Below are positions 1 to 64,000 of a DNA stretch of 64,000 bases, in pieces (the first letter of the stretch is position 1; every line of letters begins with the position of its first letter). The DNA lies in assembly GCF_009827635.1 (NCBI RefSeq), contig NZ_WTYW01000001.1, positions 1,072,001 to 1,136,000 on the forward strand, in the 5' to 3' direction. The translations under genes were made by a program, and so were the position numbers. Origin of the DNA: Parapontixanthobacter aurantiacus. GTDB taxonomy: Bacteria > Pseudomonadota > Alphaproteobacteria > Sphingomonadales > Sphingomonadaceae. Under the pieces are notes generated by a model that was not told where the DNA came from, did no database searches, and worked only from the letters and a program-made list of their open reading frames with translations.

Positions 1-37
1 TCTCCGCGGCTTCGATGGTCATCCTGTAGCTAGGCGA
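1..37 (-). other. Left edge, possible start of a next gene
   Basis: Thirty-seven bases lie downstream of the ilvD stop on the minus strand. An ATG at 22-20 opens a frame reading M-T-I-E-A-A-E to the edge. It could be the first codons of a following gene, but no well-spaced ribosome binding site precedes it and the window ends too soon to judge. Confidence 0.15.
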
Positions 38-1759
38 TCAGATGTCGGCAAAGACATGCGTTTCGCTGGCAGCCCCGGGATGAGTAAGCGCACCCTTGGA
101 TGCCGGTCCGACATTCTGCGAGTATCTCCAGAGTGCACCGGACTGGTAATCGTTGCGTCGGGGTTGCCATTCGCCGCGGCGTCGGTCGAGTTCGGTTTGA
201 TCGATCTCGACATCGATAGACCCCTTCTCGGCATCAATGTGGATCATGTCGCCATCCTTGACGAGCGCGATCGGACCGCATTCTGCCGCCTCCGGACCCA
301 CATGACCGATGCAAAAGCCGCGCGTCGCCCCGGAAAAGCGTCCATCGGTGACCAAAGCGACCTTTTCGCCCATTCCCTGACCATACAAGGCAGCCGTTGT
401 CGAAAGCATCTCGCGCATGCCCGGCCCGCCCTTCGGGCCTTCATAGCGAATGACGATGACACTCCCCTCTTGGATATCGCGCCGTTCAACCGCATCGAAT
501 GCGTCCTCCTCGCATTCGAAGACGCGCGCAGGTCCGCTGAATTGCAGTCGTTCCATGCCCGCGACCTTGACGATCGCGCCATCAGGAGCGAGCGATCCTT
601 TTAAACCGACCACCCCGCCGGTCGGGCTGAGCGGCGAGCGAACGTCGTAAAAAACTTTCTGATCCGGGTTCCACGTAATCTCTTCGAGGTTCTCGCCGAG
701 GCTCTTTCCAGTCACGGTCAGGGGCTCTGGATCGAGAAAACCGCCGTCGAGAAGGGTTTTCATGGCCATGTAGACCCCGCCCGCCTCATGCATGTCCTTC
801 GCGACATATTGTCCACCAGGCTTCAGATCGGCGATGTAAGGCGTCGTTTTGAAGATCTCCGCGACATCGAAGAGATCGAACGCGATGCCGCACTCGCTCG
901 CCATCGCGGGAAGATGCAACGCCGCATTAGTCGAGCCTCCGGTTGCAGCCACGACCCGTGCGGCATTCTCGAACGCTTCACGAGTACAGATATCGCGCGG
1001 GCGCAGGATTCGAGCGAGCAGTTCCATCACCTGGCGCCCGGCGGCTGTCGCAATCTCCTCTCGTGATTTGTAAGGAGCAGGTGCCATATTGCTGTTCGGA
1101 AGAGATAATCCGATAGCTTCTCCTACACACGCCATCGTGTTCGCCGTAAACTGTCCGCCGCAGGCGCCGTGTCCGGGACAGGCCACTTTCTCAAGTGCGG
1201 TCAGGTCTTTCAGCGGGCAGCCTCCGGCGGCATATTGGCCTACCGCCTCGAACACATCGACGACAGTGACGTCTTTCTCGCGATAGGTTCCGGGAAGGAT
1301 CGACCCGCCATAGACGAAAATCGAAGGCACATTGAGCCGCAGCATCGCCATCATCATGCCGGGCAGGCTCTTGTCGCATCCGGCGAACCCGACAAGCGCG
1401 TCGTAGCAGTGGCCGCGCACCGACAATTCGATAGAGTCGGCTATGACTTCGCGGCTTACCAGCGAACTTTTCATCCCCTGATGACCCATGGCGATGCCGT
1501 CGGTGACCGTAATCGTGTTGAAACGCCGCGGTGTGCCCCCGCCCTCCTCAACGCCGCGTCGGCAGATATTCGCTTGTGCGTCGAGCGCTGTATTGCAAGG
1601 CGCGCTGTCGTTACCCGCCGACACAACGCCGACGAAAGGTCGGGCGATTTCTTCCTCGGACATCCCCATCGCGTAGTAATAGGACCTGTGCGGCGCACGC
1701 TCGGGACCGACCGAGACGTGGCGGCTCGGAAGGCGCGATTTGTCGAAATTCTGGGTCAT
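38..1759 (-). CDS. ilvD: Dihydroxy-acid dehydratase
   Basis: Cytosolic iron-sulfur enzyme of valine, leucine and isoleucine synthesis. It dehydrates 2,3-dihydroxy-isovalerate and 2,3-dihydroxy-3-methylvalerate to the 2-oxo acids. The 573-residue protein is full length for the IlvD/Edd family. The three cluster-binding cysteines are visible in SAPCN (about residue 55), GCDKSLPG (about 128) and GACGGQF (about 200). The C-terminal half carries the family motif [12 protein letters not shown] and [15 protein letters not shown]. It lies 58 bases downstream of the N-formylglutamate amidohydrolase-like gene on the same strand, so it may be co-transcribed or have its own promoter in that gap. The ATG at 1759 fits the family N-terminus. 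Identification is secure. Confidence 0.97.
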
Positions 1760-1817
1760 CGGGCGGGTTTCGCCCGCCTCGCGGGTTTTATCAAGCGCAA
1801 GCGATGTTTGGCGGGTC

Positions 1818-2546
1818 TTAATTCGCCTTTAGCGCGGCCAGCGTCTGCCGGGCGACTTGCGCAATCCTGTCGGCCCATTCCGATTGTCCTTGAGCGGAAG
1901 TGACCAGATCCTGTCGTACCTCGATCGTCAGATACGGTATGCGACGCGTTTCTGCGTGACGATCCATCGTCGCATTGAACTGCTTGCCCGAGTAAGGCTC
2001 GTTGTCGCCAACCGTGAAACCCATGTTTTTAAAAAGACGAATGGCGTGCCGAGCGGCCCGGTCGTCATTATTGTAAAGCAACCCGACTTCCCAGGGGCGT
2101 TTCTCGCCCGATGTCTTCAGCCGGGGCGTGAAGCTGTGAAGAGCGAGGAAGAGCTCGGGCTCGGTATCCTCGATGAAATTTTCCAGGCCGGCGTGATAGG
2201 GACGATGAAACCGGGCAAGGCGATCTTCCAAACGCCCCGCGTCGTTTCCGGGAATGGCGATGCCGTCCGATGTTTTCGGCATTACTGCAGGATCGTCTTC
2301 CCTGCGATGTAGGTCGACGACTAGGCGGCTGACCTTGGCGACATGCACGGGAATATTATGATTGCCGGCAAGGCATTGCGACAGTTCCCTGACGCCGAGA
2401 TCGACGGCGACGTGCTGATCGAGGACATCGTCTCCGATCCCGAGCGCTAGATCGGGCGGCAAGCTGTTACCCGCATGATCGGCGCAGGCCGCGATCGGGG
2501 ACTGACTGTTGGGACCGAGCCTTTCGAATGTTTCCGACGTGGTCAC
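1818..2546 (-). CDS. N-formylglutamate amidohydrolase family protein
   Basis: A 242-residue member of the N-formylglutamate amidohydrolase (FGase) family, metal-dependent deformylases that in histidine degradation release glutamate from N-formylglutamate. Family signatures are [30 protein letters not shown] and [10 protein letters not shown], with His and Glu residues suitable as zinc ligands. There are no hut genes nearby, so the true substrate is unknown. I place the start at the GTG 2546-2544. It overlaps the ispE stop as GTGA and has GGGAG seven bases upstream, which is typical translational coupling. An in-frame ATG at 2573 would add nine residues but lies inside ispE without a good binding site. 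Confidence 0.85.
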
Positions 2547-3361
2547 CGCAATGCTCCCGAAATTTGCCACCATTCCGGACGCCTGCGCTTGATAAAATCC
2601 GCCGCCTCGTCTCGTTCGCCAATCTTTCGATACAGCGCGAAGCAGGTCGCGCCGGATCCGGAAAGCCGGTGCAGGAAAGGTTTCGTTTCGCTTAGCAGCC
2701 TCAGGGTTTCGACGACGGGTTCGACGCCAAGCCGTTCCGTTGCAATGCGCTCGAAGCTGTTGCCGTTGCGTCCGGCTATTTCGCTGGTCGACTTGCCAAT
2801 GAGAGGACCGTCATCGGTCCCGTCCCATGCGCCATACGCTTTGACGGTCGACATCGGTACGCCGGGATTGACGAGCAACACCGCGGTGCCGACCATATCG
2901 TCCTCGACTGGCTCAATCTGCGTCCCCGTTCCCTTGCCGAGGCTGGATGAGCTGTCGACGCAGGCAGGCACGTCCGCTCCGAGCCGCGCCGCCCGTGCGC
3001 GCCAGTCGTCCGGAAGCCCGTAAGCATCGCGTACCATGCGAAAGATCGCTCCGGCATCGGCGCTACCCCCACCGAGCCCCGCCGCAACCGGCAGGTTCTT
3101 CTCGAGCGTTACCGCCAGTCCGTCAGGACGCGGCAGAGCCGAAAGCGCTTTCGCCACCAGATTGTCGAACGGGTTGTCGAGTTCCCGAGCGAACGCGCCG
3201 AGCGTAGTGACGGCATCCTGCTCTGCCGTTCGGGCGGTCAGGACATCTCCCTTATCGACGAACGCGAATAGCGTTTCGATGTCGTGATAGCCGTCTTCCC
3301 GGCGGGCACGGATATGCAGCGCCAGATTGATCTTGGCAAAGGCGGTTTCGCGAAGCCTCAT
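2543..3361 (-). CDS. ispE: 4-diphosphocytidyl-2-C-methyl-D-erythritol kinase
   Basis: Fourth step of the MEP pathway: phosphorylates the 2-hydroxyl of CDP-methylerythritol using ATP, on the way to isoprenoids (quinone side chain, carotenoids, undecaprenyl carrier). The 272-residue GHMP kinase has the N-terminal lysine motif FAKINLALHI, the glycine-rich ATP loop PVAAGLGGGSADAGA near residue 100, and the C-terminal motif LSGSGATCFAL. It begins 24 bases after the ETF-ubiquinone oxidoreductase stop and its own stop overlaps the start of the FGase-like gene, so these genes probably share one transcript. Functional coupling to those neighbours is not obvious. Identification is secure. Confidence 0.95.
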   Translation of the reverse strand: MRLRETAFAKINLALHIRARREDGYHDIETLFAFVDKGDVLTARTAEQDAVTTLGAFARELDNPFDNLVAKALSALPRPDGLAVTLEKNLPVAAGLGGGSADAGAIFRMVRDAYGLPDDWRARAARLGADVPACVDSSSSLGKGTGTQIEPVEDDMVGTAVLLVNPGVPMSTVKAYGAWDGTDDGPLIGKSTSEIAGRNGNSFERIATERLGVEPVVETLRLLSETKPFLHRLSGSGATCFALYRKIGERDEAADFIKRRRPEWWQISGALR

Positions 3362-3385
3362 GATGAGCGCGGTGTCGGCGCTGCG

Positions 3386-5032
3386 TCACATGTTCGGATA
3401 ATTCGGTCCGCCCCCGCCCTCGGGCGTGGTCCACTCGATGTTCTGGTTCGGATCCTTGATGTCGCACGTCTTGCAGTGAACGCAATTCTGGGAATTGATG
3501 ACGAATTCCGGCTTCCCTTCCTCAACGCCCACCCATTCGTAGACACCGGCGGGGCAGTAACGCGTCGACGGCCCGCCATAGACCTCCAGTTCGCTGGCGC
3601 GCTGAAGACCCATGTCCTCGACCTTCAGGTGATTGCGCTGGTCTTCTGCATGATTGGTGTAGCTATAGGATACCGACGTCAGGCGATCGAAACTGATCTC
3701 GTTGTCCGGCTTGGGGTAATCGATCGGCTTGTAAAGGTCGGCGCGTTGCAGCATCTCGTAATCGGGTTCGTGCTTCATCGCGATCGGCAGGCCGATCTTC
3801 AATTGTCGCATCCACATATCCACGCCGGCGATAACGGTGCCGAGATCGCCGCCAAATTTCGCGACGGCGGGCTGCGCATTCTGGACTTTCTTTAGCTCGG
3901 TCGCGATCCAGCTATTGCGCAGATTGCTGTCGTAATCGGCCAGTTCGGTCTTTTCCTGTCCGGCAGCAATTGCCGCAGCAGCGCTTTCCGCGGCCAGCAT
4001 GCCGCTCTTGATGGCGGTATGGCTACCCTTGATCCGCGGTACGTTCACGAAACCGGCGGCACAGCCGATCAGGGCACCGCCCGGAAAGGCGAGTTTCGGG
4101 ACCGATTGCCAGCCGCCTTCATTAATCGCGCGCGCGCCATAGGCGACCCGCTTGCCGCCCTCGAGATATTCGCGAATGGCCGGATGCTGCTTCCACCGCT
4201 GGAACTCTTGAAACGGCGAGACATACGGGTTCTTGTAGTCGAGCGCGGTCACGAATCCGAGCGCGACTTGGCCGTTGGACTGGTGGTACATGAAGCCACC
4301 GCCCCACGTATCGCTTTCGGAAAGGGGCCAACCCTGCGTGTGCAAGACGCGGCCCGGAACGTGCTTCTCTGGGTCAATGTCCCACAGCTCTTTGACCCCG
4401 AGACCATAGACCTGCGGTTGGCAGTCCGCCTCGAGATCAAAGCGAGCCTTCATCTTCTTGGTCAGATTGCCCCGAGCCCCTTCGGCAAAGAAGGTATACT
4501 TCGCGAGAATTTCCATGCCCGGTTGATAATCGGCCTTATGCGACCCGTCGGCGGCTACGCCCATGTCTTGTGTAACGACACCGGCTACCGCACCGTTTTC
4601 GTCGAACAATACTTCAGAGGCGGGAAAGCCGGGGAACACCATCACCCCCAGCGCCTCTGCCTGTTCAGCCATCCAGCGCGACAGATTGCCGAGCGAACCT
4701 GTGTAGCATCCCTTGTTCGACATGAAGGGCGGCATCGCGAGATGGGGGATGTTGGTCTTTCCGCGAGCGGAAAGTATCCAGTGCCAGTTATCCGTCACCG
4801 GCGTCTCGGCCATGGGGCAATCCATTTCGCGCCACTCGGGCAACAGTTCGTCAAGCGCGATCGGATCGACTACCGCTCCGGATAGAATGTGCGCGCCGAT
4901 CTCCGAACCTTTTTCGAGAACGACAACTTCCAGTTCATCGTTGATCTGCTTCAGCCTTATCGCGGCGGCAAGTCCAGCGACGCCTCCGCCGATAATGACT
5001 ACGTCGCAAGGCATCGATTCACGTTCGGTCAT
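3386..5032 (-). CDS. Electron transfer flavoprotein-ubiquinone oxidoreductase
   Basis: Membrane-associated flavoprotein that takes electrons from ETF (fed by acyl-CoA and other flavin dehydrogenases) and passes them to ubiquinone. At 548 residues it is full length. The N-terminus has the FAD motif VIIGGGVAGLAAAIRL (about residues 11-26). The C-terminus carries the [4Fe-4S] ligands: a cysteine in RYCPAGVYEW and three in NCVHCKTCDIKDP. The ETF subunits EtfA and EtfB are not in the window. The gene leads the minus-strand group etf-qo, ispE, FGase-like, ilvD and probably uses a promoter in the 93-base divergent gap 5033-5125. Identification is firm. Confidence 0.96.
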   Translation of the reverse strand: MTERESMPCDVVIIGGGVAGLAAAIRLKQINDELEVVVLEKGSEIGAHILSGAVVDPIALDELLPEWREMDCPMAETPVTDNWHWILSARGKTNIPHLAMPPFMSNKGCYTGSLGNLSRWMAEQAEALGVMVFPGFPASEVLFDENGAVAGVVTQDMGVAADGSHKADYQPGMEILAKYTFFAEGARGNLTKKMKARFDLEADCQPQVYGLGVKELWDIDPEKHVPGRVLHTQGWPLSESDTWGGGFMYHQSNGQVALGFVTALDYKNPYVSPFQEFQRWKQHPAIREYLEGGKRVAYGARAINEGGWQSVPKLAFPGGALIGCAAGFVNVPRIKGSHTAIKSGMLAAESAAAAIAAGQEKTELADYDSNLRNSWIATELKKVQNAQPAVAKFGGDLGTVIAGVDMWMRQLKIGLPIAMKHEPDYEMLQRADLYKPIDYPKPDNEISFDRLTSVSYSYTNHAEDQRNHLKVEDMGLQRASELEVYGGPSTRYCPAGVYEWVGVEEGKPEFVINSQNCVHCKTCDIKDPNQNIEWTTPEGGGGPNYPNM

Positions 5033-5125
5033 GGTTCTTCGCTTCTTTCGTTTTACTGGTCCGATAACGCCTTGATTGCTGACGCTTGAGAGGTCAAGAC
5101 TGGCCCCGCCCCGGTTACTTTCGAA

Positions 5126-5896
5126 ATGGCCATGGAAACCCGCAAGACAACCCCTTCAGACGCCGTTTCGGGCTTTTACGATTGGTGGGAGTCCGCCGGC
5201 GTCGATTGCCTGTTCGAGAGCGAGGCCATCAACTGGCTGGCAGAAGAGAGCGACGAAGCGCCCATACCATCGCGACAGGGATCGCAACCCGTCGAGCCTG
5301 CCCGTCGCCCCGAACCGAAGAATGCGGAGACGAAGCCACGCGAAGCGGAAGAACTTGTCGCTTCGGCACCCGGCGATCTCGAGGCTTTTCAATCTTGGTG
5401 GATGCAGGCGGGTTTCACAGAGACGAACCCGAACAGCTCATCGATCGCCCCAGTAGGAGCGAAATCGGCAAGGACACTGTTCCTCTTTCCCCAACCCTTC
5501 GAAGGTGACCGAAAACAACTCGTCGACGGCCCGGCTTCGAATTTTCTCGAGGCCTTCCGCAACGCGCTCAATCTGGAAAGCGAGGCTGTCTATCTTGCCA
5601 GCGTAATGCCCAGACATGGTCCTTTCCCGGACTGGATCGCGGCGAGAGACACAGGTCTCTTTGCCCTCGCGCGACATCATATTGCGCTTGTCGAACCCGA
5701 ACGGGTCGTGCTGTTCGGCCGCTCGATACTCCCCTTCCTCGCGAACGAGCGAGCCGGCCACAGTACCGATCTGGATATTCGCGGCGCGAAAATACCACTT
5801 TTCGCCGCTCCCGCACTTGGCGAACTGGCCCGTTCCGCGCAACGACGGCAAAGGTTCTGGTCTCGATGGCTCGATTGGACGGCAACGAACGAATGA
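5126..5896 (+). CDS. Uracil-DNA glycosylase-fold protein lacking catalytic motifs
   Basis: A 256-residue protein resembling family 4/5 uracil-DNA glycosylases in its second half. FLFPQPFEGDRKQLVDGPAS (residues 119-138) sits where active enzymes have the GEAPG...GxPFVGxAG motif, and PERVVLFGRSIL (191-202) matches the usual 'P+vvl.lG..a' strand. The catalytic acidic residues of motif 1 are missing. Only one cysteine (C28) is present, so the [4Fe-4S] cluster of family 4 cannot form. The N-terminal half contains a repeated element, FYDWWESAGVD (17-27) and FQSWWMQAGFT (88-98), joined by a Pro/Glu-rich linker. The stop overlaps the next gene's ATG (ATGA), so the two are coupled. Function is unknown: possibly an inactive nucleic-acid-binding relative. 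Confidence 0.7.
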   Translation: MAMETRKTTPSDAVSGFYDWWESAGVDCLFESEAINWLAEESDEAPIPSRQGSQPVEPARRPEPKNAETKPREAEELVASAPGDLEAFQSWWMQAGFTETNPNSSSIAPVGAKSARTLFLFPQPFEGDRKQLVDGPASNFLEAFRNALNLESEAVYLASVMPRHGPFPDWIAARDTGLFALARHHIALVEPERVVLFGRSILPFLANERAGHSTDLDIRGAKIPLFAAPALGELARSAQRRQRFWSRWLDWTATNE

Positions 5897-7611
5897 CACT
5901 TCTTACTCGAACGATATTCGCTCTCGGCATGGCAAGCGCCCTGATGCTGGGGGAGCCTGTCGCGGCACAACAAATAGATTATCGACCCCCCGGTCTCTCG
6001 GACTTGCCGGAGCGCGTTCTTTCTCGCGAGGAAACCGCATTCTACGCGAATGCCTTCGACGCACTGAACCGTCAGGATTGGGTGAGTGTGCGGACCGCGA
6101 TCGACAACGATCCCTTCGGAGCGCTGCGCGGGACATTGGCAGCAGAATACTTCCTGCACCCCAATAGTCCGCGCATTTCCATCGAAGAGATCGAGGCGTG
6201 GCTACAGCGCTATCCTACCCACCCTCAGGCCGAACGCATGATCGGGCTCGGTATCAAGCGGGGCCTTGTCGAGGCGCCGATTTTGCCCCGCAAGGTCGCG
6301 ACAGCCCGCGAACCTTCCATTCCCAAAAGGGTCCTGCCCCGCTCGGTCGAAGACGGCACGATGCCTGCAGAGATCGGCGAGGCGATCCTGTCGGCAATTC
6401 GCAATGACGATCCCGATAGCGCACGCATGCTGCTCGACGGCATCGACGCTTCGCTCAGTCCGGCATCGCGAACCGAATGGCGGCAAAGGGTCGCTTGGAG
6501 CTACTACATCGAGAACCGCGACACCGCGGCGCTGGCGATGGCAAGGACGGCGCGGGGCGGCACCGGCCCGTGGCTTGCCGAGGGGGCATGGGTCGAAGGT
6601 CTGGCGGCCTGGCGCCTCGACGACTGTCCCGATGCAGCCGATGCCTTTACGCGCGCGAGCGAACAGGCGGACAATGTGGAGCTCCGCTCTGCCGCGCAAT
6701 ATTGGGCGGCGCGCGCGTTCACGAAATGTCGTCAGCCCGCGCTCGCCCGGCAGATGCTCGAACGCGCTAGCAGGAGCGACGAGACCCTTTACGGGATGCT
6801 GGCAACCGAGCAGCTCGGCATAACCCGCCCCGATCGCTTTCGCGTGGCGGCGTTCGATCGCGAAGACTGGCGAAAGTTGCGCAACGATCCGATCGTCCGG
6901 AACGCCATCGGTCTTGCGGAGATCAATGAACTCGAACTCGCGGACGAGACCCTGCTGCATGCGTTGCAGACGGGCGATGCAGAGAGCTTCGCGTCAAAGG
7001 CTCGGCTCGCCAAGACGTTGGGGCTGACGTCGGCACAAAAATGGAGCGGTTACAATACCCCCCGCGGAGCGCAGCCGATCCCGGCTATGCGCTATCCCAG
7101 CACTGCCGCAACTCCCGTTCGAGGATGGACGGTCGATCCGGCGCTCGCCTTTGCGCATTCTCTTCAGGAAAGCGATTTCAGACCGCGCGTCGTAAGCCCC
7201 GCGAACGCTATTGGCCTGATGCAGATACGCCCCATCGCGGCGCGGGAATACGCGGCGTCCATCCAGATGAATGCTTCGACAGTCGACCTCAAGGACGAGG
7301 CAACAAATATCGCATTCGGTCAGCGAGCTTTGCGAGCTTTGTCGCAGTCCGAAACGACGAACGGCCACCTTCCGAAAGTGATGGCTGCGTACAATGCCGG
7401 TCCCACACCAGTGGCCCGCTGGAACAGCGAGATACGCGCTTTTGACGATCCTCTTCTTTACATGGAATCGATACCCTACTGGGAGACGCGCGGCTATGTC
7501 GCTATCGTAATGCGAAACTACTGGATCTATCTTCGTCAGGGAGCCGAGCCAGCCCCGAGCCGGGAAGCGCTTGCCCAGAACGCATGGCCCGAATTTCCGA
7601 CGAAGAACTGA
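5893..7611 (+). CDS. Soluble lytic murein transglycosylase
   Basis: Periplasmic peptidoglycan-cleaving enzyme that forms 1,6-anhydro-muropeptides during wall remodelling. From the ATG at 5893 it has 572 residues, starting with a signal peptide (MTLLTRTIFALGMASALMLG, cleaved near AAQQ). A long alpha-helical superhelix region precedes the C-terminal SLT domain. The catalytic glutamate lies in HSLQESDFRPRVVSPANAIG, followed by GLMQIRPIAA and MAAYNAGPTP, the standard SLT motifs. I chose 5893 because it overlaps the upstream stop by four bases and begins directly with the signal peptide. A start at 5866 would put nine charged residues in front. moaB begins one base after its stop. Confidence 0.93.
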   Translation: MTLLTRTIFALGMASALMLGEPVAAQQIDYRPPGLSDLPERVLSREETAFYANAFDALNRQDWVSVRTAIDNDPFGALRGTLAAEYFLHPNSPRISIEEIEAWLQRYPTHPQAERMIGLGIKRGLVEAPILPRKVATAREPSIPKRVLPRSVEDGTMPAEIGEAILSAIRNDDPDSARMLLDGIDASLSPASRTEWRQRVAWSYYIENRDTAALAMARTARGGTGPWLAEGAWVEGLAAWRLDDCPDAADAFTRASEQADNVELRSAAQYWAARAFTKCRQPALARQMLERASRSDETLYGMLATEQLGITRPDRFRVAAFDREDWRKLRNDPIVRNAIGLAEINELELADETLLHALQTGDAESFASKARLAKTLGLTSAQKWSGYNTPRGAQPIPAMRYPSTAATPVRGWTVDPALAFAHSLQESDFRPRVVSPANAIGLMQIRPIAAREYAASIQMNASTVDLKDEATNIAFGQRALRALSQSETTNGHLPKVMAAYNAGPTPVARWNSEIRAFDDPLLYMESIPYWETRGYVAIVMRNYWIYLRQGAEPAPSREALAQNAWPEFPTKN

Positions 7612-7612
7612 T

Positions 7613-8137
7613 ATGCCGATCGATGAAACGCGGCCATTCAAGCCGCTTAACCTCGCTCTTCTAACGGTGTCCGACACGCGCAGCTCGGCAGACGACACCT
7701 CGGGCGACATACTGCGCGATTTGTCGCAAGGTGCGGGCCATCGCATTGCTGCTCGAAGTATCGAAAAGGACGACGTCGGAACGATCGTCAATCGATTGAG
7801 AAGCTGGATCGATGATCCGAACGTCGATGCAGTCCTGATTACGGGCGGAACGGGATTGACAGGCCGCGACGTTACGCCGGAAGCGCTCGATCGTGTAAAA
7901 TCGAAGGACATCCCCGGGTTTGGCGAATTGTTCCGGATGTTGAGTTACGAAACTATCGGCACAAGCACGATCCAGAGCCGGGCCTGTGCAGTCCTTGCCG
8001 ACACGACCTACATCTTCGCGATGCCCGGTTCGAACGGGGCTGTCAAAGACGCTTGGAACAACATCCTGGCAACCCAGTTGGACAGCCGCTATCGCCCCTG
8101 CAATTTCGTCGAGCTGATGCCCCGGTTGAAGGAATAA
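7613..8137 (+). CDS. moaB: Molybdenum cofactor biosynthesis protein B
   Basis: MoaB/MogA-like protein of molybdopterin synthesis, which adenylates molybdopterin before metal insertion. The 174 residues carry the family motifs TVSDTRSSADDTSGDIL near the N-terminus, ITGGTGLTGRDVTPEAL in the middle and MPGSNGAVKDAW near the C-terminus. The ATG at 7613 is separated by one base from the transglycosylase stop, so the two are almost certainly co-translated. A longer reading from 7571 would lie inside the upstream gene. No other molybdenum cofactor genes are present in the window, so moaB is separated from the rest of its pathway. Confidence 0.94.
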   Translation: MPIDETRPFKPLNLALLTVSDTRSSADDTSGDILRDLSQGAGHRIAARSIEKDDVGTIVNRLRSWIDDPNVDAVLITGGTGLTGRDVTPEALDRVKSKDIPGFGELFRMLSYETIGTSTIQSRACAVLADTTYIFAMPGSNGAVKDAWNNILATQLDSRYRPCNFVELMPRLKE

Positions 8138-8159
8138 CTGCCTTTACGACAACCTATAT

Positions 8160-8174
8160 GTTCTCTAATTGTTC
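8160..8174 (+). promoter_or_regulatory. Candidate LexA (SOS) box
   Basis: GTTC at 8160-8163 and GTTC at 8171-8174 are separated by exactly seven bases. This is the alphaproteobacterial LexA operator, the direct repeat GTTC-N7-GTTC. It lies in the short gap after moaB, just upstream of the radical SAM gene, where a LexA-controlled promoter would be expected. No -10/-35 pair is clear. Confidence 0.6.
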
Positions 8175-8178
8175 TGCA

Positions 8179-9264
8179 ATGTCGGACGCAGGACGAACAA
8201 TTTTGAAGGGCCGCGGGGCTTCCTCTTCCGCACAATCCTTGCGGTTTCACGGCATTGAACGGGAATGCGACGGTGACTGGCGCGATTACATGGAGAAGCT
8301 GGAAGGTCCTCCGGTCAAACTTCGTACTCACGTCGTCGAAGAACATCCAAAAAGCATTCTCACGTTCAACACGTCGCCCGACATCGGCTTCGATCGCTCG
8401 ATCAACGCGTATCGAGGTTGCGAGCATGGATGCATTTACTGCTTTGCCCGTCCGACGCACGCCTATCACGACCTGTCGCCCGGCCTCGATTTCGAGACGC
8501 GTCTGTTTGCGAAGCCACAGGCGGCGGCCTTGCTTCGACAAACGTTCGCCAAGTCCGGTTACAAGCCGAAACCTATCGCGATGGGAACGAATACCGATCC
8601 ATACCAGCCGATCGAAAAGCGCTATCGGATCACAAGGGAAATCCTCGAACTTTGTCTGGAAGTCGGGCACCCGGTCACTATTACGACCAAATCCGACCGC
8701 GTGCTGGCGGACATCGAACTCCTGAAAAAAATGGCAAAGCGCGATCTGGTAGCGGTCGCTCTCTCAGTGACTTCGCTGGACGCAAATCTTTCCGGCAAGC
8801 TGGAGCCACGCGCCGCCTCTCCGGCAAAACGCATGGCGGCGATAAGTAGACTATCCGAAGCGGGCATCCCGGTGCATTGTTCCATTTCACCCGTTATCCC
8901 CGCCATTACCGATAAGTTTCTCGAAGAAATCGTAGAGCGTGCCAGCGAGTGCGGTGCCTGGTCTGTAGGCTGGATCATGCTGCGCCTGACGAACGAGGTG
9001 GCGCCGCTCTTTCGCGAATGGCTCGAAGTGCACTTTCCCGATCGGGCTCAGAAAGTGATGAACATCGTTCGCGACATGCGGGGTGGCCGCGACAACGAAC
9101 CTAACTTTCATGCGCGGTTCAATCCGAAGGGCGTTTGGGCGGACCTCTTTCGCGCGCGCTTCCGCGCAGCATGCCGACGGTCGGGCCTTGAAAAACGCAA
9201 GATCGCATTGAGTTGTGACAGTTTCACAGCACCCCGCCTCGATGGCCAGATACAACTCCTTTAA
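8179..9264 (+). CDS. PA0069-type radical SAM protein, spore photoproduct lyase-like
   Basis: A radical SAM enzyme of the PA0069/spore-photoproduct-lyase-like group. The [4Fe-4S]/SAM motif is CEHGCIYC (Cx3Cx2C), followed by ARPTHAYHDLSPGLDFE, IAMGTNTDPYQPIEKRYRIT and TKSDRVLADIELL, all typical of this group. Its reaction is not established; a role in DNA or nucleotide damage repair is inferred from relatedness and from the SOS box at 8160-8174. The start is uncertain. ATG 8158 overlaps the SOS box and ATG 8179 has no ribosome binding site. A TTG at 8203 has AGGACG about nine bases upstream and would begin at the conserved KGRGA motif. I list 8179; 8203 is equally plausible. Confidence 0.85.
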   Translation: MSDAGRTILKGRGASSSAQSLRFHGIERECDGDWRDYMEKLEGPPVKLRTHVVEEHPKSILTFNTSPDIGFDRSINAYRGCEHGCIYCFARPTHAYHDLSPGLDFETRLFAKPQAAALLRQTFAKSGYKPKPIAMGTNTDPYQPIEKRYRITREILELCLEVGHPVTITTKSDRVLADIELLKKMAKRDLVAVALSVTSLDANLSGKLEPRAASPAKRMAAISRLSEAGIPVHCSISPVIPAITDKFLEEIVERASECGAWSVGWIMLRLTNEVAPLFREWLEVHFPDRAQKVMNIVRDMRGGRDNEPNFHARFNPKGVWADLFRARFRAACRRSGLEKRKIALSCDSFTAPRLDGQIQLL

Positions 9265-9312
9265 TTCGAAGCGTAACGCGAAATTAACCGAGTTTCAGCA
9301 AAGTAATATTTG

Positions 9313-9834
9313 ATGTTGGTGTCCCGCCTTCTCTGGCTTGTCGCAGCCTGCCTCGCGCTCGGCGCATGCGCGGATGATCCACGCGACGATCCGCTTGCGC
9401 TTTACGACTTTACCGACATGCAAGTCGTGGCAGATGTGGCAAGTCGTTTGGCAGTCGAAGAACGCGGCATCTTCAAGACATACGCTATCGAGCATCTGGC
9501 GTCTTCGGATCGCTTCTGCGGTAAAAAACTCGTCAGCCTCGATGGCCGCGAGCCGCTTACCATCGGGGACGCAATCGATTTCACGATCGAACGAAAGAAG
9601 CGCGATGCCGAGCTGCTCGCTGCTCAGGATCTGAACAATTATTCGCCGCAGGCACGCCGGTTCATCGCGATAGAAGAACTAGAAAGCCGCCGGGACGAAC
9701 TAGTGGGAGAGCGCGAAACATTCCGCATGCTGTCTAGCGATCCGGACAGTATCGAACAAACGGCGGAATGGAAACGATTCGAACGTCGCATAGCGGAAGT
9801 CGACGCCGAACTTGCTCAACTTGCTAGCCGGTAA
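9313..9834 (+). CDS. Hypothetical lipoprotein with charged helical C-terminus
   Basis: A 173-residue protein I do not recognise. It begins with a lipoprotein signal peptide ending in the lipobox LGAC (mature Cys near residue 19), so it is probably anchored in the outer or inner membrane. The central part is mixed. The last 70 residues are rich in Glu, Arg and Ala with heptad-like spacing (for example RRDELVGERETFRML), suggesting a helical or coiled-coil segment. The ATG at 9313 is preferred over the TTG at 9310. It stands 48 bases after the radical SAM gene, and its 3' end overlaps the convergent acyl-CoA ligase gene by 19 bases. Confidence 0.75.
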   Translation: MLVSRLLWLVAACLALGACADDPRDDPLALYDFTDMQVVADVASRLAVEERGIFKTYAIEHLASSDRFCGKKLVSLDGREPLTIGDAIDFTIERKKRDAELLAAQDLNNYSPQARRFIAIEELESRRDELVGERETFRMLSSDPDSIEQTAEWKRFERRIAEVDAELAQLASR

Positions 9835-11414
9835 CCGGCAAAGCGCGTTCGCAGGTCCTTCTTACTGATTTTTCCCGTAGCGGTGTGCGGTATGTCGTCA
9901 ACGAATTCGATGGCATCCGGAAGCCACCATTTGGCAACCTTGTCCGACAGGTAGGCGGTCAAGTCGTCTGCCGAGCAATCCTGACCTTCCTTGCGCACGA
10001 CGAACAGCACGGGCCTCTCGTCCCATTTTGGATGCGGCATTCCAATGGCCGCAGCTTCCGCAACTGCGGGATGACCGACTGCCTGGTTCTCCAGTTCCAC
10101 CGAACTGATCCATTCACCGCCCGATTTGATGACATCTTTGGTTCTGTCGGTGAGTTGCAAGGTTCCATCGGGATGAATGATGCCGACATCGCCGGTGTCG
10201 AACCAGCCATCCGCGTCCGCCGCATCCTGTTCGGCCTTGAAGTAACGCTTGATGATCCATGGGCCACGTATCTGCAAGGCGCCCGCCGTTTTTCCATCGC
10301 GCGGCAACGGAGTGGCCATATTGTCGAGATCGACGGTGCGCAGTTCGACGCCGAAAATAGGCCGTCCCTGTTTGGCGACGACGTCGACCTTTTCGTCGAA
10401 GCTCAATTTTTCCCAATCGGATGTCCTCGATCCGACCGTTCCGATGGGAGAGGTTTCGGTCATCCCCCAGGCATGCGCCACATAGGTATCGTTCTTCATC
10501 AGGCGCTCGATCATGAAGCGCGGGCAAGCCGACCCGCCAATGATAACCTTTTTAAGTTTGGGAAGCTCTCGCCCGATCTTGTCGCAATATTGGAAGATAC
10601 CCAGCCAGACGGTCGGCACTCCGGCGCTGTCCGTGACCCCTTCCCTGTCCATCAGTTCGCATAAAACGTCGGGTTCGTTCACCGTGCTGTAGACGAACTT
10701 GACGCCCGCCGCGGCACCTGCCCACGGAAGACCCCAACTCGCCGCATGAAACATCGGGACGATCGGCAACATGACCGTCTGGGTTTCGAAGCCGAAGCTT
10801 CCCGGCTGCAGACCGGCCATTGCATGCAGCATCGTCGAGCGATGCTCGTACAGCACCCCTTTTGGATTTCCGGTCGTACCGCTCGTATAACAGAGCATGC
10901 ATGGATCGCGCTCGTCTACGTCGGCCCAGTCAGTTTGGCCGTCATACGGAGCAAGCCATTGTTCGAAAGACACCGTATCTGCATCGTTGTCGAAGCAGAT
11001 GAACTTTTCGACATTCGGCCATTGCTCGCGCATTTTGTCGACGATCGGCTGAAACGCGGCATCGTAGATAAGCACGCGGTCGTCCGCATGATTGACGATG
11101 TATTCGAGCTGGTCCTCGAAAAGGCGCGGGTTGATCGTATGCAGCACGCCGCCAGCACCGACGGCGCCATACCAGGTGACGAGATGCCGCGAATGGTTCA
11201 TTGCGAGCGTCGCGATCCGGTCGCCTTTCTCGATTCCCATATCGCGCAGAGCCTGAACCATTTTCAAAGCATCTAGGCGAATACTGGCCCAGTCGGCGCG
11301 CGTTTCGCTCCCGTCAGCCCACCGTGTCACGTGTTCGCGCGTTGCATGTTCGCGCGCCGCGTGGTCGATCAGGTGAGTTACCTTCAGGCTCCAGTCCTGC
11401 ATTCCGCCGAGCAA
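9816..11414 (-). CDS. Fatty-acyl-CoA synthetase (AMP-forming)
   Basis: AMP-dependent acyl-CoA ligase of 532 residues. It activates a medium- or long-chain fatty acid to acyl-AMP and then acyl-CoA, for beta-oxidation or lipid use. The AMP/ATP loop [12 protein letters not shown] lies near residue 175, the motif [11 protein letters not shown] near 315, the adenine/hinge segment GWFDTGDVG near 400 and the catalytic lysine in GKISKKDL at the C-terminus. Overall it resembles AlkK-type enzymes; chain-length preference cannot be read from sequence. The start at 11414 is a TTG with GGGAG seven bases before it. An ATG at 11402 would remove four residues. It follows dnaE by 65 bases on the same strand. 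Confidence 0.9.
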
Positions 11415-11479
11415 ACTCTCTCTCCCGCTATTGTTTTCGAAACCTTAGCTGCTCTGCGACCATCGACAAGTGGCTTTCG

Positions 11480-14400
11480 TCAGGCCACCAGCCTGAGGTG
11501 ACTTGTCGCCTGCCGCGCCTTGAGCTCGATTTCTGAAAGACCGGCGATCTGGCCGAGCCGTTCGGCCAATTCACCGTCCAGGCGGAACGTAGTGCCGAGG
11601 CATATCCGCCGACCGTCCAGACCTTCTTTCGCCAGGGATATCATTATCTCACCATTAGGCGGCAGTTGCTCGTTCTGTCCCACATAACCTTCCAGTTCCT
11701 TTGCGAGAGCATCGAGCGCGACGACGTCGGCCACAGCGAGGCTTAATGTGAGACGAGCAGATTGACCGAGCTCATCGAGCGGCCGCCCGCCACGAACGGT
11801 AACGCGCGGCGGCTCGTCGGGGCTGGGACTGTCGAGTTCGACGTTGAGAAGGACACAGGTGCTATCGCGGGCCCATTGCTCGAACTTTTCCACCATTCCT
11901 TCTTCGAAGCAGGCGGCGCTGAACTGGCCGGTATGGTCGGAGAAATCAGCGCGGATGAAATCTTTTCCTCGGCGCGTACGCCCCTTGTTCACCTTCTCGA
12001 CCATCGCGGCCACGACTGCGGACGTCCGTCCTGCGGCATCCAGTCCACCTTCCATGATGCTGGCATAGCTGCGTGCCCCGTTGGCCGAGGCGACTAAGCG
12101 ATAGGCGCTGACCGGGTGAGCCGAGAAGAAGAAGCCGAAATTTTCGCGCTCATGTGCCATGATTTCCGCGCGCGTCCAACTGGTCGCGGGCTTCAGCCGG
12201 ATCGGCTCACTAGTTGCTTCGGCCCCGCCGAACAGGCCCGCCTGACCACTTGAGCGCTCTCGCGCCGCGGCGTCCGCCACGGCCATCAGCAAATCCGCGT
12301 TCGCAAGAAGCTGCGCTCGGTCGGGCTCAAGAGTGTCGAGCGCTCCGGCGCAGATCAGTCCTTCTAGCTGCCGTCGGTTCATCGATCCCGCCGGTAGACG
12401 ATTGAAGAAGTCCGACAGGCTTTCGAAGAGCCCGCTGGCTTCCCGCTCCTGAACGATGGCATCCATCGCCTTTTCGCCGACATTGCGGATACCGGCCAGA
12501 GCATAGCGCACGGCATGTCCATTTTCGGTCGTTTCCACCGAAAATCGTGCAACCGATCGATTAATGTTCGGAGGAAGAATTTCGATCGGTCCTCCAACAC
12601 GAGCGGGATAGCGTCGCGCATCATCGACGAATACGGCCAGCTTCTCGGACTGATGCATGTCGAAACACATGGACGCCGCATAGAACTCGTGCGGATAATG
12701 CGCCTTCATCCATGCGGTCTGATAGGCGAGAAGCGCGTAAGCCGCGGCATGTGACTTGTTGAACCCGTAGCCGGCAAACTTGTCGATAAGGTCGAACAGT
12801 TCGTTCGCGCGCTTGGGTTCGATACCCGAAACACTCTTGCAGCCGTCGACGAACCGCTGGCGTTGCGCGTCCATTTCCGCCTGGACTTTTTTGCCCATCG
12901 CACGGCGAAGCAGATCGGCATCGCCCAGCGAATAGCCCGCCAGGATCTGCGCCGCCTGCATGACCTGTTCCTGGTAGACAAAGATGCCGTAGGTTTCGGC
13001 AAGTATCCCTTCGAGCTTGGGATGAGGGTATTCGATCTCCACTTCCCCGGCCTTGCGTTTGCCAAATAGCGGGATGTTGTCCATCGGTCCCGGGCGATAG
13101 AGCGATACGAGCGCAATGATATCTTCGAACTTCGTTGGTTTGACGGCGGTCAGGGTACGTCGCATGCCTTCGGATTCGAGCTGGAACACCCCGACCGTGT
13201 TACCCGACTTCATGAGCTCGAAGACGGCGGGATCGTCCAGCTCGAGCGTGGCAAGGTCGATTGCTATGTCCCGCTCTGCGAGCAGATCGACTGCTTTCTG
13301 AAGCACGGACAGCGTCTTCAGGCCGAGAAAATCGAATTTGACGAGACCGCTCGTCTCGACATGTTTCATGTCGAACTGAGTGACCGGCATGTCGGAGCGC
13401 GGGTCGCGGTAGAGTGGGACGAGCTGCGCAAGTGGTCGATCGCCGATCACGACACCGGCGGCATGAGTCGAGGAATTGCGCGGAAATCCCTCCAGCTGCA
13501 TAGCGAGATCGACGAGCCGCCTGACCTCGTTATCGTTGTGATACTCGCGCTTGAACTCGCTCGAACCGTTCAGCGCCCGTGGCAAATCCCACGGGTCGGT
13601 TGGATGGTTAGGCACCATCTTGCAAAGCCGATCGACCTGACCGTAACTCATCTGCAAAATGCGGCCGCAATCGCGCAAGACGGCACGCGCCTTCAATTTT
13701 CCGAAGGTGATAATTTGCGCGACATGATCGTGCCCGTATTTCGCCTGAACGTAACGAATGACTTCTCCGCGCCGAGTTTCACAGAAGTCGATGTCGAAGT
13801 CCGGCATCGATACACGCTCGGGATTGAGGAAGCGCTCGAACAGCAAGCCGAGCCTGATTGGATCGAGGTCGGTGATCGTCAACGCCCAGGCGACAAGCGA
13901 GCCCGCCCCCGAACCACGCCCCGGACCTACGGGGATTCCCTGCTCCTTCGCCCATTTGATGAAATCGGCGACGATGAGGAAGTAACCCGGAAAACCCATC
14001 CCGCGAATGATATCGACTTCGTACGTAAGACGATCGTCATAGACCTGCCGTTCTTCGGCGCTCAGCTCGCCATACGCTGACAATCGCTCTTCGAGGCCGG
14101 CCTTCGCATCCTCTTCGAGCATCCGGGCCTCTCCTTCGAGATCTCCGGCAAGACTGGGCAAGATGGGCGCCCGGTTGGGCGGAGCGAACGCACAACGCCG
14201 CGCGATGGTCAGGGAATTGTCCAATGCTTCCGGCAAGTCGCTGAACAACTCGGCCATCATGGGGGCCGATTTGACGAAGCTTTGAGCGTTCGAGCGAGGC
14301 CGTTCCTCAGCCTCGATATGCGTCGAACCGGCAATGCACAGCATGGCATCATGCGCCTTGTGCATATGGGGGTCGGCAAAGGTCGCGGGGTTCGTTGCGA

Positions 14401-14989
14401 CGAGGGGCAAGTCACGCGCATAGGCAGCGTCGATCAGATGCTCTTCCGCCGCAGCCGACACGCCGCCCATCCCGCGCACCAGCTCGATGTAGAACCGCGC
14501 AGGGAACAGTTGCTCTAACCGGTCGAGTAATTCTTCCGCATCCGAACTCTGCCCTTCGGCAAACAATCGGGTGACCGCGCCGTCATCCGCGCCGCTCAGA
14601 GCGATGAGCCCGTCGGTCGCGCCTTCGAGATCGCCCATCGATATATGCGGTTCGAGCTCGAGCGGGCGTTCGAGATGCGCCTTGCTGACCAAAGCGCACA
14701 AATTGTCGTAACCTGTGTCGTTCTGAGCGAACAACGGAAGGTAGTCGATCTGCGACGGACCTTTTTCTCGCGCTATTCCGAGCAGCACGCCGATAATTGG
14801 CTGAATGCCTTCCGACTGGCAGGCCTTGGCAAATTGTACGGCACCGTAGAGGCCGTTTCGGTCGCAGATGGCGATGGCGGGAAAGCCCCGTTCTTTCGCA
14901 ACGGTCGCGATATGCTTCGGATCGATCGCGCTTTCCAGCATGGAATAGGACGACATGACCCGCAAAGGGACGAAGGGGGCAAACTTCAT
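11480..14989 (-). CDS. dnaE: DNA polymerase III subunit alpha
   Basis: The replicative polymerase catalytic subunit, 1169 residues (E. coli DnaE is 1160). Domain order: N-terminal PHP domain (1-270), the C-family polymerase palm with catalytic aspartates in PDFDIDFC and VKFDFLGLKTLSVL, thumb and fingers, then helix-hairpin-helix, OB-fold (near 960-1060) and C-terminal tau-binding region. The PHP entry reads PLRVMSSYSMLES, where metal-binding PHP domains have histidines (HLHxxxS), so the ancestral PHP nuclease site looks dead. Proofreading would then depend on DnaQ encoded elsewhere. The gene follows orf92 by 114 bases and precedes the acyl-CoA ligase. Identification is secure. Confidence 0.97.
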   Translation of the reverse strand: MKFAPFVPLRVMSSYSMLESAIDPKHIATVAKERGFPAIAICDRNGLYGAVQFAKACQSEGIQPIIGVLLGIAREKGPSQIDYLPLFAQNDTGYDNLCALVSKAHLERPLELEPHISMGDLEGATDGLIALSGADDGAVTRLFAEGQSSDAEELLDRLEQLFPARFYIELVRGMGGVSAAAEEHLIDAAYARDLPLVATNPATFADPHMHKAHDAMLCIAGSTHIEAEERPRSNAQSFVKSAPMMAELFSDLPEALDNSLTIARRCAFAPPNRAPILPSLAGDLEGEARMLEEDAKAGLEERLSAYGELSAEERQVYDDRLTYEVDIIRGMGFPGYFLIVADFIKWAKEQGIPVGPGRGSGAGSLVAWALTITDLDPIRLGLLFERFLNPERVSMPDFDIDFCETRRGEVIRYVQAKYGHDHVAQIITFGKLKARAVLRDCGRILQMSYGQVDRLCKMVPNHPTDPWDLPRALNGSSEFKREYHNDNEVRRLVDLAMQLEGFPRNSSTHAAGVVIGDRPLAQLVPLYRDPRSDMPVTQFDMKHVETSGLVKFDFLGLKTLSVLQKAVDLLAERDIAIDLATLELDDPAVFELMKSGNTVGVFQLESEGMRRTLTAVKPTKFEDIIALVSLYRPGPMDNIPLFGKRKAGEVEIEYPHPKLEGILAETYGIFVYQEQVMQAAQILAGYSLGDADLLRRAMGKKVQAEMDAQRQRFVDGCKSVSGIEPKRANELFDLIDKFAGYGFNKSHAAAYALLAYQTAWMKAHYPHEFYAASMCFDMHQSEKLAVFVDDARRYPARVGGPIEILPPNINRSVARFSVETTENGHAVRYALAGIRNVGEKAMDAIVQEREASGLFESLSDFFNRLPAGSMNRRQLEGLICAGALDTLEPDRAQLLANADLLMAVADAAARERSSGQAGLFGGAEATSEPIRLKPATSWTRAEIMAHERENFGFFFSAHPVSAYRLVASANGARSYASIMEGGLDAAGRTSAVVAAMVEKVNKGRTRRGKDFIRADFSDHTGQFSAACFEEGMVEKFEQWARDSTCVLLNVELDSPSPDEPPRVTVRGGRPLDELGQSARLTLSLAVADVVALDALAKELEGYVGQNEQLPPNGEIMISLAKEGLDGRRICLGTTFRLDGELAERLGQIAGLSEIELKARQATSHLRLVA

Positions 14990-15103
14990 CCCGCTCTTAT
15001 GCGATCTTGCGCAACTTTATCCAAGGTCCAATCCACAGCAATTTAGCGGAAATTAGCGCTGCATAAACGCTTCGGCGGCCGCGGCTGACCTTAACAGAAA
15101 GCG

Positions 15104-15382
15104 TCAGTCGCGAGGAAAGTTAGGATGATCGGCGAGCGCGACCGCCTCTTCCGCCGTATATTTCCGATCGCCCGCTTTCTGGATAGCGTATTTCTCACGC
15201 TCTTCCGCAGGAAGCATCATCAAATGTTTGATAATGTCGGAGAATGTTCCGTGTTTCAAAGCTTTTGAGCCGTCGAACACGCCTCTTCCGTCGCCGACCC
15301 GGTGCAGCGCTGCGCGGTCATCCCAATCGATAGCGCCGGTGTTCTGAGGATCGCCGTGAAAAGTGCTGGGATGATCGGTCAA
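15104..15382 (-). CDS. Small conserved-looking protein of unknown function
   Basis: A 92-residue, charged, probably cytosolic protein that I cannot assign to a family. I start it at the TTG 15382-15380 because AGGAG lies eight bases upstream, and the longer reading from 15664 runs through the antisense of lolD. No signal peptide or membrane segment is seen. Notable segments are GVFDGSKALKHGTFSDIIKH and a C-terminal EEAVALADHPNF. It sits between lolD (52 bases upstream) and dnaE (114 bases downstream), all on the minus strand, so it is probably carried on the lolC-lolD transcript. Codon use looks like the neighbours. Confidence 0.65.
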   Translation of the reverse strand: MTDHPSTFHGDPQNTGAIDWDDRAALHRVGDGRGVFDGSKALKHGTFSDIIKHLMMLPAEEREKYAIQKAGDRKYTAEEAVALADHPNFPRD

Positions 15383-15434
15383 TTGTGCTTCTCCTGTCTT
15401 TTCATCGCAACGCACAAGGCGCCTCGTGGGTCCG

Positions 15435-16121
15435 CTATTCGAGCATTCCGTCATGCAGGCGGACAACCCGGTCCATTTTTGCCGCCAGTCGCTCGTTATG
15501 CGTCGCGACGAGGGCTGCACTTCCTTCTCCCCGCACGAGTTCGAGAAACTGCGCCAGAACGCGATCGGAGGTTGCCTCGTCCAAATTGCCGGTCGGCTCG
15601 TCCGCCAGAACCAGGTGCGGTCTGTTGGCAAGTGCTCGCGCCACAGCGACACGTTGCTGCTCACCGCCGGAAAGCTGGCTCGGCCGATGGTCCATTCGTT
15701 CCTGAAGCCCGAGTGAGGTCAGTAGAGAACGGGCGCGCTCTTCCGCATCAGGTCGCGGCGTGCCCTTGACGAGCTGAGGCAGAACGACGTTTTCGGTTGC
15801 ATTGAAATCCGGCAGCAAGTGGTGAAACTGATATACGAAACCGAGGTAGTTTCGGCGAAGGCGCGTTCGCTCGTCCGCCGGCATCTGGCTCGCTTCTTCC
15901 CCGGCAATCGCGATACGACCGCCGAAACCGCCTTCGAGCAGACCGACGGCCTGCAGCATCGTCGACTTCCCGGAACCCGACGGGCCCAACAAAGCTACGA
16001 TTTCCCCGGAACCGACGGAAAGATCAATGCCGCGAAGAACGTCTATACGCACCCCGCCCTGCTCGAAGCTTCGCGTCAGGCCCTTCAGCTCGACGACGGC
16101 AGGCTGCGACGATTTACTCAT
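15435..16121 (-). CDS. lolD: Lipoprotein-releasing ABC transporter ATPase LolD
   Basis: ATPase of the LolCDE complex, which extracts outer-membrane lipoproteins from the inner membrane and passes them to LolA. The 228 residues contain Walker [10 protein letters not shown] (about 46-54), the ABC signature [15 protein letters not shown] (about 148-162), Walker [13 protein letters not shown] and the H-loop VATHNERL. All are typical of the LolD/MacB-type ATPase group. Its start overlaps the end of the permease gene by eight bases, as expected for an operon encoding one complex. LolA is not in the window. Confidence 0.95.
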
Positions 16122-17355
16122 AGCGCAGGACCTGCACGGGATCGGTACTGGCAGCCTTTAGCGCCGGATAAAGCGTCGCAAGAAAGCTGAGCAACAGCGC
16201 CAGGCCGACGATCATGGCAATTTCCACCGGGTCCGTCCGGGCAGGCAGCGTGCTCAGAAAGCGAACCTGAGGGTCCCACAATTCCTGACCGGTAACCACT
16301 TCGATGATCTTTACGATCTGCTGTCGGAAGGTCAGGACGATAAAACCGAGAATCAGACCAGCAATCGTCCCCAGTGCGCCGACGGTGAATCCGGTCGTCA
16401 CGAAGATCTTCAGCAAAGAGCGACGCGTCGCACCCATCGTGCGCATGATCGCAATATCGCGCGTTTTTGCACGGACGAGCATGACGAGGCTCGACAAAAT
16501 ATTAAAGGCGGCGACCAAGACCATGAACGACAAGGCGAAAGCCATGGCGACCCGCTCGACCTGCAAGGCCTCGAACAAAGAAGCGTTGATTGTTTTCCAG
16601 TCCGCGATTTGCGCCAATCCCGTCAGATTTCTGGCGACCGGTGCGAGTATTTCCTCGACGCGGTCCGCATCCTCCACCTTGATCTCGATCATGCCGATCC
16701 GGTCACCAAGCAGCAATAATGTCTGGGCATCCTGCATCGGCATAACGACGAAAGTCTCGTCGTAATTATAAATACCTACTTCGAACAGCGCTGCGACCTC
16801 ATAGCCAACTTGCCGAGGCACGGTTCCGAAGGGAGACGACCTGCCCTGAGGATTGATGACGGTGATCGTATCACCCACCCGAACGCCCAGATTTGCCGCA
16901 AGGCGCGTGCCGATCGCGACCTTGCCTGCCCCTGGCTGCAAAGCATCGATGTTTCCCTGGACGACCTGAGCGCCGATACGTTCGATGTCTTCCATCGTGT
17001 TGCCGCGTACGAAGACGCCTTCGACACGACCGTTGAACGTCGTCATCAAGGGCTGTTCGATCAGCGGAGAGGCGCGAACCACACCGGGCGTCTCGCGGAT
17101 GTCCTCGAGAATGTTCTCCCAGTCATCGAGCCGCCCGCCAAATGCCTGAACGACCGCGTGACCGTTCAGTCCGACGATCTTGTCGAGCAGTTCCGCACGG
17201 AAACCGTTCATTACGCTCATGACGATGACGAGCATCGCGACCGATAGCATCACGACGCCGACGCTGATACCCGCGACGAGTGCAATGAATGCCTCACTTC
17301 GCCCCGGCAACAGGTAGCGACGGGCAATCGTCCGTTCGAATGGTGAGAGGATCAA
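16114..17355 (-). CDS. lolC: Lipoprotein-releasing ABC transporter permease (LolC/LolE family)
   Basis: Inner-membrane subunit of the Lol lipoprotein-release transporter, about 413 residues. A first membrane helix ([19 protein letters not shown]) is followed by a large periplasmic domain and three more helices near the C-terminus, the standard LolC/E topology of four segments. Alphaproteobacteria usually have a single LolC/E-type subunit that acts as a homodimer. The start is unsure. The TTG at 17355 gives the N-terminus [19 protein letters not shown], which matches the family. An open frame extends to 17433, adding 26 residues unlike family members. Upstream lies the 195-base divergent region shared with purF. 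Confidence 0.92.
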
Positions 17356-17550
17356 GGGAACTCGTTGGCCAACTGTTGCGAGAGCGTCGCAGTGCGACAA
17401 GGCTTTTGTAGGCAAGCTTTCATGGCCCTGCAATGAATTAGCCGAATTGTCCGCAGCTTTGCGGGTGCGTCACGGTTTGCGGGTTGTAATCGAAGCGCAA
17501 CATAGCCATTGGACCACTGAGCCCCGCCGAACGTGCAGAACATTTGCGCC

Positions 17551-19032
17551 ATGAACCTTACCGACCCCTATCGTGACGAAAACGGCGACAAGCTGCGCGA
17601 GGAGTGCGGCGTCTTCGGAACTATCAACGCAGCCGACGCGTCCGCCATTACCGCATTGGGTCTGCATGCCCTGCAGCATCGCGGTCAGGAAGCCGCGGGC
17701 ATCACGAGTTTCGACGGAACCGAATTTTATTCGCAACGCGGACTGGGCCATGTCGCGGAGAACTTCTCAAGTCAGGAAGCGATCGCCGATCTGCCTGGGT
17801 CGATGGCTGCAGGGCATGTGCGCTATTCGACGACTGGCGGGTCAGGACTCAGGAACGTCCAGCCGCTGTTCGCTGACCTGGCGAGCGGCGGGTTCGCTGT
17901 CGCTCACAACGGCAATATCTCCAACGCGCGGACCTTGCGCGAGGACCTTGTCAAGCGCGGGTCGATTTTCCAGTCGACCTCGGACACCGAAGTCATCATC
18001 CATCTTGTAGCGACTTCGCGCTATCCCACGATGATCGACCGGCTCATCGACGCCTTGAGGATGGTCGAAGGCGCCTATTCGCTGCTCGTAATGACGCCCG
18101 AAGGAATGATCGCCTGCCGCGATCCGCTCGGCATCCGCCCCTTGGTAATGGGGAAGATCGGCGATGCCATTGCCTTCGCAAGCGAAACCGTCGCTTTCGA
18201 CATCATCGGGGCGAAATTCGTCCGGCAGGTCGAGCCGGGTGAAGTCGTGCAGGTCACCCATGAAGGCAAGGTGACTTCGTTGCGACCGTTCGGGGAGCGC
18301 AAGCCGCGCCCATGCATCTTTGAACACGTATATTTTAGCCGACCGGATTCGGTCTTCGATGGTCGTTCCGTTTACGAGGCGCGCAAGGCGATCGGCGCGG
18401 AACTCGCGATCGAAAATCCGGTGGAGGCGGACTTGGTCGTTCCCGTACCGGACAGCGGCGTTCCGGCCGCGATCGGCTACGCGCAAGCATCAGGCCTGCC
18501 ATTCGAACTCGGCATCATTCGCTCGCATTACGTGGGCCGCACGTTCATTCAGCCGTCCGACGGTGCCCGTCATGCCGGCGTGAAGCGAAAACACAACGCC
18601 AATCGCGGCCTAGTCGAGGGAAAGCGGATCGTCCTTATCGACGATTCTATCGTTCGCGGCACGACGTCGATGAAGATCGTCGAGATGATGCGCGAAGCCG
18701 GCGCGACCGAAGTCCATTTCCGTGTAGCGAGCCCCCCGACCGCGCACAGCTGTTATTACGGTGTCGATACGCCCGAACGATCCAAGTTGCTTGCCGCACG
18801 CATGGATGTCGAGCCGATGCGGGAGTTCATCAAAGCCGACAGCCTTGCATTCGTGTCGATCGACGGGCTCTATCGGGCCGTCGCCTCGACGAAGCGAGAC
18901 CGGGCCTGCCCCCAGTTCTGTGACGCCTGTTTTACGGGCGACTATCCGACCTCGCTGACAGATCTTGGGGAGACCGAAAACCGCCAGACCGAAATGTCGT
19001 TGCCAGTTAGCAAGGTCCTCGCAAATGGCTGA
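17551..19032 (+). CDS. purF: Amidophosphoribosyltransferase
   Basis: First committed step of purine synthesis: transfers glutamine amide nitrogen to PRPP to give phosphoribosylamine. From the ATG at 17551 it has 493 residues. The N-terminal Ntn-hydrolase domain has its nucleophile at Cys19 (EECGVFG) after an 18-residue propeptide. The phosphoribosyltransferase domain carries the PRPP motif VLIDDSIVRGTTS. Cysteines in RPCIFEHVYF and FCDACFTGDYP match the [4Fe-4S] ligands of the Bacillus-type, oxygen-sensitive PurF. An in-frame GTG at 17533 would add six residues. The SDR gene begins eight bases before its stop. Confidence 0.96.
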   Translation: MNLTDPYRDENGDKLREECGVFGTINAADASAITALGLHALQHRGQEAAGITSFDGTEFYSQRGLGHVAENFSSQEAIADLPGSMAAGHVRYSTTGGSGLRNVQPLFADLASGGFAVAHNGNISNARTLREDLVKRGSIFQSTSDTEVIIHLVATSRYPTMIDRLIDALRMVEGAYSLLVMTPEGMIACRDPLGIRPLVMGKIGDAIAFASETVAFDIIGAKFVRQVEPGEVVQVTHEGKVTSLRPFGERKPRPCIFEHVYFSRPDSVFDGRSVYEARKAIGAELAIENPVEADLVVPVPDSGVPAAIGYAQASGLPFELGIIRSHYVGRTFIQPSDGARHAGVKRKHNANRGLVEGKRIVLIDDSIVRGTTSMKIVEMMREAGATEVHFRVASPPTAHSCYYGVDTPERSKLLAARMDVEPMREFIKADSLAFVSIDGLYRAVASTKRDRACPQFCDACFTGDYPTSLTDLGETENRQTEMSLPVSKVLANG

Positions 19033-19738
19033 CCCGCCACTCGCTGGAAAGACGGCTCTGGTCACCGGATCGAGCAAGGGTATCGGAGCTGCAACCGCGC
19101 AAGCGCTTGCCGAAGCGGGCGCTCATGTGATCCTGACCGGACGGGATGTACGCTCGCTCGAAAAGGTCGAAGACCGAATCCATGAAAGCGGCGGCTCCAG
19201 CAGCATCGCTCCGCTCGATCTGACGGAAAAGAATGGTGTAGCCCGCTTGTCATCCGCGATAGCGCAGCGGTGGGACAGGCTGGACATTCTCGTCATTTCA
19301 GCAGCTTATCTTCCGACGTTGTCATCGGTTGTGCAGATTGACGGGGCCGAGTTCGCAAAGGCGATGAGTATCAACGTTCTCGCCACGCATGCGCTACTGG
19401 CGGGGTTTGACTCGCTTTTGAAGCGAGCGCCGAATGCTCGCGTAATAGGACTGACCAGTTCTGTCGGAGCTTCCCCGAGACCTTTCTGGGGCGCTTATGG
19501 TTCGTCCAAGGCCGCTTTCGACAATCTATTGGAAAGCTACGCCGGGGAAGTGGAGCGGATCAGCGCAATCCGGGTCGCCATCGTCGATCCGGGTGCGACG
19601 CGAACCCAAATGAGAGCCAAGGCCTATCCGGGCGAGGACCCGAAAACCGTGAAGCAGCCGAGCGTGGTAGCGGATCGCATCGTCGCCTTGCTGACCAACG
19701 ACTTCTCGGATTTTCACCGCGAGCGGGTCGAAGAGTAG
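19025..19738 (+). CDS. SDR family NAD(P)-dependent oxidoreductase
   Basis: A 237-residue classical short-chain dehydrogenase/reductase. It has the Rossmann dinucleotide motif TGSSKGIG near residue 14, a strand LDILVISAAYLP where NNAG normally lies, and catalytic Ser (LTSSVG) plus YGSSKAAFD (YxxxK) near 155-160. The NNAG motif is replaced by ISAA, which is tolerated in some SDRs. The substrate is unknown. Its ATG at 19025 overlaps the purF stop by eight bases, so the two are translated together. purF-SDR linkage does not by itself suggest a purine role. Confidence 0.9.
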   Translation: MADPPLAGKTALVTGSSKGIGAATAQALAEAGAHVILTGRDVRSLEKVEDRIHESGGSSSIAPLDLTEKNGVARLSSAIAQRWDRLDILVISAAYLPTLSSVVQIDGAEFAKAMSINVLATHALLAGFDSLLKRAPNARVIGLTSSVGASPRPFWGAYGSSKAAFDNLLESYAGEVERISAIRVAIVDPGATRTQMRAKAYPGEDPKTVKQPSVVADRIVALLTNDFSDFHRERVEE

Positions 19739-19821
19739 GTCTTTCCCCTTCGCGGGCGTATCTCCGAAATGGTATCCGTCCGCCGTGACGTCGAACCTTC
19801 TTTAAGGATCGATACCGAAAA

Positions 19822-19885
19822 TTAACCATTATCGTGGTTAATATCGCTTAACTTCGAAGGGTAAAATTTACCTAACACTCGAAGG
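19822..19885 (+). promoter_or_regulatory. Palindrome and direct repeats upstream of the PilZ gene, CtrA-like
   Basis: A perfect 7-bp inverted repeat, TTAACCA (19822-19828) and TGGTTAA (19835-19841), flanks six bases. TTAACCAT equals the CtrA half-site known from Caulobacter. A further TTAA pair, 19838-19841 and 19848-19851, has six-base spacing where the full CtrA box has seven. Just downstream the nine bases CGAAGGGTA occur twice (about 19854-19862 and 19880-19888). Together these look like an operator/promoter zone for the PilZ gene about 60 bases further on. CtrA control is an inference. Confidence 0.4.
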
Positions 19886-19941
19886 GTATCCCGGACGCAG
19901 CGCAGGTTTGGAGCCTGCGGCATCCATCTTAGAGGCACGTC

Positions 19942-20292
19942 ATGCAGTTCAAGGTTTCGGAAAAATACGAGATTGCCGCGCAGGAAGACCGGTGCGGTCA
20001 GCGCACGAAACTTACCATTCCGGGGATGCTGCGAGCATCCGGCGGACGGGCTTTCCAGACGGTCGTCCACGATCTCTCCATTTCGGGTTTCTCTGCGTCG
20101 GCCATCAACCGGATGCATGAAGGGCAGGTATGCTGGCTTACGTTGCCCGGTCTGCAATCCCTTCAGGCGCAAGTCGTGTGGTGGGAAAATTGCATCGCGG
20201 GATGCGCATTCTCCGAACTGCTCAGCCCGATCGTTCACGACAATATTTTGCAACGCTACAGCGGTAACCGGGTCTATCGCAGCAACGTCTGA
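19942..20292 (+). CDS. PilZ domain protein
   Basis: A 116-residue single-domain PilZ protein, a likely cyclic-di-GMP receptor. It shows the N-terminal arginine region DRCGQRTKL and the second motif HDLSISGFSA, matching (D/N)xSxxG. It has no signal peptide or membrane segment, so it acts in the cytosol, probably by binding a partner. GAGG lies about nine bases before the ATG. The upstream 200 bases hold CtrA-like motifs, which would suit a motility or surface role, but no motility genes are nearby. A second PilZ domain occurs in the GGDEF-EAL protein at 56.6-58.8 kb. Confidence 0.85.
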   Translation: MQFKVSEKYEIAAQEDRCGQRTKLTIPGMLRASGGRAFQTVVHDLSISGFSASAINRMHEGQVCWLTLPGLQSLQAQVVWWENCIAGCAFSELLSPIVHDNILQRYSGNRVYRSNV

Positions 20293-20349
20293 CCGCCGGA
20301 AAGCGTTGCCGGGAGACTTCGCTCAGCTTCGCTGTGAATAGGGCGTCGT

Positions 20350-21624
20350 TCAAGACTTGATGAGCGTAACCTGGTGCACGTCGATATTGCCGCAGCGAAA
20401 GCCGCCCTCGCAATACATCAGGTAATAGCGCCACATATCAATGAAGCGCGCGTCGTATCCCTGCGGCAACGCCTTCCGTTCGACGGCCTCTTCGAACCGC
20501 TCGCGCCATAGCCGCAGGGTTTCCGCGTAGTCCTGACCGAAGTCGCTTTGATCGACCCAGCCCAGTCCGGACTTCTCGGCAAGCGCGCGAAATTCGCTTT
20601 GTTTGATGAGCATCCCGCCGGGAAAGACATAGGCCTGGATGAAATCGGCGCTGGCGGCATAGGCTTCGAAAATCTCGTCGCGCATCGAAATGAACTGGAT
20701 CGCCGCCCGTCCGCCGTGTTCGAGGTTACGTACGAGGCATCGCATGAATTCCGACCAATATTTACGGCCCAGCGCTTCCACCATCTCCACACTGACGATC
20801 CCGTCGAATTGTCCGTTTACATCGCGATAGTCCTGCTTGAGGAAGGCGACGCTTCCTCCGGCCTTCTTCCCAGCATTACCGTGTCGTGCGCGCGCCCATT
20901 CGAGCTGTTCGTCCGAAAGGCTGATAGCGGTCATTTCGCGACCGCCTTCCGCAAGGTAAGCGGCGAGCCCTCCCCAACCGCAGCCAATCTCCAATACTTT
21001 TTTCGCATCGCCGAGCCGCGCTTCGAGCAGATCCCATTTCTTCCGCTGGGCTTCTTCCAGTTCGGAACCCTCGACGGCGTAACCACTCGAATAGCTCATG
21101 GTCGGATCGAGCCATGCGCTATAGAACGCATTGCCGAGATCGTAATGCGCCTCGATATTCCGCCTGGCGCCGGCCCGATCGTTGCGGTTGAGCCAATGGC
21201 CGAGCCGCGCACTCAGGCGGAACAGCCCGGAAGCACGGCCGAGAGATCCAAGCGACGCCGCGTTCGCTCCGAAAACCGCGAAGACTTGAACGGGATCGGG
21301 GCTCGTCCATTCGCCGTTCGCCCAGCCCTGATACCAGCCGATCGAGCCGTTGCTTGCGAGGCGAATGAGTGCGCGCCAGTCGCGCAACTCTACCTCGGCA
21401 TCGAACCCCGGCCGTCTTCCGCCCAACAACCGCACCGTACCGTCCGGCAGTCTCCCGGTGATCGAGCCGCTTTCCAGCCCGACATCGAGGCGGTCGAGAA
21501 TGCGGTGAAAGCCGGGCGCGACCATCCGCGCAAGCAAGCCCGCCTTTCTCTCGAAGCGTTGCGCCCGCGACAATAGTGCTGCGCTGCGCCCCGGCCCTGC
21601 CCTGTCAAACCCGTCGGCTCCCAT
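20350..21624 (-). CDS. cfa: Cyclopropane-fatty-acyl-phospholipid synthase family methyltransferase
   Basis: SAM-dependent enzyme of 424 residues related to CFA synthase, which adds a methylene bridge to unsaturated acyl chains of membrane phospholipids. The SAM-binding loop is VLEIGCGWGGLAAYLAEGG. It is followed by the family segments VSVEMVEALGRKYW and YVFPGGML, with acidic and aromatic residues of the active site in the expected order. The N-terminal 130 residues form the lipid-binding extension typical of full-length Cfa. It is the last gene of the DUF457-photolyase-cfa group on the minus strand, 36 bases after phrB. The exact start is uncertain; an ATG 33 codons inside is possible. Confidence 0.88.
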   Translation of the reverse strand: MGADGFDRAGPGRSAALLSRAQRFERKAGLLARMVAPGFHRILDRLDVGLESGSITGRLPDGTVRLLGGRRPGFDAEVELRDWRALIRLASNGSIGWYQGWANGEWTSPDPVQVFAVFGANAASLGSLGRASGLFRLSARLGHWLNRNDRAGARRNIEAHYDLGNAFYSAWLDPTMSYSSGYAVEGSELEEAQRKKWDLLEARLGDAKKVLEIGCGWGGLAAYLAEGGREMTAISLSDEQLEWARARHGNAGKKAGGSVAFLKQDYRDVNGQFDGIVSVEMVEALGRKYWSEFMRCLVRNLEHGGRAAIQFISMRDEIFEAYAASADFIQAYVFPGGMLIKQSEFRALAEKSGLGWVDQSDFGQDYAETLRLWRERFEEAVERKALPQGYDARFIDMWRYYLMYCEGGFRCGNIDVHQVTLIKS

Positions 21625-21660
21625 GCGCGCCCTATGCGATGCGCGCCGACAGTAGGCAAG

Positions 21661-23070
21661 TCAGGAGTCTTTCATATCGTTATACGCATCGAGCGCCCGC
21701 TGACGCGCTTCCTTGTGGCTAATGATCTTCTCCGGATAGTCGCCTCGCTTTTCGTCGGGCGGATCATGAATATCCTCGTCGGACAGCTCGGCGAGCTCCG
21801 GAACGTATTGGCGGATATAGTCCGCGGCGTTGAATTTCTCGCTCTGCGACAGTGGCGCCATGATCCGGGGAAACATATTCGAATCGACCCCTGTGCCGGC
21901 CACCCACTGCCAGTTCGTTCCGTTGCTGGCATAGTCGCCATCCACGAGGCAGTCCCAGAACCATAGCTCTCCATGCCGCCAGTCGATCAGCAGATGCTTG
22001 ATGAGGAAACTCGCCGTTATCATGCGCACGCGATTGTGCATCCAGCCTGTCTGCCAGAGCTGCCGCATCCCCGCATCGACGATCGGATAGCCCGTCATGC
22101 CCTTCTGCCATCTTTCCAGATCTTCCGCGATCAGGTGACCGCGTTCGGGATGCCGCCACAGCTTGTTCTCGTCATAGTCCCGGTAGCTCTCGCTGGGATA
22201 GCGGGGGAACTGCATGATGATGTTCTGCGCGTAATCACGCCAGATCAGTTCCTTTTCATACGTTTTCCAGCCCTGACTGCGCTTGTCCTTGAACGCATGC
22301 CAGATGCTGACCGGGCTGATCTCCCCCCAATGCAAATGCGGGCTCATCTTGCTCGAACCGTCCTCGCTCGGCAGGTTCCGGTCGTCCTCGTAATCGTCGA
22401 TATGGTCTTTCCACCAATCGAGCCGATCCCAGGCGGCATCCTCCCCGACTTGCCAGAACTCGCGAAAGCCCCCAGCCCAGTCGGGCTTGGTTGGCAAGAG
22501 GTCCCATTCGGAGAGATCGTCGCTTTCCGGCATATCCGACGGTTGCGAGATCGTTTCGGGTTCGGGCAGCTCGTCGCGCGGCGGAAAGAGGTCGAGCATC
22601 GCTTTGGAGAACGGGGTGTAGATCTTGTATGGATCGCCGCTGCCGGTGGTCGCCGTACCTGGCGGCATTAGGTAATTGCCGTCATGCAGCACGAGCTCGC
22701 AGCCATCCGGCAGGGCTTCCTTCAGTTCCTCTTCCGCTTCGCGCCACCACGGTTCGTAATGGCGATTGGCATGGACGGCCTCGGCACCGGTGTCGTCCGC
22801 GATGGAGGCCAGAACGGAGACCGAGTCGCCGCGCCGCAAAACGAGCGAGCCGTTGCGAGCGCCGAAGCTCTTGGAAAGGCTTTGCAGCGATTGATGGAGC
22901 CACCAGCGATGCGCCCCGCCGAAGCAGCGGTCGGCCCCCTCTTGTTTGGGTCGCTCGTCATCGAGGACGTAGACCGGGACGATCGGTCCGGCTTCTGCGG
23001 CGGCGTGGAGAGCGGGCTGGTCCTTCATGCGGAGGTCGCGCCGCAGCCACACGATTTGCGGATTGCTCAT
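21661..23070 (-). CDS. phrB: Deoxyribodipyrimidine photolyase
   Basis: Class I photolyase/cryptochrome family flavoprotein of 469 residues that uses blue light to split cyclobutane pyrimidine dimers. The N-terminal antenna-binding domain starts IVWLRRDLRMKDQPAL. The C-terminal FAD domain shows the signature WMHNRVRMITASFLIKHL and the segment DYASNGTNWQWVAGTG, which are standard. Trp residues for electron transfer are present. It starts two bases after the DUF457 gene stop and is followed by cfa. A repair photolyase is more likely than a cryptochrome, but sequence reading alone cannot exclude a (6-4) or regulatory type. Confidence 0.94.
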   Translation of the reverse strand: MSNPQIVWLRRDLRMKDQPALHAAAEAGPIVPVYVLDDERPKQEGADRCFGGAHRWWLHQSLQSLSKSFGARNGSLVLRRGDSVSVLASIADDTGAEAVHANRHYEPWWREAEEELKEALPDGCELVLHDGNYLMPPGTATTGSGDPYKIYTPFSKAMLDLFPPRDELPEPETISQPSDMPESDDLSEWDLLPTKPDWAGGFREFWQVGEDAAWDRLDWWKDHIDDYEDDRNLPSEDGSSKMSPHLHWGEISPVSIWHAFKDKRSQGWKTYEKELIWRDYAQNIIMQFPRYPSESYRDYDENKLWRHPERGHLIAEDLERWQKGMTGYPIVDAGMRQLWQTGWMHNRVRMITASFLIKHLLIDWRHGELWFWDCLVDGDYASNGTNWQWVAGTGVDSNMFPRIMAPLSQSEKFNAADYIRQYVPELAELSDEDIHDPPDEKRGDYPEKIISHKEARQRALDAYNDMKDS

Positions 23071-23072
23071 CG

Positions 23073-24047
23073 TTAGTCAGCGCCTGCTTCAGCGGGAAGT
23101 TCCTCGCACGCGACGTCGGGCAATGCGACGGTGAAGCGATCGCGCGCCCGCGGGTCGTAGAAGCGCGCATCGCGCAGGAGAACCGAGCCATCGGGCGCTC
23201 GCTCGGCGAAGGGCGCGCGGGACCAGAAGAGGAAGGCATCGGCCGCATTGCGGCGTTCAGTAAAGACAGATCGATCATAGCGGCAAAATCCGTCTGATAG
23301 TTCGATCAGTTCGCCGCCCGAATGTGTCCAAGCGCTAGAGTTGAACTGAGTCCAATAACCGTCCTCGCCTAGCAACACCTCTCGATGCCAGAACGCTATA
23401 GGCACTGGGTTCGCAATCGTCTCGACGTTTGCGTCGTTTGAGCCGTGGAACCACCGATCTGCCTCTTGCTCAGCACTTACCGTAATGCCCGCATTCGCCC
23501 CAATATACGCCAGCGCCGCGCTCAGCGCGAGGCGTGCTGGACGTCGCCATTCCCCGCCCCGCTTCTCCCGCCGCAGCGAGAACCACGTCGCGAAGCCCAG
23601 TAGTGCCCACAGCCAAACGTCGATGATGAACAGAATGTCGCCATAGAACCAGCGGCTCGAGAACGGCTCCAGCAGGCGGATGCCGTAAACGTTGAGCCAG
23701 TCGAGCGCCGGATGCGTCAGGCAGCCGATGAAGCTCAGTAGGTAGAGCCATTTGAAGTTTACCGGCAGCCGCCCCTCCGGCCGCTTCCCGCGCTTCGTCT
23801 GCCAGCGGTCGAAGCCGTAGAGTAGCGCAGCCAGTATCAGCGGCAACACCACCCAGGCAATCGGGCCATGCGTGATGCCGCGCCTTATGGCGAGATGTTC
23901 CGCCCCGGTCGTCCATAGGAAGCACGCCGCATCGACATCGGGCAGGTTCGCACCGATGATCAGCGCCGGCATGGCGAGGCCCGTTTTCCGCTTCAGGCCC
24001 ACTTGGCCGAGCAGCGCACCCGTCAGGCCGTGCGTTAGATTATCCAC
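23073..24047 (-). CDS. Membrane-bound metal-dependent hydrolase, DUF457/YdjM family
   Basis: A 324-residue integral membrane protein of the YdjM/DUF457 family, predicted metal-dependent hydrolases of unknown substrate. Family motifs carrying the likely metal ligands are MDNLTHGLTGA at the N-terminus, ANLPDVDA near 35, RRGITHGPIA near 55 and CLTHPALDWLNVYG near 110. About four or five hydrophobic helices follow or lie between these, and a soluble C-terminal part of about 130 residues ends the protein. It is the first gene of a tight operon with phrB (two-base gap) and cfa, which links it by context to UV or membrane stress. The 272 bases upstream hold a terminator of the next gene. Confidence 0.85.
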   Translation of the reverse strand: MDNLTHGLTGALLGQVGLKRKTGLAMPALIIGANLPDVDAACFLWTTGAEHLAIRRGITHGPIAWVVLPLILAALLYGFDRWQTKRGKRPEGRLPVNFKWLYLLSFIGCLTHPALDWLNVYGIRLLEPFSSRWFYGDILFIIDVWLWALLGFATWFSLRREKRGGEWRRPARLALSAALAYIGANAGITVSAEQEADRWFHGSNDANVETIANPVPIAFWHREVLLGEDGYWTQFNSSAWTHSGGELIELSDGFCRYDRSVFTERRNAADAFLFWSRAPFAERAPDGSVLLRDARFYDPRARDRFTVALPDVACEELPAEAGAD

Positions 24048-24259
24048 CGAAACCCCCAGTCCTCAAGCCACTCGGTTCGTCGTGTGTAATGCACGTTTGG
24101 AACACATGGAACAGGGTTATGGGGAAGAAAAATCGCCCTCCTGCAATCGCCGACAAAGTGCCGTGAAAGCCGGGGTTTTGCGAAGTTTTTCATGCCCTGA
24201 CCTATAGGGATGCGGTCCAGGGTAGGAAAGCCGGTGGCAGAGGATCGGTTCGTCGCACG

Positions 24260-24292
24260 AAAAAAGGCGGCAGGTGGAGACTCGCCGCCTTT
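24260..24292 (-). terminator. Rho-independent terminator of the EF-hand gene
   Basis: A nine-base-pair stem (24263-24271 AAAGGCGGC with 24284-24292 GCCGCCTTT) with a 12-base loop. On the minus strand it is followed by a run of six T (from the A-run 24260-24265). It stands 28 bases after the EF-hand gene stop. On the plus strand only a weak T-rich tail follows. The rest of the gap 24048-24259 shows no gene and no clear motif. Confidence 0.75.
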
Positions 24293-24319
24293 CTTAAAAG
24301 ACTAAACCGTTTGGCGCTT

Positions 24320-25024
24320 TCAGGAAGTGCCGCCCGGCGTTCGTGCGCTGTTACGAGCATTCATGAACTCGCTCTCGGAAAGATAGCTGTCGCCGTCTTC
24401 ATCGAAATAGAAGAAGGTCGTTCCTGCTTCGTTGATCTGCGCGGTGGTCATGTAGGGCGGACGCGCGTCGTTCGGGGCATCCGTGCGCGGATTGGCGCGT
24501 ACTGCCCAGATTGCGTATTCGGCGACCGAGAGCTCGCCGTCGCTATTCCGGTCGAGGAAGGCAAAGTCCATCTGGCTACGCGGACGCAGCGGTTCGACGG
24601 ACTGGCCATTATTCGAGGCCATATTGCCGCTTTGCATGTTGCCGCTCGAACCCTGCATCGCATCGCCGCTATCGGCCATGTTGCCGGAACCGCTATCGGC
24701 CATGCCGCCACTCATCGCGGCGTCGTCGCTCATCGAGGATGTGTCGGATGCCATCGTACCGGACGACGAACCGGACATCGTTCCGTCCGCCATCATCGCA
24801 TCCTGGTTCGCATCATACTCGTCGCTGACAGCCTGGCGATCCATCGCATCGTAGCTTGCCTGCTGCTCTGACGTCAGGTCGCCGCCAACCGGATAGGCGT
24901 CATCCGCGCCGTCTTCTTCGGCAATGTCGTTGATTTCATCGACGTCATCGAGCGGCTCGCCTTCACCGCAGGCCGAAAGGGCGAGCGCGCTGGCAGCTGC
25001 TGCAAGAATCAGTGAATTTCTCAT
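24320..25024 (-). CDS. EF-hand lipoprotein with a Met/Ser/Gly/Asp-rich linker
   Basis: A 234-residue secreted lipoprotein. The signal peptide ends in the lipobox LSAC (Cys near 19). An acidic stretch is followed by a low-complexity region (about 80-145) rich in Met, Ser, Gly and Asp with repeated SGNM/ADSG units. Two EF-hand calcium loops come last, DRNSDGELSVAEY (about 158-170) and DEDGDSYLSESEF (about 212-224). The loops carry the expected acidic residues at positions 1, 3, 5 and 12, so calcium binding is plausible. Its function is unknown; a periplasmic calcium-responsive or stress role is a guess. An EcfG-like promoter lies upstream and a terminator follows. Confidence 0.8.
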   Translation of the reverse strand: MRNSLILAAAASALALSACGEGEPLDDVDEINDIAEEDGADDAYPVGGDLTSEQQASYDAMDRQAVSDEYDANQDAMMADGTMSGSSSGTMASDTSSMSDDAAMSGGMADSGSGNMADSGDAMQGSSGNMQSGNMASNNGQSVEPLRPRSQMDFAFLDRNSDGELSVAEYAIWAVRANPRTDAPNDARPPYMTTAQINEAGTTFFYFDEDGDSYLSESEFMNARNSARTPGGTS

Positions 25025-25034
25025 AAATGTTGCT

Positions 25035-25092
25035 CCTGTTAGAGTTCGACGCGGCCGCTTATCCGGCTGTTTTTTCGTGTCTTTCTAACAGG
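25035..25092 (-). repeat. Inverted repeat in the leader of the EF-hand gene
   Basis: Nine-base arms CCTGTTAGA (25035-25043) and TCTAACAGG (25084-25092) are exact inverted copies 40 bases apart, entirely between the predicted promoter and the start codon. The transcript leader could fold with the ribosome binding site (AGGAG, within the first arm) in the stem. A smaller GC-rich hairpin lies inside the loop. Confidence 0.5.
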
Positions 25093-25094
25093 GC

Positions 25095-25119
25095 AACGAA
25101 GCCGGGCGCAATTTGTTCA
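25095..25119 (-). promoter_or_regulatory. Candidate EcfG (general stress sigma factor) promoter
   Basis: On the minus strand TGAAC (25119-25115) and CGTT (25098-25095) are separated by 16 bases. This matches the alphaproteobacterial EcfG consensus GGAAC-N16/17-CGTT with one mismatch. It is placed about 70 bases upstream of the EF-hand gene start. No competing sigma-70 promoter is evident there. Confidence 0.5.
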
Positions 25120-25146
25120 AAAAAAGGCGTATTAACTTCTATAAGA

Positions 25147-26193
25147 TCACACCGGGTCCTGGGCCGTGCCATCCACCGTCCAGGTCTGTCCCGATTGCAG
25201 CAGCTTGGCGAGATTGGCTTCCTTGCCCTTCGTCGCGGCTTCGCGCTCGGCGATCATGCCGTCGGAAAATGTCGGAGCGGGATCGTCATAGAGGACGCCC
25301 ATCGCCATCGGGTAAGGTCCGAACGGTAGCTCGGCCAGCAAATGGGCGATGACCCGGTTCTTCGTATCATGCACGCGGACGCCTGCGGCCTGCCAGTCGC
25401 CGTCTGCCACCTCGACAACTTCGAAGGAAAGCGTATCGGTGTTAAGCCGCAAGCCCTTGACGCCACCCGTTTTCTCCGAACCGAACAGCATGGGCTCGCC
25501 GTCTTCGAGCCATAGCTGACGGTCCTCCGCACCCTTTGGGGCAGCGAAGTCGTCGAACACGTCCTTGTTGTAGACGATGCAGTTCTGGAAAATCTCGATG
25601 AAGGCTGCGCCGCGATGTTCGTGCGCCGCGATCAGGACTTCGGGCAGTTTCTTCGAGACGTCGAAACCGCGGGCGACGAAGCGCGCGCCTGATCCCAGTG
25701 CAAATGCACATGGATTGGCCGGAGCATCGACGCTACCGCGCGGGGTCGAGGGACTGGGCGTACCGACGCGGCTCGTGGGCGAGTACTGGCCCTTCGTCAG
25801 GCCGTAAATCTCGTTGTTAAACAGCATGATCTGCATGTCGACGTTGCGGCGAAGGACATGCATCATGTGGTTTCCGCCGATGCTGAGGCCATCGCCATCG
25901 CCCGTTACCAGCCAGATGTCGAGTTCCGGATTGGCCAGCTTCACGCCCGTCGCCACCGCGGGTGCGCGGCCGTGGATCGTGTGGAAGCCGTAGGTTTCCA
26001 TGTAATAGGGAAAGCGGCTCGAACAGCCGATGCCGGAAATGAACACCGTATTAGCCGGGTCGGCGCCGATTTTCGGCAGCGTGCGCTGCACGGCCTTCAG
26101 GATGGCATAGTCCCCGCAACCGGGGCACCAGCGCACTTCCTGATCGGTTTCCCAATCCTTCAGCGTCGTTTCGATCTTAACGGGTGCGTTCAT
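25147..26193 (-). CDS. korB: 2-oxoacid:ferredoxin oxidoreductase subunit beta
   Basis: Thiamine-diphosphate and iron-sulfur subunit (348 residues) of a two-subunit 2-oxoacid:ferredoxin oxidoreductase, probably acting on 2-oxoglutarate: oxidative decarboxylation to the acyl-CoA with electrons passed to ferredoxin. The N-terminal RWCPGCGDYAILKAV and GIGCSSRFPYY supply cluster cysteines. GDGDGLSIGGNHMMH with NNEIYGLTKGQ is the thiamine-diphosphate/Mg binding motif. Its start overlaps the alpha-subunit stop by four bases. Substrate choice (2-oxoglutarate rather than pyruvate) is inferred from the two-subunit architecture common in this group. Confidence 0.92.
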   Translation of the reverse strand: MNAPVKIETTLKDWETDQEVRWCPGCGDYAILKAVQRTLPKIGADPANTVFISGIGCSSRFPYYMETYGFHTIHGRAPAVATGVKLANPELDIWLVTGDGDGLSIGGNHMMHVLRRNVDMQIMLFNNEIYGLTKGQYSPTSRVGTPSPSTPRGSVDAPANPCAFALGSGARFVARGFDVSKKLPEVLIAAHEHRGAAFIEIFQNCIVYNKDVFDDFAAPKGAEDRQLWLEDGEPMLFGSEKTGGVKGLRLNTDTLSFEVVEVADGDWQAAGVRVHDTKNRVIAHLLAELPFGPYPMAMGVLYDDPAPTFSDGMIAEREAATKGKEANLAKLLQSGQTWTVDGTAQDPV

Positions 26194-28214
26194 TGGTTTA
26201 CTGCCTCGGAATCGGTGTCCGTGCCGGACGGGACGGCCCCTTCACCGTGAAAAGGTGCATCCGAATAGGAGCCGTCATCATGGCCGGCTTCCAGGTTCGG
26301 GAGTTGCTGTTCGTTGACCTCGACCTCACCGCCCTCGTTGCCGTCGATCCCATCGAAATATCTGGCGATTGCCGCTTCCAGTTCCGCGATCTGGAACGGC
26401 TGGCCGCTCGTTTTGGTCAAACTTTCGGCGTCGACGAGAAACTGGTCGCGAAGCACCGTCTTGAACTGGCCAGTATTCATTTCGGGAACGAGCACGCGGT
26501 CGAAGGACCGCAGCAATTCGCCCAGATTGGCAGGAAGCGGCCAGATATGCCGGACATGAATTTGCGCGACATCATGGCCTTTTTCGCGCGCACGGCGGAC
26601 AGCCTGCCGGATCGGTCCGTAGGTCGAACCCCAGCCGACGACGGCGAGCTTGCCGCCCGCTTCGCCGAGCGCGACATCCTGTTCGGGAACCTCGACGCCC
26701 AGTACCTTTTTGGCGCGCGCATCGGTCATCGCCTGATGGTTGTCGGGTGAATAGTCGATATTGCCAGTGGTCGCGTGCTTCTCGATCCCGCCGACGCGGT
26801 GCATCAGTCCGGGCGTGCCGGGCTTGACCCACGGCCGCGCGCCTTTCTCGTCCCGTGCATAGGGAGCGAAGTCCTCGCCTTCGGCCAGACTATCCTTGAA
26901 GCGCGCGGGGAAAGGCGCAAACTGGGCAGGGTCCGGGACTTTCCACGGCTCTGCGGCATTGGCGATATATCCGTCGGTCAGCAGCATGACGGGCGTCATG
27001 TACTGCGTCGCGATGCGCGTTGCCTCGATCGCGCAGTCGAATGCATCGGAGGGGGAACGACAGGCGATGACCGGCATCGGCGCGTCGCCATTGCGGCCAT
27101 AGACCGCCTGATAAAGGTCGCTTTGCTCGGTCTTGGTCGGCAAGCCGGTCGACGGACCGCCGCGCTGCGAATTGACGATGACGAGCGGCAGTTCGACCAT
27201 GATCGCAAGGCCCATCGCCTCGGTCTTCAGGGCAATGCCCGGACCGCTCGACGATGTGACGCCAAGGCTGCCAGCATAGCTCGCGCCGATGGCGGCGCAG
27301 ATCGCCGCGATCTCGTCCTCGGCCTGAAACGTCGTGACGCCATATTCCTTGAGGCGCGCCAAATGATGCAGGATCGCGCTGGCGGGCGTGATCGGATAAC
27401 CGCCGAAGAACATCGGCAGTTCGGCCAGCTGCGCGCCCGCGACCAGACCCAGCGACACCGCTTCGGCGCCGGTAATGGTGCGATAGAGGCCGGGCTCCGA
27501 CTTGACCGGTCCGATATGCGTCTGCTTGAGCGGGCCGGACAACTCCGCCGTCTCGCCATAGGCATGACCGGCGTCGAGCGCCGCGATATTGGCGTCGGCA
27601 ATATCGGGCTTCTTTGCGAACTTCTGTTTCAGCCACGCGTGAAGCGGTTCGCGCGAGCGGTCGAACATCCACAGCGCGAGGCCAAGCGTCCACATGTTCT
27701 TGGAGCGCAGTGCATCCTTGTTGCCGAGGCCGAAGGGTTTGACCGCCTCGATCGTGAGCGCGGAAATGTCGAAGGCCAGCACCTGGTATTTCGCGAGAGT
27801 GTCGTCCTCCAGCGGGTTGGCGTCGTATTTGGCCTTGTCGAGATTGCGCTTCGTGAATTCGCCGGTATCCGCGATGACGAGCCCGCCGGGCTTCAGGGCG
27901 GGCAGGTTCACCTTGAGCGCCGCCGGGTTCATCGCGATGAGCACGTCGGGCGCATCGCCTGCCGTGTTGATCGAGCGGCTGCCGAAATTGATCTGGAAGG
28001 CCGAGACGCCGAACAGCGTGCCTTGCGGGGCGCGGATCTCGGCCGGAAAGTCGGGAAAGGTCGCCAGATCGTTCCCGGCCAACGCCGTCGACAGGGTGAA
28101 CTGCCCGCCGGTCAGCTGCATCCCGTCGCCGCTGTCCCCGGCAAAGCGCACCACGACCGAGTCGGGCGCGGCACCGGCGGTTTCGGGGGGTCTGGTATCG
28201 GCGGCACTCGCCAT
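26190..28214 (-). CDS. korA: 2-oxoacid:acceptor oxidoreductase subunit alpha (gamma-alpha fusion)
   Basis: Large subunit (674 residues) of the same ferredoxin-dependent oxidoreductase. The N-terminal gamma domain (VVRFAGDSGDGMQLTGGQF, about residues 20-190) is fused to the alpha domain, which carries FFGGYPITPASAILHHLAR and the SSGPGIALKTEAMGL region. The chosen ATG at 28214 has GAGGAA eight bases upstream. An open reading frame continues to 28358 but its extra 48 residues look unlike coding sequence. In an apparently aerobic organism this enzyme would work alongside, or instead of, the NAD-linked 2-oxoglutarate dehydrogenase. The reductase encoded at 59.0-60.4 kb could recycle the ferredoxin. 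Confidence 0.92.
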   Translation of the reverse strand: MASAADTRPPETAGAAPDSVVVRFAGDSGDGMQLTGGQFTLSTALAGNDLATFPDFPAEIRAPQGTLFGVSAFQINFGSRSINTAGDAPDVLIAMNPAALKVNLPALKPGGLVIADTGEFTKRNLDKAKYDANPLEDDTLAKYQVLAFDISALTIEAVKPFGLGNKDALRSKNMWTLGLALWMFDRSREPLHAWLKQKFAKKPDIADANIAALDAGHAYGETAELSGPLKQTHIGPVKSEPGLYRTITGAEAVSLGLVAGAQLAELPMFFGGYPITPASAILHHLARLKEYGVTTFQAEDEIAAICAAIGASYAGSLGVTSSSGPGIALKTEAMGLAIMVELPLVIVNSQRGGPSTGLPTKTEQSDLYQAVYGRNGDAPMPVIACRSPSDAFDCAIEATRIATQYMTPVMLLTDGYIANAAEPWKVPDPAQFAPFPARFKDSLAEGEDFAPYARDEKGARPWVKPGTPGLMHRVGGIEKHATTGNIDYSPDNHQAMTDARAKKVLGVEVPEQDVALGEAGGKLAVVGWGSTYGPIRQAVRRAREKGHDVAQIHVRHIWPLPANLGELLRSFDRVLVPEMNTGQFKTVLRDQFLVDAESLTKTSGQPFQIAELEAAIARYFDGIDGNEGGEVEVNEQQLPNLEAGHDDGSYSDAPFHGEGAVPSGTDTDSEAVNQ

Positions 28215-28243
28215 GAAAATTCCTCGGTTAAATCTGGCGGGCA

Positions 28244-28272
28244 AGCATAACGCCCGGCCCGCCGCTAGGCAA
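28244..28272 (-). promoter_or_regulatory. Possible sigma-70 promoter of korAB
   Basis: On the minus strand TTGCCT (28272-28267) and TATGCT (28249-28244) are 17 bases apart, each matching four of six consensus positions. They lie 30 bases before the korA start. The remaining gap up to 28410 contains a short ACCATT/AATGGT hairpin (28335-28351) and the divergent esterase leader. No other motif was seen. Confidence 0.3.
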
Positions 28273-28410
28273 CGCGCCGCACCTATGAACGGGGCCGACG
28301 CGGGGCAATGAAGTTTTTCTCCTAAAGACGCAAAACCATTCTGGAAATGGTCCGCCAACCCGTTAAAGCCGTGCTGAAATCACAATGAAAACCGGGAGCT
28401 AGGCAGAACC

Positions 28411-29361
28411 ATGGCCGATACCGAACATTTCGTGCGCGACGACGTCCGCGCTTTCCTGAACCTGCTCGAGCAGGCGAACCGCCCTGGGGTCGAGGAACTG
28501 CCCGTCGAGGAGGGACGGCAGGGCATGGCCGCGCTGAACCTGCTGGCGGAGGCGCCGCCGCGCGACCTCGCGGTGATCGAGAACCTGTCCTGTCCCGGAC
28601 CCGACGGCGACATCCCGCTCCGGCTCTACGATACGCGAGAGGAGCGTGAGGCAGGACCGGTCGTGCTGTTCATTCACGGCGGCGGTTTCGTCATCGGCGA
28701 TCTCGACATCTATCACAGCATCTGCACCGAGATCTGTGCGCAGCTCGACCTGCCGGTGGTATCGGTTGATTATCGCCGGGCTCCCGAAGCCCCCTTCCCC
28801 GCAGCGCCCGACGACTGCGAGGCTGCCGCGCGCTGGGTTGCCTCCGGTCCTGACGCGCTCGGTCGCAAGGTCACGGGGCTCATCCCGATGGGCGACAGCG
28901 CGGGCGGCAATCTGACGATCGTGACGACCAACGCGCTTTGCTCTGAACCGGCCGAAGTTCCCGTCATCTGCCAGGTGCCGATCTATCCGGTCGCGGACGA
29001 CGTATCGCAATATGAAAGCTTCCGGCAATTCAGCGACGGCTATTTCCTGACCGGTGCTTCGATGGCCTTCTTCACCCAGCAATATGCGGCAGACCCTAGC
29101 GATCCGCGCAATCTGCCGCTGCTCGGCGACTGCTCGAACACGCCGCCCACGATCATCTGTACCGCCGGGCTCGATCCGCTGAGGGATTCCGGGCGAGCCT
29201 ATGCCGGCCACATCATCAGCCGCGGCGCCGACGTCACCTATCTCGAATTCAAGGGAACGATCCACGGCTTCATCAATCTTCGCAAGGGCATACCGAGCGC
29301 GCAAAAGGACGTGGAAGCCCTGCTCGGCGCGGTGAAGAACATGCTGGAGCGAAGTGCCTGA
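28411..29361 (+). CDS. Alpha/beta hydrolase (hormone-sensitive-lipase-like esterase)
   Basis: A 316-residue family IV esterase/lipase, probably hydrolysing short to medium acyl esters in the cytosol. The oxyanion motif HGGGFVIGD (about 87-95), nucleophile elbow GDSAGGN (about 161-167), catalytic aspartate in TAGLDPLRDSG (about 255) and histidine in IHGFINL (about 285) form a complete triad. No signal peptide is seen. The TGATG at its end places the rppH start codon one base inside its stop, so the pair is co-translated. Physiological substrate unknown. Confidence 0.9.
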   Translation: MADTEHFVRDDVRAFLNLLEQANRPGVEELPVEEGRQGMAALNLLAEAPPRDLAVIENLSCPGPDGDIPLRLYDTREEREAGPVVLFIHGGGFVIGDLDIYHSICTEICAQLDLPVVSVDYRRAPEAPFPAAPDDCEAAARWVASGPDALGRKVTGLIPMGDSAGGNLTIVTTNALCSEPAEVPVICQVPIYPVADDVSQYESFRQFSDGYFLTGASMAFFTQQYAADPSDPRNLPLLGDCSNTPPTIICTAGLDPLRDSGRAYAGHIISRGADVTYLEFKGTIHGFINLRKGIPSAQKDVEALLGAVKNMLERSA

Positions 29362-29849
29362 TGGATATTGAACTGGGTTACCGTCCCTGTGTCGGCGTGG
29401 TGCTGGCCAATCGCGAGGGGAAGGTATTCGTCGGCAAGCGGCTCGACCATCCCGAGACCACCGATGGACAGATTTACTGGCAGATGCCGCAAGGCGGCGT
29501 CGATCCGGGCGAAGACCTCGAAACGGCCATGTGGCGTGAATTGCACGAGGAAACCGGCGTCACGCAAGACAATTCGACCCTGATCGCGCGAGCAGGCGAA
29601 TCGCTGCGCTACGACTTGCCCGACGAGCTGATCGGCAAGCTATGGGGCGGAAAGTATCGCGGGCAGGAGCAGGTCTGGTACCTGCTGCGGTTCACAGGAG
29701 ATGACAGCGAAGTCGATCTGGAAACGCACCAACCTGCGGAATTCGCGGAATGGAAGTGGCTCGACCCCGAGCAGCTTCCCGAGGTCATCGTGCCGTTCAA
29801 GCGTGTGCTTTACCGCGCCATTCTCGAGGAATTTCGGAACCTTATCTAA
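29361..29849 (+). CDS. rppH: RNA pyrophosphohydrolase
   Basis: Nudix hydrolase of 162 residues that removes pyrophosphate from the 5' end of transcripts and so triggers RNase E-dependent decay. It has the family entry YRPCVGVVLANREGKVFVGK and the full Nudix box GGVDPGEDLETAMWRELHEE with T-G-V following (residues about 44-66). The following LRYDLP and KWLDPEQLPEVIVPFKR match RppH rather than other Nudix subfamilies. Start and stop are clear; it overlaps the esterase stop by one base. The 3' end faces the TPR gene across 21 bases. Confidence 0.93.
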   Translation: MDIELGYRPCVGVVLANREGKVFVGKRLDHPETTDGQIYWQMPQGGVDPGEDLETAMWRELHEETGVTQDNSTLIARAGESLRYDLPDELIGKLWGGKYRGQEQVWYLLRFTGDDSEVDLETHQPAEFAEWKWLDPEQLPEVIVPFKRVLYRAILEEFRNLI

Positions 29850-29870
29850 AGAACATCACAAGTCGTCTGA

Positions 29871-30371
29871 TCAGTTCGCCTGCGGCTCTTCGGAGCCGGA
29901 AGGCGTCGGCGCCTCAGCCGTGCGGACCGGCGGCGATGCGATAGCAGCCGCGAGAGCCTCCGTTTCGGGGCAATTCGGGCCGCATAGCGATTCCAGTCTG
30001 GAGAGGTTCTGCCGCGCCTTCTCGATCGCTCCGCGCTCAACCATTGCCGCGCCCTCGCCCGATATGGCTGCAAAATTGCGCGGATCGCGGGACAGCGTCT
30101 CGCGATAATAGCGGATTGCCTTGCCTTGCAGCCCTTGTGCACGCGCTGCCGCAGCCAGATCGTTGAAGATCGGCGTATAGGCCGGATCGACCGTCAGGGC
30201 AGCTTCGAAGGCGTCAATCGCGTCCTGAGTGCGGCCCTCGCTCAGTGCGGCTTCTCCCTTCGCGACGAGCGCCGCTGCACGCGGGCTTGCTTCGGGTTCG
30301 GCAACTGCCGAGACGCTTCCGGCAACGGCGAGGGCGAGAGAAAGGGCGGCGGCGGCGGGCGCGTAACGCAT
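29871..30371 (-). CDS. Periplasmic tetratricopeptide repeat protein
   Basis: A 166-residue exported protein. It has a signal peptide (MRYAPAAAALSLALAVAGSV, cleaved near SAVA), then two to three TPR units (for example GEAALSEGRTQDAIDAFEAA and AARAQGLQGKAIRYYRETL), then a Pro/Ser/Glu-rich tail ending EEPQAN. TPR proteins of this kind act as protein-interaction scaffolds in the envelope; no partner is evident. The ATG at 30371 has AAGGAG nine bases upstream. A longer frame from 30542 would bury the signal peptide and is rejected. It lies 97 bases after the methyltransferase gene. Confidence 0.85.
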   Translation of the reverse strand: MRYAPAAAALSLALAVAGSVSAVAEPEASPRAAALVAKGEAALSEGRTQDAIDAFEAALTVDPAYTPIFNDLAAAARAQGLQGKAIRYYRETLSRDPRNFAAISGEGAAMVERGAIEKARQNLSRLESLCGPNCPETEALAAAIASPPVRTAEAPTPSGSEEPQAN

Positions 30372-30468
30372 GAAAAACTCCTTCAGGGAACCGCTACCGG
30401 TCGAACGACCTCCGGTTCCGTCTTCGGCCAAATTTCGCATGAATTCGGTCATTGTCGCGACGGGTTTA

Positions 30469-31647
30469 TCACGGCGAACATAGCTGTGCGATGAAAAACC
30501 CGTCAGTTGCGTCGTGATGAGGCGTGAGGCGAACGCCCGCACCGCGCTCCTGCCCCGCCGGAATGAGCGGCAGTTTAGCCTTCCAGCCGGAATGTCGTTC
30601 GAGGAAGGCTTTCGCTTGCAGCGTGCCCTCCCGGTCGAGAAGCGAGCATACTACGTAGGTTATCCGTCCACCCGGTTTGACAAGCCGTGCGGCAAGATCG
30701 AGCAGCCGCGCCTGCGTTTCGATCAGGGCATCGAGGCGGTTCGGCGTCAGCCGCCAGCGCGTCTCGGGATTGCGTCGCCAGGTTCCCGTCCCGGAACACG
30801 GAGCATCGACAAGCACGAGATCGGCACTTTCCCGGTAGCTTTCCAGCCGCTCCAGCTCCTTGCCGGGATCGAGCAAGACCGGCGTGATGTTCGTCGCACC
30901 CGCCCGCTCTGCGCGCGGGGGAAGCTGCGACAGCCGGCGCTTGTCGGTATCGCAGGCGATTATCGCTCCGCCATTCTCCATCGTTGCGGCCATGGCGAGC
31001 GTCTTGCCCCCCGCCCCTGCGCACAGATCGATGACGGTATCGTGAGGTTCGGGGGCGGCGGCGAGACAGGCAAGCTGGCTGCCATGATCCTGGACCTCGA
31101 CCCGGCCGTCCTCATAGGCGTCCCAAGTCTCGACGCGCGTTCCTCCGTCGAACCGCAAGGCGTTCGGTGCCGCCAGAAACTCGCCTGTCTCGGGCAGATC
31201 GAGGGTTTCGCGGCTGGCTTTGAGGCTGTTCACCCGCAAGTCCAGAGGGGCGCGGTCGAGCAATGCTTCTGCCTCCTCGCCCCTGATGCCAGATTTCGCC
31301 AGTTCCTCGGTCAGCCATTGCGGGGCGATGCCGGCCGCTGCCGGTCTCTCTCCTTCGACGATCAAATCCGGCGCGTGATCGGAACCGTCGAACATTTCGG
31401 CTAGCGCGGGATCGTCGGCGGCCAGACGCAACATTGCAGCGCGGCCGCTGACCGGCACGGGTCCGCAAGCCCGGATCGCACGATATACGAGGTCGCGAAC
31501 CGCCCGGCGATCCTTCGATCCGGCATAACGCCGCTGCCGGAAATAGTCGGCTATCAGCCGATCGGCAGGCGGTCCGTTATCGAGCGCGGCACCGATAATG
31601 GCATCGAGCAGTTCGATAGCGGCCTGGACGCGGGCAGCGGGCCTCAT
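30469..31647 (-). CDS. RsmB/NOP-family RNA cytosine-C5 methyltransferase
   Basis: A 392-residue SAM-dependent RNA m5C methyltransferase of the NOL1/NOP2/Sun (RsmB-like) family. The N-terminal NusB-like helical domain occupies about 1-130. The SAM loop VIDLCAGAGGKTLAMAAT follows near 215. The two catalytic cysteines are seen in DAPCSGTGTWRR (about 285) and YVVCSLLDREG (about 335). The likely target is 16S rRNA C967 or a related site; exact specificity is inferred. It begins three bases after the guaB stop, so it is transcribed with guaB. Confidence 0.9.
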   Translation of the reverse strand: MRPAARVQAAIELLDAIIGAALDNGPPADRLIADYFRQRRYAGSKDRRAVRDLVYRAIRACGPVPVSGRAAMLRLAADDPALAEMFDGSDHAPDLIVEGERPAAAGIAPQWLTEELAKSGIRGEEAEALLDRAPLDLRVNSLKASRETLDLPETGEFLAAPNALRFDGGTRVETWDAYEDGRVEVQDHGSQLACLAAAPEPHDTVIDLCAGAGGKTLAMAATMENGGAIIACDTDKRRLSQLPPRAERAGATNITPVLLDPGKELERLESYRESADLVLVDAPCSGTGTWRRNPETRWRLTPNRLDALIETQARLLDLAARLVKPGGRITYVVCSLLDREGTLQAKAFLERHSGWKAKLPLIPAGQERGAGVRLTPHHDATDGFFIAQLCSP

Positions 31648-31650
31648 CCT

Positions 31651-34190
<2,540 letters not shown>

Positions 34191-34203
34191 CCTTCAGCCC
34201 GAC

Positions 34204-34240
34204 AAAAAGGGGGCGCGGAGCCATTCGGCACCGCGCCCCC
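34204..34240 (-). terminator. Strong rho-independent terminator of the M56 gene
   Basis: A ten-base-pair GC stem (34209-34218 GGGGGCGCGG with 34231-34240 CCGCGCCCCC) is extended inside by GCC/GGC. On the minus strand it is followed by five T (A-run 34204-34208). It stands 38 bases downstream of the M56 stop. Lying between two convergent genes, it may also slow plus-strand transcripts from the metallopeptidase gene. Confidence 0.8.
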
Positions 34241-34278
34241 GACCCCTCCGGACTGAAAAGGGGTATTGCAGATAGCGA

Positions 34279-35964
34279 TCAGATTTCGCGTTGCAGCTTG
34301 GCGATTTCCCGGTCGAGCGAGCGCAGCGCCTCGCGCTTGTCTTCGCGATTCATATGACGGTCGGCTGCGATCGCCTCGCGCGCCTCGATCATGCCGTTTC
34401 GTGCATGCGATAGTGCTTCGGCGGCGATCTTCGTGGCGCAGATCCGGACGGTGGTCTTTCCGTTCACCGTGTTCGTCTGCGTATAGTTCGTCCCGCGCGG
34501 ACACTCGACGCTGACGATCCGTGTCGTTTCATCGAGGGCGGACAGCGCCGTTTCGATGTTCCGCTCAAGCTCTCTCCGGTCGATCGCGTGGCGCTTCAGT
34601 TCCTCGTCGGCCATGCGCAGTTCGATGCGAGCTTCCCGCAGCGCCTCGCGCATTTCGGCACTGTCCAATTCTCCGTGAACGATCCGCTTTCCGTGGACCA
34701 TGCTTACGCGCCGCGCTTCGGCCCTTTCTTCCGCCTGTTCCATCCGTTCTTCGGCGAGTTCCTGTTGCCGTTCGGCGCGCTCCCACTCGCGTTCGGCGCG
34801 CTGCCATTTGCGTTCGGCTTCGGCTTCGGCACGCTCGCCTTCGAGCATCGCGCGTTCGAAAGCAGCCTCGCCCTCCTCGTAGCCAGCATCCCAGAACTCC
34901 GGTGCGTCCGGTGCTTCCGGGGGAAGCGGTGGGGCCGGCGGAAGCGGTGCGTCCGGTGCTTCGGGAGCAGCGGGCGGCAACGTCACGTCCCGGTCGGCAT
35001 CCGCCTTCGCGTAGGAGATCGAGGCCGTCAGCGGCAGTGCCAGCGCGGCACCGGTCAGTAGAAACTTTGCGGTCGCCTTCTTGCGGGGTGTGGGGTCGGA
35101 CATGGATAGGCTCCTCAATCTTTGAATTATGGATTTGTCCCCCAGGACGGGGCACGCCATCGGCGCCGCGAGCGCAGCGTGGGGACCGGCGGCGAAGCGC
35201 GCAATGACTTCGGCGTAGTCTGCCCGCTCGCGCCGCTGCATCCGTTCCACGACCCGCGCATCGCAGGCCGCTTCCTGATCGCGGCGAAGGGCGCGCCACC
35301 CTGCCCAGCCGAGCGGATTGAACCAGTGCAGAGCGAACAGCGGTTGCACACAGAAGTTAACGAGCAGGTCGCGGCCGCGATGGTGTGCCAGTTCGTGCGC
35401 CAGCGCGAGATCGCGCATCCGGCGGTCGGATTTCGCAAGGAATCCCGGCGGCAAAGCGATCACGCGGTCCCTTACCCCGAATGCTACGGGTCCGGTCGTC
35501 GCGGGGGTTTCCACGAGGCGGATCGGGCCCGCCTCGCCCATCGGGCGCGCTTCCGCCAGCATGTCGCGCCGCATCACGGCGTAGAGATAGAAGCGGCGGA
35601 CGAGAAAGATGGCCGCTCCTGCCAGCCAGAGAATGACCAGCAGCGTTACGAAATCGACATCGACGGCGAAACGCGGCACCTCGCTCGCGACGGGGGCGGA
35701 AGCGAGCGCCTGCGGATCGAAGGTATTCGCGTGCGAGATGGACACTTCCGCGGCAGCCACGGGAGGGAGGGAAACCGCGTCCTGTGTCGGAGCAAGCATG
35801 GCCGGAAGCGTGATCGGCGGCATGACGAGCCGCACCATCGGCAAAAGCCAGAGGGCGTAGGCCGCCTTCGCCCCGAAATGACGAGCCACGGGGCGGCGAA
35901 CGAGCAGGACCAGCGCGATCAGCATGCCCGTCCATAAGAGCGTGTCGAGGAGGTAGTCCGTCAT
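34279..35964 (-). CDS. M56 (BlaR1/MecR1-type) metallopeptidase with long coiled-coil tail
   Basis: A 561-residue membrane zinc protease of family M56. The N-terminal helices (about 8-24, 35-50, 105-125) flank a cytosolic domain with the zinc motif HELAHH (H190, E191, H194) and third ligand E231 in RRDQEAACDA. A fourth helix lies near 295-315. Instead of the penicillin-sensor domain of BlaR1, the C-terminus has a Pro/Ala-rich linker (about 325-355), a very charged Glu/Arg coiled coil (about 365-500) and a final helical region. It overlaps the repressor gene by four bases. By analogy it would cleave the BlaI-type repressor after an envelope signal, but what it senses is unknown. Confidence 0.9.
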   Translation of the reverse strand: MTDYLLDTLLWTGMLIALVLLVRRPVARHFGAKAAYALWLLPMVRLVMPPITLPAMLAPTQDAVSLPPVAAAEVSISHANTFDPQALASAPVASEVPRFAVDVDFVTLLVILWLAGAAIFLVRRFYLYAVMRRDMLAEARPMGEAGPIRLVETPATTGPVAFGVRDRVIALPPGFLAKSDRRMRDLALAHELAHHRGRDLLVNFCVQPLFALHWFNPLGWAGWRALRRDQEAACDARVVERMQRRERADYAEVIARFAAGPHAALAAPMACPVLGDKSIIQRLRSLSMSDPTPRKKATAKFLLTGAALALPLTASISYAKADADRDVTLPPAAPEAPDAPLPPAPPLPPEAPDAPEFWDAGYEEGEAAFERAMLEGERAEAEAERKWQRAEREWERAERQQELAEERMEQAEERAEARRVSMVHGKRIVHGELDSAEMREALREARIELRMADEELKRHAIDRRELERNIETALSALDETTRIVSVECPRGTNYTQTNTVNGKTTVRICATKIAAEALSHARNGMIEAREAIAADRHMNREDKREALRSLDREIAKLQREI

Positions 35965-36350
35965 TTCCGCAACTCCTTCAGCAATGCTTCCATTTCCGCG
36001 AGATCGTCGTCGGACAATGCTTCGCTCTCCGCCAGATGGGCAAAAAGCGGAGCCGCCTTTCCGCCGAACAACCGGTCGACGAGTCTGCGCGACTCGCCGC
36101 CGACATAGTCCGATCGCTGGATCCGCGGAGAATAGAGATAACGTCGGCCATCGGCCTCAGCGTCGACCACGTTCTTCGCCACGAGTCTCGAAACGAGCGT
36201 CTTGACGGTGGCGAGCGACCAGTCGCGATCCTGGCAGACATGCGCGCAAATCTCCGTCGCGGAAAGCGGACTCGCTTGCCACAATGCGTCCATGACGGCG
36301 TATTCCGCCTCGCTGATCCGTTCGCCTTCGGGCGTCACCGGGTTCTTCAT
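35961..36350 (-). CDS. BlaI/MecI/CopY-family transcriptional repressor
   Basis: A 129-residue winged-helix repressor of the BlaI/MecI/CopY family. The N-terminal part has ISEAEYAVMDALWQASPLSA and the recognition region SLATVKTLVSRLVAKNVV (about 50-67). The C-terminal helices form the dimerisation region, where the partner protease would cut. It is the first gene of a two-gene operon with the M56 peptidase, and GGAGAG precedes its ATG. Two matching operator-like repeats lie immediately upstream, so it most likely represses itself and possibly the divergent ClpP-like gene. No penicillinase gene is coupled to it. Confidence 0.92.
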   Translation of the reverse strand: MKNPVTPEGERISEAEYAVMDALWQASPLSATEICAHVCQDRDWSLATVKTLVSRLVAKNVVDAEADGRRYLYSPRIQRSDYVGGESRRLVDRLFGGKAAPLFAHLAESEALSDDDLAEMEALLKELRK

Positions 36351-36368
36351 GGCTTCTCTCCATTCATC

Positions 36369-36407
36369 GACTACATCTGTAAACGAACGCGACTACGCTT
36401 GTAAACG
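36369..36407 (-). promoter_or_regulatory. Tandem BlaI-type operators
   Basis: Two 17-base direct repeats, GACTACATCTGTAAACG (36369-36385) and GACTACGCTTGTAAACG (36391-36407), are 22 bases apart, two helical turns. Each has the core CTAC-N4-GTA, close to the BlaI/MecI operator ACTACA-N2-TGTAGT. On the minus strand each contains TTTACA, resembling a -35 element, so a bound repressor would block the blaI-M56 promoter. Confidence 0.6.
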
Positions 36408-36543
36408 TTCATTCGGGACGAACGGCTGAGAAGGTTCGACGAACGACATCGGCAATGCGGGGATGAGCTTCGGAACCGAGCCGCCGCCTGGCCGCTATGT
36501 GAGCACGCGTCCGACAAAGCATTTCAACAAGATGGGAGGCCGC

Positions 36544-37104
36544 ATGGCCGAAACTGATTCCTCGAAAGTCCTTACTTCGCCGCAACTGCGCCTTGTCGGC
36601 GGTATCGACGAGGCGATGTATGACGAATTTCGCAGGCAGCTGGCCGCCGCGCCGACCGACGGGCCGCTTGTCATCAACATCACGACGCTCGGCGGTAATC
36701 CGGAAGTAGCGCGCTGCATGTCCGACGATGTGCGGCTGCTGCGCGAAGCCAAGCGTGAATTGCTGTTTCTCGGAAAGGCGGCGGTCTATTCGGCGGGGGC
36801 AACGTTCATGTCGGGCTTCCCCGTCGAATGCCGCTTCCTGACGAAGGGCACGCGGCTGATGATCCACGAACGGCATCTGAGCAAGACGATCAACCTCTCG
36901 GGCCCGTTAAAGAGCTGCACGGACCAGCTCAAGGCCGCACTGCACGAAATCGAACATTCGATCGAGATCGAGGAAGAGGGATTTCGTGCGCTTTGCGACG
37001 GGTCAGACGTATCCTTCGAGGAAGTGCGCAACAAGGCGCCCGACAACTGGTACATCCCGTGCGAGGAAGCGCTGGAAAAAGGCCTCATCGCCGGCATCAT
37101 CTGA
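36544..37104 (+). CDS. ClpP-like serine peptidase (S14 family)
   Basis: A 186-residue cytosolic protein of the ClpP/crotonase superfamily. GKAAVYSAGATFMSGF places the nucleophile at S83 in the position of ClpP's ASMGA serine, and LMIHERHL gives H108 as general base. The C-terminal NWYIPCEEALEKGLI matches the ClpP ending. Early motifs differ from true ClpP: the INSPGG segment reads INITTLGGNP, and two residues are inserted before the serine. It is therefore a paralogue rather than the housekeeping ClpP. The ATG 36544 is preceded by GGGAGG; a frame from 36463 is longer. It is divergent from the blaI-M56 pair. Confidence 0.8.
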   Translation: MAETDSSKVLTSPQLRLVGGIDEAMYDEFRRQLAAAPTDGPLVINITTLGGNPEVARCMSDDVRLLREAKRELLFLGKAAVYSAGATFMSGFPVECRFLTKGTRLMIHERHLSKTINLSGPLKSCTDQLKAALHEIEHSIEIEEEGFRALCDGSDVSFEEVRNKAPDNWYIPCEEALEKGLIAGII

Positions 37105-37148
37105 GCGGTGCTTCCTTTCCCAACCCTCGCCGTGCCATCATCCTGCCC

Positions 37149-37790
37149 ATGCTGAAACGATTCGCGCTGTCCGCCTTGCTCTTGATCGCTCCGCTCGGGG
37201 CGGCGACGGCAGAGCAGGAAGAGCAAACGCCGCCAGCGACATATGGAACGGAAACGGTCATCCTCGAAACGAGCATGGGGGACATCGTTGTGGCTCTCGA
37301 AACCGAACGCGCACCAGTCACCGCCGACAATTTCCTGCGCTACGTTGACGAGGATCGCTTCGACGGGACGGTGTTTTACCGCGCGATGCGGCTTGACTGG
37401 GGCGAGCAGCCAAACGGTCTCATCCAGGGCGGAACGCAGAACGATCCGGAGCGGATCATCGACCCGATCGCCCATGAGCCGACCAGCGAAACGGGGCTGA
37501 CGCACCGCAGGGGGGCGCTATCCATGGCGCGGCTCGATCCCGGTACCGCGACCGGAGACTTCTCGATCCTGCTACGCGACCAACCGGCGATGGACGCTCA
37601 GCCCGACAGTGACGATCCCGCTTTTCGCGACGGCTATGCGGTGTTCGGTCATGTCATCGAAGGAATGGACGTCGTCGAAGCCATTCACGCTGCTCCGGTT
37701 GATCCGGAAGCGGGCGAAGGCTGGATGAAAGGCCAGATGCTTGCCGAGCCGGTCGAGATCATCGAAGCGCGGCGCATCGAACAAGACTAA
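37149..37790 (+). CDS. Periplasmic cyclophilin-type peptidyl-prolyl isomerase
   Basis: A 213-residue exported cyclophilin that speeds cis-trans isomerisation of proline bonds in periplasmic proteins. Signal peptide MLKRFALSALLLIAPLGAAT, then the cyclophilin fold beginning VILETSMGDIVVALETERAP with FYRAM, LIQGGTQND, GALSMAR and YAVFGHVIEGMDVVEAIH in order. The active-site arginine (FYRAM) and glutamine (QGG) are present. The frame is open back to 36828, but that part lies inside the ClpP-like gene. It follows that gene by 44 bases and may be co-transcribed. It converges on sdhA across 92 bases. Confidence 0.93.
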   Translation: MLKRFALSALLLIAPLGAATAEQEEQTPPATYGTETVILETSMGDIVVALETERAPVTADNFLRYVDEDRFDGTVFYRAMRLDWGEQPNGLIQGGTQNDPERIIDPIAHEPTSETGLTHRRGALSMARLDPGTATGDFSILLRDQPAMDAQPDSDDPAFRDGYAVFGHVIEGMDVVEAIHAAPVDPEAGEGWMKGQMLAEPVEIIEARRIEQD

Positions 37791-37849
37791 CCCGGCAGCG
37801 AACTGCCCTGAACGTCGTCTGGAGCGACCGCGCAGACCGCCCCCGACCT

Positions 37850-37868
37850 CCTATCGCGCAACGATAGG
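37850..37868. terminator. Short hairpin between convergent genes
   Basis: CCTATCG (37850-37856) and CGATAGG (37862-37868) form a seven-base-pair stem with a five-base loop in the 92-base gap between the cyclophilin and sdhA stops. There is no U-run on either side, so it is at best a weak or Rho-assisted end signal. Confidence 0.3.
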
Positions 37869-37882
37869 TCGAACTCCTCGGC

Positions 37883-39832
37883 TCAGTAGACCCGCTTCTT
37901 CGGCTCGATGTAATCGATGTCGTCGGTCAGCGTGTATTCGTGAACCGGGCGGTAGTCGATCTTCACCTCCCCGCCCTTGCCGCCCCAGCCATCGAACCAG
38001 GCGGCGGTGTGCTTCATCCATTCCTTGTCGTCACGCTCCGGGAAATCTTCGTGGGCGTGAGCGCCGCGACTTTCCTTGCGGTTCTCGGCCGAGGACATGG
38101 TGACAGCCGCCTGAGCGATCAGATTGTCGAGCTCCAGCGTTTCCACGAGATCGCTGTTCCAGATCAGCGAGCGGTCAGTCACATGGATGTCGTTCATCCG
38201 CTGATAGGTCTGAGCGAGCTGGCTGACGCCCTCGGCCATCAGCTTGCTGTCGCGGAAGACGGCTGCGTGCTTCTGCATCGTCTTTTGCATGTCGCTGCGG
38301 ATCTGCGCGGTGGGCGAACCACCATTGGCATAGCGGAAATGATCGAGCCGCCCGAGAGCCATCTCCGCGCTGTCTTTCGGCAGTTCGGCCTGACTTGCGC
38401 CCGGCTTGATGAGTTCCTTCAGGCGATGCCCAGTCGCACGCCCGAACACCACGAGGTCGATGAGCGAGTTGGAGCCGAGCCGGTTCGCCCCGTGGACCGA
38501 AACGCAGGCCGCCTCGCCCACGGCGAACAGGCCCGGCACGACCGTATCGGGATTGCCGTCCTTGCCGATGGTCACGACTTCGCCATGATAATTGCAGGGA
38601 ATTCCGCCCATATTGTAGTGAACGGTCGGCGTTACCGGCAATGGTTCGCGCGTCAGGTCGACGCCTGCGAAGATCTTGCCGCTCTCGGTAATGCCGGGAA
38701 GTCGCTCTGCCAGCACCTTCGCATCGATATGGTCGAGGTGCAGGTGGATGTGGTCGCCATCCGCGCCGATGCCCCGGCCCTCGCGCATTTCCAGCGCCAT
38801 CGAGCGGGAGACCACGTCGCGGCTTGCCAGATCCTTTGCCGACGGGGCGTAGCGTTCCATGAAGCGCTCGCCTTCGGAATTGGTCAGATAACCGCCCTCG
38901 CCCCGCGCGCCCTCGGTAATGAGCACGCCGGCGCCGTAAATGCCAGTGGGATGGAACTGGACGAATTCCATGTCCTGCAGCGGCAGCCCCGCTCTCAGGA
39001 CCATGCCGCCGCCATCCCCGGTGCAGGTATGCGCGCTGGTGGCGGTGTAATAGCAACGACCATAGCCGCCCGTCGCCAGAACGACGCTCTGCGCGCGGAA
39101 ACGATGGATCGAGCCGTCATCGATGCACATCGCGATGACGCCGCGACATGCGCCGTCCTGCATGATGAGGTCGATCGCGAAATATTCGATGAAGAAATCG
39201 GCGTCGTATTTCAGACTCTGCTGGTAAAGCGCGTGCAGCATCGCATGGCCGGTCCGGTCGGCCGCAGCGCAAGTGCGCTGGACCGGCGGTCCCTCGCCCA
39301 TGTTCTGCATATGGCCGCCGAAGGGTCGCTGGTAGATCGTGCCATTGTCGTTGCGAGAGAACGGGACGCCCGCATGTTCCAGCTCATACACCGCCTGCGG
39401 TGCTTCCCGCGCGAGATATTCGATCGCATCCTGATCACCGAGCCAGTCTGCACCCTTCACCGTGTCGTACATGTGCCAGGACCAGTGGTCGGGCGTATTG
39501 TTGCCGAGGCTTGCCGCGATACCGCCTTGCGCCGCGACGGTATGGCTGCGCGTCGGAAAGACCTTGGAGATGTTCGCGGTGCGTAGACCAGCTTCCGCGC
39601 TGCCCATCGTTGCCCGAAGGCCGGAACCGCCCGCTCCGACCACGACGACGTCGTAGGTATGGTCAACGATCGGATAGGCGTTCTTGTCCGTGCCGCCCGC
39701 CGCCGGAGCCTTCTTGTCCTTCGACGTGGTCGGTGCAGTCGTAGGCGACTGATTGTCGCTTCCGACATTTCCGGTGTTCGTATTGTCCGGGCCGCCATGC
39801 GGCGGAGTATTGTCGTTCGTGCCCGAAGCCAT
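37883..39832 (-). CDS. sdhA: Succinate dehydrogenase flavoprotein subunit
   Basis: Catalytic FAD subunit of complex II, oxidising succinate to fumarate at the inner membrane. The FAD motif [20 protein letters not shown], the FAD-histidine region [16 protein letters not shown], the active-site HPTGIYGAG and the motif [11 protein letters not shown] are all present. At 649 residues it is about 45 longer than usual. The extra N-terminus (about 1-55) is a low-complexity stretch of Asn, Asp, Gly, Pro, Thr and Lys that precedes the conserved [14 protein letters not shown]. Its ATG shares one base with the sdhD stop (TGATG). No sdhB follows; the next gene is convergent. Confidence 0.96.
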
Positions 39833-40218
39833 CAGGAAATTCCTCCAAGCGCGATGCGCGCAATTGAAACCACGCCGAAGACGGCGCCGCCGATCGTCGC
39901 GATATTGAGCAGCGCGATGCAGGCGAACTTGTTGCCGGGCGTATGGACGTAGTCCTCGATCAGGACCTGAAGACCGAGCCGGGCATGCCAGAACGTGTTG
40001 ATGCAGATGAGCGCCAGCGCAGTTGCGGGAAGCGTTTGCGAGGCCCAGCCGGCAACGGTCGCGTAGCTGTAGTCTGGCAACAGTGCGAGCCCGACCGCGA
40101 GGAACAGGACGAGTATGAGATTGCCGACCGCCGTGAACCGTTGCACCATCCAGTGATGCGCGCCTTCATGGGCAGAGCCGAGCCCGCGAACCCGGCCGAC
40201 CGATGTACCTTTATCCAT
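39832..40218 (-). CDS. sdhD: Succinate dehydrogenase membrane anchor subunit
   Basis: Small membrane anchor of complex II, 128 residues from the ATG at 40218. It has three membrane helices (about 30-50, 60-80, 100-122) and the family motif [17 protein letters not shown], whose histidine and tyrosine contribute to heme b and quinone binding. The N-terminal [20 protein letters not shown] is typical of alphaproteobacterial SdhD. A GTG at 40227, directly after the sdhC stop, would add three residues. It is co-translated with sdhA through a one-base overlap. Confidence 0.93.
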
Positions 40219-40227
40219 TCCTACCAC

Positions 40228-40608
40228 TCACTTCAGAAAGATGACCGCCCAGAACACAACGGTCAGGACGACGCCGAGCACTGGCGCTACGATCGCCCAC
40301 GTCTTGTTCGTATCGAGTTCGTAACCCGCACCGATGTCGAGCACGAAATGGCGCAGACCGCTCATCATGTGGGAAAAGAACGCCCAGCTAAGACCAATCA
40401 GCACGATGATGCCTATGGGCGACCCCATGATGGCGGCGAAAGTCTCGTAAGCTTCCGGTCCGCTCGCCATCGCGCCGAGCCACCAGAGGAACACGCCGAG
40501 CCCAACAAGCGCCAGGCTGTCGCCGGTCACCCGGTGCAGGATCGAGGTCAGCATGTGCGGCCCCCACTTCCAGATGCCAAGATGGGGTGACAGGGGCCTG
40601 TTGCTCAT
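40228..40608 (-). CDS. sdhC: Succinate dehydrogenase cytochrome b556 subunit
   Basis: Larger heme-b membrane anchor of complex II, 126 residues. The signature NRPLSPHLGIWKWGPHMLTS with HRVTG follows the start. Three membrane helices are present, and the heme ligand histidine lies in SGLRHFVLDIG (about residue 88). First gene of the sdhC-sdhD-sdhA operon; its promoter must lie in the 111-base divergent gap 40609-40719, where I saw no clear consensus. Identification is secure. Confidence 0.94.
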   Translation of the reverse strand: MSNRPLSPHLGIWKWGPHMLTSILHRVTGDSLALVGLGVFLWWLGAMASGPEAYETFAAIMGSPIGIIVLIGLSWAFFSHMMSGLRHFVLDIGAGYELDTNKTWAIVAPVLGVVLTVVFWAVIFLK

Positions 40609-40719
40609 AATTCTCGATCGTTCCGGTTACGCGTTTCGTGCGCCTTACTTAGACGAACCGACCCGTCAATCAAGGCGCGTCGCTCGACATGGCTTGCAAA
40701 GTTTCGGATAGCGCGTTGC

Positions 40720-41430
40720 ATGACTTGCATCCTTCTTACCGGATCGAGTCGCGGCATCGGTGCCGCGGCCCGCTCCCTCCTTCAATCGCGCGGCGCCACC
40801 GTCATCGGTCATGCGAGCGCCGCGCATGATGCGGAAACGATCGGCGGCGATCTGTCGGATTATGCCGCTCCTACCGCCATCTGGGGCGAGGCGCTCGAAC
40901 GGGCCGGGGGCGAAATCGAAGTGCTGGTGAACAATGCCGGCCTGTTCGATCCCAATCCGATCGATGCGAGCGATGCCGCCTGGCTCGAGAAGTGGCAGCA
41001 GACGTTGAGCATCAATCTGAGTGCGGCGGCCCAGTTGTGCCGAATGGCTGTGCTGCATTGGCAGGAAAGGGGCGTCGGCGGAAGGATCGTCCACGTCGCA
41101 AGCCGCGCCGGTCATCGCGGCGACTCGCCGGCACATTGGCATTATGCTGCGGCGAAGGGCGGAATGCTCGCGCTGCACAAGACCATTGCCCGCGCTTATG
41201 CCGGGCAAGGCATTCTGAGCTACGCGATCGCACCGGGCTTCGTCGATACGGCGATGGCGGGCGACTATCTCGAAAGTCGCGGCGGTCCGGGCCTGCTTGC
41301 GGACATCCCGCTCGGCCGGGTGGCGCAGCCGGAGGAAATCGCGAACATGATCGCCTATTGCGCGCTCGATGCGCCGGCCAGCATGACCGGCGCGACGCTC
41401 GACGCCAATGGGGCGAGCTATGTCCGCTAG
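40720..41430 (+). CDS. SDR family oxidoreductase
   Basis: A 236-residue classical short-chain dehydrogenase/reductase. TGSSRGIGAAA binds the cofactor near residue 8, VLVNNAGLFD gives the NNAG motif, and the active site is Ser in HVASRAG with YAAAK (about 142-146). The C-terminal GFVDTAMAGDYL and ASMTGATLDANG resemble 3-oxoacyl reductase-like SDRs, but with no fatty-acid genes adjacent the substrate is open. It is the first of four genes whose ends overlap: the metallo-beta-lactamase start lies 11 bases inside its 3' end. Confidence 0.9.
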   Translation: MTCILLTGSSRGIGAAARSLLQSRGATVIGHASAAHDAETIGGDLSDYAAPTAIWGEALERAGGEIEVLVNNAGLFDPNPIDASDAAWLEKWQQTLSINLSAAAQLCRMAVLHWQERGVGGRIVHVASRAGHRGDSPAHWHYAAAKGGMLALHKTIARAYAGQGILSYAIAPGFVDTAMAGDYLESRGGPGLLADIPLGRVAQPEEIANMIAYCALDAPASMTGATLDANGASYVR

Positions 41431-42343
41431 AGCGACCACCATCCTAGCGAGCTTCATGCTGGGGAGTTGTGCGATGCCCCATCCACCAGTCCCGCCACAG
41501 GCTGAGACCCATCTCGGCCGTACGACGGGGCAGCAGGGTTGGGCCGCAGCTTGCCGAGACTCGGACGAATGGGACAAGCCGGGACCGCCCTTTCGTATCT
41601 ACGGTCAATCCTATTACGTCGGCACCTGCGGTATTTCGGCGATCCTGATCGCGAGCGAGACCGGGCATACGCTGATCGACACCGGCACTGATGCGGGAGC
41701 CCGGATCGTGCTTGATAACATCCGCGCATTGGGCTTCGAACCTGAAGATGTAACGACGATTCTGATGAGCCATGAGCATTTCGACCATGTCGGCGGAATG
41801 GCGCGCATACAGGCTGCGACAAGCGCAACGATCCTGGCAAGCGCCGAAGCCGCCGAAGTTCTGCGCAGGGGGCTGCCCTCGGAAAACGATCCGCAAGCCG
41901 GGTCGAATCATCCGCCCTTCCCACCCGTGACCGGCGCGATCGAAATCGTCGACGAAGGCCCGCTCTCGCTGTCGTCGCGAACCGTTCATGCGGTGCCGAC
42001 CCCCGGCCATACGCGCGGTGCGATGAGTTGGGCTTGGCGGGAATGCGAAGGCGAGGCCTGCGAAACGCTCGTTTACATCGACAGCATGAACCCTATCTCG
42101 GACAACGTGTTCCGCTTCTCCGACAACCCGGAACTGGTCGCTGCCTTTGTGGAAGCGATCGAAAAGATCGGGTCGATGCGATGCGGCATCGCCCTCGCCC
42201 CGCATCCGGCCGCCGCAAACTTGCGCCCGCGATTAATGGGTAAAGCTGCGCTCATCGATAGCGCCGGATGTCGCCGCTATGCCGAAACGGCGAACGAACG
42301 TCTGACCGAGCGGCTTACCAGAGAGGCACGGGATGGCGGATAG
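41420..42343 (+). CDS. Subclass B3 metallo-beta-lactamase
   Basis: A 307-residue zinc hydrolase of the B3 beta-lactamase group. All ligands are visible: H118-E-H120-F-D122-H123 (HxHxDH), H197 in TPGHTRG and H262 in APHPAA. No cysteine sits at the class B1 position, and GMARIQAATSATILAS with DSMNPISDNVFRF fits B3. A short signal peptide with a lipobox-like LGSC (Cys near 17) suggests membrane anchoring. It would hydrolyse penicillins, cephalosporins and carbapenems in the periplasm, although many environmental B3 homologues have weak or other activities. The ATG 41420 is preferred over 41408. It is coupled to the SDR and to prmA. Confidence 0.88.
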   Translation: MSARATTILASFMLGSCAMPHPPVPPQAETHLGRTTGQQGWAAACRDSDEWDKPGPPFRIYGQSYYVGTCGISAILIASETGHTLIDTGTDAGARIVLDNIRALGFEPEDVTTILMSHEHFDHVGGMARIQAATSATILASAEAAEVLRRGLPSENDPQAGSNHPPFPPVTGAIEIVDEGPLSLSSRTVHAVPTPGHTRGAMSWAWRECEGEACETLVYIDSMNPISDNVFRFSDNPELVAAFVEAIEKIGSMRCGIALAPHPAAANLRPRLMGKAALIDSAGCRRYAETANERLTERLTREARDGG

Positions 42344-43238
42344 CTGGAAAGTCGCAGGGCAAGCGGGCAAGCGCGACGTACAGGCCGCGCTTCTCGCGCA
42401 TGATGCTATCGACGACTGGGATGGCGAGATCGTCGTGCTGGGCCGGGAAATCGCGGAGGACCGTCCGAACGACTGGGTGCTCGAAGCCTATCTTTCGCGC
42501 AGGCCGACTAAGCGTGATCTCACCGATATAGCCTCGCTATTCACTGCCGATCCCCCGGATTTCAGCGTCGAAAAACTGCCGGAGGAAGACTGGCTGACCC
42601 TGAGCCAGGGCGGCGTGCAGCCGGTAACTGCCGGCCGGTTCTACGTTCACACGCCCGACTATCCGCCTGCCGATGACGGCGAACTCATCGATCTCGTCGT
42701 TCCGGCGAGCCAGGCATTCGGCACGGGAAGCCACGCGACGACCGCCGGTTGCCTCGCCATGCTGTCGGAGATGCGGCGGACCGGCGTTTTGGCGCGCAAC
42801 ATCGTAGATGTCGGCAGCGGGACCGGACTGCTGGCTTTCGCAGCACGCGCGCTTTGGCCGCGCGCCTATCTCACGGCGAGCGACATCGACGAAGTCTGTC
42901 GGGGAGTGATGATCAACAATGCCCGGCTCAACGAAGTGCCCATCGGCCCGTCGCGCGGGCAACTGACCGTCGTGATCGCAGCGGGTATGGAGGATCCACT
43001 GATCGAAGTGCGCGGCCCATATGACCTGCTAATTGCGAACATTCTGGCGCAACCCCTCGTCGCCCTAGCGGACGATTTTGCCGCCAACATCGCGCCGGGA
43101 GGCAATGTGCTGCTTGCAGGTCTGCTCGAAGAACAGGAAGCGACGGTGCGAGCCGCCTATCGCCGGGCCGGGTTCCGGCTTGCACGGCGTCTCGTAAAGG
43201 GAGATTGGGCAATTCTATGGCTGCGAAAGCGGAGATAA
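42333..43238 (+). CDS. prmA: Ribosomal protein L11 methyltransferase
   Basis: SAM-dependent enzyme that trimethylates ribosomal protein L11. The 301 residues end in the PrmA catalytic domain: AFGTGSHATTAGCLAML, the SAM loop VDVGSGTGLLAFAARAL, and ILAQPLVALADDFAANIAPG where other methyltransferases have the NPPY-like turn. The N-terminal substrate-binding part is more divergent than in enterobacteria, as usual in alphaproteobacteria. It overlaps the beta-lactamase gene by 11 bases and the next gene by 22, so the four genes are probably on one transcript. Confidence 0.92.
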   Translation: MADSWKVAGQAGKRDVQAALLAHDAIDDWDGEIVVLGREIAEDRPNDWVLEAYLSRRPTKRDLTDIASLFTADPPDFSVEKLPEEDWLTLSQGGVQPVTAGRFYVHTPDYPPADDGELIDLVVPASQAFGTGSHATTAGCLAMLSEMRRTGVLARNIVDVGSGTGLLAFAARALWPRAYLTASDIDEVCRGVMINNARLNEVPIGPSRGQLTVVIAAGMEDPLIEVRGPYDLLIANILAQPLVALADDFAANIAPGGNVLLAGLLEEQEATVRAAYRRAGFRLARRLVKGDWAILWLRKRR

Positions 43239-43960
43239 GGCAGCGGCACGACGGCCGCATTTCACGCGCAGCCGTGTGGACGAAGCGGGCGCTTCTCGGC
43301 CTTGCCTTGCTGGTCGGACTCTACTTCCTGACGGCTTGGGTCGGCAGTTCTATTCCGCGCAATCCCGGGTGGACTGAACCCGAGGACGGCATCACCATCC
43401 TCGTCGAGACGAACGGAGTGCATACCGGCATCGTCATGCCGATCGTCAGCGAGGTCAACGACTGGGGGGAGTTTTTCCCGTCCGCGAGGCAACCGACCCC
43501 ATCGGGCGAATTACCAACCCACATCGCGGTCGGTTGGGGAGAGCGCGACGTCTTTCTCAACGTCGCCACATGGGGCGATCTCGATCTGCTCAGGGCCTTG
43601 CGCGTCGTGACGATCGGTGGCGATACGCTTTTGCGGGTGTCACACTATGTTCGGCCGGCGCCCGGCGAAAACCACCGGCCGTTGCGGTTGCGGCCATGGG
43701 AATATGAGCGGCTCGTCGCGGCAGTCGAAGCATCCCTGCCCCCAACGACCGACCCGGCAATGCGCAGGAGTTACGCGAGCTACCAGCCCGGCGACATCCA
43801 CTTCGACGCTCTTGGTCGATACAACCCGATCAGCACCTGCAACAGCTGGACCGGCAATGTCCTTGCCGCCGCCGGCGTCGAGATGGGCTGGTGGACGCCA
43901 TTTTCCGGCAGCGTCATGAAATGGGTGCCCTCCCCCGCGGAAAGAAACGAAGCGCCTTGA
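43217..43960 (+). CDS. DUF2459 / TIGR02117 family membrane-anchored protein
   Basis: A 247-residue protein of the TIGR02117 (DUF2459) family, whose function is unknown. One membrane helix near the N-terminus (ALLGLALLVGLYFLTAWVG) anchors a periplasmic domain containing family segments GVHTGIVMPI, HIAVGWGERDVFLN, LRVSHYVRPAPGENHRPLRL and YNPISTCNSWTGNVLAAAGV. The conserved His and Cys (NGVHTG, STCNSW) look like catalytic residues, and members have been compared to urease-accessory or cysteine-peptidase folds. ATG 43217 is chosen; a TTG at 43205 would add four residues. It is the last gene of the four-gene overlap group and converges on ligA across 15 bases. Confidence 0.85.
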   Translation: MAAKAEIRQRHDGRISRAAVWTKRALLGLALLVGLYFLTAWVGSSIPRNPGWTEPEDGITILVETNGVHTGIVMPIVSEVNDWGEFFPSARQPTPSGELPTHIAVGWGERDVFLNVATWGDLDLLRALRVVTIGGDTLLRVSHYVRPAPGENHRPLRLRPWEYERLVAAVEASLPPTTDPAMRRSYASYQPGDIHFDALGRYNPISTCNSWTGNVLAAAGVEMGWWTPFSGSVMKWVPSPAERNEAP

Positions 43961-43975
43961 ACCTCCGCAAATTGC

Positions 43976-47709
<3,734 letters not shown>

Positions 47710-47727
47710 CGTCGCGAGGGTGGTTAG

Positions 47728-47745
47728 CGCAAGCGATCGTTTGCG
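47728..47745. repeat. Near-palindrome between capA and recN
   Basis: CGCAAGCGATCGTTTGCG is an 18-base palindrome with one imperfect pair in each arm. It lies in the 45-base gap between the capA stop (47755) and the recN start (47709), about 18 bases upstream of recN. It could form a hairpin in the transcript or serve as a protein-binding site. There is no U-run. Confidence 0.4.
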
Positions 47746-47754
47746 TCACGGGTT

Positions 47755-49872
47755 TCATCGCATCGGTTGTTCCAACGGTTCGACGGCAATGCGCGGAGGG
47801 CTTGCAGCAACACGCGTCCCTGTGCGCCGGTGGGTCCACAACCATGCTTTCGCCGGATCGGTTTGCGCTGCGTCCTCAGGCCATTCGATAAGCGCAAAGT
47901 CATCGATCAGCATGCTGGTGGAGGCGTTTGTGCGATCGTCATAGGTTATTCGCAGGATCGGGCGAAATGCGCGCGCTGCTCCTGCAACGTTGATGTTCTC
48001 GTGCGAGAGAGGATCGACGGGGCGGGTAAAATCGAGCGAAATTTCCTGCCAGTCCTCGCTCCCGGAAACGCTCGTTCCGGCAACCTTTTCGCCTTCGTGA
48101 GAGCGCGAAGCGGCTTGGCCCTCCAGCGGTCGATCTTTTACAAACAATTCGACCGAGGCATCGTGCGGGATACGCACGCGCGCCTTCAGAGTGAACTCGG
48201 TCGCGTAGATGTCGCGCACATAGGATTGCGAAAAGAGATAGAAAGGCTTTGCGGCATCCTCCGGCAGGACGGCGAGCACGCCTTCGCCAGCGGAAGATCG
48301 GCGAAAGTCCAGCCCCGCATTGTAGCTGCGCCAGTATCGGTCGCGCGCTTCGCCGAAATTGGTATTTTCGAAATCGCCGCGCGGAACGATATTGCGACCA
48401 TTGCGGTGCGCCGGTCCGATGCAGGCCGCTTGCAAACGCAGCCCGGTCGATGGGTCGTCGATGCATGGCACTTTTGCTTCTCCCCGGGTCGAGCGCCAAA
48501 CCACCGCATGACCGCCGGATTGCATCAAGCGCGTCCCCATTTCCGCCGACAGCCAGTAAAGGCGCTTCAGGCTAGCCTGCCGCATCCCTCCCGTCGCAGG
48601 AACCGGGCGATAGTCGAGAATGTTGATTGGAACGGCCTCGGCCCGCAGAAACTTGCCCTTCTCCAGCCAGACCTTCAGCGCAAAACTGTTGTGGGTGTGC
48701 GGGTGGTCCTGATCGAACATGAAATTGCCGAGCGAATGAGCGATCAGGCCGCCGCGATAAAGCTCCAGGCCATGCGTCACATGCGGATGATGGCCGATGA
48801 CGAGCGGCGCGCCTTTCTCGATCGCCAGACGATAGCGGGGCAGCGACATTGCCGATGGACGGTCGCTATATTCGAGATTACCGTGAAACTGCATGATCGG
48901 GATATGGCCGGCCTTACGCTCGCGGCGGGTCACGCGTTCGACGACGCTCGACTGCCCCCAGGCCGCGCCGGCCTTGCTCTCGGTGGCAGTCTGGTTGGGT
49001 TCCCACGTACCACGCCAGCCGACGAAGCCATAGATCGCGACGGTGCGCCCGCCTGCCGGAAGGATGCTTGCCGCCTCGGCCTGTTCGATGTCCATCCCCG
49101 CCCCTGAAAAGGCGACGCCCGCACTGTCGAGCGCTTCGATGGTCGTGGCCAGACCTGCCGCGCGGTAATCCGCCGTGTGGTTGTTGCCCAGTGAGACGTG
49201 ATCGATCCCTGCGCGAGCGAAAGCGTGTACGGCTTCGGGCGGGGTAAAGAACAGGTACTTCTTTGGCGCGGGCGGGCCGGGCTCGGACGCGGCGACGACC
49301 GATTCCAGATTGATGGAGGTGATGTCACTCTCCGACCAATACGGCTTGATCGCGGCGAGCAGGCCATCGAGATCCTGGGCTAGCGTTTCCCGGTTCAGCA
49401 CCTGCAGCCCATCGCTGCGCGATGCGAAGTAACGGCGTCCCGCCATGCTGTCTCCGCCGAAAAACAGCTCGATACGATCCTTCTTGCGCGCCACGAGTTC
49501 GATCGCCGGGACGGACAGGCATTTGCAGTGGGGATCGATCAGTTCGGCGTGACCGAAGGTCTGCACCATGTCGAAGATCGCATCGCCTTCGATTGTTACC
49601 GTATAGTACGGTGAAGGAGGCAGATCGACGGAGTATCTGCCAGCACTGTCGAGCACCGCCGCCACATCGTTGATGCTGACGGCGATCCCCTCGTCGAATT
49701 TGAGTTTGTCCCGGCGCCCGTCCAACAGGCCGGCGAGCCGTATCTCGCCCTCCCTGACCGCACCACCGACCAGCCTTTCGGAAGGCTGTGCGGATGCCGG
49801 GGCGATCATGACGACCAGCGCGATCAACGCGCACACGACCATGCGCAGCAGGAAGACGCCCCGTTCTCTCAT
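47755..49872 (-). CDS. Large CapA-family (poly-gamma-glutamate/capsule type) metallophosphatase-like protein
   Basis: A 705-residue secreted or anchored protein. Signal peptide (MVVCALIALVVMIAPASAQP, from residue 11), then a small beta-rich domain (about 35-130). The CapA domain follows (about 135-410): FFGGDSMAGRRYF, INLESVVA, SLGNNHTADY and GHHPHVTHGLELYRGGLIAH, the metal-binding motifs of this metallophosphoesterase-like fold. The last 200 residues form a beta-sandwich-like, carbohydrate-binding-type domain. The best-known members help make poly-gamma-glutamate, but there are no capB/capC genes here, so the substrate is unknown. It lies between bamD and recN, where most alphaproteobacteria have nothing. 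Confidence 0.85.
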   Translation of the reverse strand: MRERGVFLLRMVVCALIALVVMIAPASAQPSERLVGGAVREGEIRLAGLLDGRRDKLKFDEGIAVSINDVAAVLDSAGRYSVDLPPSPYYTVTIEGDAIFDMVQTFGHAELIDPHCKCLSVPAIELVARKKDRIELFFGGDSMAGRRYFASRSDGLQVLNRETLAQDLDGLLAAIKPYWSESDITSINLESVVAASEPGPPAPKKYLFFTPPEAVHAFARAGIDHVSLGNNHTADYRAAGLATTIEALDSAGVAFSGAGMDIEQAEAASILPAGGRTVAIYGFVGWRGTWEPNQTATESKAGAAWGQSSVVERVTRRERKAGHIPIMQFHGNLEYSDRPSAMSLPRYRLAIEKGAPLVIGHHPHVTHGLELYRGGLIAHSLGNFMFDQDHPHTHNSFALKVWLEKGKFLRAEAVPINILDYRPVPATGGMRQASLKRLYWLSAEMGTRLMQSGGHAVVWRSTRGEAKVPCIDDPSTGLRLQAACIGPAHRNGRNIVPRGDFENTNFGEARDRYWRSYNAGLDFRRSSAGEGVLAVLPEDAAKPFYLFSQSYVRDIYATEFTLKARVRIPHDASVELFVKDRPLEGQAASRSHEGEKVAGTSVSGSEDWQEISLDFTRPVDPLSHENINVAGAARAFRPILRITYDDRTNASTSMLIDDFALIEWPEDAAQTDPAKAWLWTHRRTGTRVAASPPRIAVEPLEQPMR

Positions 49873-49958
49873 CCCGCCGCCATACAGCGGGATGGTTAAG
49901 GAATGTTAAGTATGCGCTGACCCGTAAAGACAGGGACAGAAAGATCGCCTGTTTCTTA

Positions 49959-50771
49959 TCAGCTGACGACTACGTTCGCGGCGTGATCCTCGATCAGCTC
50001 GTAAGCCTTTTCATACCAGTCGCTGCCGGGATAGTTCGCTCCCAGAACGGCCGCATATTTCTTCGCCTCGACCGGAACGCCCAAAGCGAGACTGCTCTCG
50101 GTCAAGCGATAAAGCGCCTCCGGCGTGTGGCTCGTCGTCTGGAATTCGTCGATCACGTTCTGGAAGCGGATTTGCGCTGCAAGCCAGCGACCCGACCGCT
50201 GATAGAATCGTCCGATCTCCATCTCCTTCCCCGCCAGGTGATCCTCGACCAGATCGATCTTGAGGCTCGCATCGGCGGCATAGGACGTGTTGGGGAAACG
50301 GCGCACGACTTCGCGCAAGGCAGCCTGCGCCTGCTCGGTTATCTTCTGATCCCGCTGCACGTCGCTGATCTGTTCGTAATAGCTCAGTGCGATCAGGTAA
50401 TAGGCGTATGGTGCGTCCTTGTTACCCGGATGGATCGAGAGGAACCGCTGCGCGCTGGCAATCGCCTTGTTGTAATCGCGCGCGACGTAATAGCTGAAGG
50501 CGCTCATCAACTGTGCCCGGCGCGCCCAAGGCGAATAGGGATGCTGCCGTTCGACCTCGTCGAACAGGGCGGCGGCGACAGTCGGATTACCGCGATCGAG
50601 GCGGCTCTTGGCTTCCGTGTAAAGCGTTTCGACATCACGCGCGACATATGCGGTGTCGTTCGGACCGTCCGACGTCGTGGCGCAGGCCGACAGAGCAAGC
50701 GCCGCACCGGCTGCGAGGAAAGCGAAGCGCGCCTTGCGCGGCGAAGCAGAGGGAAGCGAATGAGCGATCAT
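49959..50771 (-). CDS. bamD: Outer membrane protein assembly factor BamD
   Basis: Essential lipoprotein of the BAM complex, which folds beta-barrel proteins into the outer membrane. The 270 residues begin with a signal peptide and lipobox LSAC (Cys near 29). TPR-like helices follow: LYTEAKSRLDRGNPTVAAAL, QHPYSPWARRAQLMSAF, KAIASAQRFLSIHPGN and the conserved YYEQISDVQRDQ. The start at 50771 precedes a plausible signal peptide and fits family length. Downstream, capA begins 86 bases away; that gap contains two TTAA motifs (49896-49909). Confidence 0.95.
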   Translation of the reverse strand: MIAHSLPSASPRKARFAFLAAGAALALSACATTSDGPNDTAYVARDVETLYTEAKSRLDRGNPTVAAALFDEVERQHPYSPWARRAQLMSAFSYYVARDYNKAIASAQRFLSIHPGNKDAPYAYYLIALSYYEQISDVQRDQKITEQAQAALREVVRRFPNTSYAADASLKIDLVEDHLAGKEMEIGRFYQRSGRWLAAQIRFQNVIDEFQTTSHTPEALYRLTESSLALGVPVEAKKYAAVLGANYPGSDWYEKAYELIEDHAANVVVS

Positions 50772-50946
50772 GGAAGCGCGCTATAGCCATCACGATACTG
50801 AACGCCAAGTGAAAGACGGGGCGCTGCGGCAGACCCGTCCGGACTTATCCGATATTCGCCTTGCGGTGCCCATCACTTCCCCATCTCGGAACAAATGGAA
50901 GGGCTGCCGCCTTGATCACATGCGAGGGAAAAACAAGGACTTACCT

Positions 50947-51507
50947 ATGTTAAGAGTTTCTAACCTGCAATTCGCAGCGCTGCTCGGCGCGGCGACACTC
51001 GCCCTCGGAGGTTGCGCCAGTTCGACGCCCTATCAATCCGCGCAAAGTACCGGAAACGAATATGGTTATTCGAGCGAACAGCTAGCTTCGGACCGCTATC
51101 GCGTGATGTTCGAAGGCAATGATTTCACTTCGCGCGAAACCGTGGAAAACTATCTCCTGTACCGGGCAGCCGAACTGACGCGGCGCAACGGCTATTCGAA
51201 TTTCACGCTGCTGAACGACAATACCCAGCGAGAACTGGATGTCGACACCGTTCCCACAACGACTTTCGCCGGCGCCTATCCGGGCTGGGGTCCGACGTGG
51301 TATTACGGCACCGGGTTCGGCACGGCATACGATCCGTTTCTGGGCAGCACTTATCCCGCGCAGCGTATCCAGACGAGCGATCAGTACCGTGCCTCCGCAA
51401 CCATCCGGATGTATAATGGCATGAACACCAATGCGAGCGGGCCCACGTTTGATGCGTCCGACGTTCTTGCGCGCTTGGGCGACAACGTCGAAATGCCCGA
51501 AATGTGA
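50947..51507 (+). CDS. CC0125/CC1285-type lipoprotein
   Basis: A 186-residue lipoprotein of the family named after Caulobacter CC0125/CC1285. The signal peptide ends in LGGCASS (Cys near 23). The mature part starts with GYSSEQLASDRYRVMFEGND and YLLYRAAELTRRNGYSNFTL, the family core, then a Gly/Tyr/Trp-rich segment (GAYPGWGPTWYYGTGFG) and a beta-rich end. Function unknown; likely in the outer membrane. The ATG 50947 directly precedes the signal peptide; the frame from 50770 overlaps the bamD leader. The 175-base gap 50772-50946 holds the divergent promoters. Confidence 0.88.
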   Translation: MLRVSNLQFAALLGAATLALGGCASSTPYQSAQSTGNEYGYSSEQLASDRYRVMFEGNDFTSRETVENYLLYRAAELTRRNGYSNFTLLNDNTQRELDVDTVPTTTFAGAYPGWGPTWYYGTGFGTAYDPFLGSTYPAQRIQTSDQYRASATIRMYNGMNTNASGPTFDASDVLARLGDNVEMPEM

Positions 51508-51627
51508 CGTCAGAGGCGGTGCCGCGGGGTGGTCAAATGCAAGGCCAATTGGTTGTCGCACTGTTAAGCTTTGTGATCTAAGGCTTCGCAAGAATTGAAC
51601 GTAATTTCGCAGAGCCAATCCCACAGC

Positions 51628-52599
51628 ATGACACCGCCCGCGCCCGCATCCGGCACGACCCGCAATCGCGACGCCGAGGATCGGGTGGCGCTTACGGTCG
51701 CGATCTGCACATTCAAGCGCAACGAGCCGCTTCGTCTGCTGCTCGAAACGTTGCAGAAGCTGGCGAAGGCGGACGCCGACATCTATCGCCTTGGAGTAGT
51801 CGTCGTCGACGACAGCGCGGACCAGCAAGCCGAAGGCGTCGTGGCGAACTTTGCCGACAAGTTCGAAAGAGGCATCGAATATCGCCATTCGGGAAAGCGC
51901 AATATCTCCATCGCACGAAACCTCGTGCTGGAGACTGCAGCAGAGGGCGGCGCGGCATGGATCGCTATGACCGACGACGACTGCGAACCCGGCGAGGCGT
52001 GGCTTAGGGAATTGCTCCGCGTGCAACGCGAATACGACGCCGATGTCGTGACGGGCCCGCTTTACAGGCGCGCCCCCGATCACGCACCGAACTGGCTTAA
52101 AACCCAGCCATTCCTCAGTGTCACCGCATTTCAGGCCGAAACTGGTCATGAGATGGCGTTGGCCTTCACCAACAACAGCATGATCTCCGGACAGTTGCTG
52201 CGCGAGCGAAGTGACCTGCGTTTCGATCCCAAGTTCGGGCGGATCGGCGGCGAGGACATGGTGTTCTACCGGCAGGTCGCAAGAGAAGGGTATCGCATCG
52301 TCTTCGCCAAGGACGCGAAGGTCTACGAGAACGAGGAGGCGGATCGGCTTACCCTCGGCTATCAGATGCGGCGGCATTACTGGATCGGCAATTCATCGGT
52401 CCTGACCATGCTCAAAGGCGGATCGAGCCGCGGGCGGATGGCGGTGCACAGTGCAGGTGTGGCAGCGCGGGCGATCATGCGGCCGGCTAGCCGCCTTGCA
52501 AAAGGACAATCGCCGCAAATTCTCTATTGCGCGGCACAGCTATGCGAAGCGGCCGGCAAACTCGTCGGTGCGGCGGGCTTCGAAGTGAAGCACAAATAG
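51628..52599 (+). CDS. Glycosyltransferase family 2 (ExoM-like)
   Basis: A 323-residue GT-A fold glycosyltransferase using a nucleotide sugar to extend an exopolysaccharide or lipid-linked glycan on the cytosolic face. TVAICTFKRNEPLRLLLETL opens the nucleotide fold, AMTDDDCEP carries the metal-binding DxD, and FGRIGGEDMVFYRQVAREG gives the catalytic ED motif. The general layout resembles ExoM-like enzymes. No membrane segments. The start is uncertain: ATG 51628 lacks a clear ribosome binding site, and the frame opens at TTG 51595. The 120 bases before it (51508-51627) carry no recognised motif. The acetyltransferase gene follows after 20 bases. Confidence 0.85.
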   Translation: MTPPAPASGTTRNRDAEDRVALTVAICTFKRNEPLRLLLETLQKLAKADADIYRLGVVVVDDSADQQAEGVVANFADKFERGIEYRHSGKRNISIARNLVLETAAEGGAAWIAMTDDDCEPGEAWLRELLRVQREYDADVVTGPLYRRAPDHAPNWLKTQPFLSVTAFQAETGHEMALAFTNNSMISGQLLRERSDLRFDPKFGRIGGEDMVFYRQVAREGYRIVFAKDAKVYENEEADRLTLGYQMRRHYWIGNSSVLTMLKGGSSRGRMAVHSAGVAARAIMRPASRLAKGQSPQILYCAAQLCEAAGKLVGAAGFEVKHK

Positions 52600-52619
52600 C
52601 CCGAAAAGGGGAATGACAG

Positions 52620-53681
52620 ATGGATTGCCGACTGGTTCGTTACGGCGAACGCGAAAACCTTTCCGAACTGCATCCCGAACTGTTCGAGAAGCGCCCGGAT
52701 CTGTGCGATCCGGCCTTTCCCGCCAATCCGGTCCCGTACGACGATGACTTCCCCTACCTGTTCTATTTTGTGGAAGACGGCGAGATCCTCGGTGCTCGCC
52801 GGGCCATGCCGGACGTGGTCCGCCGCGGCGATGAGGTGCGCGATTTCGCTTGGTGCTTCGATACGATCGTCAATCCTGCGCATCACGGTCGGGGCATCGG
52901 CACCAAACTCGTAGCCGTCCAGGTCGAAGAATTTGGGCGACGCGAGCAGCTTAGCGGAGCCGCCTTCTCTGCACCCGCCATGATGCGCATCTACGAAAAG
53001 CTCGATTACGAGGTGCTGGGGTTCACTCCGAAATATGCGCTGATCCGCAATGTCGGACCCTTCCTCCATCGCAAAGTCTCGCTTCCCTTCGTTACCGGCG
53101 CTTCCGCGTTCCTCGCCAATGTCGCGCTCGCGCTACGCACTGGTCTGAAGGGCGGTCGGGCTGCGTCTCAGGCGAACTGCCGCGAAGTCGATGCGGAAGA
53201 GTTTCGCGCGCTCGCATCGGACATCGAGCGGGACCAAACCCGCTGGCACTGGGACAAAGAGGCAGACTGGGCGACCTCGCGCCTGCAGTCGGTCGACACG
53301 ATGCATGCGGTTCGCAACGCCGAGAACCGGCTGTTGGGCGTGTTCGTTCTGCGCGAACGTGAGCCGGACGCGGAGGACGGCCCCGTCCCCGTTCGCCGCC
53401 TGACGATGATGCATTACGTCGTGGCCGACAGATCCGAAGCGCGCGAAGCTCTCGTCGCTGCGCTGGCAGATTTACTCTATGAGCGCCGTGCGGACGTCGC
53501 CGACATCGTGGTCAGCGACCCGGCTCTGATCGACGCGCTCGAACGGGCTGGCTTCATCAAGCGCGGTCCGGGAATGACATTCGTCTTCAAGCAGGTCGAG
53601 GGTGCAGAACTTTCCCATGCGAGCTCCCTTTCCCACTGGCATCTCACGCATTTCTGCAGCGACGGCTACAGCTTCGCCTGA
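52620..53681 (+). CDS. GNAT-type acyltransferase with two halves
   Basis: A 353-residue GNAT N-acetyltransferase-like protein. The first half has the acetyl-CoA motif FDTIVNPAHHGRGIGTKLVA (RxxG/A type, about 80-100) and FSAPAMMRIYEKLDYEVLG. The second half shows another region (LTMMHYVVADRSEAREALVA with ALADLLYERR and DALERAGFIKRG) of similar helix-strand order, suggesting a duplicated GNAT fold. No signal peptide. Located directly after the GT2 gene, it might add an acyl group to the glycan being made; that is inference. Its 3' end overlaps the convergent propeller gene by 16 bases. Confidence 0.8.
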   Translation: MDCRLVRYGERENLSELHPELFEKRPDLCDPAFPANPVPYDDDFPYLFYFVEDGEILGARRAMPDVVRRGDEVRDFAWCFDTIVNPAHHGRGIGTKLVAVQVEEFGRREQLSGAAFSAPAMMRIYEKLDYEVLGFTPKYALIRNVGPFLHRKVSLPFVTGASAFLANVALALRTGLKGGRAASQANCREVDAEEFRALASDIERDQTRWHWDKEADWATSRLQSVDTMHAVRNAENRLLGVFVLREREPDAEDGPVPVRRLTMMHYVVADRSEAREALVAALADLLYERRADVADIVVSDPALIDALERAGFIKRGPGMTFVFKQVEGAELSHASSLSHWHLTHFCSDGYSFA

Positions 53682-54640
53682 TCGGGCGGACGCACGAAAC
53701 GCGCCAGCGGGTCGAGAAACGCTGCGAATTTGCTCTCCAGCCGCGCCGCGTCGATGACCGTCGTATCGCCGCAATGCGAGATCGTGTGCAATCCATCCGC
53801 ATAGCGCCAACCTGGCGGCGACCGAATTTCCGAAACGGCTTCTTCGGAAAAGCCTTCCCCATCCAACTGCGCAATACGGTTGATGACGATGCTCTCGCCA
53901 TAATATCGCGAGCAGTTCTGCGCGGGCCGGAACCAGTCGTTCCCGTGCCGAAAGAAATGACCCGCCGGTCGCGCCGCGCGCGCATCGCGCTTTACCGGAT
54001 TGCCGGGATGCGGCGTCCACGGTCCGTCCAGCCCTTCGGCGTGAAAAAGGTGAAGGGTTTCGTTCTCGCCTTCATCGAGCCGCGTCGCGAACAGCCAATA
54101 TCGCCCGCCATATCGCAGGATGGAACTGTCGAGCAACGGCTCGCCTGAGATAACCGTCTTTCTAATTCCGGCATCCTGCGGATCGAGCGCCGCGACCAAT
54201 CTGGCCTCCGCTTGTTCCGGCAGGACCAAAGCCTTTCCTTCCCCCTGAAGCGTGTAGGGATAGGAAAGATGGTGCGCCTCCGACAGATAGGGTGCGACCG
54301 GGCCGAAGCTGCCATCGCGAAAACATACCCGTTCGATCGTCCCGCGCATTTCGTCCCAGCGAAGCTGTTCGAAATATATGTCGAGCCCGCCGTCGAATGC
54401 TGGCAGCGGGAATGGATCGGCGCGAAAGAGCCCGCGCTCTTCCTCCATCCACCAAACCGCCGCCAGCGCTTCGCGCTGTGCCGCCGCGCCGTTCAGCCCG
54501 GCCACATCCGCCACAGGCCGAGCCATGACCCCTACATTCCAGTTCTGACGAAAGCCGCGATAGCGCAATGCATCGCGCAACCGAGCTGCGACCCCACGTC
54601 GAGCCTGGTTTCGGGTCGTATCCTCGCTCGCCTCGGTCAT
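53666..54640 (-). CDS. Five-bladed beta-propeller protein (GH43/GINT1 N-terminal-like)
   Basis: A 324-residue protein with the motif set seen in GH43-like propellers: FRADPFPLPAFDGGLDIYFE, LSYPYTLQGEGKALVLPEQ, DSSILRYGGRYWLFATR, LHLFHAEGLDGPWTPHPGN and FRHGNDWFRPAQNCSRYYG. It matches the domain found at the N-terminus of plant glucosamine inositolphosphorylceramide transferases and in bacterial glycan clusters. Whether it hydrolyses or transfers a sugar is not known. No signal peptide, so it acts in the cytosol. It converges on the GNAT gene with a 16-base overlap and precedes lepA by 42 bases on the same strand. Confidence 0.75.
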   Translation of the reverse strand: MTEASEDTTRNQARRGVAARLRDALRYRGFRQNWNVGVMARPVADVAGLNGAAAQREALAAVWWMEEERGLFRADPFPLPAFDGGLDIYFEQLRWDEMRGTIERVCFRDGSFGPVAPYLSEAHHLSYPYTLQGEGKALVLPEQAEARLVAALDPQDAGIRKTVISGEPLLDSSILRYGGRYWLFATRLDEGENETLHLFHAEGLDGPWTPHPGNPVKRDARAARPAGHFFRHGNDWFRPAQNCSRYYGESIVINRIAQLDGEGFSEEAVSEIRSPPGWRYADGLHTISHCGDTTVIDAARLESKFAAFLDPLARFVRPPDQAKL

Positions 54641-54682
54641 TGCCCGCCTGTAGCCGCCACCCAGAGGTCGCCGTACGCCGCC

Positions 54683-56500
<1,818 letters not shown>

Positions 56501-56584
56501 GCTCGCGCCTTTAGCCGCGCGTCGCTTGCCTGTCAGCCGCCTTTTGCGCTTGCGAAGAGAAGAACGCGACGCCTCGCGAGGGTT

Positions 56585-58792
56585 CTAAACGGGCTGCGGC
56601 CCCTGCCCCTGCGTCGGAGCGCGTCCCGACAACTTGAACTGCGGGAACCCTGCCGCCTGTCCACCCGCGTCGCCGAGACCCGAATACTTGCCCGCCGGCA
56701 AGGCAGAGAGCGGAGCGCCAGCGGCCGCCAGCTCGTAAGGGCTCACGCGATGCCGTGTGCAAAGCCCGCCCGCCCCGTCATCGACAAGCGCGGATTCAAA
56801 TTCGAGGCCCTGCACATCGTCGTCGGTCCGCTTGACCGACGCCACAGCAAGCTGTCCGCCACCGAAATCGAGCACGAACATGGTGCCGACCGGTACGTCC
56901 TCAAGCCCCTCGATCATTGCTCCGGTGCGCGACAGGTTGCGCAGCGTGACCTCGTAGTAATGGTCTTCGTGAATGATGCCGATCCTGCGGAATACCGTCC
57001 GCCGCCCGGCCCGCTGCGAGCCGTCATGCGAGGGATCGAGAACCCACTCGCCCGCCGCAATTTCCTCGGCGATCTTCTCGCTCGAAAGCGGTTCGGAGAA
57101 CACGAAGCCCAGGACGTTGCCAATGCCCCGCTTCGCGAGCGCTTTCAGCAGATCGAGCGAATCGACGCCGGCGGCGACGGTTTCCATGCCGAGGACCTTG
57201 GTCAGTTCGACGATCGCCTCGACCATGTCGAGATCGCCCAACTCGTCGACCATCGTACTTTCGAAGAAGCTTTCGCCGATCTTGATGCTGCTGAACGGGG
57301 CGCGGCGTAAATAGCTCAGCGACGTGTAGCCCGTCCCGAACTGGTCGAGCGAGAGACGCACGCCGAGCTTGAAGAGGTCGGAGATCGCCTTTTCCGTCGC
57401 TGCCTGATCGGTCAGAAAGACCGCTTCGTTCATCTCGATCTCGAGCCGGGCCGGATCAAGCCCGGTTTCCTCGAGCGTCCGAGTGACCATTTCGACGAAG
57501 CCTTTCTCGCCGAATTGCACTGGCGAGACGTTCATCACGAGCCGCAGGCTGGCCGGCCATTCGCAGGCATCCTCGCAGGCTTTCTTCAATGCCCATTCGC
57601 CGATGGGCACGATGAGGCGGCTGCCCTCGGCCACGGGCAGGAAGGTCGAGGCAGGCACCCGGCCACGTTCCTCGTCGTCCCAGACATAGGTCGCCTGAAG
57701 CCCGACGACCTTGTTCCCCTTCAGCGCGACGATCGGCTGATATTCGAGCTTGAACTGTCCGGCGTCGATCGCGTCGGACAAATCGTCTTCCATCCGCTTT
57801 CTGAGATTGGCACCGTGTTCCAGCTCCGCCGAATAGAAGCGGAACTGCCCGCGCCCGCCGTTCTTGGCGGAATAGAGTGCCAGGTCGGCGGCGCGGGTGA
57901 GTTCGTCCCGCTCGATCCCGTCATAAGGTGCGATCGCAATGCCGACCGATGCGCCGATCGAGCAGCGGCCTTCCTCGACGGAATAGGGTTGCGAGAGCAT
58001 GGTGATGATCTTCTTCGCGATCTCGCCGAGCTTTCCCCGATCGTCGATGTCCGGCAGCATCACCTGAAACTCGTCGCCACCGAGCCGTCCAATCTCGCCA
58101 ATTTCACCGAGCACACTGGTCAGACGCTGAGCAACCTGCACCAGCAACTGGTCGCCTGCAGCATGGCCGAGCGTGTCGTTCACCGCCTTGAAGCGATCGA
58201 GATCCATCATCAGGATGGCACAGGTGCGCTTGGCCTGACGGAAGGTGTTGAGCGTCGAATCGATGCACTGACCCATCCGGTGCCGGTTGGAGAGGCCGGT
58301 GAGCGCGTCGTATTTTGCGAGGCGGTTCGCTTCTTCCTCGCTTCGGAATTCTTCCGTGATGTCGATCCCGCTGCCCCTGAACCCCTGGAACTCTCCCGCG
58401 CTGTCGAACGAAGGACGCCCGGACAAGCGCAGCACGATGTCGCGATTGCGATCGCAGGCCGAAACGGTGAAATTGGCGAAGGCCTTGCGGGTCCCGAGTT
58501 TCAATCCGAGAGAACGCGCGTCGTTGTCGCTCGAAATCGGCTTGAAGACGTTCTGCAGCTGCTGGCCCTTCAGCGTGTCGAGCCCCTTGCCCAGCCCGTC
58601 GGTGATGGAGGGGCTGAGATAGGTGAGCGAGCCATCCGGACCGGTCGCCCAGAAAGCGGCGAGACCGGTGTCTTCGAGGTCCTCGACGATCGACAGCTTT
58701 TCCTGCGGTTCGATACCGCGACCACCCCCGCCGCGAAGTTCGGCGGGGTTGCGGCTTTTCTTGAACAGAGCGGAAAAGGGCATTTCGCCCAT
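56585..58792 (-). CDS. PAS-GGDEF-EAL-PilZ cyclic-di-GMP protein with degenerate EAL
   Basis: A 735-residue cytosolic signalling protein. PAS-like domain about 35-150; GGDEF about 160-320 with an intact GGDEF at 238-242 and LGHAAGDQLL, so it probably makes cyclic-di-GMP. No RxxD inhibition site is visible. The EAL-like domain (about 335-580) has lost catalytic residues: the ExLxR motif reads GLQATYVW (Q366), DDFGTG reads DQFGTG (483-488), and the active-site KxD reads KIGESF. It should not hydrolyse cyclic-di-GMP. A C-terminal PilZ domain (about 595-665) has GRRTVFRR and NLSRTGAMI, fit to bind it. An inverted repeat lies upstream. Confidence 0.88.
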   Translation of the reverse strand: MGEMPFSALFKKSRNPAELRGGGGRGIEPQEKLSIVEDLEDTGLAAFWATGPDGSLTYLSPSITDGLGKGLDTLKGQQLQNVFKPISSDNDARSLGLKLGTRKAFANFTVSACDRNRDIVLRLSGRPSFDSAGEFQGFRGSGIDITEEFRSEEEANRLAKYDALTGLSNRHRMGQCIDSTLNTFRQAKRTCAILMMDLDRFKAVNDTLGHAAGDQLLVQVAQRLTSVLGEIGEIGRLGGDEFQVMLPDIDDRGKLGEIAKKIITMLSQPYSVEEGRCSIGASVGIAIAPYDGIERDELTRAADLALYSAKNGGRGQFRFYSAELEHGANLRKRMEDDLSDAIDAGQFKLEYQPIVALKGNKVVGLQATYVWDDEERGRVPASTFLPVAEGSRLIVPIGEWALKKACEDACEWPASLRLVMNVSPVQFGEKGFVEMVTRTLEETGLDPARLEIEMNEAVFLTDQAATEKAISDLFKLGVRLSLDQFGTGYTSLSYLRRAPFSSIKIGESFFESTMVDELGDLDMVEAIVELTKVLGMETVAAGVDSLDLLKALAKRGIGNVLGFVFSEPLSSEKIAEEIAAGEWVLDPSHDGSQRAGRRTVFRRIGIIHEDHYYEVTLRNLSRTGAMIEGLEDVPVGTMFVLDFGGGQLAVASVKRTDDDVQGLEFESALVDDGAGGLCTRHRVSPYELAAAGAPLSALPAGKYSGLGDAGGQAAGFPQFKLSGRAPTQGQGPQPV

Positions 58793-58848
58793 GGCTGCCG
58801 GGAACCTTTCTTGCGTGAACTGCTGGTGCTTTGCGTAAATGCGAATGG

Positions 58849-58863
58849 TTAGGATTTTCCTAA
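58849..58863. repeat. Inverted repeat in the gap upstream of the GGDEF protein
   Basis: TTAGGA (58849-58854) and TCCTAA (58858-58863) flank three bases, about 57 bases upstream of the GGDEF-EAL-PilZ start. The 250-base gap 58793-59042 serves both divergent genes; apart from this repeat I found no clear promoter or motif. Confidence 0.4.
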
Positions 58864-59042
58864 GCCGAAGGTTTAACGCAGGCCTTTCGCAAGCCCACTA
58901 TCGGTCAGTCGACGCGTTGATTTGCGTGCCCTTCAAGGATTGACGCGGGTACCCCTGCCCCTTGCCATGACCATCGGAAAGGCGCAGCGTAAAAGCCATC
59001 AAAGCGTTACGCAAAACATGATCGATCAACGGGAGGCTGCGC

Positions 59043-60362
59043 TTGCTTCACATCGCCATTATCGGAAGCGGCCCGGCCGGATATTACACGGCGGAAGCGG
59101 CAGCCAAGGAATGGGGAGAGGACGTGCGGGTCGATGTGTTCGATGCGCTGCCCGTCCCCTACGGCCTTATTCGCTCGGGCGTCGCCCCGGACCATCAGTC
59201 GATCAAGGGCGTCTCGCGCCGTTACGAAAAGACTGCGTTCAGCGACAATGTCCGCTTCGTCGGCAATGTCCGCATCGGCAAGGACGTCTCGATCGAGGAA
59301 TTGCAAAAGCTTTACGACGCCGTGGTCCTCGCAACGGGCGCGCCGCAGGACCGGACGCTCGACATCCCGGGCAATGATCTTCGCAACGTCATCGGCAGCG
59401 CCGCTTTCGTGGGCTGGTATAATGGACATCCGCAATTCGCCGATCTCGCACCGAACCTGGCAGGACGCCATGCGGTCGTCATCGGTATGGGCAATGTCGC
59501 GCTCGATGTCGCGCGCATTCTCGCCAAGAGCGAGGCAGAGTTCACTGGCAGCGATATCGTCGCTCATGCTTTCGACGCCTTGCGCCAATCTGAAATCGAG
59601 CGGATCACCATCGTCGGGCGCCGCGGCCCTTACCAGATCCAGATGACACCTAAGGAACTGGGCGAGCTCGGCGAACTGGAACGCGCTACTCCTCATGTCG
59701 CTCAGGCGGATTTACCGCCTGAAGAAGAAGATGCGATTCTCGAACCGGGCTTGCGCAAGTCGGTGGCTCACTTGCGCCAGTTCGCCGCCATTCCGGACAG
59801 CGAGCGCGGCACGAAGCCGATCGTCATCGACTTTGCCATGTTCGCCAGTCCGACGGCATTTCTCGGCGATGACACGGTCGCCGAAGTCGAACTGGAGCGC
59901 ACCGGACTCGTCGAAGGCAGGGCGGTCGGTACCGGCGAGACATTTCGCCTGCCAGCCGATCTCGTCGTGACCTGTATCGGCTATCGCACGTCACCGATCG
60001 AAGGGGTGCCGTTCGACGAGCGCGCCGGACGTTTCGCCAACGAGGACGGACGCATCCTGCCGGGACTGTACTGCGTGGGATGGGCGCGGCGCGGTCCCAC
60101 AGGAACCATCGGCACGAACAGGCCGGACGGTTATGCTCTGATCGAGAAGATCGCGTCCGACTTCGATTCGGCAGACCGAAAGAAGAAAGAAGGTCGGGCA
60201 GGGTTCGATCGCATGGCGGCGAAACGCGGCCTCAAAATCGTCACGTTTCAGGAATGGAAAAGGATCGAGGAAGCCGAAGCCGCAGCCGCTCGCGACGGCT
60301 CGCCGCGCGAGAAGTTCGTCGATGTCGAAGCGATGATGCAGGCTATTCGCCCGTCCGCGTGA
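59043..60362 (+). CDS. Ferredoxin-NADP+ reductase (adrenodoxin reductase-like)
   Basis: A 439-residue FAD enzyme that moves electrons between NADPH and ferredoxin. The N-terminal FAD motif is HIAIIGSGPAGYYTAEAAAK, then VPYGLIRSGVAPDHQSIKGV typical of adrenodoxin-reductase-like proteins, and an NADP loop AVVIGMGNVALDVARIL near 145. The C-terminal CVGWARRGPTGTIGTNRPDG completes the FAD site. The TTG start at 59043 is supported by GGGAGG six bases upstream and by the family N-terminus. It is the natural partner of ferredoxin-dependent enzymes such as KorAB. It converges on dnaN across 10 bases. Confidence 0.9.
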   Translation: MLHIAIIGSGPAGYYTAEAAAKEWGEDVRVDVFDALPVPYGLIRSGVAPDHQSIKGVSRRYEKTAFSDNVRFVGNVRIGKDVSIEELQKLYDAVVLATGAPQDRTLDIPGNDLRNVIGSAAFVGWYNGHPQFADLAPNLAGRHAVVIGMGNVALDVARILAKSEAEFTGSDIVAHAFDALRQSEIERITIVGRRGPYQIQMTPKELGELGELERATPHVAQADLPPEEEDAILEPGLRKSVAHLRQFAAIPDSERGTKPIVIDFAMFASPTAFLGDDTVAEVELERTGLVEGRAVGTGETFRLPADLVVTCIGYRTSPIEGVPFDERAGRFANEDGRILPGLYCVGWARRGPTGTIGTNRPDGYALIEKIASDFDSADRKKKEGRAGFDRMAAKRGLKIVTFQEWKRIEEAEAAAARDGSPREKFVDVEAMMQAIRPSA

Positions 60363-60372
60363 CCAAGGCGGG

Positions 60373-61500
60373 TCAGACCCGCATCGGCATCAGGACGTAG
60401 AGCGCCGGTGCCTTATCGTTTTTGCGGATGAGGGTCGGCGCGCCTGCGTCGGCAAGATGCAACTCGACCGCATCGCTGTCCATCTGGCTCAGAATGTCCT
60501 TGAGATAATTGGCGTTGAAGCCGATCTCGAGATTTTCGGCACCATATTCTGCCGCCAGCTCCTCCGCAGCCGTACCATTGTCGGGAGAAGTCACCGACAG
60601 GGTCACGCGGTCTCGGTCGAGGCCCATCTTTACTGCACGCGTCTTTTCCGTCGCGATGGTCGCTACGCGGTCGACCGCTTCGTAGAAGCTGCGCGGATCG
60701 AGCTTCAAGAGCTTGTCGTTGCCGGTCGGGATGACGCGGCTGTAATCGGGGAAAGTTCCGTCGATGAGCTTGGAGGTCAGCACGACACCGCCCTCCCCGC
60801 CGAGGGTGAACCGTATCTTGCTTGCAGACAGGTCGATCTGGACGTTTCCGTCCAGCGATTCCTCGATCAGCTTGCGCAACTCCGCCACCGCCTTGCGCGG
60901 CACGATGACGTCAGGCATCCCGGCGGCGCCCTCCGGGCGATCGAGCGTGAACCGGGCGAGACGATGCCCGTCGGTTGCCGCAGCCTTCAGAACAGGCTGA
61001 TCGTCGTCGGTGACGTGCAGGAAGATACCGTTCAGATAATAGCGCGTTTCCTCGGTCGAGATCGCGAAGCGCGTCCGGTCGATGATTTCGGCCAGCGTCT
61101 TGGCGGGCAACTCGAAGCTCGTCGGCAGGTCGCCTTCGGCGATGACCGGGAAGTCGTCGCGCGGGAGGGTGGGAAGCGAAAAGCGGCTGCGACCTGCCTT
61201 GATCGCCATGCGGCCTTCTGCTGCTTCCAGACTGACCTGGCTTCCGTCAGGCAACTTGCGCGCAATGTCGAACAGCAGATGCGCGGAAACGGTGACGGCG
61301 CCGGGCACCTCGACCGAAGCGGCGGACATATTCTCGACGACCTGCAAATCGAGGTCGGTGGCCATGACCTTGAGCGTTCCGCTTTCGGAAGCCTCGATCA
61401 GGACGTTGGACAGGATCGGTATCGTGTTACGTCGCTCGACGACCGATTGCACATGGGAAAGGCAGCGCAGGATCGTTGCGCGTTCGATTGTTGCCTTCAT
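60373..61500 (-). CDS. dnaN: DNA polymerase III sliding clamp (beta subunit)
   Basis: Processivity clamp of 375 residues (E. coli 366) that encircles DNA and holds PolIII and repair proteins. The three repeated clamp domains are visible (starting MKATIERATILRCLSHVQSV, residues about 1-125, 126-250, 251-375), and the C-terminus ends YVLMPMRV, matching the family's YVVMPMRL. ATG 61500 begins at the conserved N-terminus; the frame back to 61764 adds 88 unlikely residues. dnaA and recF are not adjacent, as is common in alphaproteobacteria. The 238-base gap to fabG (61501-61738) presumably holds its promoter but shows no obvious consensus or gene. Confidence 0.96.
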   Translation of the reverse strand: MKATIERATILRCLSHVQSVVERRNTIPILSNVLIEASESGTLKVMATDLDLQVVENMSAASVEVPGAVTVSAHLLFDIARKLPDGSQVSLEAAEGRMAIKAGRSRFSLPTLPRDDFPVIAEGDLPTSFELPAKTLAEIIDRTRFAISTEETRYYLNGIFLHVTDDDQPVLKAAATDGHRLARFTLDRPEGAAGMPDVIVPRKAVAELRKLIEESLDGNVQIDLSASKIRFTLGGEGGVVLTSKLIDGTFPDYSRVIPTGNDKLLKLDPRSFYEAVDRVATIATEKTRAVKMGLDRDRVTLSVTSPDNGTAAEELAAEYGAENLEIGFNANYLKDILSQMDSDAVELHLADAGAPTLIRKNDKAPALYVLMPMRV

Positions 61501-61738
61501 CGTCTCGTCTTCCAACCCCTCTGACGCAGCCCGAGCCGAAGCGTTATCGGTACAGAATCGCTTCGCGGCGCATGAATTTCTGCCGATACCCTTAACGTTG
61601 GCGGCTTGCGGGGCAAGCATCGCAGCGCGTCTCCGGCGATTCTTTGGGGATAATTCACCCATCTGGCACGAAGGCTCGCAGCGCCCTCTCAAACAGGGCT
61701 CGCGAACGCGACGGTAGGACCGCGCGCCCGTCGACAGT

Positions 61739-62494
61739 TCAGCCGAACATGGCCATGCCGCCATTCACATGCAGCACCTGTCCGGTGACGTAGCTTGCCT
61801 CGTCGCTGGCGAGATAGGCGACCGCCGCGCCGATATCCTCGCCCTCGCCCATCCGGCCCATCGGAATGCGGCTGCTCAGGGCGTCCTTCTGCGCATCGGG
61901 CAATTCGTCGGTCATCGCCGTGCGAATGAAGCCCGGCGCAACGCAGTTCACCGTAATGCCGCGGCTCGCCAGTTCCTGGGCGAGGCTCTTGCTCATCCCC
62001 ACGAGGCCCGCCTTCGCACCGGCATAATTCATCTGTCCCGGATTGCCGGTCGCGCCGACTACGCTCGTGATATTGACGATACGTCCGCCTTTCGCCTTCA
62101 TCATCGGCCTTGTGCATGCGCGCATCAGGCGGAAGGCAGCTTCCAGATTGACGCGCATGACGTCTGCATATTCCTCGTCCTTCATCCGCATCGCGAGATT
62201 GTCGCGCGTGATGCCCGCATTGTTGACGAGGATGTCGAGCTTCTCGAAACTCTCCAGCGTCGACGGCACAAGTTCCTCGACCTCCGCCGGATCGGACAGG
62301 TTGCAGGTAATCTCGATGTGATCACCTCCAATCTCCTCAATCAATTGCTGCCTGAAGATTCGCAGCTTCTCGCCATTCGAACCGGACAGCGCCAGCCGCG
62401 CACCCTGCCGTGCCAGCGCATAGGCGATGGCCGAACCGATGCCGCCGCTGGCTCCCGTTACGAGTGCGGTCTTGCCTTTAAGCGAAAACATCAT
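61739..62494 (-). CDS. fabG: 3-oxoacyl-ACP reductase
   Basis: NADPH-dependent ketoreductase of type II fatty acid synthesis, 251 residues. Rossmann motif GASGGIGSAIAYALARQGA (about 13-31), NNAGITRDNL (about 92), catalytic Ser in NITSVVGA, YAGAKAG (YxxxK, about 160) and the C-terminal GQVLHVNGGMAMFG, all diagnostic of FabG. It begins within the fabD stop (four-base overlap ATGA), so the pair is one transcriptional unit. acpP and fabF, often next in this operon, are absent; dnaN follows instead. Confidence 0.95.
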   Translation of the reverse strand: MMFSLKGKTALVTGASGGIGSAIAYALARQGARLALSGSNGEKLRIFRQQLIEEIGGDHIEITCNLSDPAEVEELVPSTLESFEKLDILVNNAGITRDNLAMRMKDEEYADVMRVNLEAAFRLMRACTRPMMKAKGGRIVNITSVVGATGNPGQMNYAGAKAGLVGMSKSLAQELASRGITVNCVAPGFIRTAMTDELPDAQKDALSSRIPMGRMGEGEDIGAAVAYLASDEASYVTGQVLHVNGGMAMFG

Positions 62495-63429
62495 CCGATC
62501 TCCTTCGCGAGCGCTTCGAGGTCGTCCATCGTGACCGCGCTCGTCACTTTGGCATCCTTCACGATCCGGCCAACCATCGGCCCGACGACCTTGCCGCCGA
62601 GTTCGACGAACTCGGCGACGCCGCTATCCGCCATCGCGAGCACGCTTTCGCGCCAGCGCACCCTTCCCGTCACCTGTTCGACGAGCAATTCGCGCTCTTC
62701 GTCGCCGCTCGTCACCTTGGCCGCCGTGACATTGGCATAGAGCGGCAGCGCGGGGTCGCCCGGCGGCGTCTCCGCCAGCGCCTCGGCCATGCGGTCGGCA
62801 GCCGGCTGCATCAGCGAGCAATGGAACGGGGCCGAAACGGGCAGTCGAATGCCTCGCTTGATGCCGTGGTCGCGGGCCTGTGCGATGGCCCGGTCGATCG
62901 CGTGGGCATGACCCGAGATCACTACCTGGGTCGGATCGTTATCGTTCGCAACCTCGCAAACCTCGTTCTGCGCGGCGGCAGCGGCGAGTTCCTTCGCCTT
63001 TTCGAAATCGGTACCGAGCAACGCGGCCATCGCGCCGAGACCGACAGGAACCGCCTGCTGCATCGCCTGTCCGCGCAGCTTCAGGAGCCGCGCAGTATCG
63101 GCGAGCGAAAAAGCGTCGACTGCGCAAAGGGCGGTATATTCCCCAAGAGAGTGGCCGGCGACGCAATCGCCCTTCTCCGTCAGCAATACGCCAAATTCCT
63201 CGGTCAGGACACGCAGCGTCGCGATGGCATTCGCCATGATCGCGGGTTGCGCATTCTCCGTCAGCGTCAGCTGGTCTTCCGGCCCGTCGCGCATGATCGC
63301 AGAAAGCTTCTGCGACAGCGCATCGTCGACCTCCTCGAATACTGCCCGCGCGGCAGGCGACGCAGCAGCGAGGTCGGAGCCCATGCCGACCTTCTGGCTT
63401 CCCTGCCCCGGAAAGATGAATGCCCGCAT
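62491..63429 (-). CDS. fabD: Malonyl-CoA:ACP transacylase
   Basis: Loads malonate from CoA onto acyl carrier protein, 312 residues. FPGQGSQKVGMGSDL near the N-terminus, the nucleophile in GHSLGEYTAL (about 90) and the histidine in APFHCSLMQPAADRM (about 200) are standard for FabD. I choose ATG 63429 because GGAG lies nine bases upstream. The ATG at 63444 would add MESKA and has only two bases after its nearest AGG. The LD-carboxypeptidase gene precedes it on the same strand (44 bases). Confidence 0.95.
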   Translation of the reverse strand: MRAFIFPGQGSQKVGMGSDLAAASPAARAVFEEVDDALSQKLSAIMRDGPEDQLTLTENAQPAIMANAIATLRVLTEEFGVLLTEKGDCVAGHSLGEYTALCAVDAFSLADTARLLKLRGQAMQQAVPVGLGAMAALLGTDFEKAKELAAAAAQNEVCEVANDNDPTQVVISGHAHAIDRAIAQARDHGIKRGIRLPVSAPFHCSLMQPAADRMAEALAETPPGDPALPLYANVTAAKVTSGDEERELLVEQVTGRVRWRESVLAMADSGVAEFVELGGKVVGPMVGRIVKDAKVTSAVTMDDLEALAKEIG

Positions 63430-63473
63430 CGCTTTGCTCTCCATATCCTTGTGCTGAAACGAGAGCTGTGCGC

Positions 63474-64000
63474 CTATTGCCTCGAAGCGCGCTCCGCAAG
63501 GCCGAAGGGCACTATCTTATTGGCGCTGTCATGGCCGATATCGGCGCGGCCCAGATAGGGAATGCCAGCTTTGCCGCACCAGTATTGGGCGATGTCCTCC
63601 GCGCTCGCGCCGAACGGACGGTCGTTCTCCGGGACGTCGCTTATCCGGCCCAACCGCAAGCCAGCGATGCCGCCGAGATGCTGCGTCACGTGAAAGAACA
63701 GGCGGTCGATCGCGTAGAGATGCTCGGAGACCTCCTCGACCAGCACGACGTGACCCGACAGATCGGGCATGAGCTCGGTGCCGCAAAGCATGGCGAGCGT
63801 CATCAGATTGAGCGCGACCGTCGGCTTGTCGTCGAGATCGCCCTCCAGTCCGTCCCGTTCTCCGGCGAGATAATGCAGCGACCGCTTGACCGCGCTCTCC
63901 CCGTAATCGTGGCGAATATCAGCGACCATCGGGCCGTGCACCGGCTTGCCAATGCCGTGCATGTAGAGGGCGGACAGGAAGTAGCCGGTATCCGAATAGC
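63474..64000 (-). CDS. LD-carboxypeptidase (S66 family), cut off at the window edge
   Basis: C-terminal part of a cytosolic muropeptide LD-carboxypeptidase, which removes the terminal D-Ala from tetrapeptides during peptidoglycan recycling. The frame is open to base 64000, reading YSDTGYFLSALYMHGIGKP at the edge and then HGPMVADI, as in the family. The glutamate in VVLVEEVSEHLY and the histidine in ADIGHDSANKIVPFG match the family's Ser-Glu-His triad. The nucleophile serine lies upstream, outside the window. About 175 residues are visible of an expected 300. Confidence 0.88.
   Translation of the reverse strand, partial: YSDTGYFLSALYMHGIGKPVHGPMVADIRHDYGESAVKRSLHYLAGERDGLEGDLDDKPTVALNLMTLAMLCGTELMPDLSGHVVLVEEVSEHLYAIDRLFFHVTQHLGGIAGLRLGRISDVPENDRPFGASAEDIAQYWCGKAGIPYLGRADIGHDSANKIVPFGLAERASRQ

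Follow-up and report, generated by a model that had tools for sequence, protein, structure and literature searches.

The window, a stretch of 64,000 nucleotides from Parapontixanthobacter aurantiacus (contig NZ_WTYW01000001.1, positions 1,072,001 to 1,136,000), carries on its minus strand a gene for a 735-residue protein with PAS, GGDEF, EAL and PilZ domains, in which the residues of the EAL active site are largely replaced. The gene, its domains and its neighbours are as follows.

54683..56500, minus strand: lepA (EF4), with Pfam LepA_C, directly downstream in the same direction after an 84-bp gap
56585..58792, minus strand: gene of the PAS-GGDEF-EAL-PilZ protein, predicted to be phosphodiesterase (PDE)-dead, 735 aa in a single ORF with ATG at 58792
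56717..56788, minus strand: conserved C-terminal tail after PilZ, residues 669-692, with 18/24 positions >95% identical in the clade of 32 described below
56792..57013, minus strand: PilZ domain, residues about 594-667, sub-threshold in Pfam, with fold matches to PilZ/c-di-GMP complexes
56921..56938, minus strand: PilZ NxSxxG motif (N619, S621, G624), found in 32/32 of the clade
56987..57001, minus strand: PilZ RxxxR motif, R598 and R602, both found in 32/32 of the clade
57089..57787, minus strand: EAL domain, residues 336-568, fold kept and active site lost
57170..57172, minus strand: codon of A541 at the EAL general-base position, which is Glu in 64/64 PDE-intact relatives (groups A and B below)
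57848..58318, minus strand: GGDEF domain, residues 159-315, catalytic set complete, without RxxD I-site
58067..58081, minus strand: GGDEF motif, residues 238-242, placed by sequence and position map
58349..58690, minus strand: PAS domain, residues about 35-148, with weak Pfam PAS_9/PAS_4 matches and the strands and helices of the model
59043..60362, plus strand: divergent gene of an FAD/NAD(P)-dependent oxidoreductase (Pfam Pyr_redox_2; synteny), which we take to be fprA

A promoter scan of the PDE-dead gene found no sigma-70-type site, and 4 terminator-like sites were counted where shuffled sequence gave 2.1 on average.

The GGDEF and EAL domains are far above their Pfam cut-offs (139 bits for residues 159-315 against 23.8, and 179 bits for residues 336-568 against 31.3), while the matches to PAS_9 (residues 47-147, 21.2 bits) and PilZ (residues 599-665, 16.0 bits) are below theirs, 27 and 22.5, correspondingly. 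The PilZ cut-off is passed by the long relatives L031 (42.6 bits) and L036 (35.1 bits). The genome as a whole gives 10 GGDEF, 9 EAL and 9 PilZ matches, in a search where the PilZ domain of the window protein falls below the threshold and its EAL domain is the weakest of the nine.

The AlphaFold2 model of the full protein (mean pLDDT 84.6, 56 sequences) contains an N-terminal alpha/beta part, the GGDEF domain, an EAL barrel and a beta-rich C-terminal domain, and its best solved matches in Foldseek are the PAS-GGDEF-EAL structures of PA0861 (top), PA0575 and MorA. The EAL fold superposes on 5m1t, a c-di-GMP phosphodiesterase, with a Z of 33.1 over 243 residues at 1.6 A. The last 159 residues were modelled separately, with PA0012 in complex with c-di-GMP (8u0i) as the best match (Z 10.2, 77 residues, 2.6 A), and the first 22 match rows are PilZ proteins, by title or known identity, many of them c-di-GMP complexes. 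For this model Foldseek alone found nothing at E<=0.001 (best E 3.8e-3), a PilZ profile gave no match against PDB sequences at E<=1, and residues 591-599, which hold most of the Arg run, have low model confidence. The PilZ assignment, sub-threshold in Pfam, is nevertheless supported by the predicted fold of the separate model. The GGDEF, EAL and PilZ domains are those named in an earlier note on this DNA, which overlooked the PAS domain and the C-terminal tail.

All 11 GGDEF sites checked are intact (D197, F201, N205, D214, G238-G239-D240-E241-F242, K310 and R314), and the RxxD I-site is absent five residues before GGDEF in the window protein, where G229 and G232 are found. The ten EAL positions, which read ENEDDKDEEQ in intact relatives, read QNEDQKGADL in the window protein, so that 6/10 are lost: Q366 replaces the E, Q484 the second D of DDFGTG and G506 the D of KID, the general base is now A541, D544 stands for the second E of EGVE, and L561 for the Q. 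R370, the R of the ExLxR motif, is replaced by V, leaving QxTxV. The PilZ motifs are R598-T-V-F-R602 and N619-L-S621-R-T-G624. The earlier note had described the GGDEF domain as intact and without an inhibition site, the EAL domain as dead on account of Q366, Q484 and G506, and the PilZ domain as having both binding motifs; each of these descriptions is borne out, that of the EAL domain with further losses, the general base among them.

According to the rule given in the cited part of PMC12900916, a protein whose EGVE motif has lost the base is predicted to be without PDE activity. ExLxR appears in Table 1 of PMC10333796 as the motif of degenerate EAL receptors. The EAL domain was considered as a second c-di-GMP sensor and this was rejected as unlikely, because ExLxR is absent in 32/32 members of the clade.

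Relatives were drawn from 59 genomes, from 397 genomes of the family and from named GTDB contigs. In the 397-genome search, loci were taken from the best 30 places, of which 22 are PDE-dead, and lower-ranked PDE-dead relatives may be missing. Outgroups without PilZ, fragments and a number of distant long paralogues, together the rows of 23 name prefixes, were removed, and the tree of the 99 proteins left was built by a quick method from 412 PAS, GGDEF and PilZ columns with the EAL columns excluded. Three groups, together 96 sequences, were compared: the clade of the window protein (n=32), the PDE-intact group B (n=43) and the long group A (n=21). An intact EAL was part of the definition of group B, which makes its 0/430 EAL losses a matter of construction; its GGDEF and PilZ counts are independent of that.

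The clade of the window protein (SH-aLRT 98) comprises 32 proteins of Erythrobacteraceae type and is nested among EAL-intact relatives; its members come from Actirhodobacter atriluteus (81% identical), Qipengyuania, Altererythrobacter xiamenensis, Porphyrobacter sp. GA68 and others. On the tree, three state changes account for the 34 rows in which one or more EAL sites differ, one for the 32-member clade and one each for L076 and L155, which both have the base Glu, lie outside the clade and are not counted in the 32. Since the EAL site is intact outside the clade except in these two, its loss is by parsimony the derived state. Conservation in a clade of 32 puts the residue pattern beyond chance. 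Judged from the aligned sequences, the loss is not peculiar to the genome of the window; it is a trait of the clade, and the site appears to have been dismantled long ago.

L076 (Novosphingobium marinum, L076:4974-7157), which is lepA-linked too, carries independent EAL changes: the base is kept, and the replacements affect the N, ExTE at its first E and EGVE at its second. The tail of residues 669-692 (family consensus DDGAGGLCTRHRVSPY) is near-invariant across the PDE-dead clade and group B; this does not apply to the long group A. Among plasmids, 145 records of relatives were found, all with <60% identity, and one covers >80% of the query.

The gene is followed directly by lepA in the same direction in 31/32 clade loci, the window included; the stretch of L165 ends before it. 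The lepA link is a conserved position, and no functional link is claimed. A homologous GGDEF-EAL-PilZ paralogue adjoins the gene in 25/32 loci, upstream in 24 and downstream in one (L165), and the upstream paralogue sits between fprA and the PDE-dead gene wherever fprA is seen. These partners are of the B type, mostly 44-50% identical, and keep 10/10 EAL sites in 25/25 cases. The opposite loss, a damaged GGDEF with an intact EAL, is found in two of them (L062:2619-4844 and L063:2633-4864), where the first metal Asp is Gly and the motifs read GSDEF and GDNEF. In five others (the partners of L052-L055 and L162) one Arg is Lys.

Seven of the 32 loci have no adjoining partner: the window, L051, L058, L060, L074, L101 and L166. 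In L060, L074 and L101 the distance from fprA to the gene is about 2.8 to 3 kb, with no paralogue in between. In L060 (2159-4836) the place is taken by two ORFs on the minus strand (286 and 590 aa), whose products resemble an alpha/beta hydrolase and, presumably, a protein of the PHA synthase kind. The next best relative of the window protein in its own genome has 691 residues, is only 40% identical and lies at a different place, so the partner seems to be absent from this genome.

The missing I-site is not a mark of the window protein. RxxD at the usual spacing is found in 0/96 sequences of the three groups, PDE-intact ones included, and while its absence was rightly noticed in the earlier note, it is in no way special to this protein. 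An R..D shifted by three residues is seen in 10/32 rows of the clade and 3/43 of group B, but not in the window protein; L060, L061, L063, L070, L074, L101, L141, L145, L152 and L154 have it three residues before the usual spacing. Loss of the I-site as an adaptation of the PDE-dead protein was therefore rejected, the usual-spacing motif being absent in 96/96 rows. For the same reason an exchange of the I-site for PilZ could not have been made when the EAL site died, since PDE-intact relatives lack the I-site too.

The GGDEF-EAL tandem and its fold are shared with RbdA (PA0861), RmcA (PA0575), MorA and DosP, the best matches among solved structures, and a PAS domain is present in RbdA as well as in RmcA, MorA and DosP. 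These four have an intact EAL domain after which the chain ends, whereas the window protein has a dead EAL domain followed by PilZ. FimX and LapD, the GGDEF domain of LapD being dead, resemble the window protein in keeping a catalytically dead EAL as a domain. However, in Table 1 of PMC10333796 both bind c-di-GMP through the EAL motif ExLxR, which the window protein lacks, and the GGDEF domain, intact in the window protein, does not synthesise in FimX according to the cited passage of PMC7288161.

Among the GGDEF-EAL cyclases of Komagataeibacter xylinus, one attached EAL is inactive via a degenerate loop 6 (PMC10333796, section 6); the catalytic motifs of these cyclases are described there as conserved and that section mentions no PilZ, while in the window protein the motifs are lost. 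ZMO1055 of Zymomonas mobilis and its Sphingomonas homologues come from bacteria of the same order as the host of the window protein, and the catalytic state of GGDEF and EAL differs between these vertical homologues in the accounts cited from PMC10333796 and PMC12900916. The ZMO1055 type has an altered GGDEF and an active EAL, and PilZ is not part of its description there as PAS-dGGDEF-EAL. Leptospira PilZ-GGDEF proteins, compared by the description given in the cited part of PMC5932348 only, carry GGDEF and PilZ on one chain like the window protein, but have no EAL and belong to a different phylum. Proteins that combine PilZ with GGDEF and EAL domains are already described in the cited part of PMC7288161, and the fusion is not new. 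In the open-licence literature searched, no description of the PDE-dead clade or of the tandem pair was found. Ten PilZ proteins of Qipengyuania flava were screened by Cai et al. 2023, as told in the cited part of PMC10267684, and these may include an orthologue of the window protein; mPilZ-1753 of that species was rejected as the orthologue, as it is described as having 123 aa (PMC10267684).

The conserved and lost residues suggest, with moderate confidence, that the window protein is a PDE-dead, PAS-linked diguanylate cyclase whose PilZ domain binds the product c-di-GMP. The ancestral GGDEF-EAL-PilZ protein, encoded at the conserved position next to lepA, would have had both active sites, and the EAL site would have been dismantled in one clade while the cyclase and PilZ sites were kept. 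The present protein would be soluble, and its PilZ domain is most likely a product sensor on the same chain, which may throttle the cyclase, doing the job of the absent I-site, or may equally act as output by changing the contacts of the protein with a partner. The EAL fold probably stays as a linker or dimerisation scaffold that no longer holds c-di-GMP. The earlier note had proposed a self-contained switch that makes and senses c-di-GMP. Making and sensing on one chain is plausible, since all 32 clade members retain the GGDEF and PilZ residues and none has the EAL base. For the clade, "self-contained" is open to doubt, as 25/32 genes adjoin a PDE-intact paralogue, though the window genome seems to have no partner.

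Cyclase activity does not follow from intact GGDEF motifs alone, which counts against this reading. GdpS, discussed in section 6 of PMC10333796, is a precedent in which the GGDEF motifs are conserved and the phenotypes are independent of activity. The protein could similarly be a pure receptor or scaffold, a hub like FimX or CsrD in which GGDEF binds GTP or c-di-GMP with little product and PilZ controls protein contacts, and a dead EAL retained as a fold under purifying selection is in line with this. We consider it unlikely, however, because catalysis-specific residues that are not used would be free to drift, whereas no GGDEF cell is lost in the clade (0/352, against 13/473 in group B). Section 6 of PMC10333796 also reports that GGDEF domains can evolve into GTP sensors that serve an attached EAL; with its EAL dead, the window protein would have no use for such a sensor.

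The PilZ site is conserved in the same way: R598 and R602 are both present in 32/32 of the clade, 28/43 of group B and 2/21 of the long group A, and (D/N)xSxxG is complete in all three (32/32, 43/43 and 21/21). Mean pairwise identity in the clade is 0.774 for GGDEF, 0.784 for PilZ and 0.536 for EAL; the corresponding values are 0.670, 0.647 and 0.581 in group B and 0.725, 0.521 and 0.755 in group A.

The EAL site has gone the other way, with 147/320 cells lost in the clade. Some residual phosphodiesterase activity, by which the altered EAL would slowly hydrolyse c-di-GMP and the protein would still be bifunctional, might be considered, as the fold is intact and some members keep more sites (L051 loses only 3/10). 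It is highly improbable given that the general base is lost in 32/32 (S in 12, T in 8, N in 5, A in 4, and C, D and H in one each) and the second Asp of DDFGTG in 31/32, that 6/10 sites are gone in the window protein and that ExLxR is found in 0/32. R370 is kept in 1/32, K502 in 0/32 and T455 in 0/32.

In eight clade pairs the EAL dN/dS is 0.010-0.158, rough values, as synonymous change is close to saturated in most of the pairs. The EAL dN is 1.0 to about 15 times the GGDEF dN in these eight pairs and 1.1 to 2.9 times in seven non-clade pairs, one of which holds L155 with its single EAL change, a comparison that is only indicative, given non-independent pairs and dS values frequently >1. The EAL domain thus looks like a retained scaffold, relaxed but still under purifying selection. 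A pseudogene was rejected in view of the full-length ORFs and this selection. Neutral decay, in which the EAL loss is drift after duplication in a protein without dedicated function, could draw on the faster divergence of EAL in the clade and on the lack of an adjoining partner gene in 7/32, but is scarcely credible beside full-length ORFs in 32/32, an EAL dN/dS well below 1, GGDEF and PilZ domains more conserved than in PDE-intact relatives and a conserved place beside lepA.

The reading of a PDE-dead cyclase with a PilZ product sensor can tentatively be extended to the tandem pair. It is possible, though rather doubtful, that a duplicated bifunctional GGDEF-EAL-PilZ enzyme was divided, the lepA-linked copy becoming a pure cyclase that reads its product via PilZ replacing the I-site, and the neighbour keeping the PDE and, in one lineage, losing the cyclase. 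If true, the two genes would form a local circuit for c-di-GMP in which maker and breaker each carry a PilZ sensor, and of which the lineage of the window kept only the maker at the lepA-linked place. A cyclase with its own product sensor in the form of PilZ would give feedback another route than the I-site and would exemplify local c-di-GMP signalling clearly. Within the clade there are matched natural comparisons, in which one genome has a PDE-dead protein next to a PDE-intact one with the same domain architecture; among them are the two records whose neighbour has the opposite loss.

Beyond lepA, at 53666-54640 of the window, lies a protein with a GINT1_N match of 82 bits (glucosamine inositolphosphorylceramide transferase N-terminal), a family that takes its name from a plant enzyme.
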